Origin: Rudanella lutea DSM 19387
GTDB taxonomy: Bacteria; Bacteroidota; Bacteroidia; Cytophagales; Spirosomataceae
Direction: 5' to 3'
Length of the DNA: 64,000 nt
Assembly: GCF_000383955.1 (NCBI RefSeq)
Contig: NZ_KB913013.1
Span: forward strand, 5,475,694-5,539,693
A model generated the notes under the pieces. It saw nothing but the letters and a program-made list of their open reading frames with translations, was not told the DNA's origin and searched no databases. Made by a program: the position numbers and the translations under genes. Positions 1 to 64,000 of this stretch are shown piece by piece (position 1 is the stretch's first letter; each line of letters begins with the position of its first letter).

Positions 1-1261
1 GCGACGTTTGACCTACGCCACTGGCCAGCAGTTGACCTTCTTTTGCCAGCACAATCGTGTTCGACTTGGTGTGCTTACAGACCTTCAGGGCAAACTCCAG
101 TGCCTTTACTTCGCTGTCGGTGGGGGCTTTTTCGGTAACGACCGTGAAGTCGGCTCCGGTTTCGGTGCGGTTGTCCTTATCCTGTTCCAGAACGCCGTTC
201 AGGATCGTTTTGACCAGCTTAGTGGGCAGTTCAACGGGTTTCCGGCGCAGCAAAATCCGGTTCTTCTTCGATTGCAGCAACGTGAGGGCTTCGGGAGCAA
301 ACTCGGGCGCAATCAGAATTTCCATAAAGAGCTTGTTCAACTCCTCGGCCGTTTCGAGGTCGACCGGGCGGTTGGTGACCACCACACCCCCGAAAGCCGA
401 AACCGGGTCGCAGGCCAGCGCGTTGAGGTAAGCTTCTTTGGCAGTGGGAGCCGTAGCCACCCCGCAGGCGTTGGTATGCTTGATGATGGCAAACGCAGCT
501 GACTCGTCGGTGAACTCGTCAATGAGTTGAATGCACGCGTCCACATCGACCAGATTGTTAAACGAAAGTTCTTTTCCGTGCAGCTTATCGAACATGGCAT
601 CCAGATCGCCGTAGAACGTAGCTGACTGATGCGGGTTTTCGCCGTAGCGGAGGGGCGTGGCCGACCCACCCGCTGTCTGCCCCAGGAAGTACTGGTTAAT
701 AGCCGTATCGTAGTGTGACGTAGTAGCAAAAGCCTCCTGCGCGTACCGACGGCGGTCGTCCAGATCGGTGGCTCCGTTCTTCGCGGTCAGAATACTCAGT
801 ACATCGGCGTACTGGTTGCGCGACGAAACGATGAGCGTGTCGGCAAAGTTTTTGGCCCCCGCCCGGATGAGCGAAATCCCGCCAATGTCGATTTTCTCGA
901 TAATATCTTCCGCCGATGCGCCGGAGGCTACCGTCTCCTCAAAAGGGTACAGATCGACCACCACCATGTCGATAGCCGGAATCTGATGCCGCTCGGCCTG
1001 AGCTACGTCTTCGGACAGGTCGCGCCGGTACAAAATACCCCCAAATACCGCTGGGTGCAGGGTTTTGACCCGGCCACCGAAAATAGACGGGTAGCCGGTC
1101 AGGTCTTCAACCGGGATAACGGGAATGCCCAGTTGTTCGATGAAGGTCTGCGTACCACCCGTTGAATAGAGCGTAACACCCTGCTCGTGCAATAGGCGGA
1201 CAATGGGTTCGAGACCATCCTTGTAGTAAACTGACAGCAGAGCGGAAGCTATTTTTTTCAT
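1..1261 (-). CDS. purH: Bifunctional AICAR formyltransferase / IMP cyclohydrolase, 3' end cut by window edge
   Basis: This enzyme catalyses the last two steps of de novo purine synthesis in the cytoplasm: formylation of AICAR and closure of FAICAR to IMP. About 420 N-terminal residues are visible and no stop is reached before base 1. The N-terminus (MKKIASALLSVYYKDG) and the following STGGT motif match the MGS-like cyclohydrolase domain (about residues 1-200). The KHTNACG motif in the second half is the conserved Lys-His segment of the AICAR transformylase domain. Family members are about 510 residues, so roughly 90 are missing. The ATG at 1261-1259 is the natural start because the protein aligns from its first residues. 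The gene diverges from the flippase gene and shares a 186-bp promoter region with it. Confidence 0.95.
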   Translation of the reverse strand, partial: MKKIASALLSVYYKDGLEPIVRLLHEQGVTLYSTGGTQTFIEQLGIPVIPVEDLTGYPSIFGGRVKTLHPAVFGGILYRRDLSEDVAQAERHQIPAIDMVVVDLYPFEETVASGASAEDIIEKIDIGGISLIRAGAKNFADTLIVSSRNQYADVLSILTAKNGATDLDDRRRYAQEAFATTSHYDTAINQYFLGQTAGGSATPLRYGENPHQSATFYGDLDAMFDKLHGKELSFNNLVDVDACIQLIDEFTDESAAFAIIKHTNACGVATAPTAKEAYLNALACDPVSAFGGVVVTNRPVDLETAEELNKLFMEILIAPEFAPEALTLLQSKKNRILLRRKPVELPTKLVKTILNGVLEQDKDNRTETGADFTVVTEKAPTDSEVKALEFALKVCKHTKSNTIVLAKEGQLLASGVGQTS

Positions 1262-1262
1262 A

Positions 1263-1290
1263 TAATGGAGAATGAGTAATGGACGATGTA
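1263..1290. repeat. Degenerate 7-bp tandem array (4 units)
   Basis: Four consecutive heptamers of the TAATGGA / GAATGAG type lie directly upstream of the purH start codon. The match between units is imperfect, so alone it would be weak. It is listed because the same 7-bp period recurs at ten other places in the window. Confidence 0.45.
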
Positions 1291-1378
1291 TAACGGCCGG
1301 CAAAGCATAACCCATGGCGGGAGTATCCGCTATGCGTTATTCTTTACACATTTTCCAGTATACATGGACACGGAGCCG

Positions 1379-1386
1379 CAAAGATA
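1379..1386 (-). promoter_or_regulatory. Probable -7 promoter box for purH
   Basis: TATCTTTG on the minus strand fits the Bacteroidota -7 consensus TAnnTTTG and lies about 118 bp upstream of the purH start. No convincing TTTG -33 element is visible. Prediction by motif only. Confidence 0.5.
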
Positions 1387-1418
1387 CGCCCCCGGCACCG
1401 ACAACCCAACCGAGGCTG

Positions 1419-1426
1419 TATCTTTG
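1419..1426 (+). promoter_or_regulatory. Probable -7 promoter box for the flippase gene
   Basis: TATCTTTG matches the TAnnTTTG consensus and ends 21 bp before the ATG at 1448, a usual distance for a short 5' leader. It faces away from the purH box, giving divergent promoters. Confidence 0.6.
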
Positions 1427-1447
1427 CCCGCCTAATCGTATCCGTAC

Positions 1448-3016
1448 ATGAGTACCTTTAAGAAACTAGCCAGCGATACGGCCCTGTACGGCGTCAGCAC
1501 CATTCTGGCCCGGTCTATCAATTTCGCCCTGGCACCCATCCAGACTTACGCGTTTCTGAAACCCGCTGAACTGGCCTCAAACGTGTCTATTTATGCCTGG
1601 ATTGGGGTCTTGCTGGCTATTTACACCCTCGGTCTCGAAACGGCCTACTTTCGGTTTGCCGCTCGTGCCAAGGGCGACGAGCGGGCCGACGAACGCCAAC
1701 TGGTGTTTAACCGAAGCACGAGTCTGCTGGTGCTGTCGGGCCTGATTCCTGCCTTCTTTACAACCCTGTTTGCCGATCAGATCGCCGGGTTGATGGGATA
1801 CCCCGGCGAGGGAATTGCAGTAATGTGGGGCGGGTTTATCCTGGCCATCGACACCATTATGGCGGTGCCGTTTGCGCGGTTGCGGGTCGAGAACAAAGCA
1901 AAACAGTTTGTGCTAGCCAAGGTGCTCAACATCCTGATCAACGTGGCGCTCAATGTTTTCTTTATCATCCTGTGCAAAGACATTGCCGAGGGCGACTACC
2001 TGCCCGCCCTGCGTCCGGTGGCTTCGTTTATTTACCGGCCCGAAATTGGCCCGGCTTATATTCTGCTCGCTAATCTGATTGCCAACGGTTTATATCTGGT
2101 TCTGCTTCGCAATGCCTTTAGCGGTTTCCGGTTTACGCTCGACTGGGTAGCCGCTCAATCCCTGCTGGCCTATTCGTTCCCGATTATGCTCACGGGGCTG
2201 TCGGGTGTGCTCAACCAACTCACCGACCGGCTGCTGCTCCGGCGGTTTCTGCCCGACGGTTTTTATCCCGGCCTCACTGCCGACGATGCTCTGGGTATCT
2301 ACGGAAACTGCCTCAAACTGTCGATTTTCATGGCTCTGGCTATCAACTCGTTCAAGTTTGCTGCCGACCCGTTCTTTTTCAGCCGGGCCGAAGATAAAAA
2401 CTCGCCTAAACTGCTGGCCGACGTAACCAAGTGGTTCATCATTGTGTGCGCGGTGTTGTGGGTAGGCGTGAGCCTCAATCTGGACATTATTGGCAAACTG
2501 ACCTTGTCGCCCAAATATCGGATAGGGTTGGGGGTGGTGCCTATTTTGCTGTTGGCCAACCTCCTGCTGGGTGTGTACTACAATATCTCGTTCTGGTTTA
2601 AGTTGAGTGACAAAACAAGTTTTGGAACGCTGATTACCGTAGTAGGTACAGCGGTTACGGCTCTGTTCAATATCCTGCTCATTCCCAAAATGGGCTACAT
2701 GGGCTGTGCGTGGGCTTTTCTGGCGTCGAGTTTTGTCATGATGGCGCTCTGTTATGGGCTGGGCGAAAAATATTACCCGGTGCCGTACCGGCTGGGTTCG
2801 GCCCTGTTTTACATTGGCAGTGCGGCTGTGCTTATTTACGGGTCGAGCCTCGTGCAGATTCCGAATCTCTGGGTTTCGGTGCCCTACCACATGGCCTTGT
2901 TTGTGCTGTATCTGGGTATTATCGCTGTAGTGGAGCGCGACACCGTGCGGCTGGCTCTGCAACGGATTCGGCGACGGCCCGCGCAACGGCCAGCACCGTC
3001 TCGGTCCGATGGGTAA
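1448..3016 (+). CDS. Polysaccharide (O-unit/exopolysaccharide) flippase, MOP superfamily
   Basis: A 522-residue integral membrane protein made almost entirely of hydrophobic segments, about 12-14 predicted helices. The N-terminal pattern (KKLASDTALYGVSTILARS, then a PIQTYAF stretch) is typical of Wzx/MurJ-like lipid-linked oligosaccharide flippases in Bacteroidota, which move lipid-linked sugars across the inner membrane. A basic, Arg-rich tail (RIRRRPAQRP) ends the protein in the cytoplasm. No glycosyltransferase genes adjoin it, so the exported glycan cannot be inferred. A TAnnTTTG box sits just upstream. The next gene begins 54 bp downstream on the same strand, so the two may be co-transcribed. 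Confidence 0.85.
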   Translation: MSTFKKLASDTALYGVSTILARSINFALAPIQTYAFLKPAELASNVSIYAWIGVLLAIYTLGLETAYFRFAARAKGDERADERQLVFNRSTSLLVLSGLIPAFFTTLFADQIAGLMGYPGEGIAVMWGGFILAIDTIMAVPFARLRVENKAKQFVLAKVLNILINVALNVFFIILCKDIAEGDYLPALRPVASFIYRPEIGPAYILLANLIANGLYLVLLRNAFSGFRFTLDWVAAQSLLAYSFPIMLTGLSGVLNQLTDRLLLRRFLPDGFYPGLTADDALGIYGNCLKLSIFMALAINSFKFAADPFFFSRAEDKNSPKLLADVTKWFIIVCAVLWVGVSLNLDIIGKLTLSPKYRIGLGVVPILLLANLLLGVYYNISFWFKLSDKTSFGTLITVVGTAVTALFNILLIPKMGYMGCAWAFLASSFVMMALCYGLGEKYYPVPYRLGSALFYIGSAAVLIYGSSLVQIPNLWVSVPYHMALFVLYLGIIAVVERDTVRLALQRIRRRPAQRPAPSRSDG

Positions 3017-3069
3017 ACCCGGTGGGTTGGTCGCTTCTACCAGCGAGACACTTTCTATCCATCCTGCTT

Positions 3070-5178
3070 ATGCTCAGGTATTTTGTCGGGGCTGTACTGT
3101 TGCTCGGTACCGCCCAAGTGGCGTTTCGGCCGCAGCTACCCGATGTCAACTGGACCGAATATAACGGCGACGGTGCCCGAAGCCACTACTCATCCCTGAG
3201 CCAAATCACGTCCGCCAACGTGGGGCAGCTGCGTGTGGCCTGGACGTACGCGTCGGGCGGGGCCGATACCGTGAACAACCGCACCCAAATGCAATGTAAT
3301 CCCCTTGTAATTGATGGGGTGCTCTACGGCGTATCGGCTGGCACGCAGGTGTTTGCCCTCGATGCCGCTACCGGCCGGGAGCGTTGGCGTACCAATCTGA
3401 CCGGCGGGGGCGGTACCACCAGTCGGGGTGTTACATACTGGGCTTCTGGTAATGACCAACGCATTTTTTTCGGGTACGGGCCGTGGCTCTACGCCCTCGA
3501 TGCACGCACGGGAAAGCCTATCGATGGCTTTGGGCAGGGCGGCCGAATCGATCTGAAGCGGGGCATCGAGCGGCCCGGAGGTGATACCTACGTGCAGGCC
3601 AATACGCCCAATACCATCTTCGAAAATCTGATTATTGTGGGTGCCCGCGTAGCCGAGGGCGAAACCGCTTTGCTGGGCGATATTCGGGCCTACGACGTAC
3701 GCACGGGTAAACTCGTCTGGACGTTTCACACCATTCCAAAGCCGGGTGAGCTCGGGTATGATACCTGGCAACCCGCCAATCCGCGCGACCGGCTCGGTGG
3801 GGCCAATGCCTGGGCGGGTATGGCCATTGACCGCCAACGGGGTATTGTGTACGTACCGACGGGCTCGGCCGCCTATGATTTTTACGGCGGAAACCGGCAG
3901 GGCGACAACCTGTTTGCCAATTGCCTGCTGGCACTCGATGCCCGGACGGGTAAACGAATCTGGCATTTTCAGCTGGTGCACCACGACATCTGGGACCGCG
4001 ATCCGCCTTCTCCGCCCAATCTGCTGACGGTTGTGCATAGGGGCAAACGAATCGACGCCGTAGCGCAGACGACCAAGCAGGGCCATGTGTTTGTGTTTGA
4101 CCGGGTGACGGGGAAACCACTGTTTCCGGTGGAAGAACGCCCCTATGCGACCGATGCCATGCCGGGCGAGTACCCCAGCCCGACCCAGCCTGTGCCGCTC
4201 AAACCGGCTCCGTTTACCCGACAGACCTTTACCGAGGCCGATATTAACCCCTGGGCTGCTAACCGTGAAGAGATTGTGGCCCGGCTCCGAACGGCCCGCA
4301 CCGGAAGCCCATACCTGCCGCTTACAGGCCAGATGACTGTATTCTATCCCGGTACCGACGGGGGCGCACAATGGGGCGGTTCGGCGGTGGACCCGGGCGG
4401 AGTTATGTACATTCCGGCCAAGCAAAATCCGGTGTATTCGTCGCTGGTTCCGAATGAGGTGCCCGCCGACAAAGGCATGACGCTGGGCGCGCAGCTATAT
4501 ACACTGCGGTGTGCCAGTTGCCACGGCTCTGACCGGCGCGGAAATCACGATGGGTCGTATCCTGGGCTGGTAGGGCTCGAAGCCCGGTTGTCGGTCGAGG
4601 CTGTGCATCAGGTGCTGAAAACCGGGCGGGGGTTGATGCCGTCTTTTGCCCATTTGCCTGATGCCGAGCGCAAGGCGATTGTCGACTTTTTGTTCAACCC
4701 AACGGCGGGGCTGGCACAGGCGGCTAATGGGGCGAACGTGTCCAAACCCAAATTGCCTTATCGACACACGGGCTACAATCGTTGGTACGATCGCAACGGC
4801 TACCCGGTAAGCGCCCCGTCCTGGGGAACACTCACCGCCATTGACCTGAACACAGGCGAGCACCGCTGGCAGGTGCCTCTGGGCGAGTACAAAGAGCTGA
4901 CAGCCAAAGGGCTTCCGCCCACGGGCACCGATAACTACGGTGGGCCGCTCGTAACGGGTAGCGGCCTGCTGTTTGTGGCAGCGAGTAAAGACGAGCAGTT
5001 TCGGGCCATCGACACCCGGACCGGCCAAAGCCTCTGGCAAACCGGCCTCCCGGCGGCTGGGTATGCTTCGCCCAGCACCTACTCGGTGGGCGGGCGTCAG
5101 TACGTTGTGATTGCCTGCGGAGGGGGAAAGCTCAACACCCGCTCGGGCGATAAGTACGTGGCCTTCGCCCTGCCCTGA
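3070..5178 (+). CDS. PQQ-dependent dehydrogenase with inserted cytochrome c domain
   Basis: A 702-residue secreted quinoprotein that probably oxidises a sugar or alcohol in the periplasm and passes electrons to its own heme c. A signal peptide (MLRYFVGAVLLLGTAQVAF) is followed by propeller repeats with W-type motifs such as AGTQVFALDAATGRERW and DARTGKRIWHF. A single heme c site, CASCHG, lies at about residues 481-486. The heme domain interrupts the propeller: blades resume after it (LNTGEHRWQV). This layout is known in membrane-type glucose dehydrogenase-like quinoproteins of Bacteroidota and Acidobacteriota. The frame stays open upstream to a GTG at 2710 inside the flippase gene; the ATG at 3070 was chosen because it begins the signal peptide. 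The substrate cannot be told from the sequence. Confidence 0.88.
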   Translation: MLRYFVGAVLLLGTAQVAFRPQLPDVNWTEYNGDGARSHYSSLSQITSANVGQLRVAWTYASGGADTVNNRTQMQCNPLVIDGVLYGVSAGTQVFALDAATGRERWRTNLTGGGGTTSRGVTYWASGNDQRIFFGYGPWLYALDARTGKPIDGFGQGGRIDLKRGIERPGGDTYVQANTPNTIFENLIIVGARVAEGETALLGDIRAYDVRTGKLVWTFHTIPKPGELGYDTWQPANPRDRLGGANAWAGMAIDRQRGIVYVPTGSAAYDFYGGNRQGDNLFANCLLALDARTGKRIWHFQLVHHDIWDRDPPSPPNLLTVVHRGKRIDAVAQTTKQGHVFVFDRVTGKPLFPVEERPYATDAMPGEYPSPTQPVPLKPAPFTRQTFTEADINPWAANREEIVARLRTARTGSPYLPLTGQMTVFYPGTDGGAQWGGSAVDPGGVMYIPAKQNPVYSSLVPNEVPADKGMTLGAQLYTLRCASCHGSDRRGNHDGSYPGLVGLEARLSVEAVHQVLKTGRGLMPSFAHLPDAERKAIVDFLFNPTAGLAQAANGANVSKPKLPYRHTGYNRWYDRNGYPVSAPSWGTLTAIDLNTGEHRWQVPLGEYKELTAKGLPPTGTDNYGGPLVTGSGLLFVAASKDEQFRAIDTRTGQSLWQTGLPAAGYASPSTYSVGGRQYVVIACGGGKLNTRSGDKYVAFALP

Positions 5179-5186
5179 ACAGCTTC

Positions 5187-5933
5187 TTAGCGGCTCATAT
5201 CCCGGAGTAGCTTGTTAGCGTAAATAAACTCGTTCAGCTCCGCCACGTTGGTGTTCACAATGGTGTTGCTGTCGCCTTCCCAGATTTTGCGGCCCTGGTA
5301 GAGGAACGAAATCTGTTCGCCAATCTCCATCATCGAGTTCATGTCGTGCGTAATCACGATGGTGGTGATGTTGAACTCGTCGGTAATTTCTTTGATGAGT
5401 TGATCAATCTTGATCGAGGTCAGCGGGTCGAGGCCCGAGTTGGGTTCGTCGCAAAAAAGGTATTTGGGGTTCATCACGATGGCCCGGGCGATACCAACCC
5501 GTTTTTTCATACCGCCCGAAATTTCCGACGGCATCCGGGTGGCAGCCTGTTCGAGCCCCACCCGCTGCAGGCAAAACTGGGCCCGGTCTTCTTTTTCCGA
5601 CTCGCTCATGTCGGTGAGCATTTCGAGCGGAAACCGCACGTTATCAATCACATTTTTGGAGTCGAACAGGGCTGACCCCTGAAACAGAACGCCCATCTCG
5701 CGCCGAATCGCCTTGATGGTTTCTTCGTCGCCCTTCAAAAAATCGCGACCGTCGTAGAGCACCTCGCCCTGTTCGGGCTTCACGAGGCCGATCATGCATT
5801 TAAGGAGCACACTTTTTCCGGTTCCACTCCCCCCGATAATCAGGCTGGTGTTGCCTGGCTTGAAGGTGGCACTGATGTCGTTGAGGACCTTGCGGTCGCC
5901 GAATGTCTTCGAAATGTTTTTTATCTGAATCAT
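5187..5933 (-). CDS. ABC transporter ATP-binding protein, MlaF/Ttg2A-like
   Basis: This 248-residue cytoplasmic ATPase has Walker A GGSGTGKS at residues 34-41, signature SGGMKKR, Walker B YLFCDEP followed by NSGLDP, and the switch histidine in VITHDM. The SGGMKKR and EPNSGLDPLTS wording is characteristic of the MlaF group, which energises phospholipid transport between the membranes together with MlaE permease and MlaD. Neither mlaE nor mlaD is next to it: the upstream neighbour diverges and the downstream gene converges. It must therefore either pair with a permease encoded elsewhere or be the last gene of a separated set. Full length for the family. Confidence 0.85.
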   Translation of the reverse strand: MIQIKNISKTFGDRKVLNDISATFKPGNTSLIIGGSGTGKSVLLKCMIGLVKPEQGEVLYDGRDFLKGDEETIKAIRREMGVLFQGSALFDSKNVIDNVRFPLEMLTDMSESEKEDRAQFCLQRVGLEQAATRMPSEISGGMKKRVGIARAIVMNPKYLFCDEPNSGLDPLTSIKIDQLIKEITDEFNITTIVITHDMNSMMEIGEQISFLYQGRKIWEGDSNTIVNTNVAELNEFIYANKLLRDMSR

Positions 5934-6201
5934 AAAGCGTCAGTCGTCTGGCAGAATAGGTGGCTGGATAGGTAGGGGTAAATGGCTCTACAATGGTCCA
6001 TTGGGCAAGGTAAGTCGGTGAATAAGGGTGGATGAGGGGCTTTCAGGCTCGTAAAAGTATTGGTTTTGTCTTACTCATAAGACCGTTCGCGGTCGTTTTT
6101 CTCCACTTCGTCCAATTTTTGGGTCTAACACCAAATCATCTGACTTACTTTTCGAGTTGTTAACAAACCATCCATCGACGATTTTACAACCTATCCAATT
6201 T

Positions 6202-8724
6202 ATGATTTCTATTTTTCGCACTGCGTGGGCACTGATTCTGGGTCTTGCCTGCCTGGCCCAATCGGTTTCCTGGGCGCAGTCGACGGGGCAAAATGGGCTT
6301 TCCCGACCACCCGCGGGTGCGGCACAACTCACTGTAAGTGGCTACGTAAAAGACGCCAAAAACGGCGAAGGCCTCATTGGCGTGTCGGTTTTTGTGAAAG
6401 AAACCGGCACCGGTGCCGTCACTAATAACTACGGGTATTACGCCATCTCGTTGCCTCCCGGTTCGTATAACCTCGTTATCTCCTTTGTTGGTTTCCAGAA
6501 ACAGACGATTCCGATTACGCTTACAACCGAGAACCTGCGCAAAGATGTTGAACTGAGCGAAGAAGGTCGTGATTTACAGGAAGTCACGGTGAAGGCTGAG
6601 CGCGAAGAAGACAACGTGCGGGCCATCGAAATGTCTGTCAATAAAATTGACGTGCGCACCATACAGCGGGTGCCTGCCCTGCTGGGCGAGGTCGACGTGG
6701 TGCGGGCCATTCAGCTGCTGCCCGGTGTCACGACCGTGGGTGAGGGGGCTACGGGTTTCAATGTGCGGGGCGGTAACATCGATCAGAATCTGGTACTGCT
6801 CGATGAAGCTCCGGTGTACAACTCGTCGCACCTGTTCGGATTTTTCTCGGTCTTCAACCCCGACGCCGTTAAGGATGTTAAGCTGATTAAGGGCGGTATT
6901 CCATCGCTGTACGGCGGGCGCATTTCGTCGATTCTGGATGTGCGGCTGAAAGAAGGTAACGCCAAAAAGCCCGAAGTGAACGGGGGAATCGGCTTGATCT
7001 TTAGTCGATTGTCGTACGAGCGACCCCTGTTCAAAAAAGCCGATGGTACAGCGCGGGGTTCGTTTATTGTGGCCGGTCGGCGGTCATATGCCGACGTGCT
7101 CGCCCAGCCTTTTCTGACGGGCGATCTCAAGGGCTCTTCGTTTTACTTCTACGACTTCACCGCCAAGGCTAATTACCGGATCAACGACAAAAACACGGTT
7201 TACCTGTCGGGGTATCTGGGTCGCGATGTGTTTGGCTCCGACTTTGGTTTCAACTGGGGCAATGCCACTACCTCGCTGCGCTGGAACCACGTGTTCAACC
7301 AGAAACTGTTTCTGAACACAACGGCCTTTTACAGCAATTACGACTACATGCTCGACTCCGACCTGAAGCGGAAGGAAGAAAACAAAAACGATTATTTCCG
7401 CTGGAAATCGCGGATCATCAACTACAGCATCAAGCCGGATTTTACGCTTTTTCTGCGTAACAACACCCTCACGTTCGGCGGGCAGAGCATCGTGTATGAT
7501 TTTGAGCCCGGCACGGCTACCGGGGCGAGTTTAGGCAGTATTCGGACGTTCAGTCTGGAGAATAAGTACGCCATCGAAAACGCCCTGTACATCGGCAATG
7601 AGCAGCAGGTATCGGCCCGGTTGCAGTTGCAGTACGGGTTGCGGTACTCGTTGTTTAGCTACCTCGGCCCCGGTGAAGCGTACTCGTTTCAGACCGATGT
7701 GCCGCCGGGCGAGCGCCGGTTTCCGATTCTGAGCCAAACGCGTACGTACAAGCGGGGCGATGTGATCAAAAATTACGGCAATTGGGAGCCTCGTTTCTCG
7801 GCCAAATACGAACTAAGCGAAAATAGCTCGCTCAAACTCAGTTATAACCGGTTGGCGCAGTATATCCATCTCGTGTCGAACACAACCGCGTCGACCCCGC
7901 TCGACGTTTGGACGCCTTCGACCAACAATATCCGGCCGCAAGTGGCCGATCAGGTGGCCGGTGGGTATTTCCGCAACCTCAAAGATGGCCGCAACAATAC
8001 CTACGAGGTATCGGTGGAAGTGTACTACAAATGGCTGCAAAACCAGCTGGATTACATCGACGGGGCCGATTTGCTGCTCAACAAATACCTCGAAGGCGAT
8101 TTGCTGTCGGGTAGGGGGCGGGCCTACGGCGCTGAGTTTTACGTGAAGAAAAACACGGGTCTGGTCAACGGCTGGGTGAGTTATACCCTCGGCAAAACCG
8201 ACCGACTGGTCGATGGTATCAACGGAGGGAACTGGTTTGCTTCGCGGTTCGACCGGCGGCATACGCTCAATACCGTGGCCCTGATTGACCCCGGCAGCAC
8301 CGGTCGGCTGAAACGCTGGAATTTCTCGGCCACGTTTGCCCTGAGTAGTGGTACGCCGGCTACGTTTCCAACCACGCGGTTTGAGTATCAGGGGTATGTG
8401 GTACCGCATAACGCCGACAACCTGCGCAACAACTACCGGATTCCGGTATATCACCGGCTCGATCTGGCGGCTACGCTCAAGGGAAGGCAGCGTCCGGGCA
8501 AACGGAAAGACGATAACTGGGTGTTCTCGGTGTACAACGTGTACGCCCGTAAAAACCCATTCTCGGTGTTTTTTCAGCAGGAACCCGCCACAACCATCGA
8601 CGTGCCGCGCTCGCCCGAGCTGGGCGACACCCGCCGGTTGCAGGTGACCAACAACACGCAGGCGGTACGGTACTCTGTGTTTGCAACCGCCATCCCGTCG
8701 GTCACGTACAATTTTAAATTCTAA
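6202..8724 (+). CDS. TonB-dependent outer membrane receptor with carboxypeptidase-regulatory-like N-domain
   Basis: An 840-residue outer membrane transporter. After the signal peptide (MISIFRTAWALILGLACLA, cut near SWAQS) there is a CarboxypepD_reg-like domain (VSGYVKDAKNGEGLIGVSV to FVGFQK). A plug domain follows, with LLPGVTTVGEGATGFNVRGG and GGIPSLYGGR, and then a long beta-barrel rich in aromatic strands. The frame extends upstream to a TTG at 6157 but the signal peptide fixes the ATG at 6202. A DUF4249 lipoprotein follows within 50 bp, a pairing often seen in Bacteroidota. By analogy with SusC/SusD-type pairs the lipoprotein may act as a surface partner. Substrate unknown; it is not a SusC-length receptor. 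Confidence 0.9.
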   Translation: MISIFRTAWALILGLACLAQSVSWAQSTGQNGLSRPPAGAAQLTVSGYVKDAKNGEGLIGVSVFVKETGTGAVTNNYGYYAISLPPGSYNLVISFVGFQKQTIPITLTTENLRKDVELSEEGRDLQEVTVKAEREEDNVRAIEMSVNKIDVRTIQRVPALLGEVDVVRAIQLLPGVTTVGEGATGFNVRGGNIDQNLVLLDEAPVYNSSHLFGFFSVFNPDAVKDVKLIKGGIPSLYGGRISSILDVRLKEGNAKKPEVNGGIGLIFSRLSYERPLFKKADGTARGSFIVAGRRSYADVLAQPFLTGDLKGSSFYFYDFTAKANYRINDKNTVYLSGYLGRDVFGSDFGFNWGNATTSLRWNHVFNQKLFLNTTAFYSNYDYMLDSDLKRKEENKNDYFRWKSRIINYSIKPDFTLFLRNNTLTFGGQSIVYDFEPGTATGASLGSIRTFSLENKYAIENALYIGNEQQVSARLQLQYGLRYSLFSYLGPGEAYSFQTDVPPGERRFPILSQTRTYKRGDVIKNYGNWEPRFSAKYELSENSSLKLSYNRLAQYIHLVSNTTASTPLDVWTPSTNNIRPQVADQVAGGYFRNLKDGRNNTYEVSVEVYYKWLQNQLDYIDGADLLLNKYLEGDLLSGRGRAYGAEFYVKKNTGLVNGWVSYTLGKTDRLVDGINGGNWFASRFDRRHTLNTVALIDPGSTGRLKRWNFSATFALSSGTPATFPTTRFEYQGYVVPHNADNLRNNYRIPVYHRLDLAATLKGRQRPGKRKDDNWVFSVYNVYARKNPFSVFFQQEPATTIDVPRSPELGDTRRLQVTNNTQAVRYSVFATAIPSVTYNFKF

Positions 8725-8772
8725 CCTGCCACACTGATGCAATCAAACCCCCAAAACATACTCGGCCGCCTG

Positions 8773-9687
8773 ATGACCCAAATCGTTTGGCCCCGCAAAT
8801 ACAGAAGTGCGTACCTGTTGGCACTGTTGAGCACGTTGACGCTCGTAGGCTGTGAGACCGTCATTGATGCTAAACTGGATGAAGGCCCTACGCAATTGTC
8901 GGTGGATGCCTGGCTGACCGACGGCCTCAGTGAGCAACGAATCCGCCTGACCCAAACGGCCCCGTACCTCCAGAATGGCGCAGCTATACCGGCCACCGGG
9001 GCGCGGGTGGGTATCCGCGACGGCAAAGGGCGTACGTACCTCTTTACCGATCCTGATAACGATGGATTTTATAGCTGGAAGCCCAGCAGCCCAACCGACA
9101 CCCTCGGGCGAATTGGCGAAACCTACACGCTCGGTATCGAGTATGGCGGGCAGCAGTACGTGTCGGTATCTCGCATGAACCGGGTGCCTGCTGTCGATTC
9201 AATTGTGTTTCGGGAAGAAAAGGTTAACCCGATTTCGGAGGAGCGGGGTTTTCAGGCGGAGTTTTACGTCAAAGATTTTCCCGGTGCCCCGGATTACTAC
9301 CGGATCCGGTTTTTCAGGAACGGACAGCTTCAAAACCGCCCCAACGACCTGATTACGGTCTACGATGCTGGTTTCAGCAGCAACGGAAACACGGATGGGT
9401 TACTGTTTATTCGCCCCATTCGGCAGTCTATAAACCCTGAGCGGCTGTATGCCCGGAACGATACGGTGCGGGTTGAGGTGCAGTCTATTACGCCCGAAGC
9501 TTTCTTTTTTCTGGCTGAGCTGAGAACACAGATTAGCAACGGTGGTTTGTTTGCCACGCCCCCCGCCAACGTACCTACCAATATTCGGAACTTAAACGCC
9601 AATGGCCCGGCCGCAACCGGCTTTTTTGTGACCTCCGCTGTTCGGAGCCGCACCGCCCGCGTAACGGATGAGATGATAAGGAAATAG
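8773..9687 (+). CDS. DUF4249 family lipoprotein, partner of the upstream TonB receptor
   Basis: About 304 residues if translation begins at the ATG at 8773; an in-frame ATG at 8737 would add twelve. The lipoprotein signal ends in LTLVGC, followed by ETVIDAKLDEGPTQLSVDAWLTD. This short opening domain, which refers to cost-like beta-sandwich segments, and the later RIRFFRNG and PEAFFFLAELR strings match DUF4249 proteins. These are predicted surface or periplasmic lipoproteins encoded beside TonB receptors. The function of the family is not established. The gene ends 73 bp from the convergent subtilase gene, with a purine/pyrimidine hairpin between them. Confidence 0.85.
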   Translation: MTQIVWPRKYRSAYLLALLSTLTLVGCETVIDAKLDEGPTQLSVDAWLTDGLSEQRIRLTQTAPYLQNGAAIPATGARVGIRDGKGRTYLFTDPDNDGFYSWKPSSPTDTLGRIGETYTLGIEYGGQQYVSVSRMNRVPAVDSIVFREEKVNPISEERGFQAEFYVKDFPGAPDYYRIRFFRNGQLQNRPNDLITVYDAGFSSNGNTDGLLFIRPIRQSINPERLYARNDTVRVEVQSITPEAFFFLAELRTQISNGGLFATPPANVPTNIRNLNANGPAATGFFVTSAVRSRTARVTDEMIRK

Positions 9688-9689
9688 GA

Positions 9690-9759
9690 GAAAAGGAGGA
9701 GAGGGAGAATGAATGGCCGCGCTTGCGTCCCTTTCCTCCTTCTCCCTTTCCTCCTTTTT
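9690..9759. terminator. Imperfect inverted repeat between convergent genes
   Basis: A purine-rich left arm (GAAAAGGAGGAGAGGGAGAA, 9690-9709) pairs with a pyrimidine-rich right arm at 9740-9759 with about two mismatches, over a 30-nt loop. The right arm ends in a T run. It lies between two convergent stop codons, so it is a plausible terminator for the DUF4249 gene. Confidence 0.55.
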
Positions 9760-9760
9760 T

Positions 9761-11812
9761 CTAATACCCCAACTTCCCGTTGTTGAGGAAATTGAGCTTT
9801 CCGGTGCCGCTGAAAGTGACTTTTTGGGCGCGGGCGGTTTGGCCGCTAATCGTGACGATGTGCCCGTTGCCAATGCTCACGGGGTTGGTCAGCTGTGGAA
9901 TAAACCCGCACGACCAGGTTGCCGCGCTGTTCCAGTTGCCCGAAGTGAGCGAGACACACGGTAACGAAGCCGGAATGGCGTTTTGCACGGCCACGTCGGC
10001 CCGAATCAGTCCGTGCCCGGTCACAAAGTCAAATCCCGTGCTGAAACCGGGGGTTGTGGGGTCGTCCATGTCGAGGCAGGAAGCAGTCAGGGCAGTCAGG
10101 ACAGCCGAGGGCGTCAGTGTGGGGTTGGCCTGGAGCATCAGAGCCGCTACAGCCCCCGCGTGTGGAGCCGCGGCCGAAGTGCCGAAAAAGTTAGGTGAGG
10201 TGTCGGGATCAGACGCGCTATCTCTAAAGAAAAACGAAGTATTAGCGCCGTCGGGGGCCGTCACATCGGGCTTCTGCCGCGTCACGGGGCTGGGTAGCCG
10301 GGTGCCGTTGGGCGTAAAGTAAATGGGGGTGCCGCCTTTCGAGGAAAAGTCTTCAATCAGCGGAGGGTTAATGCCGTACGCGGGTGTTTCCAGAAAGAAA
10401 GCAGCCCCCGTGGCAATGGCCCCGGCTGCGTTGGGGTGCCCGTAACAGGTACTTGCATTGATACCCACAATCGCGCTGGCTGCGGCCGGAAAGGTCGAGT
10501 CGTAATTCTCAACGTACTTGATTCGGGTGGGGTTGGGGCCCGCGTACTTTACAATCATGATGTAAAAAGTCCGGGGCGTATTGCTGGGGTTGGCATAGCT
10601 CAGAATTTCGACCGGGTCGCCACTTGCCAGATTGTCGTCAGAGCCTCGGGCTACAATTGAGCTTAACGCTACAGTAGCCGTGTTCGAACTGGGAATGGCA
10701 TTGAGCAGATAAATGTCCAGATCGGTTTGAGCATCTGCTTGTCTGTTTCCGGTAACCGAAAAAAATGGATCATCCCATTGAAACGAGATAACCGCTTCAC
10801 CCAGTGCTGGCAACCGAATGGGTAGAAAATATACCGGTGCGGCTGCTGTGCCGAAATTATGGGCCACCTCAGGATTTATAGTTCCACTAAACGGCCGATA
10901 CGTAGAGGGCTGATAATTGGCTTCATACGAGGCATTACCTGAGTTGCCTGCCGCCGAGAAGTACGTAACACCATTGTTGTTTTTCACATTGTCGACACTC
11001 TGGGCAATGACCCCGTCCTGGAAAAAAGGTTCTTCGAAATAGCCAATGTCGTCGATAATGACTTTGCACCCCAGATTAGCCAACTGCTGAATACCAGCCG
11101 CAAAATCGGTGTTGGAGATAAACGCGGTTCGGAAAAAGAGCTGGGCGCCGGGCGCTACGTCGTGGATAATTTCGAGCATGGCCCGTCCCTCGTCCGACGC
11201 TCCCGATGTGGTATAATCCAGTACGTTGGTCACGGCCGTGGTATAGCCGTTGGGGTTGCCAATGCCCGGTAGCTCACCGGTAGTTACGCCTGTGTTTGAC
11301 TGCGGCAGAGCCGCATAACTGTCGGATAGAACCCCCACTTTTACCCCTTGTCCAATCACGCCAAACTGACGTCGGGCCACGCCCGAACGCTGCGCGGAGT
11401 CGCCCTGACTATTGACCGGACCGGTGCGCAAACGCGGGCGGTAAGCGGGGCGCACCGACCGGCAGCTGGTCAGGCTCTCAAGCGCTGATAGGTTGGCTAC
11501 GGGCACCCAGGCGCTGACAATCTGAGCGCGACTACTCACAATTTCGGCATCTACCTGCCGGAGTTCGGCGCTGAGGGTCGCTGTGTCTCTTTCGGCAATG
11601 GCATTGACCAATACCCGCCCGGAGCTTTTGTCGAAGTTGATGAGTCGGGAGTTGACTATCGAGGAGTCGAGTCGCTTGTTTTGTTTGTATGCATCAGATA
11701 AAGAACGCAGGTGCCCATTGAGCCGGGCTTCCGATTTAAGTGTCGATGGGGTTTGGGCGGAAGCAGCAACGATCGTAGTTAACCAAGTGAATAAGTAGAG
11801 AAAGTGCTTCAT
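9761..11812 (-). CDS. Secreted subtilisin-like serine peptidase (S8 family, atypical His region)
   Basis: This 683-residue protein begins with a signal peptide (MKHFLYLFTWLTTIVAASAQ). The S8 core is recognisable: the Asp motif GVLSDSY (D164), oxyanion-hole Asn in AAGNSG (N290) and the nucleophile in GTSAAAPHAG (S546). The usual HGT histidine motif is absent; the equivalent stretch reads DEGRAMLEIIHDVAPGA (residues 207-223). About 130 residues between N290 and S546 look like an inserted beta-rich domain. The last 60 residues, starting with SGNWNSAATWSCGF, resemble a G8-like beta domain found at the ends of secreted Bacteroidota proteins. No clear type IX sorting domain is seen. The protein is probably exported; its substrate is unknown. 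Confidence 0.83.
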   Translation of the reverse strand: MKHFLYLFTWLTTIVAASAQTPSTLKSEARLNGHLRSLSDAYKQNKRLDSSIVNSRLINFDKSSGRVLVNAIAERDTATLSAELRQVDAEIVSSRAQIVSAWVPVANLSALESLTSCRSVRPAYRPRLRTGPVNSQGDSAQRSGVARRQFGVIGQGVKVGVLSDSYAALPQSNTGVTTGELPGIGNPNGYTTAVTNVLDYTTSGASDEGRAMLEIIHDVAPGAQLFFRTAFISNTDFAAGIQQLANLGCKVIIDDIGYFEEPFFQDGVIAQSVDNVKNNNGVTYFSAAGNSGNASYEANYQPSTYRPFSGTINPEVAHNFGTAAAPVYFLPIRLPALGEAVISFQWDDPFFSVTGNRQADAQTDLDIYLLNAIPSSNTATVALSSIVARGSDDNLASGDPVEILSYANPSNTPRTFYIMIVKYAGPNPTRIKYVENYDSTFPAAASAIVGINASTCYGHPNAAGAIATGAAFFLETPAYGINPPLIEDFSSKGGTPIYFTPNGTRLPSPVTRQKPDVTAPDGANTSFFFRDSASDPDTSPNFFGTSAAAPHAGAVAALMLQANPTLTPSAVLTALTASCLDMDDPTTPGFSTGFDFVTGHGLIRADVAVQNAIPASLPCVSLTSGNWNSAATWSCGFIPQLTNPVSIGNGHIVTISGQTARAQKVTFSGTGKLNFLNNGKLGY

Positions 11813-12020
11813 TATCAGGTAGTTTATAGCTCAGACCTGAAAATTAGGCAGATTCCTGGGAGATATGCTCTGATCCTGTAGACAATTATAAATCTAACCG
11901 TGACTTTAGATTTAGAAGTGAATAAAGGAGGTCTTAGGTGTACTTGTAAGGTGTTTGATAATGTGTAAAGTTGACAAAAAGCAGACCGCCGATACACAGT
12001 TTGTAACCGACTGAACGAAC

Positions 12021-14108
12021 TTAAAACCGCCATCGGGCCTGTACTTTCAGCTCTGATTTATGCGGGGCATTGATCTGATCGAGGTCTGAACCAACGGTAT
12101 CCTGATTGGTGAGGTTGGTGCGGGCCCAGCGTAACCAGAGGTCAAGGTGGCGGCTCACATCGTACTGTACGAGCACATAGTGCCGAAGGCCCCGGTTGAA
12201 GTAGGCTGGAAACGAGAAGGCGTACAGCACATCGCGTTCGTACACATACTGACGGCTGTCGTAGTCGTCGGTGCCAAACAGGGCTATCCGTCCGCTCAGG
12301 TGCCACCGTTTGAACGCGTAGCTTGCGTCCTGTACCAAGGCAAACCCCCGCGAGGGGCTCAGGCTCGTGTAGGCAAATGTACCCCCCTGCACGCGAGAGC
12401 GTAGGGTTAGGCGCGGCCCCAGCGGGTATTCGGCCGTAAGGGCCAGGCTCCGGCGAGTAGTGCCTACCACCTCGCGCGGTGTGGTTTTGCTACCGGGCTT
12501 ATTCTTTTCCTTATGTTCTTCGTGAAAAATGAGCGCGAACGATGTCTGTCGGTTAGGGGTGTACGTAGCCTGCGTCAGAAAATCAAAACCACGCGAAGGC
12601 TTGTCGACCAGATACCGCCACCACGGAAACCGAACTACGTCTACATAGCCGCCCACAACCAGCTTGCGGTAGACGGTGTATTTCAGCCCGGCATACAAAC
12701 CTGTTTCGTTGATAGTGCGGGTGTTTTCGCTGAACCCGTTGGCGTAAAAACTATGGAAGTTCCGGTCGTAGTGCCGGGCCACGACTGACACGTCGACGCG
12801 CCGGTTGAAACTGGCCAGCATACCCCCCACGGCCCCCACACCCCCACTGTTGGTGAGCGAACCACGGCTGTGGGCCACCTCGCCAAAGAAATTCAGGTTG
12901 TGCCAGATATAGCTGCCGTGCAGGCCCAGCACCGTGTTTTGCCGACCCGTAAACTCGTACCGGTTGTAGGTTAAGTTGCGCCGGAGTAGGGGCAGGTCGA
13001 ATTGGGTGCGCAGTAAAGTGGCTCCCAGTTGCAGGCGTTGCCCCCGGTGATAGAGCAGGTGCGCGCCCACGTTGGTTTCGAGTAGGCTGCCCCGGTCGGC
13101 CAGCTCGGAAGGCGTACGGTGCAGCCCTGAAGTTTGAAGCGACGTGGCAATGGTTCCTTCCACTACGGTTGTTGCTGTCGACGGGGCGGTATTGGCATCG
13201 CGTCGGTTGCGGGCGGCCAGTAGCGTAATGTCCAGATTTCGGGCGAGCGCGTAGGTAGCCGTTGCCCCCCGAAAATACCCGTATTCGGTAAGTGAGGTGT
13301 ACGGACGAGCTCCCAGCGTGGGCCGCCGGACAGTCTGCACGGTTTCGGAGCTTTTGCCCAGCACAAACCCGGCCGACAGCACGAGCCCCTGTCCAATCTG
13401 AAGCTGGTAGTCACCGAGAATCAGGTTGCGCCAACGGCCCCGGTTTTGCACCTGTGCGTGAAATGAAACGTAGTCGGCACCCCACTGCCGGCTACCGGGT
13501 TGCCACCGAAACGCTTCGCCGGGATCTTTCTCTACGGTCAGGCCCAGGCTGTAAGCCCGTGGGCGGCTGTATCGGTACCGGGCAAACCATTGCGCCGAAC
13601 CACCCCCGTAACGCGTGGGGTACTTGCCGTTTTTGTCGGGCAAAGCTGCCGAAAACCCTTTCTGTTCTTCCACAATTTGCTCATACCGCAGAAGCAGATA
13701 GTGGTCGACAGGAGCTGGCATACGCCCTGAGAGGGCCGACGAACCAATTTCAACGAACGGCATTAGCCGCCGAATGGTCGGTACATCGAAGCCCGGTACA
13801 GCCTGAAGTTCGTACACCGATAGCAAATCGCCGTACTGTTCGCGGTAGGTGAGCAGGCTGTTAAGTTGCCGCTCGTCGAGCAGGTACGTAGCCGCCAGTT
13901 CGTCGCGTGTGGCTGTATTCAGGTCGAGTGGGGTGGCGTAAAGCTGAGCGAGGTTATCGAATACCGATTGGTAGTCAATACCTTCGGCCTGTACCGGAAA
14001 CAGTCCCTGTAGAAAACCATTCAGGTCCACTGCGGGCTTGGGTGGTTGTTGGGCCCAGGTGCGTACGCACAGGAGTAGCAGAAGTAGGGTGGGGTAGAGG
14101 ACTCGCAA
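12021..14108 (-). CDS. Helix-hairpin-helix protein with outer-membrane barrel-like region, TTG start
   Basis: A 695-residue protein with a clear signal peptide (VLYPTLLLLLLCVRTWAQ). Residues about 57-115 contain two helix-hairpin-helix motifs (DLNTATRDELA, then a QAVPGFDVPTIRRL stretch) like those of ComEA. The remaining ~550 residues consist of alternating aromatic/polar strands ending in QARWRF, a terminal Phe typical of outer membrane barrels. Such fusions are conserved in Bacteroidota without a known function; a role in DNA handling at the cell surface is only a guess. The start codon is TTG at 14108-14106: no ATG lies near it in frame, and the signal peptide starts precisely there. Confidence 0.8.
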   Translation of the reverse strand: MRVLYPTLLLLLLCVRTWAQQPPKPAVDLNGFLQGLFPVQAEGIDYQSVFDNLAQLYATPLDLNTATRDELAATYLLDERQLNSLLTYREQYGDLLSVYELQAVPGFDVPTIRRLMPFVEIGSSALSGRMPAPVDHYLLLRYEQIVEEQKGFSAALPDKNGKYPTRYGGGSAQWFARYRYSRPRAYSLGLTVEKDPGEAFRWQPGSRQWGADYVSFHAQVQNRGRWRNLILGDYQLQIGQGLVLSAGFVLGKSSETVQTVRRPTLGARPYTSLTEYGYFRGATATYALARNLDITLLAARNRRDANTAPSTATTVVEGTIATSLQTSGLHRTPSELADRGSLLETNVGAHLLYHRGQRLQLGATLLRTQFDLPLLRRNLTYNRYEFTGRQNTVLGLHGSYIWHNLNFFGEVAHSRGSLTNSGGVGAVGGMLASFNRRVDVSVVARHYDRNFHSFYANGFSENTRTINETGLYAGLKYTVYRKLVVGGYVDVVRFPWWRYLVDKPSRGFDFLTQATYTPNRQTSFALIFHEEHKEKNKPGSKTTPREVVGTTRRSLALTAEYPLGPRLTLRSRVQGGTFAYTSLSPSRGFALVQDASYAFKRWHLSGRIALFGTDDYDSRQYVYERDVLYAFSFPAYFNRGLRHYVLVQYDVSRHLDLWLRWARTNLTNQDTVGSDLDQINAPHKSELKVQARWRF

Positions 14109-14317
14109 GCGGTTGTGATCAGGGGATGCCGCCTACGACCGGGGCATCAATCCGGTTGAAAAGAAAAGTAGAGACGCGGTACCCCGCATCTGATCATTAC
14201 GCCTGAGTAAGACGACCAAACTGGGCCGATGTCACTTTGTGTGGCGTAATATGGTACACCGCTGGGTTTGTTCCAACAAACCGGCATTAGAGCTTGATTA
14301 ATAGTTGTTTGTCGTAT

Positions 14318-14353
14318 AAAAAAAGCCGGAGATGTTCTAAGACATCTCCGGCT
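14318..14353 (-). terminator. Intrinsic terminator for the gene at 14390-15712
   Basis: A perfect 12-bp stem (AGCCGGAGATGT with its complement, 14324-14335 and 14342-14353) with a 6-nt loop. On the minus strand it is followed by seven T residues. It stands 37 bp after the stop codon of the hypothetical gene. Confidence 0.88.
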
Positions 14354-14389
14354 GAATGTACTATTCACAAAAAAACTGGTGCTGACCGC

Positions 14390-15712
14390 TTAACTAAACC
14401 GTCGTTTCAGAATCTCGACCAGCTCGCTTACCTCGTCACTGCTCATATCCCAGAGATACTGACTGGCGTAGCGGTACGAAATCAAATCCAGAGCCTGCCC
14501 GTAGTTTTCCATTTGGTCGAGTTCCTCAATAGCTTGTGCATATGAGGTGCTGCTCCCACTGAAAAGCTGATTGATAAACCGGAATTTCTGGTTCAGTGAG
14601 ATACTCTTGCCAATACTCTCGATGGGCGCTCGGTGGAACGCTTCGGCCACACTCGTTGGCTCGTTAGATTTGGGCTCGCTGTCGGCAGAAAGGCGGGGCG
14701 CTTCAAAACTGGGCGATTGGCTCAGGGCTCCACTGGCGAACGGCGATGCCTGGCTCACCGGGGCGGCCACCGGCGCGGCTACTGGCTCGCGGCTGTACCG
14801 ATCCGACTCATCGGGAGAGAACTGAACGCCAACGCCGGGTGAGTCGCTGAACGAGTCGGCGGGTACGACTGGCTGGCTCATGGGTGTTTCGGCCGGGCTG
14901 AACGTGCGCTGACCTGTTTCGGTCAGCAGGGTCGGACGCAGCGGGGCGCTCGATAAGTCGACGGGTTGGTTCCCCGACGCTTCGGCTGCCCCACCGACGT
15001 TTGGGCTTTGCGCGCCCGTATTATCTGATTCGAGTTCGGTATCGAAAAACGAACGGGCCGGGCTACCGTTGGCTACACCCGGCGACGTGCGCAGGAGGGC
15101 ATTTAGATCCATGGGTACTTTCTCCGACAGAATAGCCACGTACCGGTCGTACTTCTCCAGCTCGTGCCCTCGTTGCGACAGCACTTCATCGAGGCAGTTC
15201 AGCGCCTGATTGACGTACATAAACGGTTTGCCGTTCATGCGTTCTACCAGATAGTTGGCCACAAACTTGTTGATCTGCGTGTAGCGGACAATTTGCTTGG
15301 CTGCATCGGAAGTGAGCGTAAAGTCAGGCTGGTTACGCAGCAGATCGTCGAAAAAATAACGCGGGTCGAAGATCAGTGTCAGCGTTTTGCGGAGCGCGTC
15401 GGCCAGCATGGGCTCCAGGTGTTCGCGCCGAACGGCAATATGTTGCGAAACCACGTTCATAAACGACCGCATGGCTTCCTCTACTTCAGGATGCGTAAAG
15501 TCGAAATAAGGGCTGCGAAACTTCTCGGCGTCGGACTTCCACTTGTCGAACAGATTACTGACGATAAACAAATTTATCTGGCCGATGGGAGTCAGGGTCA
15601 GAATCTGTTTACCGGAGATAAACGTGTGATTACTAAAAAAATCGGCGCAAACCCGACGCGCATACGAGCGGGAGTATTCGGTCAGGACGCTCTGGTGGAA
15701 CTTGTTCGACAT
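14390..15712 (-). CDS. Conserved hypothetical protein with disordered middle region
   Basis: I do not recognise a named family. The 440-residue product has no signal peptide or membrane segment. Residues 1-205 look globular and mostly helical (for example YFFDDLLRNQPDF and NKFVANYLVERMNG). Residues about 210-345 are low complexity, rich in Ser, Pro, Ala and Glu, with repeated PVAAPV and SP strings. The last 75 residues are helical again (SISLNQKFRFINQLF, ending ELVEILKRRFS). This head-linker-tail layout is seen in unnamed cytoplasmic proteins of Cytophagales. It diverges from thymidine kinase and has its own strong terminator, so it is probably monocistronic. Confidence 0.75.
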   Translation of the reverse strand: MSNKFHQSVLTEYSRSYARRVCADFFSNHTFISGKQILTLTPIGQINLFIVSNLFDKWKSDAEKFRSPYFDFTHPEVEEAMRSFMNVVSQHIAVRREHLEPMLADALRKTLTLIFDPRYFFDDLLRNQPDFTLTSDAAKQIVRYTQINKFVANYLVERMNGKPFMYVNQALNCLDEVLSQRGHELEKYDRYVAILSEKVPMDLNALLRTSPGVANGSPARSFFDTELESDNTGAQSPNVGGAAEASGNQPVDLSSAPLRPTLLTETGQRTFSPAETPMSQPVVPADSFSDSPGVGVQFSPDESDRYSREPVAAPVAAPVSQASPFASGALSQSPSFEAPRLSADSEPKSNEPTSVAEAFHRAPIESIGKSISLNQKFRFINQLFSGSSTSYAQAIEELDQMENYGQALDLISYRYASQYLWDMSSDEVSELVEILKRRFS

Positions 15713-15933
15713 TGGTAAAACTCGTTGCTTTGTATGAGGGTTGTATGCGGAATCAACAGCTTCTGGCCTACAATACTAATGCCAAAAAGCCTTTTTTTTC
15801 TGATATTATCAAGCTTTTCCTGACTGCCGGAGAAGTTATCGAGCCATTGATTCAGAAAACAGGTGAAATTATCGGGAAGGTAGCAAATTTGATGCCTAAC
15901 CGGTTTGTGTGCCTCAACAACGATTGATCGACT

Positions 15934-16563
15934 ATGTTTATTGAACCGGCCTCCCGGCGCGAACCCCCTCACCTCCGAACCGGCTGGATCGAGGTGATTT
16001 GTGGGTCTATGTTCTCCGGAAAAACCGAGGAACTGATCCGCCGACTTAACCGTGCCCGCATTGCCCGACAGCACGTCGTTATTGTTAAACCCGGTATCGA
16101 TACCCGTTACCACGAGGCCGATATTGTCTCGCATAACTCGCTCTCTATTTCGTCGATTCCTGTACAGAAACCCGCCGATATCCTCCTGCATACCGGCGAC
16201 TGCGACGTGGTGGGTATCGACGAAGCGCAGTTTTTCGACAGCACCATTGTCGACGTGTGCGAGCAGCTCGCCAATAGCGGCAAACGGGTTATTGTGGCGG
16301 GTCTCGACATGGACTTTGCCGGGAAGCCCTTTGGTTGCATGCCGCAGCTCATGGCTATTGCCGAATACGTGACCAAGGTGCATGCTATCTGCGTGGTTTG
16401 TGGCGACATTGCGCATTATTCGTACCGGCTGGTGCCCTCGCAGGCGCGGGTTTTGCTGGGCGAAACTGATAGCTACGAAGCCCGCTGCCGCCGTTGTTTT
16501 CATCTGGGCCCCGAGGCTGTTCATCTCGTGAGCGGAACCGGTCGGCAGATGTTTAATGAGTAA
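15934..16563 (+). CDS. tdk: Thymidine kinase (type II, zinc-binding)
   Basis: The enzyme phosphorylates thymidine to dTMP in the salvage pathway. This 209-residue product is the usual length. It shows the P-loop GSMFSGKT at residues 24-31, the DEAQFF motif that holds the catalytic acid, [12 protein letters not shown], and a structural zinc site built from CVVCG and CRRC near the C-terminus. A small upstream frame (15712-15927) ends 7 bp before it but is not convincing as a gene. No TAnnTTTG box was found in the 221-bp spacer. Confidence 0.95.
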
Positions 16564-16572
16564 TAAGAAAAG

Positions 16573-16600
16573 GGAGGATGGAGAAGGGAGGAAGAGAAAA
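16573..16600. repeat. Purine-rich 7-bp tandem array (4 units)
   Basis: Four purine heptamers (GGAGGAT, GGAGAAG and relatives) follow the tdk stop codon. They contain an in-frame ATG at 16578 that would lengthen the next protein by ten charged residues. That start is disfavoured because it would put charged residues before the signal peptide. Confidence 0.55.
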
Positions 16601-16607
16601 AAAGTGG

Positions 16608-18869
16608 ATGCTATCAACCTATTTGTGCTTAGTACTCACTGCTCACTGCTCACTGCTCACTGTTCACTGTAAAGCTCAGCCCGGCACCTGGCAAACGCAT
16701 TTCAGTTACCGCTCGGCGCGGTCGGTGGCGGTACTTGGACCCGGCGTGTTTGCGGCTACCCGTAATGGCCTGTATCGGTTCGATAAATCAACGTCCGAAA
16801 TCCGACTCCTGACCCGCGACAATGGTCTGAGCGATGTGGGCGTGAGCCAACTGCTGGCCCTGCCCGACCAACAACGACTGATGCTCGTGTACCGGTCGGG
16901 AAACATTGATTTTCTGGCCGTCGCCCCCGACGGCACACCGGGCGAGGTGCTCAATGTAAACACAATTGTCGCATCCAGCCGCATTCAACCGGCATTTCGG
17001 GGGATCAACCACATCAACCGGCAGGGCAATACAGCCTACCTCAGCACTGATTTTGGCGTCGTCGTGTTCGACCTGGTCCGCAACGAAATTCGCGATACGT
17101 ATTTTAGTCCTACTACGGGCGGTACACCGGGGCCGGTGCTGATGACGGCTACCCTGGGCGATAGTCTGTATGCGCTTACCCGACCTAATCCGTTTGCCGT
17201 TGCCACGGCGATTCGGGCAGTGCGGCTGGCTTCCACGGTCAACCTTGCCGACCCAGCCAATTGGCGGCTTTCGCCCGCACCCGAAGCGGGTCAAATGACC
17301 GGGCTCGTGGCCGAGGCTAATCGGTTGCTGGTGAGTACGGCTGGCACGGTGGGGCGGGGCGGGGCCATTTTTGCCCGGCCGGTGGGCGGGCAGTGGACGT
17401 CGGTAGCCAGCAGCTCTGGTTTGGCGAGTGTGTTTGCAGGCACGGCCGGCGCCAGTGCGTTTGTGGTCAGCCCCACGGGCACTCCCGCACTTACGGTACC
17501 CGGTACGGGAACGTTGACGAGCCCCTTGCTGCAAGCCCCGGCCGAGGTTGTAGCCGACGGCAACCGGGTTTGGGTGGCCGACACGACAAATGGACTACTC
17601 GACCTGCGTGCCCCCAATCTGGCCACCCGAATTGCGCCCGAAGGCCCTTTTGCCGATACCTTCACCGATGTGCTGGCTTACCCCAACGGTCTGGTGGCTC
17701 TCACCGGTGACAAAGAATTGAGTACGGGCCTGCGAGCTAATCAGCCCCCCGCCGATTTTTACGATGTGCCATCCGGCCGCTGGCAAATAAACCCGGTTGT
17801 GGGCTTGGGGCAATCGTTTAACTCGGCGGCTTACCTGCCCGGTGAAGGGCGACTTTTTTTGGGTGGATACGGGACCGGTTTATGGACACAGGTCGGTTCC
17901 GAGGCCCCCGCGCGGGTCAATTTGCCGGCAATCATCAGCCCTGCCGTTTCGGCCCTGGCTACCGATGCGGAAGGTAACCTCTGGATAGGCACCGGGCAGG
18001 GGACGGCTTCGCTGCACGTGCGCCGGGTCGACGGTCGGTTTGAGTCGTTTGGGCAGTTACGGTCGTTGCCCATTGTGCAGATTGTCCCCGACGATTACGG
18101 AAACCTCTGGCTCCGCCTGAGCTATGGGGTCATGCTTGTTTTCAACCCTAAAACCGGGCAGCAACGCTATTTTTCCAGCGCACCGGGCGATGGTAATTTG
18201 CCCGGCAATACCGTGACGGCCCTGACCCGCGACCGAAATGGGTTTATCTGGGTGGGTACGGAGCGGGGCGTCACCGTGTTCGACGATCCGGCGGGGGCAT
18301 TTACCGGCAATGTGTCGGCCAACGCGCCTATTTTCGAACGTCGGCGGCTACTGGCTACCGAGGCTATCACGGCCATGACGGTCGACGGGGGTAATTTTAA
18401 ATGGATTGCTACGGCGTCGGCCCTGTACCGGTTTGGTCCCGACGGTACCTCACTCGACGCCCGGTTTACTCCGGCCGATAGCCCTCTGCCTACGGCGGAC
18501 ATCAACGCGCTGACCGTAGAGCCGGTGAGCGGGCGGGTGTTTGTCTCGACTTCGGGTGGTTTGGTGTCGTACGGCGGTCTGGCTACCGAACCTGCCGACG
18601 CCTTGACGGGCATCACCATTTTCCCGAACCCCGTACGGCCCGATTACACCGGTTTGGTGAGTATCCGGGGGCTTACCGATAATGCCGTGGTAAAAATTCT
18701 GGATGCGGGCGGGATTCTGGCATACGAGACCCGGGCGCAGGGGGGAACGGCTACGTGGGATCTGTCGGATTATCGCGGACGGCCTGCCCAAACGGGCGTT
18801 TATTTGGTTGTGGTCATAGGTGCCAACGGGCAACAGGGCATTGCCGGCAAAGTGGCGGTGGTCCGCTGA
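16608..18869 (+). CDS. PorZ-like type IX secretion protein: beta-propeller protein with C-terminal sorting domain
   Basis: A 753-residue exported protein with a signal peptide (YLCLVLTAHCSLLTVHCKAQ). Two groups of propeller repeats follow, beginning GTWQTHFSYRSARSV. The later blades carry two-component-regulator-propeller motifs such as LTRDRNGFIWVGTERGV and EGNLWIGTGQG. The C-terminus (ITIFPNPVRPDYTG, then GVYLVVV) is a type A type IX sorting-domain-like module. Length, double propeller and tail fit PorZ, which in Porphyromonas helps attach anionic LPS to T9SS cargo. The family assignment is by architecture, so a different surface propeller protein remains possible. The start at 16608 was preferred over 16578. 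Part of the signal peptide is encoded by a 7-bp repeat (16635-16669). Confidence 0.72.
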   Translation: MLSTYLCLVLTAHCSLLTVHCKAQPGTWQTHFSYRSARSVAVLGPGVFAATRNGLYRFDKSTSEIRLLTRDNGLSDVGVSQLLALPDQQRLMLVYRSGNIDFLAVAPDGTPGEVLNVNTIVASSRIQPAFRGINHINRQGNTAYLSTDFGVVVFDLVRNEIRDTYFSPTTGGTPGPVLMTATLGDSLYALTRPNPFAVATAIRAVRLASTVNLADPANWRLSPAPEAGQMTGLVAEANRLLVSTAGTVGRGGAIFARPVGGQWTSVASSSGLASVFAGTAGASAFVVSPTGTPALTVPGTGTLTSPLLQAPAEVVADGNRVWVADTTNGLLDLRAPNLATRIAPEGPFADTFTDVLAYPNGLVALTGDKELSTGLRANQPPADFYDVPSGRWQINPVVGLGQSFNSAAYLPGEGRLFLGGYGTGLWTQVGSEAPARVNLPAIISPAVSALATDAEGNLWIGTGQGTASLHVRRVDGRFESFGQLRSLPIVQIVPDDYGNLWLRLSYGVMLVFNPKTGQQRYFSSAPGDGNLPGNTVTALTRDRNGFIWVGTERGVTVFDDPAGAFTGNVSANAPIFERRRLLATEAITAMTVDGGNFKWIATASALYRFGPDGTSLDARFTPADSPLPTADINALTVEPVSGRVFVSTSGGLVSYGGLATEPADALTGITIFPNPVRPDYTGLVSIRGLTDNAVVKILDAGGILAYETRAQGGTATWDLSDYRGRPAQTGVYLVVVIGANGQQGIAGKVAVVR
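16635..16669 (+). repeat. CTCACTG heptamer repeat (4 perfect + 1 variant) inside a signal-peptide coding region
   Basis: Four exact copies of CTCACTG and a fifth, TTCACTG, run without gaps. They encode the hydrophobic core and end of the signal peptide of the PorZ-like protein. Because 7 is not a multiple of 3, gaining or losing one unit would shift the frame. Confidence 0.9.
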
Positions 18870-18919
18870 TCAATCGGAAGAGACTCATTCTTCGTATTTG
18901 TAAAGTAGGGGTTAATGGG

Positions 18920-19064
18920 GTAACCACCCCCCAACCCCCTCCTGTTGTTCAGGAGGGGGCGTGTAAACCCAATCTCGAACCAATAAAGAGACTGCAAAAG
19001 CCTCTTTGTTGGACTGATAAGTTCTCCCCCTCCTGAAAACAGGAGGGGGGCAGGGGGTGGTTAC
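18920..19064. repeat. Pair of inverted G/C-rich hairpin repeats (CCCCCTCCTG family)
   Basis: Two related hairpins, 18920-18960 and 19026-19064, face each other around 65 bp of unique DNA. Each has a CCCCCTCCTG arm, a 4-5 nt loop and a CAGGAGGGGG arm, and each carries a flanking GTAACCACCCCC-type block, so the whole segment is one large inverted repeat. A third copy follows the YfhO gene at 36478. They behave like REP-type intergenic repeats. Confidence 0.8.
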
Positions 19065-19120
19065 TACCGCGACCTCACCGCGAAGAAATATCTAAACAGT
19101 AACGTCTATCATTCTAATCA

Positions 19121-20164
19121 ATGCATTTAGATGCTCAGAACCCTCAGGCCATACAGGAATATCTGGCTCGCCGGGGGTGGATTTGCGAAGATGAATCCGT
19201 TGTGGCTGTTGAAAAGCCCGGCGAAGGCAACATGAATTATACGCTACGGGTGCAGACGAGTCGGTTTCATGACGACCGTACGTCGGCAACCCGGTCGCTC
19301 ATTGTGAAGCAGTCGCGGGGGTATGTCGAAAAGTACCCAAGTATTGCGGCCCCCGCCGACCGGGCCGTGATTGAAGGGCAGTTTTACCGCAAAACCAGTC
19401 CTGTCCCCGATCTACGAGCCCGGCAACCTGAGTTGTTGGACCTCGATGCAGAGCACCATATTCTGGTGATGGAAGACCTCGGCGCATCGCGCGATTTTAC
19501 CGATCTGTACAAGCCTGGCGTTGTCCTCACCGAAGCCGAGCAGATGGCCCTCGTCGACTATCTGAGCACGTTGCACAACCAATTTCGGCAAGCTGAGCCC
19601 GATCCGGCCTTTGCCAATCAGGCTATGCGTGCCCTCAATCACGAGCACATCTTCCGGTATCCGTTCATGCTCGACAATGGCTTTGACCTGAATCAGGTTC
19701 AGGCGGGGTTGCAGGAAGCCGCCATGCCTTACAAGCAAAATGAAGCGCTGAAAGAAACGATTGCCCAATTGGGACGGGTGTACCTCGGTGAGGTGCAGCG
19801 GGGTTCAGCGCCTACGCTTCTGCACGGCGATTACTACCCCGGTAGCTGGCTCCGGCTTCAGAATGCCGGGGGCAACGGGGTGTCGGTGCGGGTTATTGAT
19901 CCCGAATTTTGCTTTTACGGCCCGGCTGAGTTTGATCTGGGCGTGATGCTCGCGCACCTGCACATGAGTGAGCAGCCGACACAGCAGATTGAAGCGGTTC
20001 TGGCGCAATATGCCCGCCCGGACGGCTTCGACGAAAGCCTGCTACGGCAGTTTACCGGCGTCGAAATCATGCGTCGGCTTATCGGGCTGGCTCAACTTCC
20101 GCTGTCGTTATCCCTCGAAACCAAAGTGGCCCTGCTCGACCGGGCGGCCCACCTGCTGCACTAA
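19121..20164 (+). CDS. Phosphotransferase of the APH/choline kinase fold, methylthioribose-kinase-like
   Basis: A 347-residue cytoplasmic kinase-like protein. It has a nucleotide-binding N-lobe with EGNMNYTLRV and SLIVKQSRGYVEKYPS, the catalytic loop LLHGDYYPGSW, and the metal-binding motif VIDPEFCFYGPAEFDLG. These strings are closest to 5-methylthioribose kinases (MtnK), which act in methionine salvage. No other salvage genes adjoin it, so the substrate remains an inference. A nucleoside hydrolase gene starts 9 bp after its stop and is probably co-transcribed; both handle ribose-containing small molecules. Confidence 0.75.
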   Translation: MHLDAQNPQAIQEYLARRGWICEDESVVAVEKPGEGNMNYTLRVQTSRFHDDRTSATRSLIVKQSRGYVEKYPSIAAPADRAVIEGQFYRKTSPVPDLRARQPELLDLDAEHHILVMEDLGASRDFTDLYKPGVVLTEAEQMALVDYLSTLHNQFRQAEPDPAFANQAMRALNHEHIFRYPFMLDNGFDLNQVQAGLQEAAMPYKQNEALKETIAQLGRVYLGEVQRGSAPTLLHGDYYPGSWLRLQNAGGNGVSVRVIDPEFCFYGPAEFDLGVMLAHLHMSEQPTQQIEAVLAQYARPDGFDESLLRQFTGVEIMRRLIGLAQLPLSLSLETKVALLDRAAHLLH

Positions 20165-20173
20165 ACACAAACG

Positions 20174-21154
20174 ATGTATAAAGCTTTTTTTCTCTCTCTG
20201 CTCACCACCGTAGCTGTTGCCCAAACCGCCCCAACCAAGCCCCGGCGTATCTGGCTGGATACCGACATCATGGTCGGGATGAAAGACAAAACCCCGCGTG
20301 AGGTCGATGATGCGGTGGCTCTGCTGATGGCCCTGCGCCATGCCGACAAGGTCGAACTGGTGGGCATCAGCACGGTTACCTACGTCAACTATGGCTACGA
20401 CGTAACCCAGAAACTCCTGAACTGGTACAATACGCCCAAAGGCGGGAAGCCCGCCCGCCCGATTCCGGTGTACCGGGGCTCTGATACCCTGCGCGACATT
20501 GGCCGCGAAAACGACGCTACCCGGGCGATGGCGGCCGCGCTCCGTCGCGAAAAAATGCCGATTCTGGCTATTGGGCCTATGACCAATGTGGCTACGCTGA
20601 TTAAAAATCACCCTGACCTGATCCCGCAAATCGAAGAGGTAGTAGTTTGTGCCGGGCGCACACCGGGTCTGCCGTTTAAGCCGGGTCTGGAAAAACTGTC
20701 GGTGGGTGATTACAACTTTGAGATGGACCCTGAAGCGTTTCGGGTGCTGTTTGATTCGGGGGTGCGGGTGGTGTTATCGGGCTACGAATGCAGCGTGTAC
20801 ACCCTGTTTGGCAAAACCGATATTGATTTTCTAGACGTAAGCAAGCGCCCCGGCGATAAGTGGCTGTACGAGCAGTTCCGGCCCTGGCAAAAGTTCAATC
20901 AGGAGCTGTTTGGGGTGGATGGGTTTGTGCCCTGGGATACCACGCCGTTAGGCTATCTGACGCACCCGGAGTACTTCAAATACTACACCGATATTCCGGT
21001 GCGGATCAATACCCGCCAGAGCGATACCGATCCGACTCAGACCAAGCCGTACCTGGAAGTGTCGTACGAGTACAAAGACACCAAATGGCGGGCTGTGTAT
21101 GCGTACAAAACGCTGCCGGGCTTCGAAGAAATTGTGCTGGATGTGTTAAAATGA
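20174..21154 (+). CDS. Exported inosine-uridine-type nucleoside hydrolase
   Basis: The enzyme cleaves the N-glycosidic bond of ribonucleosides. The 326-residue protein has a signal peptide (MYKAFFLSLLTTVAVAQT) and the family's calcium site: the DTD motif near residue 32 and VDDAVALLMAL. A MTNVATLI motif and YNFEMDPEAFR follow, in the positions where the family holds substrate-binding residues. A 9-residue insertion separates DTD from VDD compared with the compact DTDPGxDD form, an arrangement seen in secreted Bacteroidota members. It sits 9 bp after the kinase gene, so the two form a likely operon, perhaps for nucleoside scavenging. Confidence 0.88.
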   Translation: MYKAFFLSLLTTVAVAQTAPTKPRRIWLDTDIMVGMKDKTPREVDDAVALLMALRHADKVELVGISTVTYVNYGYDVTQKLLNWYNTPKGGKPARPIPVYRGSDTLRDIGRENDATRAMAAALRREKMPILAIGPMTNVATLIKNHPDLIPQIEEVVVCAGRTPGLPFKPGLEKLSVGDYNFEMDPEAFRVLFDSGVRVVLSGYECSVYTLFGKTDIDFLDVSKRPGDKWLYEQFRPWQKFNQELFGVDGFVPWDTTPLGYLTHPEYFKYYTDIPVRINTRQSDTDPTQTKPYLEVSYEYKDTKWRAVYAYKTLPGFEEIVLDVLK

Positions 21155-21192
21155 AAAAAAGCCGGACGGGGTACGCTACCTCGTCCGGCTTT
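21154..21192 (-). terminator. Intrinsic terminator between convergent genes
   Basis: Complementary arms GCCGGACG and CGTCCGGC, extended by AA/TT pairs, enclose a 13-nt loop and are flanked by seven A on the left. Read leftward this is a stem followed by seven T, serving the pseudouridine synthase gene. The rightward T tract is weaker but may also stop the nucleoside hydrolase transcript. Confidence 0.85.
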
Positions 21193-21196
21193 CGGT

Positions 21197-22231
21197 TTAT
21201 CCTCGTTTCCGCCATTTATCGAGAGCGGCTGCAAAGTCTGCCGGGAGTTCGGAGTCGAACTGAAGCCGGGCCCCTGTGCGCGGGTGCGTAAACCCGAGCG
21301 ACTTGGCGTGCAGGGCCTGCCGGGGCAGCAACGCAAAGGCATTGTCGACAAACGCCTTAAACGACCCGTTGGGGTTGCCCCGAAGAATCCGGTCTCCACT
21401 GTAGCTCGCGTCGTTGAACAGGGGGTGTCCAATGTGCTGAAAATGAGCCCGAATCTGGTGCGTTCGGCCGGTTTCGAGATTACACTGCACCAACGATACG
21501 TACTGAAGGGGCTCCAGAGTTCGGTAGTGCGTAACGGCCCATTTTCCCTTGGTTTCGTCGTCGTAAATTGACATCACCTTGCGGTCGCGGACACTGCGGC
21601 CAATATAGCCCGTAATGGTGCCTTCGGGAGGGTCGGGTGTGCCCCACACCAGGGCGTAGTAGGTGCGCTCAATGGAGTGGTCGAAAAACTGCCGGGCCAG
21701 GTGAGCCATTGCCAGCTCGGTTTTGGCAATCACCATCAACCCCGACGTGTCTTTGTCGATTCGGTGAACCAGCCCCGGCCGGATCACGTTGGCCTGCGCG
21801 TGGCTCGGAGCCATAGAGGGCAGATGCTGAAAATGGTACACCAGCGCGTTGACGAGCGTGCCCGTCCAGTTACCGAAGGCCGGGTGAACCACCATACCCG
21901 CCGGTTTATTGACCACCAGCAGGTCGTCGTCTTCAAAAACAATGTCGAGCGGAATATTTTCGGGTACCAGGTCAGTTTCGCGGGGCGGGTGCGCCAGGGC
22001 CACTGTAATCACATCGCCCGGCTTCACTTTGTAGCTTGCCTTGGTGGGCTTGCCCGCTACCCGCACCGATTCGGCATCGATAGCTGCCTGTAGTTTAGTA
22101 CGGCTCGCATTGGGCAGTTTAATCATCAGAAACCGGTCGATGCGCAGCAGGCTTTGGCCCCCGTCGACCACAATCCGATGGTGTTCGTATAAGTCGTCTT
22201 CTTCTAAAGACTCTGAGATTTCCTCCGTCAT
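21197..22231 (-). CDS. RluA/RluD family 23S rRNA pseudouridine synthase
   Basis: A 344-residue RNA-modifying enzyme. An S4 RNA-binding domain occupies about residues 20-90 (LLRIDRFLMIKLPNASRTKLQ). The catalytic domain contains NKPAGMVVHP and HRIDKDTSGLMVIAK, whose Asp is the nucleophile of the RluA family, and later TGRTHQIRAHFQHIGHPL. The S4 domain and length suggest RluD, which modifies helix 69 of 23S rRNA, but RluC-type specificity cannot be excluded. The open frame runs to 22333; the ATG at 22231 is preferred because the upstream segment overlaps the divergent promoter and gene start. Confidence 0.9.
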   Translation of the reverse strand: MTEEISESLEEDDLYEHHRIVVDGGQSLLRIDRFLMIKLPNASRTKLQAAIDAESVRVAGKPTKASYKVKPGDVITVALAHPPRETDLVPENIPLDIVFEDDDLLVVNKPAGMVVHPAFGNWTGTLVNALVYHFQHLPSMAPSHAQANVIRPGLVHRIDKDTSGLMVIAKTELAMAHLARQFFDHSIERTYYALVWGTPDPPEGTITGYIGRSVRDRKVMSIYDDETKGKWAVTHYRTLEPLQYVSLVQCNLETGRTHQIRAHFQHIGHPLFNDASYSGDRILRGNPNGSFKAFVDNAFALLPRQALHAKSLGFTHPRTGARLQFDSELPADFAAALDKWRKRG

Positions 22232-22248
22232 AGCTAATCTTGTCGGTA

Positions 22249-22256
22249 CAAAAATA
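22249..22256 (-). promoter_or_regulatory. Probable -7 promoter box for the pseudouridine synthase gene
   Basis: TATTTTTG on the minus strand fits TAnnTTTG, 17 bp upstream of the chosen ATG. This supports the start at 22231 over the longer frame. Confidence 0.5.
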
Positions 22257-22300
22257 CGGGATTGCCCAACCAAACCGCTACCCGGCCCGTTTATCTGCCC

Positions 22301-23221
22301 ATGATACCCGCTCAACAGCCATCGCCCCTGCAACGTATCGACGTGCCGCTGACCCGGTCGCTACCGGTGCAGCTTTACCTCAAACGCGACGATCTGCTGC
22401 ACCCGCTGGTGTCGGGTAATAAGTGGCGGAAGCTGAAATACAACTTGTTAGCGGCTAAACAGGCGGGCTTAGAGACCATGCTCACCTTTGGCGGAGCCCG
22501 CTCCAATCACCTGTATGCGACGGCTGCGGCCGGGCAATTGTTCGGGTTTCGGACAATCGGGGTGGTGCGGGGCGATGAACCTGCCTTGTTGCAGTCGCCT
22601 ACGCTTCAGTTTTGTGCGTCGGCCGGTATGCACCTGCATCCGGTGAACCGGGCGGCTTTTCGCGAAATAGAATCGCCCGAATTTCTGGACGAGTTGCAGA
22701 AGCTGTACGGCCCTGCCTATGTGTTGCCCGAAGGCGGTACCAACGAAGAAGCCATCCGGGGCGCGGCCGAAATTATGCCCGAACTAATGGAGCAGCTTGG
22801 TACAGCGCCCGATGCCGTCTGCTGTGCGGTGGGTACGGGCGGCACCGTTGCGGGCCTGGCCCGGTCGGCACCCCAGTCGACCAGGGTGCTGGGGTTTATG
22901 GCCCTCAAAGGTTGGCATCCGCCCCTCGATCCGGCCTACCCGAATCTACACTACCTGACCGATTATCACTTTGGCGGGTACGCCAAAACCCGCCCCGAAC
23001 TGCTTCAGTTCATGGCCGATTTTGAGGCCCAAACCGGTGTGCTGATTGAGCAGGTGTACACCGCCAAGATGCTCTACGGCCTGATCGACCTGGCACGACG
23101 AGGGTTTTTCGAACCCGGCGCCCGGGTGGTGGCTATCCATACCGGCGGGTTACAAGGACGCCTGCCGCAGGATCGCCTGTCGCAGGGGCGCCTGCCCGCA
23201 GTGACTCCACCTAATGTGTAA
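22301..23221 (+). CDS. PLP-dependent ACC deaminase / D-cysteine desulfhydrase-like enzyme
   Basis: A fold-type II PLP enzyme of about 306 residues. The motif LYLKRDDLLHPLVSGNKWRK contains the PLP-binding lysine (in SGNKWRK). GGARSNHLYATAAAG binds the cofactor phosphate side, and AVGTGGTVAGLA is the Gly-rich loop. Members act on 1-aminocyclopropane-1-carboxylate, D-cysteine or related amino acids; the residues distinguishing these cannot be judged here. The track of open frame begins at a TTG at 22262, but the ATG at 22301 gives the standard N-terminus. The last 25 residues contain a short internal repeat (GRLPQDRLSQGRLP) absent from typical members. Confidence 0.85.
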   Translation: MIPAQQPSPLQRIDVPLTRSLPVQLYLKRDDLLHPLVSGNKWRKLKYNLLAAKQAGLETMLTFGGARSNHLYATAAAGQLFGFRTIGVVRGDEPALLQSPTLQFCASAGMHLHPVNRAAFREIESPEFLDELQKLYGPAYVLPEGGTNEEAIRGAAEIMPELMEQLGTAPDAVCCAVGTGGTVAGLARSAPQSTRVLGFMALKGWHPPLDPAYPNLHYLTDYHFGGYAKTRPELLQFMADFEAQTGVLIEQVYTAKMLYGLIDLARRGFFEPGARVVAIHTGGLQGRLPQDRLSQGRLPAVTPPNV

Positions 23222-23227
23222 CGGAGT

Positions 23228-24181
23228 TTACCGGGTGGCTGCGCGTTTGAGACGGTCGTTCACAGCCCGACCCAAGCCCTCAGCCGGTAACCGTTGGGCG
23301 TAGATACGGGTAAGAGGCAGTTGGTCGAGGGCGCGCAGGTACGCAAACAGATTGCGGGCGGCTTCGGTCACGGTACCTCCAGGAGCCAAAATTCGCTGAT
23401 TTTCGAGCGGAATACCCGGCAGCGGTTGGGTAAACACAAGCGCGCCGGTTTGTTCGTCAACGTCGGCTGGTAGCTCATCGGGGTTGAGCAGAAAAACCGG
23501 TTTGCGCGGGGCATAATGACTACTGAGCATCCCGGGCGCCTGTGGGTTTGAGGTCGAATGGTCGCGAACGGTGAGCGGCCCCACGAGGGCGGTCAGTTGT
23601 TCGAGCGCCATACCACCGAGCCGGTACACAGTAGGTTGCTCCTTTTCAAATCCGATGATGGTCGATTCGACACCGATGCCGCAGGGGCCGCCATCGAGCA
23701 CGTACGGAATCTGATCGCCCAGCTGATCGGCTACGTGGGCCGCCGTAGTGGGGCTAATATAGCCAAACGGATTGGCGCTCGGCGCGGCTAATGGGAAATC
23801 GAGCAGACTGAGCAGACGTAACGTGAGTGGGTGGTTCGGAATGCGAATTGCCACGGTTGGCAACCCCGACGTGGTCAGGTCGGGCACCAACGCCCGCTTG
23901 GGCAGTAGCAGCGTCAGCGGGCCGGGCCATACGGCCTCGGCAAGTTGACGGGCCGCATCGGGCAGGTGGGTCACGTACCGGTTTACCTTATCAAGGGTGT
24001 CGGTATGGACAATGAGGGGGTCGAAGGCGGGCCGGTTTTTAACCGTAAAAATGCGGAGTACCGCATCAGGATTGAGCGCATTACCCGCCAATCCGTACAC
24101 CGTTTCGGTCGGAATTCCGACCACATCACCCGCTTCTAAAAATGCCTTCGCAGCTAAACAATCCGTCCCGATTTGTGCCAT
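23228..24181 (-). CDS. L-threonylcarbamoyladenylate synthase (TsaC/Sua5/YrdC family)
   Basis: This enzyme makes threonylcarbamoyl-AMP for the universal t6A37 tRNA modification. The 317-residue protein has the YrdC domain with PTETVYGLAGNA, KNRPAFDPLIVH, WPGPLTLLLPK and PSANPFGYISPT (about residues 20-190). It continues into a Sua5-type C-terminal domain including PGMLSSHYAP. This is the long Sua5 form, not the ~190-residue TsaC form. The ATG at 24181 is the correct start: the 63 residues upstream in frame are translated heptamer repeat DNA (SYLLTP repeated). Its stop lies 6 bp from the convergent PLP enzyme gene. Confidence 0.92.
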   Translation of the reverse strand: MAQIGTDCLAAKAFLEAGDVVGIPTETVYGLAGNALNPDAVLRIFTVKNRPAFDPLIVHTDTLDKVNRYVTHLPDAARQLAEAVWPGPLTLLLPKRALVPDLTTSGLPTVAIRIPNHPLTLRLLSLLDFPLAAPSANPFGYISPTTAAHVADQLGDQIPYVLDGGPCGIGVESTIIGFEKEQPTVYRLGGMALEQLTALVGPLTVRDHSTSNPQAPGMLSSHYAPRKPVFLLNPDELPADVDEQTGALVFTQPLPGIPLENQRILAPGGTVTEAARNLFAYLRALDQLPLTRIYAQRLPAEGLGRAVNDRLKRAATR

Positions 24182-24190
24182 AATTACCGG

Positions 24191-24198
24191 CAAAGATA
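24191..24198 (-). promoter_or_regulatory. Probable -7 promoter box for the Sua5 gene
   Basis: TATCTTTG on the minus strand lies 9 bp upstream of the ATG at 24181, implying a very short leader. The heptamer array starts 4 bp further upstream, so it would cover the -33 region. Confidence 0.5.
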
Positions 24199-24201
24199 GT
24201 A

Positions 24202-24299
24202 TAGGATTGAGGAGATAGGAGATAGGAGTGAGAAGATAGGAGGTAGGAGTGAGGAGGTAGGAGTGAGGAGTGAGGAGATAGGAGTGAAGAGATAGGACG
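24202..24299. repeat. 14-unit purine heptamer array, (T/G)AGGAG(A/T/G)
   Basis: Fourteen heptamers run without a break, alternating mainly TAGGAGT, TAGGAGA and GAGGAGT types. All 98 bases are in register. Three units make 21 bases, which is why the minus strand reads as an open, repeated SYLLTP peptide. It occupies the promoter-side flank of the Sua5 gene. In the 416-bp gene-free stretch 24182-24597, nothing else is visible beyond this array, the adjoining hairpin and a pyrimidine array. Confidence 0.92.
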
Positions 24300-24312
24300 G
24301 GGCTGCCCGGCG

Positions 24313-24363
24313 GTGAGGAGTTGCTGACGCGTAAGCAATACTCATGCGTCAGCAACTCCTCAC
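24313..24363. repeat. Perfect 18-bp inverted repeat (hairpin)
   Basis: GTGAGGAGTTGCTGACGC at 24313-24330 is exactly complementary to 24346-24363 across a 15-nt loop. There is no T tract, so it is not a typical terminator. It sits between two heptamer arrays of opposite strand bias, whose units blend into its arms. Confidence 0.9.
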
Positions 24364-24389
24364 TTCTCACTTCTCACTTCTCACTTCTC
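24355..24389. repeat. Pyrimidine heptamer array (5 units, CTTCTCA type)
   Basis: Five CTCCTCA / CTTCTCA / CTTCTCT heptamers run from the right arm of the hairpin. On the opposite strand they resemble the purine array at 24202-24299, so the two arrays are inverted around the hairpin. From 24390 to 24597 I see no gene or clear signal. Confidence 0.85.
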
Positions 24390-24597
24390 TTCCTTCCTCA
24401 TTTTCTCCTCCGGGTACCTGCCCGTTTGCCGTTTTTGGGTGTAAAGCGCTCGGGGAATGATTAAAAATTCGGGATTTTGAGCGGTGAGCAAAAAAATAAG
24501 CGGGTATTCGCCAACTTAGTCGGCAATCTTGCCCTGAAAGCATTAAAATTGGTTAACGTTGTTCTTTTGATTGAGTAAACCAGAATCGTCTTCCTAC

Positions 24598-26343
24598 ATG
24601 GACATTCCACAAATTAAAAAGGCCCCCGTCGAGTACGACGTCGCGATCGTCGGGTCGGGCGCTGGCGGTGGTATGGCGGCTTATATGCTGGCCAAAGCCG
24701 GAGCCAAAGTTATCCTGCTTGAGGCAGGTGGGTATTTTGACCCCGCCGATCCTAAATACATTACTCAGTTGAAGTGGCCTTACGAATCGCCCCGGCGGGG
24801 TGCGGGTACTACCCGGGCGTTTGGTGACTTCGATGCGGCCTGGGGTGGCTGGGATATTGATGGCGAACCTTACTCGGCGAAGCCCGGCACCGAATTTCAC
24901 TGGTTCCGGTCGCGGATGCTCGGTGGGCGGACCAATCACTGGGGGCGTATCTCACTCCGTTTCGGACCCGATGACTTCCGGCGGGGCTCGCTTACGGGTG
25001 TAGGCGACGATTGGCCAATTACCTACGAAGACCTCAAGCCGTTCTACGACCGCTGCGACAAAACGCTCGGCTTGTTTGGAACCAACCTGCCCGACTTTCC
25101 GAACGAGCCCGATGGCTACTTCCTGCCTCCACCGAAGCCTCGTTTGCATGAGCTGTTGCTCCAGAAGGCGGGCAAAAACGCGGGTGTGCCGGTTGTTCCT
25201 TCGCGCTTGTCGATTCTGACAAAACCCATCAACAATGAGCGTGGGCAGTGTTTCTACTGCCATCAGTGCGGGCGGGCGTGTCAGGCATACGCCGACTTCT
25301 CATCGTCGTCGGTACTGTGTATTCCGGCTATCAAAACTGGCAACGTAACGCTCATTAACGGCGCTATGTGCCGCGAGGTACTTACCGATCCGCAAACGGG
25401 TCTGGCTACGGGTGTTAGCTATGTACACACAGGCACGTTGCAGGAGCATACGGTACGCGCCAAAGCGGTTATGCTTGGAGCAAGTGCCTGCGAATCAGCG
25501 CGGATTCTCCTCAACTCAAAATCGTCGCGGTACCCCAACGGTCTGGCCAATGGCAGTGGCGTGGTGGGTAAATACCTTAATGACTCAACAGGAGCCTCGC
25601 GTGGTGCGTTTGTGCCTGCTCTAATGGACCGTGTTCGTTACAACGAAGACGGCGTAGGCGGTATGCACGTGTTTACGCCCTGGTGGCTCGACAATAAGAA
25701 ACTCGATTTCCCACGTGGCTACCACATCGAGTACGGCGGTGGCATGGGTATGCCGGGCTACGGTTTCGGCTCAGGGATTGAAAATACACAGGCCCTGGAG
25801 CCCGGTCGGACCCGGCCGGTAGGTGGTTACGGTGCTGGTCTGAAAGATGACTATCGCCGTTACTACGGTGCTTATGTGCACATGGCGGGTCGGGGTGAGC
25901 CGGTTCCACGCGAGGACAACTACTGCGAAATCGACCCGAACAAGGTAGACAAATACGGTATTCCGGTACTTCGGTTCAACTACAAGTGGTCTGATTACGA
26001 AGTAAAGCAGGCGAAGCACATGCAGGATACCTTCGAGGAAATTATCCACGCGCTGGGCGGTATCCCGATGGGACCGAAGCCGGGCCCGAATACCAACCAC
26101 GGATACGGTCTGGAAGCACCCGGTAAGATTATTCACGAGATTGGTACGGTTCGGATGGGCAACGACCCGAAGAAGTCGGCCCTGAACAAGTTTCAGCAGG
26201 CACACGAGTGTAAGAACCTGTTTGTAGTCGATGCGGCTCCGTTTGTTTCGCAGGGCGACAAAAACGTAACCTGGACTATCTTGGCCAGTTCGATGCGCAC
26301 GAGCGAATACCTGATTGACGAGGTGAAGAAGAAGAATATCTAA
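24598..26343 (+). CDS. GMC-type oxidoreductase, gluconate 2-dehydrogenase large-subunit-like
   Basis: A 581-residue FAD enzyme. The Rossmann motif [21 protein letters not shown] is at the N-terminus and [15 protein letters not shown] is the second FAD-contact motif. The C-terminus has the GMC histidine/asparagine region, with [13 protein letters not shown] as the closing segment. A cysteine cluster, [12 protein letters not shown] (near residue 222), lies mid-chain as in some dehydrogenases of the gluconate/sugar oxidising group. No signal peptide is seen, so export may depend on the Tat-like partner subunit encoded at 26842. The frame extends to a TTG at 24571; the ATG at 24598 was preferred. 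The substrate is probably a sugar or polyol. Confidence 0.87.
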
Positions 26344-26349
26344 AAACAA

Positions 26350-26377
26350 GTTTTCTGTTTCCAGTTTTCTGTTTTCA
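26350..26377. repeat. Heptamer array upstream of the four-helix-bundle gene
   Basis: Four heptamers of GTTTTCT / GTTTCCA type form two 14-bp units. A related array in inverted orientation closes the other side of the gene (26803-26830). Confidence 0.85.
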
Positions 26378-26386
26378 GTTAGTTGC

Positions 26387-26827
26387 ATGGCCACCATTCG
26401 TCGGTTCGAGGATTTGACAGCCTGGCAAAAAGCCCGCTGGTTTTCAAAAGCGGTGTATGCTGTAACCCGAAACCGAACCTTCTTGGATGACCCCGATCTG
26501 AAACGTCAGATCAGGCGCGCGAGTGGTTCAGTGATGGATAACATTTCGGAAGGCTTTGGTCGGGGAGGTAGAGTTGAGTTTGTGCAGTTTCTGGGAATAG
26601 CCAAAGGCTCTTTGGACGAGTCTAAATCGCAACTCTACAGAGCACATGATAACGACTACATTGATCAGACGACGTTTGACGATCTGTACGCCCAAGCTGA
26701 TGAAGCTGGTCGGGTGATTGATGGGCTGATGAGCTATTTGAAAGAGTCTGACGTAAAAGGACGTAAATTTCAGCGAGATAGCGCATCACAGCCGGAGGAA
26801 CTGAAAACTGTAAACCGAAAACTGTAA
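26387..26827 (+). CDS. Four-helix-bundle protein (23S rRNA intervening-sequence protein family)
   Basis: A 146-residue all-helical protein. FEDLTAWQKARWFSKAVY, LKRQIRRASGSVMDNISEG, FGRGGRVEFVQFLGIAKGS and ELESQL-like SKSQLYRA strings are diagnostic for the S23/four-helix-bundle family. Members are encoded in 23S rRNA intervening sequences of some bacteria and as stand-alone genes in Bacteroidota; their function is unknown. Here it interrupts the operon of the GMC oxidoreductase and its small subunit. Its last nine residues (ELKTVNRKL) are encoded by a heptamer array, so the repeat has been captured as coding sequence. Transfer as a small cassette is an inference. Confidence 0.9.
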   Translation: MATIRRFEDLTAWQKARWFSKAVYAVTRNRTFLDDPDLKRQIRRASGSVMDNISEGFGRGGRVEFVQFLGIAKGSLDESKSQLYRAHDNDYIDQTTFDDLYAQADEAGRVIDGLMSYLKESDVKGRKFQRDSASQPEELKTVNRKL

Positions 26828-26830
26828 ACT
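26803..26830. repeat. Heptamer array at the 3' end of the four-helix-bundle gene (inverted copy)
   Basis: Four heptamers of GAAAACT / GTAAACC type make two 14-bp units. The complement (GGTTTACAGTTTTC) resembles the unit at 26350-26377, so the two arrays form inverted flanks. The array overlaps the last codons and the stop of the gene. Confidence 0.85.
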
Positions 26831-26841
26831 TCTACAGAAAA

Positions 26842-27471
26842 ATGAAACGCAGAGATACACTTAAGGCAATCGGTTTGAGTGGTTTCGGTTTGGCCGTAGG
26901 GCCAGTCGAGGCTGCGGTGCCACCACCAACCCCCGCGGTGAAAATACCCGGCGGTCGGCAAAAATTTGAAGCAGAGCGCGATGCGAAGCTGATGGCTGAG
27001 AAGTTCTTCACGCCACAGGAGCTGAAAACCGTGACCCTGCTGTGCGACATCATCATTCCGGCCGACAAAAAGTCGGGGAGTGCGTCGCAGGCGGGTGTAC
27101 CGGCCTTTATCGAGTTTATGATGAAGGATCAGCCCGCCAACCAGACCCCCATGCGGGGTGGTTTGCGGTGGCTCGATAACCAGTGCCGCAAGCAATTCGG
27201 TAAGCCATTTGCCGAGTGCACGGGTGAGCAGCAGATCAAGATGGTTGATCAGATCGCTTACCCGAAGCAGGCGAAACCTGAGATGAGCCAGGGGGTTGCG
27301 TTTTTCAACATGATGCGCAACATGACGGCTACCGGTTTCTGGACCTCAAAAATGGGTATTCAGGATCTGGGCTACGTCGGCAACGTCCCCAATCAATGGG
27401 ATGGTGTACCCGAACCAGTGCTTAAACAGTACGGCGTGAACTACGACGCGCACGTGAGCGAGAAAAAATAA
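26842..27471 (+). CDS. Gluconate 2-dehydrogenase subunit 3 family protein
   Basis: This 209-residue protein begins with MKRRDTLKAIGLSGFGLAVG, a twin-arginine-like export signal. The body (FFTPQELKTVTLLCDIIIPAD, then VPAFIEFMM and RWLDNQCRKQFGKPF) is characteristic of the small subunit of gluconate 2-dehydrogenase-like complexes. This subunit accompanies GMC flavoproteins and is thought to help export and stabilise them. It belongs functionally with the gene at 24598 even though a four-helix-bundle gene lies between. Two T-tailed palindromes follow its stop. Confidence 0.87.
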   Translation: MKRRDTLKAIGLSGFGLAVGPVEAAVPPPTPAVKIPGGRQKFEAERDAKLMAEKFFTPQELKTVTLLCDIIIPADKKSGSASQAGVPAFIEFMMKDQPANQTPMRGGLRWLDNQCRKQFGKPFAECTGEQQIKMVDQIAYPKQAKPEMSQGVAFFNMMRNMTATGFWTSKMGIQDLGYVGNVPNQWDGVPEPVLKQYGVNYDAHVSEKK

Positions 27472-27492
27472 GCAATCTTCTTGTGCAGTACC

Positions 27493-27534
27493 AGAGATGA
27501 TATCTCGTTTCGAGAGATGTCATCTCTTTTTTTT
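27493..27534 (+). terminator. Palindrome family copy A with T tract
   Basis: A 35-nt palindrome (AGAGATGATATCT... ending GATGTCATCTCT) is followed by eight T. It can terminate the dehydrogenase operon. It belongs to the dispersed AGATGACATCT family and forms a local tandem with copy B: both are preceded by TTGTGCAGTRCC. Confidence 0.82.
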
Positions 27535-27561
27535 CAGCACCAGGCTGACTTGTGCAGTGCC

Positions 27562-27602
27562 AGAGCTGACATCTTTCCAAACAAGATGTCAGCTCTTTTT
27601 TT
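27562..27602 (+). terminator. Palindrome family copy B with T tract
   Basis: AGAGCTGACATCT pairs with AGATGTCAGCTCT around a TTCCAAACA loop, followed by seven T. The loop is the reverse complement of the GTTTGGAA loop in copy C, so this copy is inverted relative to it. The compensatory C/G change in both arms shows that pairing is maintained. Confidence 0.82.
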
Positions 27603-27605
27603 GGG

Positions 27606-28382
27606 CTATTCTGCCAACCCGCCAACCTGGTAAACAGCCGTTTCGGCATAGCGGGAAGCTACAATCAATTGCGTGTGAGCGAGGTGAGGAGTAAACAGAT
27701 CGGCCACTACCTGCGGGCTGTTGTTGTCGCGCGAAAGGTGCGCCAGCAACAGGTGACTCATGTACGTCGGCCGATGGGTCAGAAACAGGTCGAGAGCCTG
27801 CTGATTAGACAGGTGACCATTGTCGCCCGAAATCCGTTGTTTCAGGAAGTAAGGGTACCGGCCTAAGGCCAGCAGATCATCGTCGTAATTGGCCTCCAGA
27901 AAAGCGGCATGGCATTGCTTGAAATGGTCGATTACGTGCGTGCACGGCGTACCTATGTCGGTGAACACGCCCACGTTGATGCCCCCAAAACTGATCAGAA
28001 AGCTGTGCGGGTCGGCCGCATCGTGCTGCTTCGGGAAAGCCGTTACAGACAAGTCGCCAACTAGGACCGGCTCGTACCCGCGCAGGGGCTGAAACGTAAT
28101 GGCCGACTCCGACAGGCGGGTGTTGCGCAGGGTGCCGGGCGTGATGTACACTGGCAGCTTATACTTACGGGCCAGCCGGTCGACGCCGACAATATGGTCA
28201 GAATGCTCGTGTGAAATAAAAATGGCTTTCACCGTTTTCATCGACAGGCCGAGCCGGTCCATGCGCCGTTCGGTTTCGCGGCACGAAATGCCGGCGTCGA
28301 TCAGTACGGCTTCCTGCTGGTTACCAACGTAATAGCAGTTGCCATTGCTGCCCGAGTTCAGGGAAGAAATAAATAAGGACAT
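27606..28382 (-). CDS. MBL-fold metallohydrolase (YycJ/WalJ-like)
   Basis: A 258-residue metallo-beta-lactamase-fold protein. The metal-binding motif ISHEHSDHIVGVDRLARKY gives HxHxDH. SLNSGSNGNCYYVG at the N-terminus and FTDIGTPCTHVIDHF, EANYDDDLL and SHLLLAHLSRDNN match the group that includes WalJ/YycJ, a cytoplasmic 5'-3' DNA exonuclease-like family in Gram-positives. Role in Bacteroidota is not established; a DNA repair or nuclease function is an inference. It is convergent with the dehydrogenase operon and separated from it by two terminator-like palindromes. Confidence 0.87.
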   Translation of the reverse strand: MSLFISSLNSGSNGNCYYVGNQQEAVLIDAGISCRETERRMDRLGLSMKTVKAIFISHEHSDHIVGVDRLARKYKLPVYITPGTLRNTRLSESAITFQPLRGYEPVLVGDLSVTAFPKQHDAADPHSFLISFGGINVGVFTDIGTPCTHVIDHFKQCHAAFLEANYDDDLLALGRYPYFLKQRISGDNGHLSNQQALDLFLTHRPTYMSHLLLAHLSRDNNSPQVVADLFTPHLAHTQLIVASRYAETAVYQVGGLAE

Positions 28383-28467
28383 TAGCAGTTGTCGGGGCTT
28401 TAGTATACAACCCCGGCGGCAAGGTCGACGTTCCGAACATTCGGATGAAGCGCGGATTTAAAGACAG

Positions 28468-28550
28468 GAACACGGATTGAACGGATTTTAAACGATCCAC
28501 ACGGATTTTTTTATCCGCGCTAATCTGTCCCATCCGTTTCATCCGTGTTC
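28468..28550. repeat. Inverted repeat built from ATCCGTGTTC / GAACACGGAT motifs
   Basis: A 19-nt arm at 28468-28486 matches the complement of 28532-28550 at 17 positions. GCGCGGAT (28450-28457) and ATCCGCGC (28513-28520) add a second pair, and ACACGGAT occurs again in the middle. The 175-bp spacer between the MBL and OMP genes is essentially this element. Confidence 0.75.
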
Positions 28551-28557
28551 CGTCTGA

Positions 28558-31473
28558 TTAGTTTCGCCGGGTCGAGGTCATACCGAACTTGCGGAGGTTG
28601 TACGTGAAAGTGAGCATCACGTACCGGCGCAACACCAGGCTTTGTACGTCTTCGATATACGTGTCGTTTACGTTGCGGACAATGCTCCGGTTCTGGTTCA
28701 GCAGGTCGTAGACCGACAGGCGTAACTCACCCTGCTTCTGCTTAAACAACTGTTTGGCTACGCCCACGTTCCAGAGAGCAAACCGCTGGTTGAACCCGGC
28801 AGCCCGGCCCGAGTTAGCATTGTAGCTGAAGTCGGAGGTCAGGGTAAACCGGCCCGGCAACTGGTAGAAAACGAAGGCGTTGAGCGATGTGAACAGGAAG
28901 TTGCTGTTCTGTTGCGGCTGCAAAGAGTACTGAGCCGACTGGTATGACACGTTGCCCGAAAGGTTCAGGTCGAGTTTGTCTTTCCAGAACGTGTTGATGC
29001 TCACGCGCTGCCCCACGCTCAGGTTGCGGCCCTTGTTGAGTTGGTCGTTTACGAAACTGATGTTGTTCACAAAGCTGCCGTTGGTGGCCCAGCTCAGATT
29101 GATCCGCTGCCCGCTCCAGTCAATGGAGCGACCCAGGTTCAGGAAGCCCGTGACCGAGTAGTACCCATCTGCGTTGACCGGTTTGGTCACCTGACCACCG
29201 GCGCTGTTAAATGCGGTTGCATTCACGATCCGACGGTTAATCTGGTTTATATTGATCGACGCAAACAACGAGCGGAAGGTCGTCGGGTCAAAATTATTGT
29301 AATTGATATTCAGTGTGTTGGTGAACTCCGGTTTTAGGTCGGGGTTACCGGTTTGAATATTGAGCGGGTTGGTATTGTTGAGAACCGGCTGTAGCTGATT
29401 GACCGAGGGCGGCTGAATCCGGCTCCGGTAGTTGATCATCAGCCGCTGATTGCGCGACACGTTGTACGTAAACAGGGCGTTGGGCAACAGGTTGAGGTAA
29501 TGCCGGGTCAGTTCAATGTCGCGCGAGATGTTGTTGGTCTGAAGGTTAGCATCCTGCACATCGAACCCAAAGGTATAATTGTATTTCAACCGCCGGGTTT
29601 GTAGCGACATGCCCGCCCGCTGCGTCCGGAAAATATTGTCGAACCGGTTAGTCAGTCGTTCATTGGGCAGAGCATAGGCATTAACGCGCTCGTCGAAGTC
29701 GAACACCTGCCGGTCCGAGGAGTTGTCGTTGGTGTTCAGGTTGTACCGAAACTCAAGTGTTTTGGCTAACGACAGTGGCTCTGTGTACGACAGGTTGAGG
29801 TTGCTCGTCATGGCCTCCGTCCGCTGATCGTTGCGCTGATTGATGTTGGCGGCAAACAAGCCACCTACGCCCGTCAGAGAGCCCCCGCCCGTGATTGAAC
29901 TCGACAGCGGAATGTTCGTGATCGACTGAAAATACTCGTTTTTTGAGCGGTTGAACCCATCGGTAACCTGCGCGTTGAGCGTGGTGTTCAGGTTGGCCGA
30001 AAAGGTGCGGCCCCGGCGCTTGAATTTGTGCGTCCAGAGCAACGTATTTGTCCCGGATACGCCCCGGCCATTGGCGTCGTAATTGGTCAGGCTGCTGTTG
30101 AGCGGAGTGCCCCGGTTCGAGGCCGTGCGCGAGTCGCTCAGGCTGTTCGACACGTTGTCGGTGAACACGAGGTTAGGAATCACGCGCAGCGTATTCATGC
30201 TGTCGATCCGCCAAATCAGCTGGGCATTGACCCGGTGATTTCCAAACGTACTCACCGACGACGATTGCCGGTTGGTGATGTTCGTCGAGTCGGGGTAGGG
30301 TGCACCGCGCAGGGCCGCACTCGGCAGAATATTCTCCCGTCGTGACGTTTGCTCGGTTATGGTGCGGGTATTGTTGTAAAAGTAGCTGGCGCTAAAGTCG
30401 ACTTTAGAGCTGAGGCCGTCGGAGAAGTTGAGACCGCCCGAAATGGCGCGGGTCAGGTTGGTTTGCTGACCTGTAGGCAGCCCCGAATTCCCTCCGCTAT
30501 TACCACCCTGACCACCCCGGTTACCGCCCCCGTTGCCGCCCATGCCGCCCCCGCCGAAGTTGTTTCCCCCGCCAAAGCCACCTAATCCACCGCCATTACC
30601 CAGCCCTTCGGCCGAAAAATTTTGCTGGTTTATATTATTGGCCGTCCCGATAAGCGAGAGCTGCTGCCCGTTGTCGAAGCGGTTGATACCTACCTGACCC
30701 TGGTAGCGGGTAGGTCCACTGGGTGGCTCCTGACCCATCCCGAGCGATTGCCGCCCAAACACGCCTTTGCGCCGGTCGCGTTTGGTGGTGATGTTGATGG
30801 TCTTCTCACGGTCGCCATCATCAACCCCCGAAAACTGCGACTGTTCCGACTGCCGGTCGTACAACTGCACCTTGTCGATCATCTCGGCGGGCAGGTTGCG
30901 GGTGGCCATCTTGGGGTCGTTACCAAAAAACGGCTTGCCATCCACCAGAATCCGTTTTACCTCCTGCCCCTGCGCTTTCACTGTTCCGTCGCGTTCTACC
31001 TCCATACCGGGGAGTTTCTTGATCAGGTCCTCGACTACGGCGTTGGGCTGCGTTTTAAACGACCCGGCGTTAAACTCAAGCGTGTCGCCTTTGATCACAA
31101 CCGGCGCGCCCTGCACCGTCACCTCGTTGAGCGATTTGGCTTCCGTGGCCATGTACAGCGGCCCCAGATTAGGCGCGGGCTCGGCCGCCGTGATGGTCAC
31201 GTTGCGCCGGAGCGACTGGTAACCCACGTAGGTAATCAAGAGCTGATAGGGCCCTTCGGCCACGTTGCGAAACATAAATTCGCCCTCGCCCCCGGTGACC
31301 TGAAACGTAACCAACGACGAATCGCGCCCGCGCAGGAGCGAAACGGTTGCTTCGGGCAGGCCCTGTTTGGTGGTCGAGTCCAGAACCGAGGCCCGAATAG
31401 TACCAATGCCCCGGTTCTGCGCGAAAGAGGAAAGGGAAGCCAGCAGGATAGTGAAAAGTAGGAGTAGACGCAT
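28558..31473 (-). CDS. TonB-dependent receptor-like outer membrane protein with Gly-rich insert
   Basis: A 971-residue outer membrane protein. Signal peptide MRLLLLFTILLASLSSFAQ, then a CarboxypepD_reg-like domain (IRASVLDSTTKQGLPEATV). The plug-like domain has IKKLPGMEVERDGTVKAQG and RILVDGKPFFGNDP. The remainder is an outer-membrane beta-barrel family 3 region. At about residues 285-340 there is a Gly/Asn-rich segment of more than 50 residues (GGNNFGGGGMGGNGGG and similar). It likely forms a flexible extracellular or periplasmic loop. The GLPGLI gene lies upstream with a 13-bp gap on the same strand, so the pair is an operon. Substrate unknown. Confidence 0.87.
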   Translation of the reverse strand: MRLLLLFTILLASLSSFAQNRGIGTIRASVLDSTTKQGLPEATVSLLRGRDSSLVTFQVTGGEGEFMFRNVAEGPYQLLITYVGYQSLRRNVTITAAEPAPNLGPLYMATEAKSLNEVTVQGAPVVIKGDTLEFNAGSFKTQPNAVVEDLIKKLPGMEVERDGTVKAQGQEVKRILVDGKPFFGNDPKMATRNLPAEMIDKVQLYDRQSEQSQFSGVDDGDREKTINITTKRDRRKGVFGRQSLGMGQEPPSGPTRYQGQVGINRFDNGQQLSLIGTANNINQQNFSAEGLGNGGGLGGFGGGNNFGGGGMGGNGGGNRGGQGGNSGGNSGLPTGQQTNLTRAISGGLNFSDGLSSKVDFSASYFYNNTRTITEQTSRRENILPSAALRGAPYPDSTNITNRQSSSVSTFGNHRVNAQLIWRIDSMNTLRVIPNLVFTDNVSNSLSDSRTASNRGTPLNSSLTNYDANGRGVSGTNTLLWTHKFKRRGRTFSANLNTTLNAQVTDGFNRSKNEYFQSITNIPLSSSITGGGSLTGVGGLFAANINQRNDQRTEAMTSNLNLSYTEPLSLAKTLEFRYNLNTNDNSSDRQVFDFDERVNAYALPNERLTNRFDNIFRTQRAGMSLQTRRLKYNYTFGFDVQDANLQTNNISRDIELTRHYLNLLPNALFTYNVSRNQRLMINYRSRIQPPSVNQLQPVLNNTNPLNIQTGNPDLKPEFTNTLNINYNNFDPTTFRSLFASININQINRRIVNATAFNSAGGQVTKPVNADGYYSVTGFLNLGRSIDWSGQRINLSWATNGSFVNNISFVNDQLNKGRNLSVGQRVSINTFWKDKLDLNLSGNVSYQSAQYSLQPQQNSNFLFTSLNAFVFYQLPGRFTLTSDFSYNANSGRAAGFNQRFALWNVGVAKQLFKQKQGELRLSVYDLLNQNRSIVRNVNDTYIEDVQSLVLRRYVMLTFTYNLRKFGMTSTRRN

Positions 31474-31486
31474 AAAAAGGTGGGGC

Positions 31487-32338
31487 TTAATTCCGCATGG
31501 GGTTTTCGGCCATCATGCGTTGCCGGAAACTGGCCATCGATTTCCGCCGGATTTCTTCCATCTGTTTTTTCGATACCAGCTGTGCTTTGGCGTTGGGCCG
31601 TAGTGTAACGGCATCAATAGCCCTGGCCTCAATCTTGGTGGCTTTAAAAGCTTCCTGATCGCTCTCGATCTGAAGCACCACGCCTTTGTCGGGCGTTAGC
31701 CGGGCCACTGGCGAGTACGTGAGCGGAATCTCGGTGGTGTACCAGATCGTGTAGGGCGTATTCCGTATATTGGCTGTAGCCCGCTTGCATTTATAGCCCA
31801 GCAGTTTCTTGGTCTTATCGTCTTCGCGCCAGGTAGAGTCGCGGGTGATGGGCTCATCGTTGCGGTAGTGCTCCGTCGTGACCGAATCTTTTTTCACACT
31901 CAGCACCGTGATCATTGTTTGCGACGACATATCGATGTAGGTGCTATTGTCGAAGGGGGGCGTAAACCGGCCGTTGCGCATCGGGCGGTTGTCGGGCCCA
32001 CGGTCGCCACCGGCTGCACCGCCGGGTCCGTCGGGGCCACCTACCCGCATGGTGCGCATCATCATGGCCGGCGCATCCCGCTTCTCCATGGCCATATCAC
32101 CCGAAAACAGCAGCGATTGGCCGTAGGTCGTCGTTTGGGGGACATCGAATGTCTGCCCGTTGGGCAGGGTGCCGCCCGGCCGCACCTCCTGACCATTGAT
32201 ATTGACCCGCACCTGCGAAAGGTCGATCCGGCGGGTGGCTTCGTACCGAATTTCGCCCGACGTGATGGCGTCCTGTGCCGTTACCGTCTGGGTCAGCAGA
32301 AAAGCTGCAAGGGGTAAAAAAGCGTGTATCTTTTTCAT
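31487..32338 (-). CDS. GLPGLI family secreted protein
   Basis: A 283-residue exported protein with signal peptide MKKIHAFLPLAAFLLTQTVTAQ. The middle contains YKCKRATANIRNTPYTIWYTTEIPLTYSPVA, matching the region that names the GLPGLI family (normally a Gly-Leu-Pro-Gly-Leu string; here degenerate). Family members are periplasmic or surface proteins of Bacteroidota encoded beside TonB receptors, without a known function. It begins the two-gene operon whose second gene is the 971-residue receptor. A Gly/Pro-rich stretch near residues 105-120 (GGPDGPGGAAGGDRGP) is unusual for the family. Confidence 0.82.
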   Translation of the reverse strand: MKKIHAFLPLAAFLLTQTVTAQDAITSGEIRYEATRRIDLSQVRVNINGQEVRPGGTLPNGQTFDVPQTTTYGQSLLFSGDMAMEKRDAPAMMMRTMRVGGPDGPGGAAGGDRGPDNRPMRNGRFTPPFDNSTYIDMSSQTMITVLSVKKDSVTTEHYRNDEPITRDSTWREDDKTKKLLGYKCKRATANIRNTPYTIWYTTEIPLTYSPVARLTPDKGVVLQIESDQEAFKATKIEARAIDAVTLRPNAKAQLVSKKQMEEIRRKSMASFRQRMMAENPMRN

Positions 32339-32519
32339 ACGCCAAAGAAACAGAATTGCCGTTGAAAGTTGCAGGGATGCCTATACGCAGATCCGAAATG
32401 CCGCCCAAACATCGATGAACACCCCAAATGTATAGACGAACGGAATGTGTCGACTTGGTTTGTCTTCTAAATCAATAGATTAAGCCTCGACCTCGCTCGG
32501 CTCCGTGTAAAACTGGAGC

Positions 32520-32621
32520 TCAGTACTGGACATGAGATGTTGGACACTAGGCGTTAGACTTCTCTACAGAATGGTAGTGGGTCTAACGTCTAGTGTCTGA
32601 AGTCCGAATGTCCAGTACTGA
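32520..32621. repeat. Nested inverted repeat element, about 100 bp
   Basis: Outer arms TCAGTACTGGACAT (32520-32533) and its exact complement (32608-32621) enclose inner arms at 32542-32559 and 32581-32598, which pair at 16 of 18 positions. This element fills the centre of the 337-bp gene-free stretch 32339-32675; the rest of that stretch shows no gene. Confidence 0.85.
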
Positions 32622-32675
32622 AAAATTGGAGCCGAAGCGAATGCCGGGGCTTGGGGGTAAAGTGGCGGAGCCGGA

Positions 32676-33500
32676 TCAGGCGGGTTTCTGGAAAACCAGA
32701 ATATCCTGAAACGACTTGCCTTCGAGCCGGCCGCACCAGGTGCCGGGATAAAAGGCCGGGGCGGTGCTGTAGCCTTTTTGTTGCAGCAAATCGAGTACGT
32801 ACTGCTTGTCGAAACCCGTACAAATGTCGGGGTCGCCGAGGTCGGCTACGTACCGGCCATCGAGCTCGTATTGCAGATTGTACCGGCTTCGGGGGGAGGG
32901 CATCAGCCGGCGCGACTCCTCATCCAGCAAAAAGAACGTAGCCAAACACCGCCCGCCCGGTTTGAGTACCCGCGCAATTTGCCCGATGTAATTTTCCAGC
33001 TCCGGCTTGGGCATGTGCGTAAACACGGAGGTCAGGAAGATGAAATCGAACTGCGCGTCGGGAAACGGAAATTTGTACTCGGTTGCCGGGTAGCGGCCAG
33101 TCGGCTGATAATGACTGTTGTACACATCGGCCAACTGAAACCGGAAGTTTGGGTACCGGGGCGTAATGTGTTGCTGACACCAGTCGATTCCCGACTTCAC
33201 AATGTCGAAACCTTCGTAGCGGGCAGTAGGGGCAAGGTAGTTCACCAGCGGAACGGCCATTCGGCCGATGCCGCAGCCAATATCGAGTACTTCATCGGTG
33301 GGTTTGAGGCCACCCAGCTCGATAAACAGGGTACGAAAGTGCTCGCCAACCTCTTTGTAGTCGCCAGCCCCCACAAAAATCATGGAACGGGGTGGAGTGA
33401 GGGCATCGCGCAGGCCCAGAAGTCGCTCGCCCGAATCGAGGGTCTGCTGGTATGCTTTTTTGAGAATAGATCGGCCGCGCCGGAGTGTTTGGTTGATCAT
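32676..33500 (-). CDS. Class I SAM-dependent methyltransferase
   Basis: A 274-residue cytoplasmic protein. Motif I is VLDIGCGIGRMAVPL, followed by YEGFDIVKSGIDWC (motif II acid) and DFIFLTSVFTHMP, then ARVLKPGGRCLATFF (post-motif region). The fold is the Rossmann-like methyltransferase; the substrate cannot be assigned. The frame continues upstream to 33569, but the ATG at 33500 was chosen because the extra 23 residues read through T-rich spacer DNA. It diverges from the YfhO gene across a 385-bp gap. Confidence 0.85.
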   Translation of the reverse strand: MINQTLRRGRSILKKAYQQTLDSGERLLGLRDALTPPRSMIFVGAGDYKEVGEHFRTLFIELGGLKPTDEVLDIGCGIGRMAVPLVNYLAPTARYEGFDIVKSGIDWCQQHITPRYPNFRFQLADVYNSHYQPTGRYPATEYKFPFPDAQFDFIFLTSVFTHMPKPELENYIGQIARVLKPGGRCLATFFLLDEESRRLMPSPRSRYNLQYELDGRYVADLGDPDICTGFDKQYVLDLLQQKGYSTAPAFYPGTWCGRLEGKSFQDILVFQKPA

Positions 33501-33885
33501 CAGATGTAGGGATAGAAAAGTAGGGTTAGATGTAGATGAAAGAACAAAGATGTTTTTTTTTTTTTTCAACCTGCCAAGTTACCAAAAGGGTATGCGGTTT
33601 AGTGTTTAGAGTAAGTTGAAATTGAATAAAAGTAACTTCTTATCAATCAGAAAAATGACAATACTGATCGGTAGGTAACAAATCAATTAAGTGGGCCACT
33701 GGTAAACTATCAGAAGGCGAAAAAAGAGGGTACTGGGGCCTGAGTCGATAAGCCATATTTGGATGGATTCGCTCCAGAAATTGAAAACTGGTGCCCCAGT
33801 ATTCATGGCTGAGAAGGGAAAACGTCAAACGGTAAACTGCGTAAGGACCCGCTTAGTATCTTTGCCCTCATTGCCAATTGGATCT
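33501..33885. other. 385-bp intergenic region with a 14-T run and a distant inverted repeat
   Basis: No credible gene. A run of 14 T occupies about 33553-33566. TACTGGGGC (33731-33739) is complementary to GCCCCAGTA (33793-33801). The in-frame extension of the YfhO gene from 33763 crosses this repeat and is unlikely to be translated. A TAnnTTTG promoter box lies at its right end. Confidence 0.7.
33857..33864 (+). promoter_or_regulatory. Probable -7 promoter box for the YfhO gene
   Basis: TATCTTTG fits TAnnTTTG and ends 21 bp before the ATG at 33886, the same spacing as at the flippase gene. This argues against the upstream start at 33763. Confidence 0.6.
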
Positions 33886-36477
33886 ATGAATCAAAATTCC
33901 CCCTTAGAGCGGCCGAGTCTAAGTCGGTTGCGCCCGCATCTGTTATTTGTGCTGGGCTTTCTGGTCTTAGCCGGTATTTATTTTATTCCGGCGTTTCAGG
34001 GCAAAGAGCTGCCCATGCAGGATATCCGGCAGAGCTACGCATCGACCATTGAGTTGCGCGAGTTCAAAAAACAAACCGGTGAGTTTCCGCTTTGGACCAA
34101 CGCGCTCTTCAGCGGCATGCCCGCGTACATGATCGCTTTCGATTATCCCTATACGTTTGTAGGACGCACGGTCGAGTCGGTGCTCAATCTCATTCCCCGG
34201 CCAGTGAACCTCCTGTTCGTCACGATGGTGAGCATGTACCTGCTCCTGCTCGTGATTGGGCGCACCGATCCCGAAGACGCCAGCCCTGATAAGCCCGCAG
34301 CCCGGCGTTGGCTGGCTGCTACCGGAGCCGTAGCCTATGCATTTGGTACCTACCTGATGCTGACCGTCGAAGCGGGGCACGTTTCAAAAGTGTGGGCCAT
34401 GGCCTACGCGCCGGGTGTGCTGGCGGGGGTGATTCAGACGCTCCGGGGCAAGTATTGGGCGGGTGCCGCCCTGACGGCCTTCTTCGCCTGTATGGAGCTG
34501 AACGCCAATCACCTTCAAATTACCTACTACCTCTTTATCCTGGTTGCGATTTATGTGCTGATGGAAGGTATTGCCCTCGTTCGGATGGGTAAAGCAAAGC
34601 AACTGGCGCTGGGCCTGGCTTTTCTGGCCGTAGCCGGTGGCCTAGGGGCCGCAAGTTTCAGCAAGCGATTGCTCGTGCTGAATCAGTATCAGAAAGAAAC
34701 CATCCGGGGGCGTTCGGAGCTGACCGCCAAAACAACCGCCCAAACCGCCGACTCAACCACAGCGGCTGCAGCCTCGGCGTCGGGGAGCAAAGATGGCCTC
34801 GATAAAGACTATGCGTTCAACTGGAGTTACGGTAAGGCCGAGGCCCTCAACCTGCTTATCCCGAATTTCTTCGGGGGCGGCTCGGGAGGTGGGCTCGACG
34901 AGGGCTCCGAGTTTTACAAGGCCCTGGTCAACAAAGGCGTCGATCCCGGTGCAGCCCGGCAGTTTGTCGAGCTGGGGGCCCCCACATACTGGGGCGATCA
35001 GCCGGGCGTGGGCGGGCCGTCGTATGCCGGTGCGGTGCTGCTATTTCTGTTTGTGCTGGGTCTGACCCTCTCCACACACCGTATTCGGTGGTATTTGCTG
35101 GTGGGAGCCTTGTTGATGATTGCCATTGCCATGGGCAAAAACCTGCTGGTGATCAACGGTCCGCTATTTGATTATTTCCCGCTGTTCAACAAGTTCCGGG
35201 CCGTTACCATGACCATGGGACTGGCGCAGTTGTTCTTTGCGGGTGGGGCCGTACTGGGTATTCATGCCATCGTGAGCCGCAACCTGAGTGCCGACCAACT
35301 GAAAAAGCCGCTGGCCATCAGTGTGGGCCTTACGGCGGGTCTGGCCCTGGTGCTTGCCCTGCTTGGTAGTGTGTTTTTCTCGTTCCAGACGACCAACGAT
35401 ATCCCGGTGCTGATGCAGTACTTCGGCGATCAGGCCATGGCGAGCGATATGCAGCGCGCCCTCATCAGCGACCGGCAAAGTATGGCCCGGGCCGACGCCT
35501 TCCGCTCGGTCATTTTCATTCTGCTGGCGGCCGGTGCTATATACGGCTTTGCTCTGAAGAAACTGAAAGCCGGGGTGTTTTTTCCCGTGCTGCTGGCCCT
35601 GATGGTGTTCGATTTGTATATGGTTGATAAGCGGTTCCTGAACAACGGCAACTTCATTCCGAAAACGCAGGTTAATGCGGCTTTTGAGGAAACCCCCGCC
35701 GATGCCCAGATTTTAGGGGACAAATCGCTCAGCTATCGGGTGTGGGATCAGACGGGGAGCTTCATGAACGACAACCGGACGTCGTTTTTCCACAAATCCA
35801 TTGGTGGCTACCACGCGGCCAAGCTGCGCCGGTATCAGGAGCTGATCGAATACGCGTTCCCCAAAAACACGCTGAACATCCTGAACATGCTCAATGGCAA
35901 ATACGCCATTATGCAGCCTCAGCCCGACCCGGCCAACCCGCAACAGCAGCCCTCGGCACCCGTTGCCCAGCCCAATCCCGAAGCCCTCGGTAATGCGTGG
36001 TTTGTGCGCACGGTGGTGCAGGTGCCCGATGCCGATGCCGAAATGGCCGCCGTACAGACGTTCAACCCCCGCGATTCGGTGGTGGTCGACAAGCGGTTTG
36101 CCGAGCAACTCAACGGTCTGCCTGCTCTCGACCCAACCGGGGCAACCATTCGCCTGACTAACTACATTCCCGATCACCTGACCTACGAAAGTAACGCCCC
36201 AACCGAACAGCTGGCTGTATTTTCGGAGATCTACTACCGGGGCGATACAGACTGGAACGCATATATCGACGGGAAAAAGGTGCCGCACCTGCGCGCCAAT
36301 TACGTATTGCGTGCCATGCGCGTACCGGCTGGCAAGCACACAATCGAGTTTAAGTTTGAGCCGCCCGTAGTGGCCCTCGGCGATACGCTCGATGCTGTTT
36401 TCAACGGGCTGCTGATTGCCTTTATCGCGCTGGCTATTTTCCTGAGTCTGCGTAAGCCCAAAGCCGTTACGGTGTAA
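33886..36477 (+). CDS. YfhO family multi-pass membrane protein
   Basis: An 863-residue protein with about 12-13 hydrophobic helices and a large extracytoplasmic C-terminal domain. The opening loop after the first helix (FIPAFQGKELPMQDIRQSYAS) and NALFSGMPAYMIAFDYP are typical of YfhO/GT-C-like proteins. In Gram-positives YfhO takes part in glycosylation of lipoteichoic acid. In Bacteroidota the role is not known, but lipid-linked sugar transfer at the membrane is expected. A poly-Pro/Gln stretch (PANPQQQPSAPVAQP) interrupts the C-terminal domain. The last helix and a basic tail end the protein. A REP-like hairpin begins directly after the stop. Confidence 0.85.
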   Translation: MNQNSPLERPSLSRLRPHLLFVLGFLVLAGIYFIPAFQGKELPMQDIRQSYASTIELREFKKQTGEFPLWTNALFSGMPAYMIAFDYPYTFVGRTVESVLNLIPRPVNLLFVTMVSMYLLLLVIGRTDPEDASPDKPAARRWLAATGAVAYAFGTYLMLTVEAGHVSKVWAMAYAPGVLAGVIQTLRGKYWAGAALTAFFACMELNANHLQITYYLFILVAIYVLMEGIALVRMGKAKQLALGLAFLAVAGGLGAASFSKRLLVLNQYQKETIRGRSELTAKTTAQTADSTTAAAASASGSKDGLDKDYAFNWSYGKAEALNLLIPNFFGGGSGGGLDEGSEFYKALVNKGVDPGAARQFVELGAPTYWGDQPGVGGPSYAGAVLLFLFVLGLTLSTHRIRWYLLVGALLMIAIAMGKNLLVINGPLFDYFPLFNKFRAVTMTMGLAQLFFAGGAVLGIHAIVSRNLSADQLKKPLAISVGLTAGLALVLALLGSVFFSFQTTNDIPVLMQYFGDQAMASDMQRALISDRQSMARADAFRSVIFILLAAGAIYGFALKKLKAGVFFPVLLALMVFDLYMVDKRFLNNGNFIPKTQVNAAFEETPADAQILGDKSLSYRVWDQTGSFMNDNRTSFFHKSIGGYHAAKLRRYQELIEYAFPKNTLNILNMLNGKYAIMQPQPDPANPQQQPSAPVAQPNPEALGNAWFVRTVVQVPDADAEMAAVQTFNPRDSVVVDKRFAEQLNGLPALDPTGATIRLTNYIPDHLTYESNAPTEQLAVFSEIYYRGDTDWNAYIDGKKVPHLRANYVLRAMRVPAGKHTIEFKFEPPVVALGDTLDAVFNGLLIAFIALAIFLSLRKPKAVTV

Positions 36478-36513
36478 AACCACCCCTAGCCCCCTCCTGT
36501 TTTCAGGAGGGGG
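36478..36513. repeat. CCCCCTCCTG hairpin, third copy
   Basis: AACCACCCC, then CCCCTCCTG-TTTT-CAGGAGGGG, beginning at the base after the YfhO stop codon. It is nearly identical to the two copies at 18920-19064. A degenerate relative (CACCCTCTTGTTTTGAGAAG) follows near 36570. Confidence 0.82.
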
Positions 36514-36658
36514 AATAAAAAGGCCGACTTGCTTTCAAAAAGGAGAGACCAGATTTAGTCTGGTAAGCCTCACCCTCTTGTTTTGAGAAGGGCGGTCCGG
36601 CGTTTGGAGATAAGAGGTAGCTCCCAAAACCAAACTGATAAACCTAAACCCGCCTGCC

Positions 36659-37762
36659 ATGTTCGCAAAAGCTGCCGTTGCCACCGGCGATGGCCATTTC
36701 CGAATCGATACCATTGAGGTGAACCCGCCCCAGACCGACGAGATTCTGGTGGAGGTGAAAGCGGCCGGAATTTGCCACACCGATTACGACTCGCTGTCGT
36801 GGCAGAAACCCCTCGTCATGGGGCACGAAGGGGCCGGTATTGTTCGCGCGGTAGGGCCCGATGTAACCCGGTTTCGGCCGGGCGACCCGGTTATTTTGAA
36901 CTGGGCCATTCCGTGCGGCAGCTGTTTTCAATGCCAGGAGGGTAATCAACACATTTGCGAGGTCAACTCACCCGTCACGTCGGGCAACCGGGCCAGTGGG
37001 GGGCACGCGGCCCTCGAACGCACCACCTACCGCGGACAGCCCATCGAGCGGGCCTTCAGCCTCGGCACCTTGTCGACCTACACGGTGGTACGGCAGGCCG
37101 CGGCCGTACGGATCACCGCCGAGATGCCGTTTCCGTCGGCAGCCATTGTAGGGTGCGGGGTTATGACCGGTTATGGCTCAGTGGTTAATGCTGCGCGGGT
37201 GAAGCCCGGCCGGTCGGTGGTGGTGCTCGGCAGTGGGGGCGTGGGCCTGAACGTGATTCAGGGTGCCCGCATTGCCGGAGCCGGTATGATTATCGCCATC
37301 GACATCAACGCCAACCGGCTCGATATGGCCCGGCAATACGGCGCTACCCACACCATTCAGGCCGACCGTGCCGATACGGGCCTGCTCTGGGCGGCCCAGC
37401 AGGTCAAAACGCTCACCGCTGGGCGCGGGGCCGACTATGCGTTTGAATGCACGGCTATTCCAGAGTTAGGTGCAGCTCCGCTTGCTATGGTGCGTAACGC
37501 GGGCATGGCCGTGCAGGTGAGCGGCATTGAGCAAACCATCTCAATCGACATGAACCTGTTTGAGTGGGACAAGGTGTACATCAATCCGTTGTACGGGCAG
37601 TGTCGGCCCGATATTGATTTCCCGATCCTCCAACGACTGTACGAAACGGGCGCGCTCCTGCTGGACGAACTCATCACCCGCACCTACACCCTCGATGAGC
37701 TACAAATGGCTTTCGACGATATGCTTGCCGGCCGAAATGCCAAAGGGGTTGTGGTATTCTAG
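36659..37762 (+). CDS. Zinc-dependent alcohol dehydrogenase (MDR superfamily)
   Basis: A 367-residue cytoplasmic dehydrogenase. Catalytic zinc ligands are in AAGICHTDYD and MGHEGAG. The structural zinc lobe reads CGSCFQCQEGNQHIC, with four Cys. The NAD-binding motif is VLGSGGVGLNVIQGA, followed by AIDINANRLDMARQYGA. Overall it resembles class III / NDMA-type alcohol dehydrogenases; the substrate could be a primary alcohol or a formaldehyde adduct. The start at 36659 follows a 181-bp spacer containing two hairpins. A bidirectional terminator follows. Confidence 0.9.
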   Translation: MFAKAAVATGDGHFRIDTIEVNPPQTDEILVEVKAAGICHTDYDSLSWQKPLVMGHEGAGIVRAVGPDVTRFRPGDPVILNWAIPCGSCFQCQEGNQHICEVNSPVTSGNRASGGHAALERTTYRGQPIERAFSLGTLSTYTVVRQAAAVRITAEMPFPSAAIVGCGVMTGYGSVVNAARVKPGRSVVVLGSGGVGLNVIQGARIAGAGMIIAIDINANRLDMARQYGATHTIQADRADTGLLWAAQQVKTLTAGRGADYAFECTAIPELGAAPLAMVRNAGMAVQVSGIEQTISIDMNLFEWDKVYINPLYGQCRPDIDFPILQRLYETGALLLDELITRTYTLDELQMAFDDMLAGRNAKGVVVF

Positions 37763-37802
37763 AGAGTTGCTCGTGAGCATACCTGCCTTGTTGGGTGAGT
37801 AC

Positions 37803-37838
37803 AAAAAATCCCGGTAGCCAGGAGGTGCCGGGATTTTT
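37803..37838. terminator. Bidirectional terminator
   Basis: AAAAAATCCCGG and CCGGGATTTTT pair across a 13-nt loop, giving A and T tracts on the two sides. It separates the alcohol dehydrogenase gene from the convergent small membrane protein gene. Confidence 0.88.
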
Positions 37839-37875
37839 ACATTACCAATATGAAAGTAAGTACTGTTGGTAGGGG

Positions 37876-38214
37876 TTAGTTCCACATGGTGCCGTCGAGG
37901 CCAAGCACAAAGCCCATGAAGAGCCCGATTAGGTGAATCAGAATACTGGCGATGTTGGCAACAATCTTTTGTTTTTCTCCCTGAACCCGCACAAAATCAA
38001 GCGCGTAATTGATACCACCCGCCAACCCCCCGGCCATCGGGACAATCAGCAGAGGGCGCACCATCCAGTACTGGGGCCAGTTGGGGTCGGGTTCATCGGC
38101 GGTCAGTAGAAAAACCGAAATCAGGACTAAACCAAGAGCTGCTCCTACCAGCACGCGGTTAATGAGCGGAGTAGGATGTAGCGATTGTGTTGGCGTGTTG
38201 TTTGACTGTGCCAT
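37876..38214 (-). CDS. Small membrane protein, unknown family
   Basis: A 112-residue protein with three or four hydrophobic helices (VLVGAALGLVLISVFLL, PLLIVPMAGGLAGGINYAL, ILIHLIGLFMGFVLGL) and a short polar N-terminus. I recognise no family with confidence; similar small proteins are widespread in Cytophagales. The interest lies upstream. Two ACTTTG-N5-AAAGT-type palindromes precede it, one only 20 bp from its start codon, which suggests control by a repressor. The same motif lies before an unrelated membrane gene at 46865. Confidence 0.7.
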   Translation of the reverse strand: MAQSNNTPTQSLHPTPLINRVLVGAALGLVLISVFLLTADEPDPNWPQYWMVRPLLIVPMAGGLAGGINYALDFVRVQGEKQKIVANIASILIHLIGLFMGFVLGLDGTMWN

Positions 38215-38233
38215 AGTTGTTTCTGTTAAAGTA

Positions 38234-38250
38234 CTTTGTATTTAAAAGTG
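38234..38250 (-). promoter_or_regulatory. Operator-like palindrome, proximal copy
   Basis: ACTTTG-TATTT-AAAAGT, a near-perfect 17-bp palindrome with one mismatch, 20 bp upstream of the start at 38214. On the gene's strand it reads ACTTTTAAATACAAAGT, followed by ACTTT, as at 46832-46848. Confidence 0.6.
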
Positions 38251-38339
38251 AATGAATCAAAAAATTGAGCGCTAACGCTTTAGTTTGTTCTGCATTCCGA
38301 AATATGAGCGGTTTGGTTTAGGTTTTCTTTTTGCGAAGT

Positions 38340-38356
38340 ACTTTGTATTGCAAAGT
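38340..38356 (-). promoter_or_regulatory. Operator-like palindrome, distal copy
   Basis: ACTTTG-TATTG-CAAAGT is a perfect 6-bp half-site palindrome with a 5-bp spacer, 126 bp upstream of the gene start and 106 bp from the proximal copy. Confidence 0.6.
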
Positions 38357-38568
38357 TAAAGGTGATTTCATAAATGTCAAGCCAAGAGAAAAAAATAGTG
38401 CCCTTGTCAGGCGCAGAGACGCACTGTTTTTCAGCTCGTTTCAATCTATTTTTCGGCTATTACCTTGGTTTTCAGTTTTTAAACCCATTATAATTTAAAT
38501 TTCTAAGTGAATGAATACTGTAAAATATATAATGAATAATTACACTAGCTGTTGACAATCAGCTCGTT

Positions 38569-38596
38569 CATTGTGCATTATACACTGTGTATTATA
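38569..38596. repeat. Degenerate heptamer array (4 units)
   Basis: CATTGTG, CATTATA and relatives follow in 7-bp register. Similarity between units is partial (the A at position 2 and T at position 4 recur). Confidence 0.4.
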
Positions 38597-38655
38597 TTTC
38601 AACTCAGTACTTAGAAGGGTCTTATTATAGATTACTTGCAGAAATTTTACGGTCA

Positions 38656-39075
38656 TTATAGTGTATCAATGTGCGGATTCCAGACAATCTCCCACAGGTG
38701 TCCGTCGGGGTCGGCAAAGTAGCCCGCGTAGCCGCCGTAAAACGTGGGTTGGGCCGGTTTTACAATCCGGGCACCCGCTTTTTCAGCCTGTTGCATCACT
38801 GTATCTACTTCGGTCCGGCTGTCTACGTTATGACCGAGCGTAAGAGCGAGTATGGATGGACTCGAATCGGGGAGGCCGGTATCATGAGCCATGCTTTGGC
38901 GAGGCCACAGGGCAAGCCGCAGGCCGGACTGCAACTGAAAAAAAGCCACCGCCCCGTTTTCAAATTCTTCACCAATGATGCCGTTTGTGGGCAAGCCTAG
39001 TCCGTCGCGGTAGAAGGCCACTGCGCGGGGGAGGTCGGTTACGCTCAGCGTAAGTACAGAAAGGGTTGGTTTCAT
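38656..39075 (-). CDS. VOC (glyoxalase/bleomycin resistance fold) protein
   Basis: A 139-residue single-domain protein. It has the paired beta-alpha-beta-beta-beta modules of the VOC superfamily: SVLTLSVTDLPRAVAFYRDGLGLP at the start, then YGGYAGYFADPDGHLWEIVWNP at the end, which carries the final metal-ligand Glu position. The reaction cannot be inferred. The open frame extends to 39216 but the ATG at 39075 aligns with the family N-terminus. It diverges from a DUF6326-like gene. Confidence 0.87.
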   Translation of the reverse strand: MKPTLSVLTLSVTDLPRAVAFYRDGLGLPTNGIIGEEFENGAVAFFQLQSGLRLALWPRQSMAHDTGLPDSSPSILALTLGHNVDSRTEVDTVMQQAEKAGARIVKPAQPTFYGGYAGYFADPDGHLWEIVWNPHIDTL

Positions 39076-39238
39076 GGGTTGGTATAATGACGCTGCAATA
39101 CAGCCTCGTAGTCGGTTAAGGTCTGACAACCTAAATCCATTGTGTATATAACAGAAGTTGCCGAGTGTAGGCTGAATTCTGGCGTTTTTCGGGTGTTGTT
39201 TCTTAACCGAAGTCAACGAATGCCGAAACCGGAGCCGA

Positions 39239-39246
39239 TACTTTTG
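39239..39246 (+). promoter_or_regulatory. Probable -7 promoter box for the DUF6326-like gene
   Basis: TACTTTTG fits TAnnTTTG and ends 26 bp before the ATG at 39273. Confidence 0.5.
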
Positions 39247-39272
39247 CGCTCTACCTTGCTAACAGCGGCATT

Positions 39273-39668
39273 ATGAAATCAAGAAAGGAACTGCTTACAA
39301 TCCTGTGGATTTTCGTCACGTTGAACTATCTCTATTGCGATTTGATCGGGTTGATGGATGCGAATCTGCTAAGGCAATACCTGACCGGAAGGGTTGACGG
39401 GCTAACGATCAATGAGCCTTTTCTGCTTGGCGCAGGTATTCTGATGGAGATCCCCATTGCTATGGTGCTGCTGGCAACCGTGCTCCCTAAAACTGCGAAT
39501 GGCTGGGCCAATCTTGTGGCTGGATGTATAAAAACGGCCGTCATGATTGCTACCTTCTTTATGGGTTCGGCTACGCTTTATTACATATTCTTTGCGTCGA
39601 TTGAGATAGCTACTACCTTGTTTATCATAATGTATGCATGGCACTGGCTAAAGGAGGAGGTGGCTTAA
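39273..39668 (+). CDS. Small membrane protein, DUF6326-like
   Basis: This 131-residue protein has four transmembrane helices. The opening LWIFVTLNYLYCDLIGLMD, the following LLRQYLTG, and MEIPIAMVLLATVLP match a small family of unknown function that I believe is DUF6326. No catalytic motif is apparent. Its stop overlaps the stop region of the convergent Crp-type regulator by 4 bp. Confidence 0.65.
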   Translation: MKSRKELLTILWIFVTLNYLYCDLIGLMDANLLRQYLTGRVDGLTINEPFLLGAGILMEIPIAMVLLATVLPKTANGWANLVAGCIKTAVMIATFFMGSATLYYIFFASIEIATTLFIIMYAWHWLKEEVA

Positions 39669-40243
39669 CGCTTCGTCTGGAGTTTTCGTCGGATTCGACT
39701 CAATGACTCAGGTTTAACGCCAATGTACGTTGCGATATCATACTGGGGTACGCGCTGTAGTAAGTCGGGGCGGGTTTCTAATACGTTTAGATAACGCTGC
39801 TCCGGGCTGTCGGTGATGTAAGAGGTCAGCAAGCGTTGCTGTTCCATCAGTACGGCCTCAATAATCTGGCGTGAAGTGGTTTCAAATTTGGGGAATTGGC
39901 GGAATAAAGCCTGTGCTTTTTGCTCGTTGCCTACCACTACGGTGGTATCTTCCATACATGTTAACGCATAGGGTGAGGGCCTTTTTGTGCTCAGGGTATC
40001 GGGTGCAATTATCCATTGCTCTTCGGTAAAGAAGTTGGTGGTAATGTCGTTGCCATCAACGATATGGAATTGACGAACACAGCCCTTGAGCACAAAAAGA
40101 GTGTCGGTGTGTTGTTGGCCTTCCTTCAAGAGAAATGCTTTTTTAGGATACTGCTTAACCTCCATGCTCGCAATGAGTGTATCGACTTCATGGGGCGTGA
40201 GTGTGGTTATTTTCAGGAAGTAGCTGATTAACGGATGATGCAC
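39665..40243 (-). CDS. Crp/Fnr-type transcriptional regulator, GTG start
   Basis: A 192-residue regulator. Residues about 20-115 form a cyclic-nucleotide-binding-type beta roll (KAFLLKEGQQHTDTLFVLKGCVRQF). The C-terminal region contains a helix-turn-helix, IATYIGVKPESLSRIRRKL. This short form with the ...YLGISPESLSRIRK-type recognition helix is very common in Bacteroidota. The frame has no ATG near its start, so GTG at 40243 is the likely initiator. It might control the adjacent membrane-protein genes, but no operator was identified. Confidence 0.85.
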   Translation of the reverse strand: MHHPLISYFLKITTLTPHEVDTLIASMEVKQYPKKAFLLKEGQQHTDTLFVLKGCVRQFHIVDGNDITTNFFTEEQWIIAPDTLSTKRPSPYALTCMEDTTVVVGNEQKAQALFRQFPKFETTSRQIIEAVLMEQQRLLTSYITDSPEQRYLNVLETRPDLLQRVPQYDIATYIGVKPESLSRIRRKLQTKR

Positions 40244-40264
40244 AGCGTGTATGGTTTTTGGGCT

Positions 40265-40309
40265 GAATGGTCTCGGACAGAATGGTCTCGGACAGAATCG
40301 TCTCGGTCC
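40265..40309. repeat. 15-bp tandem repeat (2 perfect + 1 variant)
   Basis: GAATGGTCTCGGACA occurs twice in a row, followed by a third copy with two or three changes, in the 101-bp spacer upstream of the Crp-type gene and downstream of the MFS gene. Confidence 0.88.
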
Positions 40310-40344
40310 AGAGCCAAGTGGGCTTTGTCCAAAATTCGTTTATC

Positions 40345-41595
40345 TCATGAATGCACCCGGCTGAGGGTGTTTGTGTTAACCGGTGGTCGCGCAGACTCTG
40401 GCATACGGAATTTAATGATCAGGGCAGAAAGAATGGTGAGACCGCCAATTAGCAAAATGGCATAATCAATGCCGAACAGGTCTGCGGTGATACCGGATAG
40501 AATGGCCCCGAATGCATAGCCTAAGTCGCGCCATAGCCGAAAAGTGCCGATACTTTCGGCCCGTTGCTGCGGATTGGTTGCCTGGGCAATCGTATTCAGG
40601 AACGTAGGGTAAACCAAAGCCGTGCCCAATCCCAGAAGACCCGAAATTAGAGCAAACCCGTAAACGGCATCCACAAACGGGATGATCGAGATGGCTAATC
40701 CCTGCAAGAGCATCCCCCAAAAAAGCATTCGTTTCTTTGAGTAATGGTCAGACATTTTGCCCGTAACGAGTTGGCCAATCCCCCAAACTGAGGGGTAAAT
40801 AGCGGTGAGAACACCAATCGTTTCGTTCGTATAATGCAGCGACAGGAGTACAATCGGGAACAAGCCCCAGATCATACCATCGTTCAGGTTGTTGACCAGG
40901 CCTGCCTGCGTAACCGAACTCAAGGTTTTGTTTTTGACCGTTGTTTCCCAGAATACATTGTCAACCTGTGTTGAGGTGACGGTCTTACTTTCCTGCTGTA
41001 CGAACGCTCGGGTATCGTTTACCCACAAAAGGGTTAAAAGAAAGCCAGTTGTGGCAATAAATATCCCGATGTAGAACGGGTAGGGCGTAACCCCATACCG
41101 GTCAGCCACCAACCCAGTCAAGAAGGCCACAACGCCCACGGCCAGATACCCGGCAAACTCGTTGAGGCCCATAGCAAAGCCCCGATCCTGTTCGCCAACC
41201 AGATCAATTTTCATGACAACGGTGCTACTCCAGGTCAGCCCCTGACTAAACCCTAAAAGCACATTGGCCCAAATCACCCAATTCCAGCTCGGGGCATAAA
41301 TCAGGATGAACGGGATTGGAATGGCCATCAGCCAGCCAAGCAAGAGTAAATTTCTACGGCCTAATGTGTTGGCCAGCCGCCCGGTGTAGTAGTTGGCAAC
41401 GGCTTTCGAGAGCCCGAAGGCGGTGATAAACAAAAGAACTGCGGTTTTGGAGTCGATGCCAAATTGCGCCTGGGCAAACTGGGGGAAAATAGTCCGTTCC
41501 ATACCGACCATACCGCCCACAAAGGCATTGATAAGTACCAGGAGGGAAAACTGTTTCCAGTTTTGCTTGAGGCCAAGTTTTACGTTTCTGGTCAT
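40345..41595 (-). CDS. MFS transporter
   Basis: A 416-residue protein with twelve hydrophobic helices. The inter-helix loop between TM2 and TM3 carries the MFS signature as GRLANTLGRRNLLLLGW, and a second one (KMSDHYSKKRMLFWG) lies between TM8 and TM9. A short polar linker separates the halves (RAFVQQESKTVTSTQ). The substrate is unknown; a drug or metabolite efflux role fits the Arr neighbour but is only a suggestion. It is the last gene of a leftward run starting at 43641. Confidence 0.88.
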   Translation of the reverse strand: MTRNVKLGLKQNWKQFSLLVLINAFVGGMVGMERTIFPQFAQAQFGIDSKTAVLLFITAFGLSKAVANYYTGRLANTLGRRNLLLLGWLMAIPIPFILIYAPSWNWVIWANVLLGFSQGLTWSSTVVMKIDLVGEQDRGFAMGLNEFAGYLAVGVVAFLTGLVADRYGVTPYPFYIGIFIATTGFLLTLLWVNDTRAFVQQESKTVTSTQVDNVFWETTVKNKTLSSVTQAGLVNNLNDGMIWGLFPIVLLSLHYTNETIGVLTAIYPSVWGIGQLVTGKMSDHYSKKRMLFWGMLLQGLAISIIPFVDAVYGFALISGLLGLGTALVYPTFLNTIAQATNPQQRAESIGTFRLWRDLGYAFGAILSGITADLFGIDYAILLIGGLTILSALIIKFRMPESARPPVNTNTLSRVHS

Positions 41596-41658
41596 GTCTG
41601 TTTTGCAGTACCCAGTTGCAAATTTCCCCTTTCTGCGTCGGTTGTTTTGTCACAAAAG

Positions 41659-42063
41659 TCACAGTTCATCTAAAAGAGGGCGAAGTCGCTTTTTTCGTCC
41701 CTCCCATACCAATACCGTGACTATACCGAGTGTGTAAGCGAGCATATCCCACCATTCAAAGCCGTATCCAATGACCGTTTTAGCTATTTCGCTGTGCGAC
41801 AAACCGAGCTGGTCGACAAGCCTGAAATGTTGGAGTATCTCCAAGGTGTAAGCGAACAGGAGCACGCCCAGCGCTATAGTTCGGGGTGGTGTCCGCACAA
41901 ATGCCTTTACCCCGTAGTGGAGCATAATGACTACCAGAAAATCTCCGCCGTAAGGGCGTATAAACCGGTCGCGCACAAACAGAGCAATAATCACCTCAAC
42001 CACGAACAACGCTACAGCGATCAGAAAATAGCGCCGGGTAAATGAAAATGTAGAGGGAATCAT
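41659..42063 (-). CDS. DUF2809 family membrane protein
   Basis: A 134-residue protein with about four helices. RYFLIAVALFVVEVIIALFV, GGDFLVVIMLHYGVKAF and FEWWDMLAYTLGI are characteristic of DUF2809, VanZ-like small membrane proteins of unknown function. It starts 8 bp after the YdeI-family gene stop, so the two are translated from one transcript. Confidence 0.82.
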   Translation of the reverse strand: MIPSTFSFTRRYFLIAVALFVVEVIIALFVRDRFIRPYGGDFLVVIMLHYGVKAFVRTPPRTIALGVLLFAYTLEILQHFRLVDQLGLSHSEIAKTVIGYGFEWWDMLAYTLGIVTVLVWEGRKKRLRPLLDEL

Positions 42064-42071
42064 GATTACAC

Positions 42072-42656
42072 TTAATCGTCTAACCCTTTGCCATCCAGAA
42101 TCTTTTGCAGGTATTTTTCAATCCGGGCTTCGCGGGTTTTGGCTTGTTTGGCCGAGGAAAAGTAAAGCAAATACCCCCGTTGCCGACCCGGTGTCAGGGC
42201 TTCGAAGGCGGCCCGTAATTCGGGCATGTCATCTAAAACCTGCTGAAACTCGGGTGGACAAGTGTAGTCCGCTGTTTCTTTCAAGGCTACTTTCAAACCG
42301 GCTTTGTCCATAGCTATAGCCTCCTGAATGTAGGCGGTTATAAGGGGTTTATTCGCTAAAATTTCTTCCACACTCGTAAACCGTAGCTGCCGGGTAGCCT
42401 GTACGTTTTGGGTTTGTTGCACGAGCCGCTTTTGGGGGTCCGAAAGCAAAGCCCCCTGCAAGAAGAGTAGAGCGCAGTAGTTTTTTAGTCCATGAATCAG
42501 AAGCACATTCCCCTGACCCGTGTAGCAGGGGCAGCCCCATTTCAGCTCTTCGGTGAGGCCGGATTCGAGCACCAGTTCGCGCAATTCGGAATAAGCCTCC
42601 TGCCAAGGGCCGGTTTTAGCGAAAAACCAATCGACTTCGGGGTTCGGGTCGCTCAT
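42072..42656 (-). CDS. YdeI/OmpD-associated family protein (DUF1801-type domain)
   Basis: A 194-residue cytoplasmic protein. Residues about 20-115 form a DUF1801-like domain (LTEELKWGCPCYTGQGNVLLIHGLKNYCALLFLQGAL region). The C-terminal part (TPGRQRGYLLYFSSAKQAKTREARIEKYL) is the bacteriocin-protection/YdeI motif. Biochemical role unknown. The frame runs upstream to 42785 within the Arr gene; the ATG at 42656 fits the family and leaves a 35-bp gap. Confidence 0.87.
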   Translation of the reverse strand: MSDPNPEVDWFFAKTGPWQEAYSELRELVLESGLTEELKWGCPCYTGQGNVLLIHGLKNYCALLFLQGALLSDPQKRLVQQTQNVQATRQLRFTSVEEILANKPLITAYIQEAIAMDKAGLKVALKETADYTCPPEFQQVLDDMPELRAAFEALTPGRQRGYLLYFSSAKQAKTREARIEKYLQKILDGKGLDD

Positions 42657-42691
42657 AAGAGGGCCGGGTTGATACGTGGTTTGTTTGAGAT

Positions 42692-43129
42692 TTACTCGTC
42701 GTTTAGAGAATCGGTCCCCTGCTGTTTGAGCCGTTCCAATCCCGCTTTCATGGCGCTGACCTGCTCGGCCGGGTGTCCCTGCCAACTCGTTACCTCACCT
42801 ACCACTCTGAAGGGGTGTGTAGAACGGTACGACTTGGTTGGGTTGCCCGGAAATTTCTTGTCGGTCAGGTCGGGATCGTCTTCGATGGGGCCGGTTGGCT
42901 CAACCAGATAAATCCGTTCGCGGCCTTCGCCCAGGGCCAATTCGGCACCCCAGATTGCGGCATCTAACGTGGCCGACAGAAAAATGTATTTGGCGTTTTT
43001 CTGACGGCCGTAGTTTGAATTAAAGCCTACGTCGATGAGGTCACCGAGTTGAAGGTCGGCTTTGGTGCCGTGGAAATACGTTTGGGCGAAGGCGGTCGGG
43101 CTGAGCGGGTTAGAAGTGGTTGGTTGCAT
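42692..43129 (-). CDS. arr: NAD+-rifampin ADP-ribosyltransferase
   Basis: Arr enzymes inactivate rifamycins by ADP-ribosylating the C23 hydroxyl. The 145-residue product is the normal size. Diagnostic strings include YFHGTKADLQLGDLI, NSNYGRQKNAKYIF, TLDAAIWGAELALGEG, RIYLVEPTGPIEDDP, FPGNPTKSYRS and VVGEVTSWQGHPAEQ. The frame extends to a GTG at 43159 but the ATG at 43129 fits family members. It lies in a leftward run with a YdeI protein, DUF2809 and an MFS transporter. No mobile element flanks it, so it is probably an old chromosomal gene. Confidence 0.92.
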   Translation of the reverse strand: MQPTTSNPLSPTAFAQTYFHGTKADLQLGDLIDVGFNSNYGRQKNAKYIFLSATLDAAIWGAELALGEGRERIYLVEPTGPIEDDPDLTDKKFPGNPTKSYRSTHPFRVVGEVTSWQGHPAEQVSAMKAGLERLKQQGTDSLNDE

Positions 43130-43185
43130 GAGTAGACGTTGAGTTTGGGGGCGATACACGTTTAGGTGAAGTAGGAATAAAGGGC

Positions 43186-43641
43186 TTAGCGCTTGGGGTC
43201 CTCAAAGTTATCGTAGTAGGTAAAGTCCTTTGTGATTTTACCGTTCTCTATGGTAAAAACGGTACAGATCGGAAGTTCAAATTTGGTGCTGTCGGGTGCC
43301 GTGCCTGATGAGACAAACTCAACAATAACGTGTTTCTCGCCGGAGGGGTACATTTGCGCAATCTCGTCTTTCACGTCAGGAAACATTGCCTCCAGCTCTG
43401 AGTACTTTTTTATAGTCTGTTGTCTTGTCTGTTTTACAATCCCTTGCCCAAAAGAGGGATCTTTAAAGTCGGCCACATCGGTGTACAACGCTGCCATCTT
43501 ATCCCATTCATGCTTGTTGAAGTACTCGTAAAACTGACGCACGATTTTTTTATTTTCGGTAGCGGTTGTACTGCTTGACGTTTGATTGTCACAAGAAAGC
43601 AGGGCGATTGCCCCAAAAACTGTCAGTAATAGAGGCTTCAT
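43186..43641 (-). CDS. NTF2-like (SnoaL/ester cyclase-type) lipoprotein
   Basis: A 151-residue lipoprotein with lipobox IALLSC (Cys17) and a Ser/Thr linker (NQTSSSTTATENK). The mature part is one NTF2-like cone fold: KKIVRQFYEYFNKHEWDKM, ALYTDVADFKDPSFG, then a VEFVSSGTAP sheet strand. Such proteins often lack catalytic residues, so no reaction is assigned. The ATG at 43641 was chosen to begin the lipoprotein signal; 43671 would add ten residues. It may be the first gene of the run leading to arr. Confidence 0.82.
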   Translation of the reverse strand: MKPLLLTVFGAIALLSCDNQTSSSTTATENKKIVRQFYEYFNKHEWDKMAALYTDVADFKDPSFGQGIVKQTRQQTIKKYSELEAMFPDVKDEIAQMYPSGEKHVIVEFVSSGTAPDSTKFELPICTVFTIENGKITKDFTYYDNFEDPKR

Positions 43642-43768
43642 GGCTTCAGGATTTAGTTGTTTGGCTAACATACTAAAAACAGACGAAATACAAACCGCTA
43701 TCTTTAATCGAGTCTAACCGAACGGATGGGTCACTGGGATTTAGCGATTCCTTACGTAGGGGCCTAAC

Positions 43769-43803
43769 CAAAAAAAGCCCGGCATCCAGTAGACGCCGGG
43801 CTT
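43769..43803 (-). terminator. Intrinsic terminator of katG
   Basis: AGCCCGGC (43775-43782) pairs with GCCGGGCT (43795-43802). On the minus strand the stem is followed by seven T. It stands about 20 bp after the katG stop. Confidence 0.85.
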
Positions 43804-43823
43804 CCGATTATCATCTCAGAGGT

Positions 43824-46277
<2,454 letters not shown>

Positions 46278-46345
46278 CTATCTTTATAGATCAAATTAAT
46301 ATTTTCTATACTAATATCTAATTTATCTATATTCTATTAGTTACT

Positions 46346-46750
46346 CTAATCGGCGGGTTTACTGGCTACCTTTAATTCTACCCATACAAGCCCAGTTATC
46401 AGGAGGGCTTCAATCGTGAAATAACTTATATCCCAGTAGCTTAACGCCGGGAAGTGATAGGCTACAAGAGCCAATGTGATGCAACCATACAGGCCGTTGG
46501 CAAAGCTGATGGCTCTAAGATAAAGTTGCCAGTTTGGCCCAACCCGGCGGGCGCAAGCAAACGAATAAACCGAAAACCCACCGGCCGCCCACATGAGGCC
46601 TCTCACAATAGGGCGTGGCAGATGAAAGTATTCGTCGAACGGGTATGTAATCAGCAGAAGCCCGGCGGCTGTAAGTAAGGCGCCCAGGCCATCGATCAGA
46701 AAAAGCCGGTTAGGATGTCGGTACAGCGTTTGGAGTAGAGGGGCGCACAT
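46346..46750 (-). CDS. Small membrane protein, unknown family
   Basis: A 134-residue protein with four hydrophobic helices (LGALLTAAGLLLITYPF, GLMWAAGGFSVYSFACA, NGLYGCITLALVAYHFP, FTIEALLITGLVWVELKV). I do not recognise a named family. It is divergent from the membrane protein gene at 46865 across 114 bp containing an operator-like palindrome, so the two may be controlled together. Confidence 0.72.
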   Translation of the reverse strand: MCAPLLQTLYRHPNRLFLIDGLGALLTAAGLLLITYPFDEYFHLPRPIVRGLMWAAGGFSVYSFACARRVGPNWQLYLRAISFANGLYGCITLALVAYHFPALSYWDISYFTIEALLITGLVWVELKVASKPAD

Positions 46751-46831
46751 AGATGCCTTGCAGGAGCCTGGTTTACAAGTTTACGCTAAATACACCCGAA
46801 ATGATTTGGTTTGTCGGCTAATTTATCTTTT

Positions 46832-46848
46832 ACTTTGCAAAACAAAGT
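46832..46848 (+). promoter_or_regulatory. Operator-like palindrome
   Basis: ACTTTG-CAAAA-CAAAGT: perfect half-sites with a 5-bp spacer, followed by TCTTT. It ends 16 bp before the ATG at 46865 and matches the two copies before the gene at 37876. Confidence 0.65.
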
Positions 46849-46864
46849 TCTTTTTATTGGTGCA

Positions 46865-47596
46865 ATGTTTAACCGCATGGCAATTACGTTTTTACTGAGT
46901 CAGCTATACCATCAGGCCAAACAAAACCGCTGGATGCGGTATTTCACGGGGTTCAACCGGGTGGCCCTGGCGCTCGGTTTTTTGCCGTCAGGGTATGTAA
47001 AAATTGCGGGGGAGCGGTTTACGTCGCTGTCGAACAACCACCCGATGGGGCATTATCTCGAAGCCCTCTTTCATACCGGTTACTACTACACGTTTATCGG
47101 TGTGGCGCAAATGACGGCCGCTGTCTTGCTGCTTATTCCCCGAACCGCCCTGTTGGGAGCCTTGCTGTATTTTCCCATCATTCTGAATATTTGTATTCTG
47201 TCGTTTTCGGTGCGGTTCGATGGGTCGCTGGTATCGTCGCCGTTGATGGTGCTGGCCAATCTGTATCTGCTTTGCTGGGATTACGACCGCCTGAAGGTCA
47301 TTCTCCAGCCCGACTCCCGTACGGTACTGGTCAATCGCTCGAAAGGGCTTTCAAACGAGTTTCCCCTTGCCTTTTTTGCGGGTGTGCTGGTTACGGTGGT
47401 TACGGTGGGCTTTACCGTATTGAACCTGTTTGACATGAAACCGTACAACACCCTGAACGACTGCCAGCAGAATTGTCGGGATAGCCGTAACCCAGTGGCC
47501 TGTGCCGAGTTCTGCGATTGTATTCATCGGCAGGGGCAACCGCTCAACCGTTGCCTCGATGCGTACAACCGGGCAGTGGCGGCTCAGGCTAAATGA
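46865..47596 (+). CDS. Membrane protein (DoxX-like) with Cys-rich tail
   Basis: About 243 residues. The first ~200 contain four or five hydrophobic helices with a DoxX-like feel (ALGFLPSGYVKIAGERFTSL, GHYLEALFHTGYYYTFIGVAQM). A helix (FAGVLVTVVTVGFTVLNLF) then leads to an extracytoplasmic tail of about 55 residues with six Cys. Four of these form two CX3C motifs separated by eight residues (CQQNC and CAEFC). Paired CX3C motifs form disulphide-bridged helical hairpins in other proteins, which is suggestive only. The frame begins at a TTG (46811) inside the operator; the ATG at 46865 or 46877 is preferred. Function unknown. Confidence 0.7.
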   Translation: MFNRMAITFLLSQLYHQAKQNRWMRYFTGFNRVALALGFLPSGYVKIAGERFTSLSNNHPMGHYLEALFHTGYYYTFIGVAQMTAAVLLLIPRTALLGALLYFPIILNICILSFSVRFDGSLVSSPLMVLANLYLLCWDYDRLKVILQPDSRTVLVNRSKGLSNEFPLAFFAGVLVTVVTVGFTVLNLFDMKPYNTLNDCQQNCRDSRNPVACAEFCDCIHRQGQPLNRCLDAYNRAVAAQAK

Positions 47597-47821
47597 CGTC
47601 AGTTGTGGATAAGATGCGGTAGCCAATTTCCATGACTCACGTTAAATAGAACATGAGTAGCTCCCAAAAAGTAAGAAGACACGGTCCCTGTTCTTTACCC
47701 CATACCTCTCGATCTGGGATTTGCCGGATCGTTGGTCGGCTTTCCGTCGCTACGTATCATGCCAAAATCACACAGTGCAGAATGGATGAGCGATGCTCTG
47801 ACAATCAATTGTTAGTTGCAT

Positions 47822-47856
47822 TATCCATTATCCACTATCCAGTACACACTATTCAT
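47822..47856. repeat. Heptamer array (3 clear + 2 degenerate units)
   Basis: TATCCAT, TATCCAC and TATCCAG follow directly, then two weaker units (TACACAC, TATTCAT). The array ends 6 bp before the ATG at 47863, occupying the ribosome-binding region. Confidence 0.65.
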
Positions 47857-47862
47857 TCACGT

Positions 47863-48681
47863 ATGGCTTTCCGTGTTGCCTTTATCCAATACCTTCTTGT
47901 CTTCATAGTTGCTATGGTTGGACTCACCCGCCCGGCCGTAGGGCAAGCGCAACGAGCGGTCGAAATTCGGCGGTATGCCGTGGAGCAGGTACAACAGGGC
48001 GTGGCGGTCGACAAGGCGTTTTTCTACGTCATCAACAATCATTCGCTGACCAAGCACGACAAGAAAGACGGACGGCAGGTGGCGGCCTGGCAAGACAGTA
48101 CGGGCCTGCTCAAGCACATGAACAGCGGTCTGGTGCGGGGCAATACCCTCATTTGCACGCATTCAAACTATCCCGATGTACCCATGAGCAGTTCCATTGA
48201 GGTGTTCGATACGCGCACGTTGCGGCACGTAGATACCCATAGCTTTGGGCTCATGCCCGGCTCCGTAACCTGGGCCGACTTTTACCGGGGCCATTGGTGG
48301 GTAGCTTTTGCTAATTACTCCAATAAGGCGTCGGCCGAGGGCCGCGACAACCGCTGGACCATGCTGGTGAAGTACACGCCCGACTGGAAAGCGGTCGAAT
48401 CCTGGACCTTTCCGGCCCCGGTGCTGCAAGCCTTTGCGCCTTACAGCACCTCGGGCGGCAGCTGGGGCCCCGACGGACTCTTGTATTGCACGGGGCACGA
48501 CAAACCCGAGATGTACGTGCTCAAACTGCCCGACCGGGGCTCGGTGCTGCAACATGTGAAAACGATTCCGACGGTGAGCGAGGGGCAGGCTTTTTCCTTC
48601 GACCGGAGCGTGACCGGTGCGCTGGTGCTGTACGGTATCACCCGCAAAGGCAACGAGGTTATTGTGTCGGAGATTCGGTAG
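47863..48681 (+). CDS. Secreted protein with beta-propeller-like repeats, unknown function
   Basis: A 272-residue exported protein (signal peptide MAFRVAFIQYLLVFIVAMV, cleaved near AVGQA). The mature chain is strand-rich with repeated aromatic/Asp motifs (AVDKAFFYVINNHSLTKHD, RGHWWVAFANYSN, PDGLLYCTGHDKPEMYVLK). This fits a five- or six-bladed propeller related to uncharacterised cycloisomerase-like proteins. I cannot assign an activity. The frame is open from 47653; the ATG at 47863 starts the signal peptide. The 266-bp spacer upstream contains a heptamer array and nothing else clear. Its neighbour is an esterase gene 56 bp downstream. Confidence 0.72.
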   Translation: MAFRVAFIQYLLVFIVAMVGLTRPAVGQAQRAVEIRRYAVEQVQQGVAVDKAFFYVINNHSLTKHDKKDGRQVAAWQDSTGLLKHMNSGLVRGNTLICTHSNYPDVPMSSSIEVFDTRTLRHVDTHSFGLMPGSVTWADFYRGHWWVAFANYSNKASAEGRDNRWTMLVKYTPDWKAVESWTFPAPVLQAFAPYSTSGGSWGPDGLLYCTGHDKPEMYVLKLPDRGSVLQHVKTIPTVSEGQAFSFDRSVTGALVLYGITRKGNEVIVSEIR

Positions 48682-48701
48682 ATAGAATCGTTGCTAACCC
48701 A

Positions 48702-48729
48702 ACTCTGAACTACTAACTCATAACTAATT
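48702..48729. repeat. Heptamer array (4 units, ACTnnnA-like)
   Basis: Units ACTCTGA, ACTACTA, ACTCATA and ACTAATT stand in 7-bp register between the propeller-like gene and the esterase gene, ending 8 bp before the next ATG. Confidence 0.6.
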
Positions 48730-48737
48730 CTACGTGC

Positions 48738-49514
48738 ATGTTTCGCACCATTGAGTTGTCGGATTCCCGGTTTGAACACGAGGGCCTTCGTTATGTTACG
48801 GTCAAAACGCCAAACCTGCGCGGGCGGGGCGATATTACTTTTTGGTCGCCTGAAGGAGCCAATGCCGACACACCCTTGCCGCTCGTGATTTTGCTGCACG
48901 GCGTGTACGGCAGTCATTGGGCCTGGAGCCTGAAAGCGGGTGCTCACCGTACCGCCGACCGGCTTATGCAGGCGGGTCAATTGCCGCTGTTTCGGTTAGC
49001 GATGCCCTCCGATGGCCTTTGGGGCGATGGCAGTGGCTACCTGCCGCACAATGGGTATGGGTTCGACCGCTGGATTATCGACGATGTACCGGCGGCTTGT
49101 CCGGGCGCGGTTTCGGCCTGTTTCGTCGCGGGGCTATCGATGGGCGGATATGGTGCTTTACGACTCATGGCCCGTTATCCCGATCAGTTCCGGGCGGCTT
49201 CGGGACTGTCGTCCATTACGGAACTGGCGCAGATGGCCGATTTTGTCGAAGAGCCTCTCGACTTGTACCGGCAACCCGACCCGGCCGACGAATCGGTGGG
49301 GGCGTTGCTGCTGCGCAACCGTGACCAGCTACCCCCGTTCCGGTTCGATTGTGGCACCGACGATACGTTGCTTGCCGCCAATCGGACTCTGCACGAAACG
49401 CTCCGACAGGCCGGTATTCCGCACGAATACGCCGAGTACCCCGGCGGGCACGAGTGGCCGTATTGGGAAACGCATCTGGAAGATACCTTGCTGTTTTTCG
49501 GACGGTATATGTAG
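48738..49514 (+). CDS. Alpha/beta-hydrolase fold esterase (esterase D/FrmB-like)
   Basis: A 258-residue hydrolase without a signal peptide. The nucleophile elbow is AGLSMGGYGALRLMARYP, and the oxyanion-hole segment is VILLHGVYGSHWAW. The catalytic His lies in YPGGHEWPYWETHL near the C-terminus, and an Asp in FDCGTDDTLL supplies the triad acid. This set is typical of the putative esterase (esterase D) family, which includes S-formylglutathione hydrolases and acetyl xylan esterases. The substrate cannot be decided. Two palindromes of the AGATGACATCT family lie just after its stop. Confidence 0.85.
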   Translation: MFRTIELSDSRFEHEGLRYVTVKTPNLRGRGDITFWSPEGANADTPLPLVILLHGVYGSHWAWSLKAGAHRTADRLMQAGQLPLFRLAMPSDGLWGDGSGYLPHNGYGFDRWIIDDVPAACPGAVSACFVAGLSMGGYGALRLMARYPDQFRAASGLSSITELAQMADFVEEPLDLYRQPDPADESVGALLLRNRDQLPPFRFDCGTDDTLLAANRTLHETLRQAGIPHEYAEYPGGHEWPYWETHLEDTLLFFGRYM

Positions 49515-49534
49515 CGCAAAAAGCGATGCGCAGA

Positions 49535-49573
49535 ACAGAGATGACATCTTGTTTGGAAAGATGTCATCTCTGT
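49535..49573. repeat. Palindrome family copy C
   Basis: A 39-nt palindrome, ACAGAGATGACATCTT-GTTTGG-AAAGATGTCATCTCTGT in three blocks, begins 21 bp after the esterase stop. There is no T tract, so termination is not its obvious purpose. Confidence 0.88.
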
Positions 49574-49619
49574 AGCTAAATAGAAAAAAGCATTTTCCCG
49601 ACACCTTGCTTGGGCGAGG

Positions 49620-49648
49620 GATGTCATCTTGTTCAGAAAGATGACATC
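49620..49648. repeat. Palindrome family copy D
   Basis: GATGTCATCTT-GTTCAG-AAAGATGACATC: shorter copy, 46 bp beyond copy C and just upstream of the stop of the LLM oxidoreductase gene on the opposite strand. Confidence 0.82.
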
Positions 49649-49675
49649 GCATGGGGGCATATCTCCAAAATCAAC

Positions 49676-50695
49676 TTACACCAGTTGCGGGGCGGCTTGC
49701 TGAGCTAGAGCATCGCGCACTTGGGCGGTCAGCTCAAACGACCGGAGCCGGGCCGTGTGGTCGTAAATCTGAGCCGTGGTAATCAGCTCGTCGGGTTGCG
49801 TTTGGGCGATAAACCGTTCTAAACCCTGTTGCACCGTTTCGGGAGCACCCACAACAGCGTAACGGAGTGCCTGATTAATACCGGCCTGTTCGGCCGCGTA
49901 GCTGAGCAGTTCGGGATGGTCGATGGGGGGAGGCAGTAAGCCCGGCGTACCCGTTCGGAGATTGATAAACTGTTGCTGTACCGACGTAAACAGTCGTTGG
50001 GCCTCGGCGTCGGTATGGGCAGCTACTACATTAATCGCCAGCATCAGATACGGTTTTGCCAGATTTTCGGACGGTTTGAACTGGCTCCGGTATATGTCGA
50101 TGGCCTGCATGAGCGCGTTGGGCGCAAAGTGCGACGCAAACGCAAACGGCAAACCCAGCAAGGCTGCTAACTGTGCCCCGAACAAGCTCGATCCCAGAAT
50201 CCAGACGGGCACGTTCAGCCCCGCGCCGGGTACCGCCCGAATGGCCTGATCGTCGGCTGCGGGCTGAAAATACCGCTGTAACTCCACCACATCCTGCGGA
50301 AAAGTATCGGGGCCGGTCAGGTTCCGGCGGAGGGCCCGGGCCGTGAGCTGATCGGAGCCGGGTGCCCGCCCCACGCCCAGATCAATCCGGTTGGGGTAGA
50401 GTGAGGCCAGAGTGCCAAATTGCTCGGCAATAACCAGCGGGGAGTGGTTGGGGAGCATGATACCTCCCGAACCAACCCGAATGGTTTGGGTACCGCCAGC
50501 CACATAGCCGACAGCCACGGCTGTAGCGGCACTGGCCACGCCGGTCATGTTGTGGTGCTCGGCCAGCCAGTAGCGGTGGTAACCCCAGCGTTCGGCGTGT
50601 TGAGCCAGATCGAGTGTATTGCGGAGGGCTTGTGCGGCTGTGCTGCCCATCGGAACGGGAGCCAGATCAAGTATCGAAAACGGAATGGATGCCAT
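49676..50695 (-). CDS. LLM class flavin-dependent oxidoreductase
   Basis: A 339-residue TIM-barrel flavoprotein of the bacterial luciferase-like superfamily. Typical strings are [19 protein letters not shown] at the start, [12 protein letters not shown] (HH motif), [20 protein letters not shown] and [12 protein letters not shown]. Members use FMNH2 or F420 to oxidise varied substrates; the beginning matches the MsnO8 subgroup often annotated in Bacteroidota. The start at 50695 (MASIPFS) was preferred over 50707. The gene converges with the esterase gene and diverges from the polysaccharide utilisation locus. Confidence 0.9.
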
Positions 50696-51080
50696 GATTG
50701 GAAACACAAAAACGGTCGTTGAGAAACTAACCCGTTTGGCAATGGCCAGTCGGGTGTGTTACCGGATAACATCAGGCAGGGGCGAATGAGTGCCCGACGT
50801 TACGGAACCGAGTCGGCAGAAAGGGGGAGGGGTGAGGCTTCTCCCGATCATCGACCGGGAGAAGGCCCGCATTCTAACCTATGAAGACTAAATTGACCGG
50901 ATACGAATCCAGACTATATACGTCGACAAAGAGGAATAAGGCTATTGGGGTAGTATTAAATAAAATTTTTATCCCTAAGCAACTGATCTGTTGTTGCTTG
51001 GATGTGACTATATAGATCAAATGTATAATGAGCCTGTAGGTCGCTTATATTTGCACCCCTATTTTCAAATTAACTCACGT
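50696..51080. other. 385-bp intergenic region upstream of the SusC gene
   Basis: No gene is seen. A 9-bp hairpin (CTTCTCCCG at 50838-50846 with CGGGAGAAG at 50856-50864) lacks a T tract. The right 120 bp is AT-rich and holds the SusC promoter box. No sensor gene of the polysaccharide locus is found here. Confidence 0.7.
51046..51053 (+). promoter_or_regulatory. Probable -7 promoter box for the SusC/SusD locus
   Basis: TATATTTG fits TAnnTTTG and ends 27 bp before the SusC ATG. Confidence 0.6.
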
Positions 51081-54000
51081 ATGAGAACACTCGCTTACAT
51101 CTTAACAGGATTATGGCTCGTGGTTTGTGGCCGTGCTTATGCACAGGATCAGCAGGTTACGGGTCGGGTGGTTAGTAAAACCGACGGGCAGGGGTTACCC
51201 GGCGTCAGCGTTCTGGTGAAAGGCACCACCACGGGTACCGCCACCGATGCGAACGGTGACTTTCAGCTCAATGTGCCGAGCGGGGCAGTGCTCCAGTTCA
51301 GCATGATTGGCATGACGAGTCAGGAGGTGCCGGTGGGCAATCAGACGGTTATCAACGTTCAATTGGCCGACGATGCCCGTGCTCTTGAAGAGGTGGTTGT
51401 GGTAGGCTACGGCACGCAGCGTAAGATAGACGTGACGGGCTCGGTGGCGCAGGTAAAAGGCGAAGAACTGGCCCGCCAGCCGGTGTTGTCGGCCACGCAG
51501 GCCCTACAAAGCAAGGTATCGGGGGTGCAGATTATCAACTCCGGCGCACCGGGACAGGCACCTACCGTCCGGATTCGGGGAACGGGCACGCTGCTGGGCG
51601 GGGCCGACCCGTTGTACGTAGTCGATGGGATCATTACCGAAGACATTCGGAACATCAACACGGCCGATATTACCTCGGTCGATGTGCTCAAAGATGCATC
51701 GGCCACGGCTATCTATGGGGTGCGGGCGGCCAATGGGGTCGTTTTGATCACAACCCGGCGCGGTAAAACTGGCGCACCCAGCGTGACCTACGATGGGTAT
51801 GTGGGGATCAGAACTCCCGCCTACCGGGTGCGCATGGCCGATTCGGAGCTGTTTGCCACGTACAGCAACGAGGCTGTTCGTTACGATAATCCCACAGCTC
51901 CGCTGCCGTTCGACCCGGCTACGGCTGCGGCTACCAACACCGATTGGTTCAAGGCGATCACCCGCACGGGCTTCCAGCAAAATCACGCTCTCTCGGTGAG
52001 TGGTGGCACCGACCGGTCGACGTACCTCTTCAGCGCAGGCTACTTTACCGAAAAAGGGATTTTGAAAGGCTCAGACTATAACCGCCTGACTTTGCGGCTC
52101 AACAATGAATACACGCTGACACCCGCTTTCAAGCTGGGCCATAACCTGAGCTTAGCCAACGACAACTCGAACCTGACCGGTACCAGCGACCCCGCCCTGC
52201 CCAGTACGGCTGCTTTTTCGGCGTTTACCAATGCGTACAAGCAGGCTCCGACCGTGCCCGTGCGCAATGCCGACGGCACCTATGGGTTTACCTCGCGCAA
52301 CAACGTGGCAAACCCCGTTGCTCAGCTCGATTACACCAATTACCGCTCACGCGGGTTGCGGCTGCAAGGCTCGTTTTACGGAAATCTGACGGTTTTCAAG
52401 AAGGTAACGCTGCTCTCCAACTTTGGTATTGAGAGCAACGGCAGCCGGGCCTATACCTACAACCCGGTGTATCAGGTGTCGTCGAATCAGCGCAATCTGA
52501 CCAGTACGCTCAACACGGGCCGGTCGAATAGTGCACGCTGGTTGTGGACCAACACGGCCGAATACAACAACACGTTTGCCGAAAAGCATACCGTGAAGAT
52601 ACTGGCCGGTTACGTGGCCGAGCGGTTTCAGGACAACATTCTGAGTGCAGCGCGGCAGGATGTACCCCCGCAGTCGAACTACTTCTATCTGAATACCGGT
52701 AACGCGTCGACGGCAACCAACTCGGAGTCGGGCAGTATTCAAACCCGGCAGTCGTACATCGGGCGGGTCAACTACAATTATTCTGACCGGTATCTGCTCA
52801 CGGCTACGGCCCGTTACGATGGGTCGAGCAAGTTTCCGACAAATAACCGCTGGGGATTCTTCCCGTCGGTGGGTGTAGGCTGGGTTCTTAGCGAAGAGCC
52901 ATTCCTGCGTGGCAAAACCCCGTTCGATCAGCTAAAGGCCCGCGTAAGCTGGGGTAAAACCGGTAATGATCGTATCAGCCCCAGTGCGTTCTTGTACACC
53001 ATTGCCAGCGGTCTCGACTATGCGTTTGGCGCGAATCAGACCCTGCAACAGGGCCGCACGATTACCAACCTGATCGACCCGAACCTGCGCTGGGAGGTGA
53101 CCACCGGTACCGACATTGGGCTGGAGTTTGCCCTGGCCCGCAATCGCCTGACGGGTGAGTTGACGTACTACAATAAGCGAACGACCGACGCCCTCTTCAC
53201 GCGCCCGATCGACGCCATTTTTGGGGATGTCGACGGCTCGTACCTGACCAATGCCGCCAGTGTGCGCAACCGTGGGTTTGAGTTTGCCCTGAACTGGCGC
53301 AACAATGCCACCAACGGATTTTCGTACAACGTGGGGGTCAATGCGACCATCAACCGCAACCAGCTTGAAGATGTACAGGGTGGCCTGCCTATTAATGAGG
53401 GTGGTCTGGGCAACGGACAGTTCACGACCCGCACCGCCGTGGGGCAGCCTATCGGGAGTTTCTGGGTATGGCAAACCGATGGCATTTTCCAGACACAGGA
53501 GGAGGTGAACAACACCCGCGCTAAAGTTCAGGGTACGAAGCCGGGCGATTTCCGGTACGTAGACCAGAACGGCGATGGCGTTATTGACGACAACGACCGC
53601 GTGTTTGTGGGCTCGTATCAGCCCAAGCTGTATTTTGGGGTGAACGGCGGGTTTACCTACCGCAATTTCGACTTCTCGACGGACTGGTACGCCAACTTTG
53701 GCAACAAGGTGTACAATGGTAAAAAGGCCCAACGCTTTGGTAATGAAAACATTGAAGCGTCGAGGGCCGACCGCTGGACTCCCACGAACCCCAGCACGAC
53801 TGAGCCGCGGGCCAGCAACGCCGTGCCCATTGCATCGACGTACTATGTGGAGTCGGGGTCGTTTTTCCGGGTCAACAACGTGACGTTGGGCTACACCTTA
53901 CCGCGCGAGCTGGTATCGAGCCTGAAAGTTAGCCGGGTTCGGTTCTACGTAACGGCCCAAAATGCCCTGACGATCAAAGCGTTTTCGGGATACACTCCTG

Positions 54001-54095
54001 AATTGCCCGGCTCTAACCCGCTCAATGCCGGTGTCGAGTTGAGCACGTACCCGGTCACATCGGCTTATCTGGCAGGTCTGAATATTGGCTTTTAA
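51081..54095 (+). CDS. SusC/RagA-type TonB-linked outer membrane transporter
   Basis: A 1004-residue importer that works with the next gene's SusD-type lipoprotein to pull oligosaccharides through the outer membrane. Signal peptide MRTLAYILTGLWLVVCGRAYAQ. The N-terminal domain reads VTGRVVSKTDGQGLPGVSVLVKG, then LEEVVVVGYGTQRKIDVTGSV leads into the plug (RIRGTGTLLGGADPLYVVDG, SVDVLKDASATAIYGVRAANG), and the barrel ends with a terminal Phe. These are the hallmark SusC strings. The frame is open from 50991; the ATG at 51081 starts the signal peptide. It shares a transcript with the SusD gene 14 bp downstream. Confidence 0.96.
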   Translation: MRTLAYILTGLWLVVCGRAYAQDQQVTGRVVSKTDGQGLPGVSVLVKGTTTGTATDANGDFQLNVPSGAVLQFSMIGMTSQEVPVGNQTVINVQLADDARALEEVVVVGYGTQRKIDVTGSVAQVKGEELARQPVLSATQALQSKVSGVQIINSGAPGQAPTVRIRGTGTLLGGADPLYVVDGIITEDIRNINTADITSVDVLKDASATAIYGVRAANGVVLITTRRGKTGAPSVTYDGYVGIRTPAYRVRMADSELFATYSNEAVRYDNPTAPLPFDPATAAATNTDWFKAITRTGFQQNHALSVSGGTDRSTYLFSAGYFTEKGILKGSDYNRLTLRLNNEYTLTPAFKLGHNLSLANDNSNLTGTSDPALPSTAAFSAFTNAYKQAPTVPVRNADGTYGFTSRNNVANPVAQLDYTNYRSRGLRLQGSFYGNLTVFKKVTLLSNFGIESNGSRAYTYNPVYQVSSNQRNLTSTLNTGRSNSARWLWTNTAEYNNTFAEKHTVKILAGYVAERFQDNILSAARQDVPPQSNYFYLNTGNASTATNSESGSIQTRQSYIGRVNYNYSDRYLLTATARYDGSSKFPTNNRWGFFPSVGVGWVLSEEPFLRGKTPFDQLKARVSWGKTGNDRISPSAFLYTIASGLDYAFGANQTLQQGRTITNLIDPNLRWEVTTGTDIGLEFALARNRLTGELTYYNKRTTDALFTRPIDAIFGDVDGSYLTNAASVRNRGFEFALNWRNNATNGFSYNVGVNATINRNQLEDVQGGLPINEGGLGNGQFTTRTAVGQPIGSFWVWQTDGIFQTQEEVNNTRAKVQGTKPGDFRYVDQNGDGVIDDNDRVFVGSYQPKLYFGVNGGFTYRNFDFSTDWYANFGNKVYNGKKAQRFGNENIEASRADRWTPTNPSTTEPRASNAVPIASTYYVESGSFFRVNNVTLGYTLPRELVSSLKVSRVRFYVTAQNALTIKAFSGYTPELPGSNPLNAGVELSTYPVTSAYLAGLNIGF

Positions 54096-54108
54096 GTAAA
54101 CAACGCAG

Positions 54109-55608
54109 ATGAAAACGCTTCAAAAAATTCTAACCTACGCCGGTGTTGGCGGTCTTCTGGTTGCGGGTGGGTGTTCGCAGTCGTTTCTCGACGTACCCCC
54201 GCAGGGTCAGCAAACACCCACGGATTTCTTTTCGAGCAATGCCGACGCGGCTACGAGTCTGGTCAATGCGGTGTATGCCAAAATGGTCGACTGGAACTTC
54301 CACTCGTTCTCGTGGAATGGCATCACAAGCATTGCCTCCGACGATGCTGATAAGGGAAGCTCGCCCGGCGATACTGGCACTGATAAGGATCAGCTCGATA
54401 ACTTCACGTTTACCCCGTCGAGCATTTCGTTCAACGAGGTGTGGGGTGGGCATTATGAGGCCATCGCCCGCGCCAATCAGGCGCTGGACAACCTGCCCGC
54501 GTTGAGCATCAACGATACGCTCAAAAACCGGCTCATTGGCGAAGCCAGTTTTCTGCGGGCGTACTTCTACTTCAATCTGGTGCGTGCGTTTGGGGGGGTA
54601 CCGCTGATTACCAAAGTCGCCGATCCAACCAGTCAAAGCGATATTCAGAATGGGCGCGTGCGGGCCACAGCTGCTCAGGTGTACGCCCAAATCGAGACCG
54701 ATCTGAACACGGCTATTGCCAACCTGCCCGAAAAATCGCAGTACAACGCGGCCGATTTGGGTCGGGCGTCGAAAGGAGCAGCCAAAACGTTGCTGGCTAA
54801 GGTGTCGATGTACCAGAAAAAATGGGATGTGGTGCTCCGGCTTACCGACGAGGTGATTGCCTCCGGGCAGTACTCGCTCTTGCCAAACTATGGCGAACTC
54901 TGGCGTGAGTCGTCGGAGAACGGTGTTGAGTCGATTTTTGAGATTCAGGGCCGGGGCGTAACGCCCAACAAGGGGGTACAGGGGTACTTTGAGTCGCAGG
55001 GGGCGCGGGGCGAAAACGGCTGGGGCTGGGGTTTCAACACCCCCTCTGAAGACCTTTTCAAAGCCTACGAAACAGGCGATACACGCCGGACAGGCACCAT
55101 CATCGAGCGAGGAACGACCCTATGGGACGGCCGGGTGGTGAGCCCCAACGCCGAAAACCCACGGTATAACTACAAAGCATACGTGAGCTTCACCCGTGAA
55201 ACGAACAACGGAAACACCTGGGAAACGGGTAAAAACGTGCGGGTGCTGCGGTATGCCGAATTGCTGCTGATGAATGCCGAAGCCGCCAATGAGCTGGGGC
55301 AGTCGGCCAAGGCCCTGACCGCGCTCAACCGGGTTCGGGCGCGGGCACGGGGTGGAGCTACGGGCGTTTTGCCCGACCTGACCACTACAGTTCAGACTAA
55401 CCTCCGGCAGGCTATCTGGCGCGAACGCCGGGTCGAGCTGGCCTTTGAACATGACCGTTACTTCGATTTGGTACGTCAGGGGCGGGCCGCCGAGGTGTAC
55501 CGGGCACTGGGTAAAAACTTTGTGGCTGGTAAGCACGAGCTGTTCCCGATCCCACAGCCGCAGATTCAGCTCAGCGGGGGGCAACTAACCCAAAATCCGG
55601 GGTATTAA
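54109..55608 (+). CDS. SusD/RagB-type nutrient-binding lipoprotein
   Basis: A 499-residue surface lipoprotein with signal MKTLQKILTYAGVGGLLVAGGC (Cys22 lipidation site) followed by SQSFLDVPPQGQ. Tetratricopeptide-like helical repeats dominate, for example FLRAYFYFNLVRAFGGVPL and GRASKGAAKTLLAKVSMY. The C-terminal half has RYAELLLMNAEAANELGQ, the RARGG hairpin and RRVELAFEHDRYFDLVR, all SusD hallmarks. It caps the SusC barrel and binds the glycan. Only 13 bp separate the two genes. Which glycan it binds is inferred from the GH144-type gene after it. Confidence 0.96.
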   Translation: MKTLQKILTYAGVGGLLVAGGCSQSFLDVPPQGQQTPTDFFSSNADAATSLVNAVYAKMVDWNFHSFSWNGITSIASDDADKGSSPGDTGTDKDQLDNFTFTPSSISFNEVWGGHYEAIARANQALDNLPALSINDTLKNRLIGEASFLRAYFYFNLVRAFGGVPLITKVADPTSQSDIQNGRVRATAAQVYAQIETDLNTAIANLPEKSQYNAADLGRASKGAAKTLLAKVSMYQKKWDVVLRLTDEVIASGQYSLLPNYGELWRESSENGVESIFEIQGRGVTPNKGVQGYFESQGARGENGWGWGFNTPSEDLFKAYETGDTRRTGTIIERGTTLWDGRVVSPNAENPRYNYKAYVSFTRETNNGNTWETGKNVRVLRYAELLLMNAEAANELGQSAKALTALNRVRARARGGATGVLPDLTTTVQTNLRQAIWRERRVELAFEHDRYFDLVRQGRAAEVYRALGKNFVAGKHELFPIPQPQIQLSGGQLTQNPGY

Positions 55609-55610
55609 GG

Positions 55611-55638
55611 GGTTTTTGGTTCATGGTTTTGGGTTGTT
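55611..55638. repeat. Heptamer array (4 units, GGTTnnn)
   Basis: GGTTTTT, GGTTCAT, GGTTTTG and GGTTGTT run in register beginning 3 bp after the SusD stop codon. Confidence 0.75.
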
Positions 55639-55659
55639 TGTCAGATTATGTGAAAATTG

Positions 55660-55719
55660 TGTAGTTCTGGTCTGTGCGGTCCGACGGGTCGGCCGGAGGG
55701 CCGACAGGCCAGAGCTACA
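55660..55719. repeat. 60-bp imperfect hairpin
   Basis: A 16-nt arm (55660-55675) pairs with 55704-55719 at 14 positions; the loop contains GTCGG/CCGAC-type arms of its own. It lies between SusD and the glucanase gene and has no T tract. Confidence 0.7.
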
Positions 55720-55779
55720 AGGATACCGAATCTCCACAAAAATTGTCAGACAGCCAGATTTTGCTCAACTTGTTAGCTG

Positions 55780-55818
55780 ACAGAGATGACATTTCGTTTG
55801 GAGAAATGTCATCTCTGT
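55780..55818. repeat. Palindrome family copy E
   Basis: 39-nt palindrome with arms ACAGAGATGACATTTC and its near complement around GTTTG. It shares the outer ACAGAGATGACAT block with copy C, and the two C-to-T / G-to-A changes in its arms compensate each other. Confidence 0.88.
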
Positions 55819-55862
55819 AGTTTATGCTCGGCTGACGGCTAGCTCAACTCCCCCTTTATTTC

Positions 55863-57272
55863 ATGAAGCAACTCCTTATTTTATTGCTCCTCAGCGGCTG
55901 TGTTCAGTTGGCGCGCTGCCAGTCTCGACCGCAAACGGTGGCCCCGACCACACCGGCGTTTAGCCTGTCGGGGAGCGATGCGACGTTTCTGGATAGTCTG
56001 CAACGCGACACGTTTCGGTACTTCTGGGAGACCACTAACCCCCAAAACGGCCTCGTGCCCGACCGCGCCCCGACCAACTCATTTGCCAGTATTGCCGCCG
56101 TGGGCTTTGGTCTGACTTCGTACCTTGTGGGCGTGGAGCGGGGGTACATCACGCGGGTGCAGGCGGCCGAGCGAACCCTGCAAACGCTCCGTTTCTTTGC
56201 CAACGCACCTCAGGCTGAGCAGGCTGCCGGGGTGGCTGGTTACAAAGGATTTTTCTACCATTTTCTGGATATGAAAACCGGCACCCGCTTCAAACAGGTC
56301 GAATTGTCGACTATCGACACGGCGCTGCTGTTGGGCGGGATTCTGAGTGCGCAAACCTATTTCGACGGAAACACACCCGCCGAAACAGAAATACGTCAGT
56401 TGGCCGATCTGATCTACGGCCGCGCCGACTGGACTTGGTTTTTGAACAAAGACAAGTTTGTGTCGATGGGCTGGCACCCGGAGTCAGGGTTTATCAAAAG
56501 CGACTGGCGGGGCTACAACGAAGCCATGTTGTTGTATGTGCTGGCGCTGGGGTCGCCTACGCACCCGCTAGAGCCGGGCGTATGGCAAGCCTGGACCCAC
56601 TCGTACCCCTGGGCTACGTTCTACGACCAGCCACACGTCAACTTCGACCCCTTGTTTGGGCATCAGTATTCGCACGTCTGGATCGATTTTCGGGGCATCA
56701 AAGACGAGTACATGCGGGGGCGGGGTATCGACTACTTCGAGAATTCGCGCCGGGCAACTTACGCCAATCGCGCCTATTGCATGGCTAACCCCGGCCGCTG
56801 GCAGGACTACAGCTCCACCATTTGGGGGCTTACTGCGTGCGACGGCCCGAAGGACACGCTTGTAAACGGCAGGCAGTTTTTCTCGTACCGGGCGCGGGGA
56901 GCCGCCAGCACACAGATTGTGGACGATGGCACCATTGCCCCTACGGCTGCGGGTGGGTCGATGGCCTTTGCCCCCGAAATTTGCCTGCCTGCCCTCCGGG
57001 CAATGAAAACCCGCTATGGTGCAAAGCTGTACGGCCCGTACGGTTTCCGCGACGCCTTTAACCCGACATACCGGTACCGGGCGTTGTCGGCCAATGGGTC
57101 TACTGCACAGGGCTGGTTTGATATCGACTACCTCGGCATCGATCAGGGGCCAATTTTGCTCATGGCCGAAAACCTGCGTTCGGGCTTTATCTGGAAACTG
57201 ATGCAGAAAAATCCGCACATCCGGCGGGGACTTGTGAAAGCAGGCTTCACGGGCGGCTGGCTGGGGCAGTAA
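55863..57272 (+). CDS. GH144-type endo-beta-1,2-glucanase-like lipoprotein (glucoamylase family)
   Basis: A 469-residue exported glycosidase. The N-terminus has LLLLSGC (possible lipidation at Cys13). The (alpha/alpha)6-barrel-like body contains FLDSLQRDTFRYFWETTNPQNGLVPDR, GYKGFFYHFLDMKTG, YNEAMLLYVLALGSPTHP, SHVWIDFRGIKDEYMR and GPYGFRDAFNP. These match the Pfam glucoamylase family (PF10091), in which characterised Bacteroidota members of GH144 cleave beta-1,2-glucans. Activity on this exact substrate is an inference. It lies 254 bp after the SusD gene and completes the locus; no beta-glucosidase gene is in the window. Confidence 0.85.
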   Translation: MKQLLILLLLSGCVQLARCQSRPQTVAPTTPAFSLSGSDATFLDSLQRDTFRYFWETTNPQNGLVPDRAPTNSFASIAAVGFGLTSYLVGVERGYITRVQAAERTLQTLRFFANAPQAEQAAGVAGYKGFFYHFLDMKTGTRFKQVELSTIDTALLLGGILSAQTYFDGNTPAETEIRQLADLIYGRADWTWFLNKDKFVSMGWHPESGFIKSDWRGYNEAMLLYVLALGSPTHPLEPGVWQAWTHSYPWATFYDQPHVNFDPLFGHQYSHVWIDFRGIKDEYMRGRGIDYFENSRRATYANRAYCMANPGRWQDYSSTIWGLTACDGPKDTLVNGRQFFSYRARGAASTQIVDDGTIAPTAAGGSMAFAPEICLPALRAMKTRYGAKLYGPYGFRDAFNPTYRYRALSANGSTAQGWFDIDYLGIDQGPILLMAENLRSGFIWKLMQKNPHIRRGLVKAGFTGGWLGQ

Positions 57273-57284
57273 GAGCAGTCCTGT

Positions 57285-57332
57285 AAACGAAAAAGCGTCT
57301 GGTTGGACTATCAACCAGACGCTTTTTCGTTT
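57285..57332. terminator. Bidirectional terminator
   Basis: A perfect 21-bp stem with a 5-nt loop. One arm is AAACGAAAAAGCGTCTGGTTG and the other is its complement, so both directions have A/T tracts. It separates the glucanase gene from the ABC-F gene. Confidence 0.92.
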
Positions 57333-57344
57333 GCTTTAATGGTT

Positions 57345-59009
<1,665 letters not shown>

Positions 59010-59079
59010 TTAGCCGTTTACAGGTTGTTTGGAGCCGAATACCTGTACGGGGGGGACCGCCGAAATGACCCGTTTTTTT

Positions 59080-59087
59080 GTATTTTT
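59080..59087 (+). promoter_or_regulatory. Probable -7 promoter box for the Uma2 gene
   Basis: TATTTTTG fits TAnnTTTG, ending 24 bp before the ATG at 59112. Confidence 0.5.
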
Positions 59088-59111
59088 GACCATAAACCAG
59101 CAATTACAGAC

Positions 59112-59702
59112 ATGGCCGCAATCACCAGTCTTGACCAACTTGACCCTAACAAGCAGTACACCTATGCCGATTACCTGACCTGGCAGTTTTCGGAGCGAGT
59201 TGAGTTGATTTGGGGGTACATTCGGAAAATGTCGGCCCCAAATCGTCGGCATCAAAAAATTGTCAGTGATTTGCACGGCAACACATGGATGTACTTGCGT
59301 GGAAAGCCATGTCGGGTTTATCAGGCACCTTTTGATGTACGCTTACCTCGGAAACACAAGGTAACAAACGAGGAAATTGCCACCGTGACGCAACCGGATT
59401 TATGCGTTATCTGTGACCCGACAAAGTTGGATACCGCAGGGTGCAAGGGAGCACCGGACTGGGTTATTGAAGTTCTTTCTAAAGGCAATACGAGGAAAGA
59501 AATGAAAGAGAAGTTTGAAGCTTACGAGGAAGCAGGTGTCAGAGAATACTGGATCGTACAACCTGCTTATGACAACGTACTCGTTTACACACTTCAGGAT
59601 GGAAAGTTTCAGGCGCAACCTCCCCTTTTTTCCGACGAAATAGTAAGTCCCCATATTTTCCCTGACCTTAAGATAGACCTCAATGAAGTCTTCGCTGACT
59701 AA
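59112..59702 (+). CDS. Uma2 family restriction-endonuclease-fold protein
   Basis: A 196-residue protein. The YADYLTWQFSERVELIWGYI opening and the nuclease-fold core with VTQPDLCVICDPTKLD, GAPDWVIEVLSKGNTRKEMKEKF and YEEAGVREYWIVQP match Uma2 (DUF820). The Asp in QPDL and Glu in IEVLS, with the Lys in KEK-type position, represent the PD-(D/E)xK-like metal site. Uma2 proteins are abundant in cyanobacteria and Bacteroidota and their role is unknown; some are thought to be mobile. Its last 20 bp overlap the start of the SDR gene. Its base composition is more AT-rich than the SDR gene, suggesting a different origin. Confidence 0.9.
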   Translation: MAAITSLDQLDPNKQYTYADYLTWQFSERVELIWGYIRKMSAPNRRHQKIVSDLHGNTWMYLRGKPCRVYQAPFDVRLPRKHKVTNEEIATVTQPDLCVICDPTKLDTAGCKGAPDWVIEVLSKGNTRKEMKEKFEAYEEAGVREYWIVQPAYDNVLVYTLQDGKFQAQPPLFSDEIVSPHIFPDLKIDLNEVFAD

Positions 59703-60528
59703 CTCCATAATCCTGATTACCGGGGCCGCATCGGGCATTGGCCGTTCTCTGGCGATTCAGGCTGCCCAACTTGGGGGGCAGGTGATCGCTACCGATGTGA
59801 ACGAGGCAGGCCTGACCGAGACAGACCAACTGGCGGGTGGTGGTCTGATTCGGCACCGGCTCGACGTGGCCGATGCCGAGGCCATCACCGCTTTTGCCGG
59901 TCGGGTGATCCCGACATTGGCCGGGCGCCCGCTCATCCTGGTCAACAATGCGGGCGTGGCGCTCAACAGTGGGCCGTTTTCCGAAACATCGGCCGAGGAG
60001 TTCGATTGGCTGTTGAGCATTAATCTGTTCGGCGTGATTCGGATGACGCGCGCCTTTTTGCCCTACATGCTCGAGCAGAGCCGGTCGGGTGGGGGAGGGA
60101 GTCACCTTGTCAACCTGTCGAGTGTGTTTGGCTTTGCGGGCATACAGGGGCAATCGGCCTATTGCACGGCCAAGTTTGGGGTTCGGGGCTTCACCGAGAC
60201 CCTGCGCATGGAGCTGATGGGCACCGGTGTGGGTGTCAGTTGCGTGCATCCGGGCGGTATCGACACCAACATTGCCCGGGCGGCCCGGCGGGGAGCGAGT
60301 GGTTACGTGACCGACGCCATGCATGCACAAACCACTACGAGTTTCAAACAGATGGCCCGTACCTCACCCGACGAAGCGGCCCGACAGATCTGGGCGGGCG
60401 TACAACAGGGCAATACCCGCATCGTGATTGGGCCCGATGGGCGGCTTATCGACTGGCTGACCCGCTTACTGCCCAAATCATACACCCGCCTGTTTAAGCG
60501 GCAGCTGGAAAAATCGTTTACGCTTTAG
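59683..60528 (+). CDS. Short-chain dehydrogenase/reductase (SDR)
   Basis: A 281-residue NAD(P)-dependent oxidoreductase. Cofactor motif TGAASGIGRSLAIQAA near residue 12, NNAGVALNSG, the catalytic Ser in LVNLSSVFGF, and the Tyr-Lys pair in SAYCTAKFG. The classical SDR set is complete. A C-terminal extension of about 40 residues ends in basic residues (SYTRLFKRQLEKS). The substrate is unknown. The start codon lies inside the Uma2 gene, so translation is probably coupled, though the two proteins have no known link. Confidence 0.9.
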   Translation: MKSSLTNSIILITGAASGIGRSLAIQAAQLGGQVIATDVNEAGLTETDQLAGGGLIRHRLDVADAEAITAFAGRVIPTLAGRPLILVNNAGVALNSGPFSETSAEEFDWLLSINLFGVIRMTRAFLPYMLEQSRSGGGGSHLVNLSSVFGFAGIQGQSAYCTAKFGVRGFTETLRMELMGTGVGVSCVHPGGIDTNIARAARRGASGYVTDAMHAQTTTSFKQMARTSPDEAARQIWAGVQQGNTRIVIGPDGRLIDWLTRLLPKSYTRLFKRQLEKSFTL

Positions 60529-60653
60529 CAATCGGTTAGAGCAATCCGTTTTGTTTCCCGAAAAACCGGTCCCTGGGCGTAGGAGATATGCCTAGCCTGA
60601 CTCATTTTTGGGATTGTGGATGCCTTACGTTGCCCACCCCTTCAGAAACAACC

Positions 60654-62000
60654 ATGACCAGACACGTTTTATTGGTTTGCAGCCTCCTCTTTTGTGCTGC
60701 CGTTACGTTTGCTCAAACGCCCACCACCATTCTGCCCGAACGCGACCGGGCCCGGTTTGTCGATGAGGTGCTCGAAGACCGATTTACCAATCTGCTGCCA
60801 CAGCTGATGCGCCGGGAGGGTATCGATATGTGGGTGATTATTTCCCGCGAGTACAACGAAGACCCGGTGCTTAAAACCATGCTGCCCGCCAATTGGCTGT
60901 CGGCCCGTCGGCGGACGATCATGGTGTTCTTTGACAATGGAAAAGCCGTGGAGCGTCTCGCTATCGCCCGTTACGATGTGGGAAATCTGCTCAAAGGCGA
61001 ATGGGATATCGACGTGCGACCCAATCAGTGGGATGCGTTGGTCGACATTATTCAGAAACGAAATCCCAAAAAAATTGGCCTGAACTTCTCCGAACATTAC
61101 GCCCATGCCGACGGCCTGACGTTTACGGAGCAGAAGGAATTTACGGCCAAGCTACCCGCCGATCTGCAAAAGCGGATTGTATCAGCTGAGCGGCTGGCCG
61201 TGGGTTGGCTCGAAACCCGCACCGAAAAAGAAATGGCCGTGTATCCGCTCATCTGCCGGTTGTCGCATCAAATTGTGCAGGAGGGACTATCGGAAAAGGT
61301 GATTCAGCCGGGGATTACTACCACCGACGACGTGGTGTGGTGGTATCGGCAACGGGTTACCGAGCTGGGCCTCGATACGTGGTTTCACCCGACCGTGGAT
61401 ATTCAGCGGGCCGACGACGCCAAGTTTGATCACCTACGTACGTTTGCCAAGCGGCCCTCCGGCGAAGTGATTATGCCCGGCGATTTACTGCACGTTGACT
61501 TTGGCATCACGTACCTCCGTCTGAACACCGATCAGCAACAGCACGCCTACGTGCTGCGCCCCGGCGAAACCGAGGTTCCGGCGGCTATTCGGGAGGCTTT
61601 CCGGCAGGGTAACCGCCTTCAGGATATCCTGACCGAGCGGTTTCAGAGTGGAAAATCGGGCAATCAGATTCTGCGCGAAGCCCTGGAGCAGGCCGGGAAA
61701 GAAGGGATTCGGGGTACTATTTACACCCACCCGATTGGGAGTCATGGTCATGCGGCCGGCCCAACCATTGGTCTGTGGGATCAGCAGAAAGGTGTACCCG
61801 GCTCCGGCGATTACCCATTGTTTCCCAACACTGCCTACTCAATCGAGTTGAATGCCGCTGTCGACGTGCCCGAATGGAAAAAAACAATTCGGATTATGCT
61901 GGAAGAAGACGGTGCTTTCGACGGTAAATCGTTCCGGTACATCGACGGTCGGCAAACCGAAATCTACACGATTCCGCGCACGCTGGGTTACGTGAAGTAA
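60654..62000 (+). CDS. Exported M24 family (Xaa-Pro aminopeptidase-like) metallopeptidase
   Basis: A 448-residue protein with signal peptide HVLLVCSLLFCAAVTFAQ. The N-terminal domain (about residues 30-200) is a creatinase-like domain. The pita-bread catalytic domain follows, with metal-ligand candidates in LLHVDFGIT, HPIGSHGHAAGP and YSIELNAAVDVPEW. The spacing between the first Asp and a second Asp in NTDQQQH is not the usual DxG...D layout, so the metal site may be altered. Secreted M24 proteins of Bacteroidota are annotated as aminopeptidases P; activity is not proven. The frame runs upstream to 60588, but the ATG at 60654 starts the signal peptide. Confidence 0.83.
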   Translation: MTRHVLLVCSLLFCAAVTFAQTPTTILPERDRARFVDEVLEDRFTNLLPQLMRREGIDMWVIISREYNEDPVLKTMLPANWLSARRRTIMVFFDNGKAVERLAIARYDVGNLLKGEWDIDVRPNQWDALVDIIQKRNPKKIGLNFSEHYAHADGLTFTEQKEFTAKLPADLQKRIVSAERLAVGWLETRTEKEMAVYPLICRLSHQIVQEGLSEKVIQPGITTTDDVVWWYRQRVTELGLDTWFHPTVDIQRADDAKFDHLRTFAKRPSGEVIMPGDLLHVDFGITYLRLNTDQQQHAYVLRPGETEVPAAIREAFRQGNRLQDILTERFQSGKSGNQILREALEQAGKEGIRGTIYTHPIGSHGHAAGPTIGLWDQQKGVPGSGDYPLFPNTAYSIELNAAVDVPEWKKTIRIMLEEDGAFDGKSFRYIDGRQTEIYTIPRTLGYVK

Positions 62001-62040
62001 GGAGGAGTTTACTATAGGTGAACTTTTTTAAAGCGGGACT

Positions 62041-62337
62041 ATGTTCAACATCATAGCACGGCGTACATTATTGGCGTATTGTCAGTTGTATCCGGCGGCA
62101 GCAAATGCGCTAAAACAGTGGTATGCTGAGTGGCAGGAGCAGGACTTTGCCAACTTTAACCAGTTAAAAGCGGTGTATGGTAATGCGAGTATTGTTGCAG
62201 ATGATCGAGTTGTTTTCAACATCATGGGCAACAAATACCGGCTTGTTGTGCGGGTTGTGGTTGATTACAAAGCAATCCAAATTAAATGGTTTGGTACGCA
62301 CGCGGAGTATGACAAGATAGACATAGAAACTGTTTAA
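62041..62337 (+). CDS. higB: HigB-type toxin (mRNA interferase-like)
   Basis: A 98-residue protein of the HigB/RelE superfamily. FNQLKAVYGNASIVADD, RVVFNIMGNKYRLVVRVVV, and WFGTHAEYDKID are diagnostic of HigB. HigB toxins cleave mRNA on the ribosome. The toxin gene precedes the antitoxin gene, the order that distinguishes higBA from most type II systems, with 11 bp between them. Both genes are more AT-rich than nearby genes, consistent with horizontal acquisition. Toxicity of this copy is inferred. Confidence 0.9.
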   Translation: MFNIIARRTLLAYCQLYPAAANALKQWYAEWQEQDFANFNQLKAVYGNASIVADDRVVFNIMGNKYRLVVRVVVDYKAIQIKWFGTHAEYDKIDIETV

Positions 62338-62348
62338 TTCACGAAATA

Positions 62349-62705
62349 ATGACCCTTAAGCCGATACGAAACGAGCAGGAGTATGATGCTTTTATGGTTT
62401 GGATTGATGAACAATTTGATCGTAAGCCTACGCCGGGAACCCCCGAGGGCGATGCTGTGGAAGTTGCTTTGCTTCTCATTAAAGCGTACGAAGACGAACA
62501 CTATCCTATTCCGGTACCTGACCCTATAGAGGCCATTCGTCTGAAAATGAATGAAAGAGGGATAAGAAACAAAGACTTTGTTGGCCGGCTGGGTAGTAAG
62601 AGCTATGTCTCGGCTGTGCTGAATCGCCGTAAACCGCTCACGCTGGAAATGGCGCGTTTCTTTCACAAAGAATTAGGGATACCCGCAACCGTATTGCTCG
62701 CTTGA
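62349..62705 (+). CDS. higA: HigA-type antitoxin with helix-turn-helix
   Basis: A 118-residue protein. The N-terminal half (EYDAFMVWIDEQFDRKPT, then a GDAVEVALLLIKAYEDEHYP segment) resembles the toxin-binding part. A Cro/C1-like helix-turn-helix follows (IRLKMNERGIRNKDFVGRLG, then SYVSAVLNRRKPLTLEMARFF). In the family, HigA neutralises HigB and represses the operon. It is the second gene of the pair at 62041. No operator repeat was found in the 40-bp spacer upstream of higB. Confidence 0.9.
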   Translation: MTLKPIRNEQEYDAFMVWIDEQFDRKPTPGTPEGDAVEVALLLIKAYEDEHYPIPVPDPIEAIRLKMNERGIRNKDFVGRLGSKSYVSAVLNRRKPLTLEMARFFHKELGIPATVLLA

Positions 62706-62749
62706 GTGAGGTACGTGCGTTCTACAAAGTTAGCTGTTGAGCAATCCGG

Positions 62750-63682
62750 CTACCCCAGCGGAATCTGAAGCTCGTTGGCTTTGCGGATCATAAACTGCCG
62801 GGCTTCATCATAGGCTTCGGGCGTGCTGAGGTGCTCAAGCATAAGCGGCACGGCCTGCGGGAGAGCGGTCACGTTGCGGAGGTAGGCCGTGTAATCCAAA
62901 CCACCCCGGCCGGGCGCAGTTTCGGCAAAGTGGCCATCCTTGCCCACAATATCTTTCGCATGGGCCGACACAATCCAGCGGCCCAACTTCCGGAAGGTCT
63001 CGTTAATCAGCGCGGTATTCTGGTAGTACCGCCCCGGTGTGTTCACGATGTTGGCTATGTCGATATGGGCCCCGAAAGCCGGTCGGTTGATTGCTTTGAT
63101 GAATTTCAGGTAGGAGTCTGCACTGTCGGGCAGGCTCCAGCCCATCATTTCGAGAGCAAACCGGGTGCGTTTAGGCTTCACCGCGTCGATCACCTTCCGG
63201 CAATTTTCGACGGTAGCCTCAAAAAACTCGTCCGACAGATTGCGGGCGTCGGGGCCGGCCCAGTCGGTGGGGTTAAACGAGCCCGCAATATCAACACAGG
63301 TGAGTGCCCCCACGGCCTCCGCCAACGCGAGCCGTTCGGTCACGTAGGCAAGGTTTTTTCGGCGCTTTTCGGGGTCAGTATCGAGCATATTTACCCAGGC
63401 ACCCACCTCGGCAATCACCACGTTTTGGGCCGCAAAGGCTTTCTCAATTGCCCGGATTCGAGCCGAGTCGTTCAGGTCGACTTTGGGAACGTAAGCCGCG
63501 CTGTACTGCAACCGCCGGTGTTCGCGGGCGAGCTCGTCCGGGTCATCGGACTTTAGAAAGATTGGGCCTCCCAACCGAAGGGCCTTAGATTTACGGCTAT
63601 GGGCGAATGCGCGCGGGAGTATAGCTCCACCTGCCAACACGGCCGAAGCCTGTAAAAAACGACGACGCGATACCGAAGGCAT
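62750..63682 (-). CDS. Tat-exported sugar phosphate isomerase/epimerase-like TIM-barrel protein
   Basis: A 310-residue protein with a twin-arginine signal (SRRRFLQASAVLAGGA). The mature part is a xylose isomerase-like TIM barrel: VVIAEVGAWVNMLD, GALTCVDIAGSFNP, RFALEMMGWSLPDS (metal ligand Glu), FGAHIDIANIVNTPG and SAHAKDIV. These carry typical acidic and His ligand positions of the AP-endonuclease-2 fold. The substrate is likely a sugar or polyol. The frame extends to 63718 inside a palindrome; the ATG at 63682 was chosen as it begins the Tat signal. It lies near a GH88-like gene, so the two may act in one sugar pathway. Confidence 0.87.
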   Translation of the reverse strand: MPSVSRRRFLQASAVLAGGAILPRAFAHSRKSKALRLGGPIFLKSDDPDELAREHRRLQYSAAYVPKVDLNDSARIRAIEKAFAAQNVVIAEVGAWVNMLDTDPEKRRKNLAYVTERLALAEAVGALTCVDIAGSFNPTDWAGPDARNLSDEFFEATVENCRKVIDAVKPKRTRFALEMMGWSLPDSADSYLKFIKAINRPAFGAHIDIANIVNTPGRYYQNTALINETFRKLGRWIVSAHAKDIVGKDGHFAETAPGRGGLDYTAYLRNVTALPQAVPLMLEHLSTPEAYDEARQFMIRKANELQIPLG

Positions 63683-63703
63683 GGGTGTTTGGGGATTTGT
63701 GTT

Positions 63704-63746
63704 CTGAAGAGATGTCATCTCGTTGGAAAAGATGACATCTCTTCAG
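63704..63746. repeat. Palindrome family copy F
   Basis: 43 nt. CTGAAGAGATGTCATCT pairs with the complementary right arm (63731-63746) around CGTTGGAAAA. It stands between the TIM-barrel gene and the GH88 gene, 22 bp upstream of the former's start. Confidence 0.9.
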
Positions 63747-63770
63747 AAAAGATACTTGAAAAAAGGCCTC

Positions 63771-64000
63771 CTACTTCAGCTTGACCACCTCCGAGCCAGC
63801 CAGCAGAAAGGCCCCCGTGCCGTACACCTCCCAGCTATCGGCGCTGAAATTCCGGCGTGGGTCGGCCCCGATGGGTTGCACCCAGCCCACCCGGCCTTCG
63901 GGCGAAACCAACGCATTGAGCGCTACCCAGGCTTTCCGAACGGCGGGCAGGTATTGTTTTTTCGGCAAAATGCCCTGATTGATCCCCCACGCCAACGCGT
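63771..64000 (-). CDS. Glycoside hydrolase family 88-like protein, C-terminal fragment
   Basis: The last 76 residues or so are visible and the 5' end lies beyond base 64000. [19 protein letters not shown], then [47 protein letters not shown] are the conserved end of GH88/GH105 unsaturated uronyl/rhamnogalacturonyl hydrolases. These remove 4,5-unsaturated uronic residues from polysaccharide fragments. It is followed by the sugar epimerase-like gene on the same strand, 88 bp away. Confidence 0.83.

Follow-up and report, generated by a model that had tools for sequence, protein, structure and literature searches.

Tandem heptanucleotide repeats in cyanobacteria are known as STRR, and the SDR of Nostoc (Elhai et al. 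2008) are reportedly tiny structured mobile repeats of 21-27 nt, often in tandem heptamers. In the P6b stem of the trnL intron, 7-nt repeats occur on both sides (TDNGATT and NNTGAGT); units are gained and lost, and the whole stem can be replaced (PMC4476775). TAACTGA direct repeats, described in Beggiatoaceae, form intergenic heptamer arrays that also occur in some Cyanobacteria and five Bacteroidetes (PMC4679880). The 23S rRNA intervening sequences (IVS) that carry an S23p ORF, for example in Leptospira and Coxiella, have a terminal stem cut by RNase III and tandem heptamers beside the ORF, in strain-variable number, and have been called selfish (PMC4990558). The authors of that study doubt that S23 is produced in Coxiella, and its function is given there as unknown.

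The window, by which we mean the whole 64,000-nucleotide stretch of DNA analysed, contains a composite element of heptamers and a hairpin at 24202-24389, in the gap between divergent genes for Sua5 and a GMC oxidoreductase. Its parts and nearest neighbours are:

23228-24181, minus strand: ORF for a Sua5-type protein, the neighbouring gene
24191-24198, minus strand: TATCTTTG, candidate Bacteroidota -7 promoter box by resemblance of its sequence
24202-24299, plus strand: left arm, 14 purine heptamers of AGGAGNN type, read base by base
24300-24312, plus strand: G+C-rich spacer of 13 nt between array and hairpin, GGGCTGCCCGGCG
24313-24363, plus strand: hairpin, a perfect 18-bp inverted repeat with stem core TTGCTGACGC and a 15-nt loop, member of a dispersed family
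24355-24389, plus strand: right arm, five pyrimidine heptamers (ACTCCTC and four ACTTCTC), complement GAGAAGT/GAGGAGT

An earlier note on this DNA had described these three repeats, and its account of them holds. The 14 heptamers are in register, with imperfect units at the edges (first TAGGATT, last TAGGACG; 74-87% matches by TRF). The 18-bp inverted repeat is exact, with arms at 24313-24330 and 24346-24363. The complement of the five pyrimidine heptamers does resemble the first array, and the first of them (ACTCCTC) falls within the right hairpin arm. Between the two arrays, 33 nt can pair in inverted orientation at 82% complementarity; hence the inversion of the composite is real, yet imperfect. 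This pairing, together with a predicted RNA fold for 24195-24400 of -96.3 kcal/mol (z -7.07; 0 of 200 shuffles equally good), supports the claim that the parts form one composite inverted element. Rfam gave no match at gathering scores within 23000-27500. The array starts 20 nt upstream of the Sua5 ATG (minus strand, 24181-24179); TATCTTTG, which resembles the Bacteroidota -7 box, lies between the two, 3 nt from the array. A longer Sua5 ORF, to 24370, merely runs into the heptamer array. Sua5 has a match in 39 of 39 genomes, own included, several of them with a weak paralogue only. In another genus, a GTTTGTG-type mirrored hairpin (L228, in G006) also lies directly upstream of Sua5, as judged by eye.

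A second element, which lies 2 kb from the composite, has a gene between its heptamer arms:

26344-26841, plus strand: second element of the class, inverted AACTGAA-type heptamer arms round an S23 gene
26349-26380, plus strand: left heptamer arm
26387-26827, plus strand: S23 / 23S rRNA IVP family four-helix-bundle protein (PF05635, TIGR02436)
26799-26830, plus strand: right heptamer arm, overlapping the ORF end

We consider it likely that the element at 24202-24389 belongs, as a non-coding form, to a class of mobile, IVS-like small insertable elements, which consist of an array of heptamers (sometimes octamers), a core and a mirrored array, the core being either a short hairpin or a single S23 (PF05635) gene. 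The earlier note had read the element as a local structure by the Sua5 promoter. It does adjoin the Sua5 start, but that reading was too narrow: the composite is one of numerous dispersed elements, and members of the class are gained, lost and exchange their cargo. The element is not a local oddity; it belongs to a large class found in the gene gaps of Bacteroidota and cyanobacteria.

How does this locus compare with the described systems? Like the 23S rRNA IVS as presented in PMC4990558, the class has an S23-family ORF within stem-forming terminal inverted repeats, with heptamers by the ORF. Unlike those IVS, it occupies gaps between protein genes, its arms are heptamer arrays of many different units, and it includes hairpin forms that have no ORF. 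The composite itself is bounded by stem-forming inverted repeats, as the S23 loci are; its core has no S23 ORF, which its neighbour at 26344-26841 has, and it sits in the Sua5/GMC oxidoreductase gap and not in a 23S rRNA gene. With cyanobacterial heptamer repeats and P6b, as far as PMC4476775 characterizes them, the composite shares variable-number tandem 7-nt units on both sides that pair into a stem. P6b differs in that it is a single intron site, whereas here the elements are dispersed between genes, have hairpin or S23 cores and belong to another phylum; what PMC4476775 says on the P6b repeats makes no link to S23. The TAACTGA repeats, in the description given by PMC4679880, have one fixed unit, are direct apart from one indirect case in the main genome and are interpreted as a possible translational signal. 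The host is not cyanobacterial, as a gene junction shared with Larkinella (Bacteroidota) indicates, and cyanobacterial S23 elements with similar arms exist. The composite is a counterpart, in Bacteroidota, of the cyanobacterial heptamer repeats. SDR are not known to have a protein gene or mirrored arms as a defining trait.

The repeats of the composite recur throughout its own genome (G000) and in relatives, which were represented by one genome per species; several comparisons were made by eye, as marked. The pattern AGGAGNNAGGAGNNAGGAG, which describes the left-arm heptamers, occurs at 17 genome places (53 overlapping matches versus 10 for a reversed control). The 18-nt hairpin arm, with up to 3 mismatches, has 18 forward and 14 reverse genome sites, against one of each for the reversed control, and both arms together, with up to 2 mismatches, occur at nine dispersed places. 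The seven other places with both arms that we read carry purine heptamers on one flank and the mirrored units on the other, with an interruption at L006. Within the family, 21 of 200 genomes and 5 of 36 genera have the stem TTGCTGACGC...GCGTCAGCAA, at up to 60 sites per genome (in G056), and its reversed control is absent from all 200. Forty stem copies from five genomes are mostly set in mirrored arms of other heptamers: TACGATG- and GGATTTG-type units in G056 and G010, and AGGAGTT-type units in G175 and G169. By eye, the arms are without heptamers in 6 of the 10 copies in G068. Heptamer arms, mostly of AGGAG type, also surround other hairpins or short loops (L011, L012, L031 and L037). Together, these observations make stem and heptamer look like swappable parts of one plan. 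The stem, and sometimes the loop, is common to dispersed copies.

Such dispersal raises the question of whether a RAYT (Y1) transposase moves the hairpin as a palindrome of REP/BIME type, in which case the heptamers would be secondary. REPs follow a tetranucleotide rule, and GGAG stands at the foot of this hairpin. The palindromes are dispersed in intergenic gaps, as described for REP, REPIN and BIME sequences with RAYT (PMC6006769, PMC3733652), and Y1_Tnp genes occur in all six genomes searched. However, only 2 of 23 Y1 genes have TTGCTGACGC within ~1.7 kb, the four Y1 genes of the own genome are flanked by other palindromes (by eye), and S23 elements with heptamer arms mostly lack the TTGCTGACGC hairpin and carry S23 and no Y1 gene. 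Set beside the REP systems as those two papers portray them, the present elements differ in their heptamer arms, their association with S23 and the lack of a Y1 gene linked to the hairpin. With the stem near 2 of 23 Y1 loci, a RAYT/Y1 origin of the hairpin is unsupported, and we regard it as very unlikely. The four own Y1 genes (L061-L064; G000 C1 4583292, 4132599, 5438816 and 3481896) have repeated flanking palindromes of their own, as judged by eye.

The gene that does sit inside such arms is S23; terminal repeats in common with a transposase-bearing relative, a trait of IS elements and MITEs, were not found. All five S23 genes of the own genome lie within mirrored arrays (scores 33-55), with a different unit in each and a period of 8 in two, as judged by eye. 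We compared the flanks of 76 S23 loci (71 from named genomes and 5 own), of which three with short flanks were dropped. Inverted flanks exceeded the 99th percentile of 2920 random segments in 59 of the remaining 73 loci, and lag-7 similarity of the flanks was 15.2, versus 9.9 in controls. In a joint test for inversion and period, 46 of 72 S23 loci passed, compared with 2 of 202 small ORFs, both of them S23 genes; one Y1 gene among the 202 had inverted flanks, without the heptamer period. Among 30 further S23 loci from seven relatives, 26 scored above 25, with longer flanks and a cut-off carried over from the 73-locus test. In a phylum-wide set of 30 loci, drawn from top matches, 15 passed on score and 11 in the joint test, so the link to arms is weaker or more decayed there. 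S23 itself is present in 235 of 296 sampled genomes of the phylum Bacteroidota (221 above the curated cut-off) and in 0 of 14 controls. Two S23 loci, L304 (G001) and L305 (G175), have AGGAG-type arms like those at 24202-24389, and in a third, L333 (G068), TTGCTGACGC lies within an S23 arm.

The S23 protein is related to a solved structure, 2gsc (E 7e-8), a four-helix bundle; we know of no catalytic role for it. The fold of the S23 element as RNA has a z of only -2.5. S23 lies in the sense orientation to both co-directional neighbours at 62 of 69 loci (with six edge loci and the L058 copy left out), and at 47 of 57 in a second set, from which three edge loci were removed. This orientation is consistent with expression from the host operon and a role at the RNA level, or with selection for either, and does not separate them. 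A search of 50,697 phage records for S23 gave no match at E 1e-5. Viral contigs contained eight pattern stretches and no relative, in a search able to pick up close relatives only; by eye, the three viral contigs in which the hairpin pattern occurs resemble coding sequence and lack heptamer arms. Among open-access titles and abstract openings, we found no paper that connects S23 genes located outside rRNA to mirrored heptamer arms, which is weak evidence of absence.

We also considered copying via reverse transcription, in a DGR-, retron- or group II-like manner, because S23 resembles the DGR protein Avd. The likeness of PF05635 to Avd, an accessory protein of DGRs, is noted in PMC10053308, and the sense orientation of S23 would suit such a route. 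Nonetheless, RVT_1 has no match in G000, G001, G002 or G010 and two in G056. A reverse transcriptase as mover is unsupported, RVT_1 being missing from four of these five genomes, and copying of this kind seems to us highly improbable. Y1 and reverse transcriptase were the candidates examined, and no transposase or other mover was identified for the class.

Is there evidence that elements of the class come and go? The junction between the GMC oxidoreductase gene and a gene beginning MKRRDT... is filled by an S23 element here, in G001, in one G006 copy (the other being unreadable) and in three Larkinella. The same junction is empty in G002, G003 and G056, where the two genes overlap by ATGA; it is an 18-bp gap in G010, and both copies in G020 have a different inverted repeat of ~100 bp. 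For the element at 24202-24389, no clean empty site was found: by eye, the upstream neighbour of Sua5 differs in G002 and G003. One of 32 own elements tested had both flanks in the 395 kb fetched from G002, and this AGGAG-type hairpin element (L030) is replaced there by a few bases. Between the own genome and G001, 21 places differ in length, of which we read 15, and two more separately. By eye, two heptamer-type inverted elements are present in G001 only (g1 559944 and 680575) and one in the own genome only (5508213); others are unlike the class. The elements at one site differ between the two species:

16563-16674, no strand assigned: another element site, with an array of five CTCACTG units (16635-16669) facing a purine-rich stretch that does not clearly mirror it (by eye)

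At this site (genome 5492256), G001 carries a different inverted heptamer element, as judged by eye.

Cyanobacterial plasmids provide filled and empty versions of single sites. Mirrored heptamers are present at six of the eight plasmid S23 loci read (L388, L390, L391, L392, L394 and L395) and absent, by eye, from L389 and L393. At site A, three records are filled and six (three of them read) are empty by coverage, at 97.5-98.0% identity; one further record, at 91.5%, has an apparent S23 remnant with heptamers (by eye). At site B, two records are filled and three, on reading, are empty. Eight of nine records were read for the C sites: C1 is filled in three and empty in five, and C2 is filled in one, with seven lacking the element. 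Target duplications are GTAA (4 bp) at site A and ATG (3 bp) at C2, with none clear at B and C1 and a possible TTA in G001. At site C1, the S23 element of the Nostoc N6 plasmid pNPM1 (L406) is ~180 bp longer than that of L395 and carries a short annotated S23 gene; this is perhaps a nested insertion.

Elements that stay in place also change. Of 14 own elements tested against G001, seven had both flanks in the fetched region, and all seven, S23 element included, are present there; five differ in length. The earlier note had proposed a check of relatives and unit counts, and the composite is indeed found in G001 at the same place, with other unit numbers: it is 196 bp long here and 133 bp in G001, with 14 versus ~4 units in the Sua5-side array and 5 versus ~9 on the other side (by eye). 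The 15-nt loop is exactly inverted in G001 relative to the flanking genes. Between the Trichormus and Scytonema plasmid S23 elements, one arm differs by two units. At the S23 site shared with G001, the flanks are 94-95% identical and the S23 proteins 51%. In the set compared, the proteins nearest to that of G001 are those of Larkinella at the same site (53-56%) and L117, which is located elsewhere (55%), and the protein nearest to that of the window is a paralogue in the own genome (66%). These identities indicate that S23 cargo has been swapped at one site. Members of the class are thus gained and lost at single gene junctions, their unit number varies, one loop inverts and one core has been exchanged.

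The earlier note had also suggested slippage after hairpin extrusion. The difference in unit number between species agrees with this, and the exactly inverted loop fits hairpin-based copying, but arm identities in the own genome speak against mirrored copying: within a copy, the two arms are no more similar to each other than arms taken from separate copies (0.77 vs 0.83). Arms reach 94% in 0 of 10 copies in G068, 2 of 8 in G175 and 16 of 20 in G056 and G010. Arm homogenisation is strong in G056/G010, weak in G175 and absent in G000 and G068.

Slippage and template switching could, in principle, account for these elements without any mobility, if they yielded mirrored arrays independently anywhere and ectopic gene conversion spread the hairpin cores. 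Changing unit numbers and the many different heptamer units suit this explanation, and the inverted loop and the near-perfect mirrors in G010 and G056 fit template switching. On the other hand, armed S23 genes are present or missing at single junctions of near-identical plasmids, S23 is the sole ORF type among 202 small ORFs to pass the joint test, and dispersed copies have the same stem and sometimes the same loop. We therefore consider an origin without mobility unlikely.

It is also conceivable that these are terminators or mRNA-processing hairpins under selection, whose spread is incidental. In a census of 460 kb of the own genome, 193 kb of G001 and 395 kb of G002, with genes called by a simple ORF method, 35 inverted repeats passed a period rule (period 7 or 8); by eye, a few of them are not clear heptamer arrays. 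Several occupy nearly the whole intergenic gap. The own genome, whose 460 kb contain 38 long inverted repeats of any kind, contributed 12 of these, and many of its remaining repeats resemble ordinary terminators (by eye). One 6-mer-block shuffle had 0, compared with those 38, which agrees with the expectation that the pattern would exceed chance. Gene ends are favoured: 15 of the 35 lie between co-directional genes, 9 between convergent and 2 between divergent genes, versus 486, 161 and 159 for all neighbouring gene pairs in the same census. The counts are small, however, with eight within called ORFs and one at an edge. They would allow many heptamer elements to act like terminators, though not obviously the one at 24202-24389, which lies between divergent genes. 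That element folds strongly as RNA, but no T-run follows its stem, and other members of the class are cleanly absent in relatives. Selection as terminators or processing signals is, in our view, quite an unlikely explanation of the class. In nine genomes that lack S23 (a tenth, G220, offered no stretch), 360 kb contained 0 heptamer inverted repeats, and in ten S23-rich genomes, 400 kb contained six, some of them low-complexity, with 6 of the 10 genomes having none. This suggests, and only suggests, given a small and confounded comparison, that heptamer elements are fewer where S23 is lacking.

How might small insertable elements with an S23 or hairpin core behave? Transcribed arms would pair into a long stem with the core looped out, as in the 23S rRNA IVS. 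If so, the host transcript could be cut or shielded there, and insertion would be tolerated in gaps and operons. Heptamers would be gained and lost by slippage, and arms and loop may be copied or flipped through template switching in the hairpin. Least certain of all, S23, expressed in sense from the host operon, may help the elements to move, and the hairpin-only forms may be non-autonomous relatives of the S23 elements. A broader proposal, which we put forward tentatively and with some doubt, is that the Bacteroidota heptamer stem-loops, the cyanobacterial heptamer repeats and the 23S rRNA IVS form a single superfamily of mobile elements that lack a transposase and are defined by structure rather than sequence. 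Mirrored heptamer arms of any kind would suffice in this superfamily, Avd-like S23 would be the sole self-encoded factor and hairpin-only forms would be its parasites.

The filled and empty plasmid pairs make S23 mobility directly testable, and they connect a curiosity of rRNA with heptamer repeats. There is also a warning here: heptamer stems between genes may be insertions and not conserved regulatory signals.

Other repeats occur in the same genomes. Two larger insertions (G001 C28 588192-588492 and G000 C1 5595858-5596082) have AACGTGAGTTA-like ends and a TTCGAC(A/G)GGCTCAG core, and each is missing at that place in the other of the two species; insertions with AACGTGAGTTA ends look like a MITE-like family separate from that of the heptamer elements. 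Palindromes with GATGACATCTCGT, at 27493-27530 and 63706-63753 of the window and at G001 C28 673178, seem to form another family of dispersed repeats. A second hairpin family, CAGTACTGGACATT..., accompanied by sequence of period 7-8, occurs at G000 C1 5508213 and 5574030 and at G001 C28 549407 and 680575, once nested in AATGAAT-type arms.
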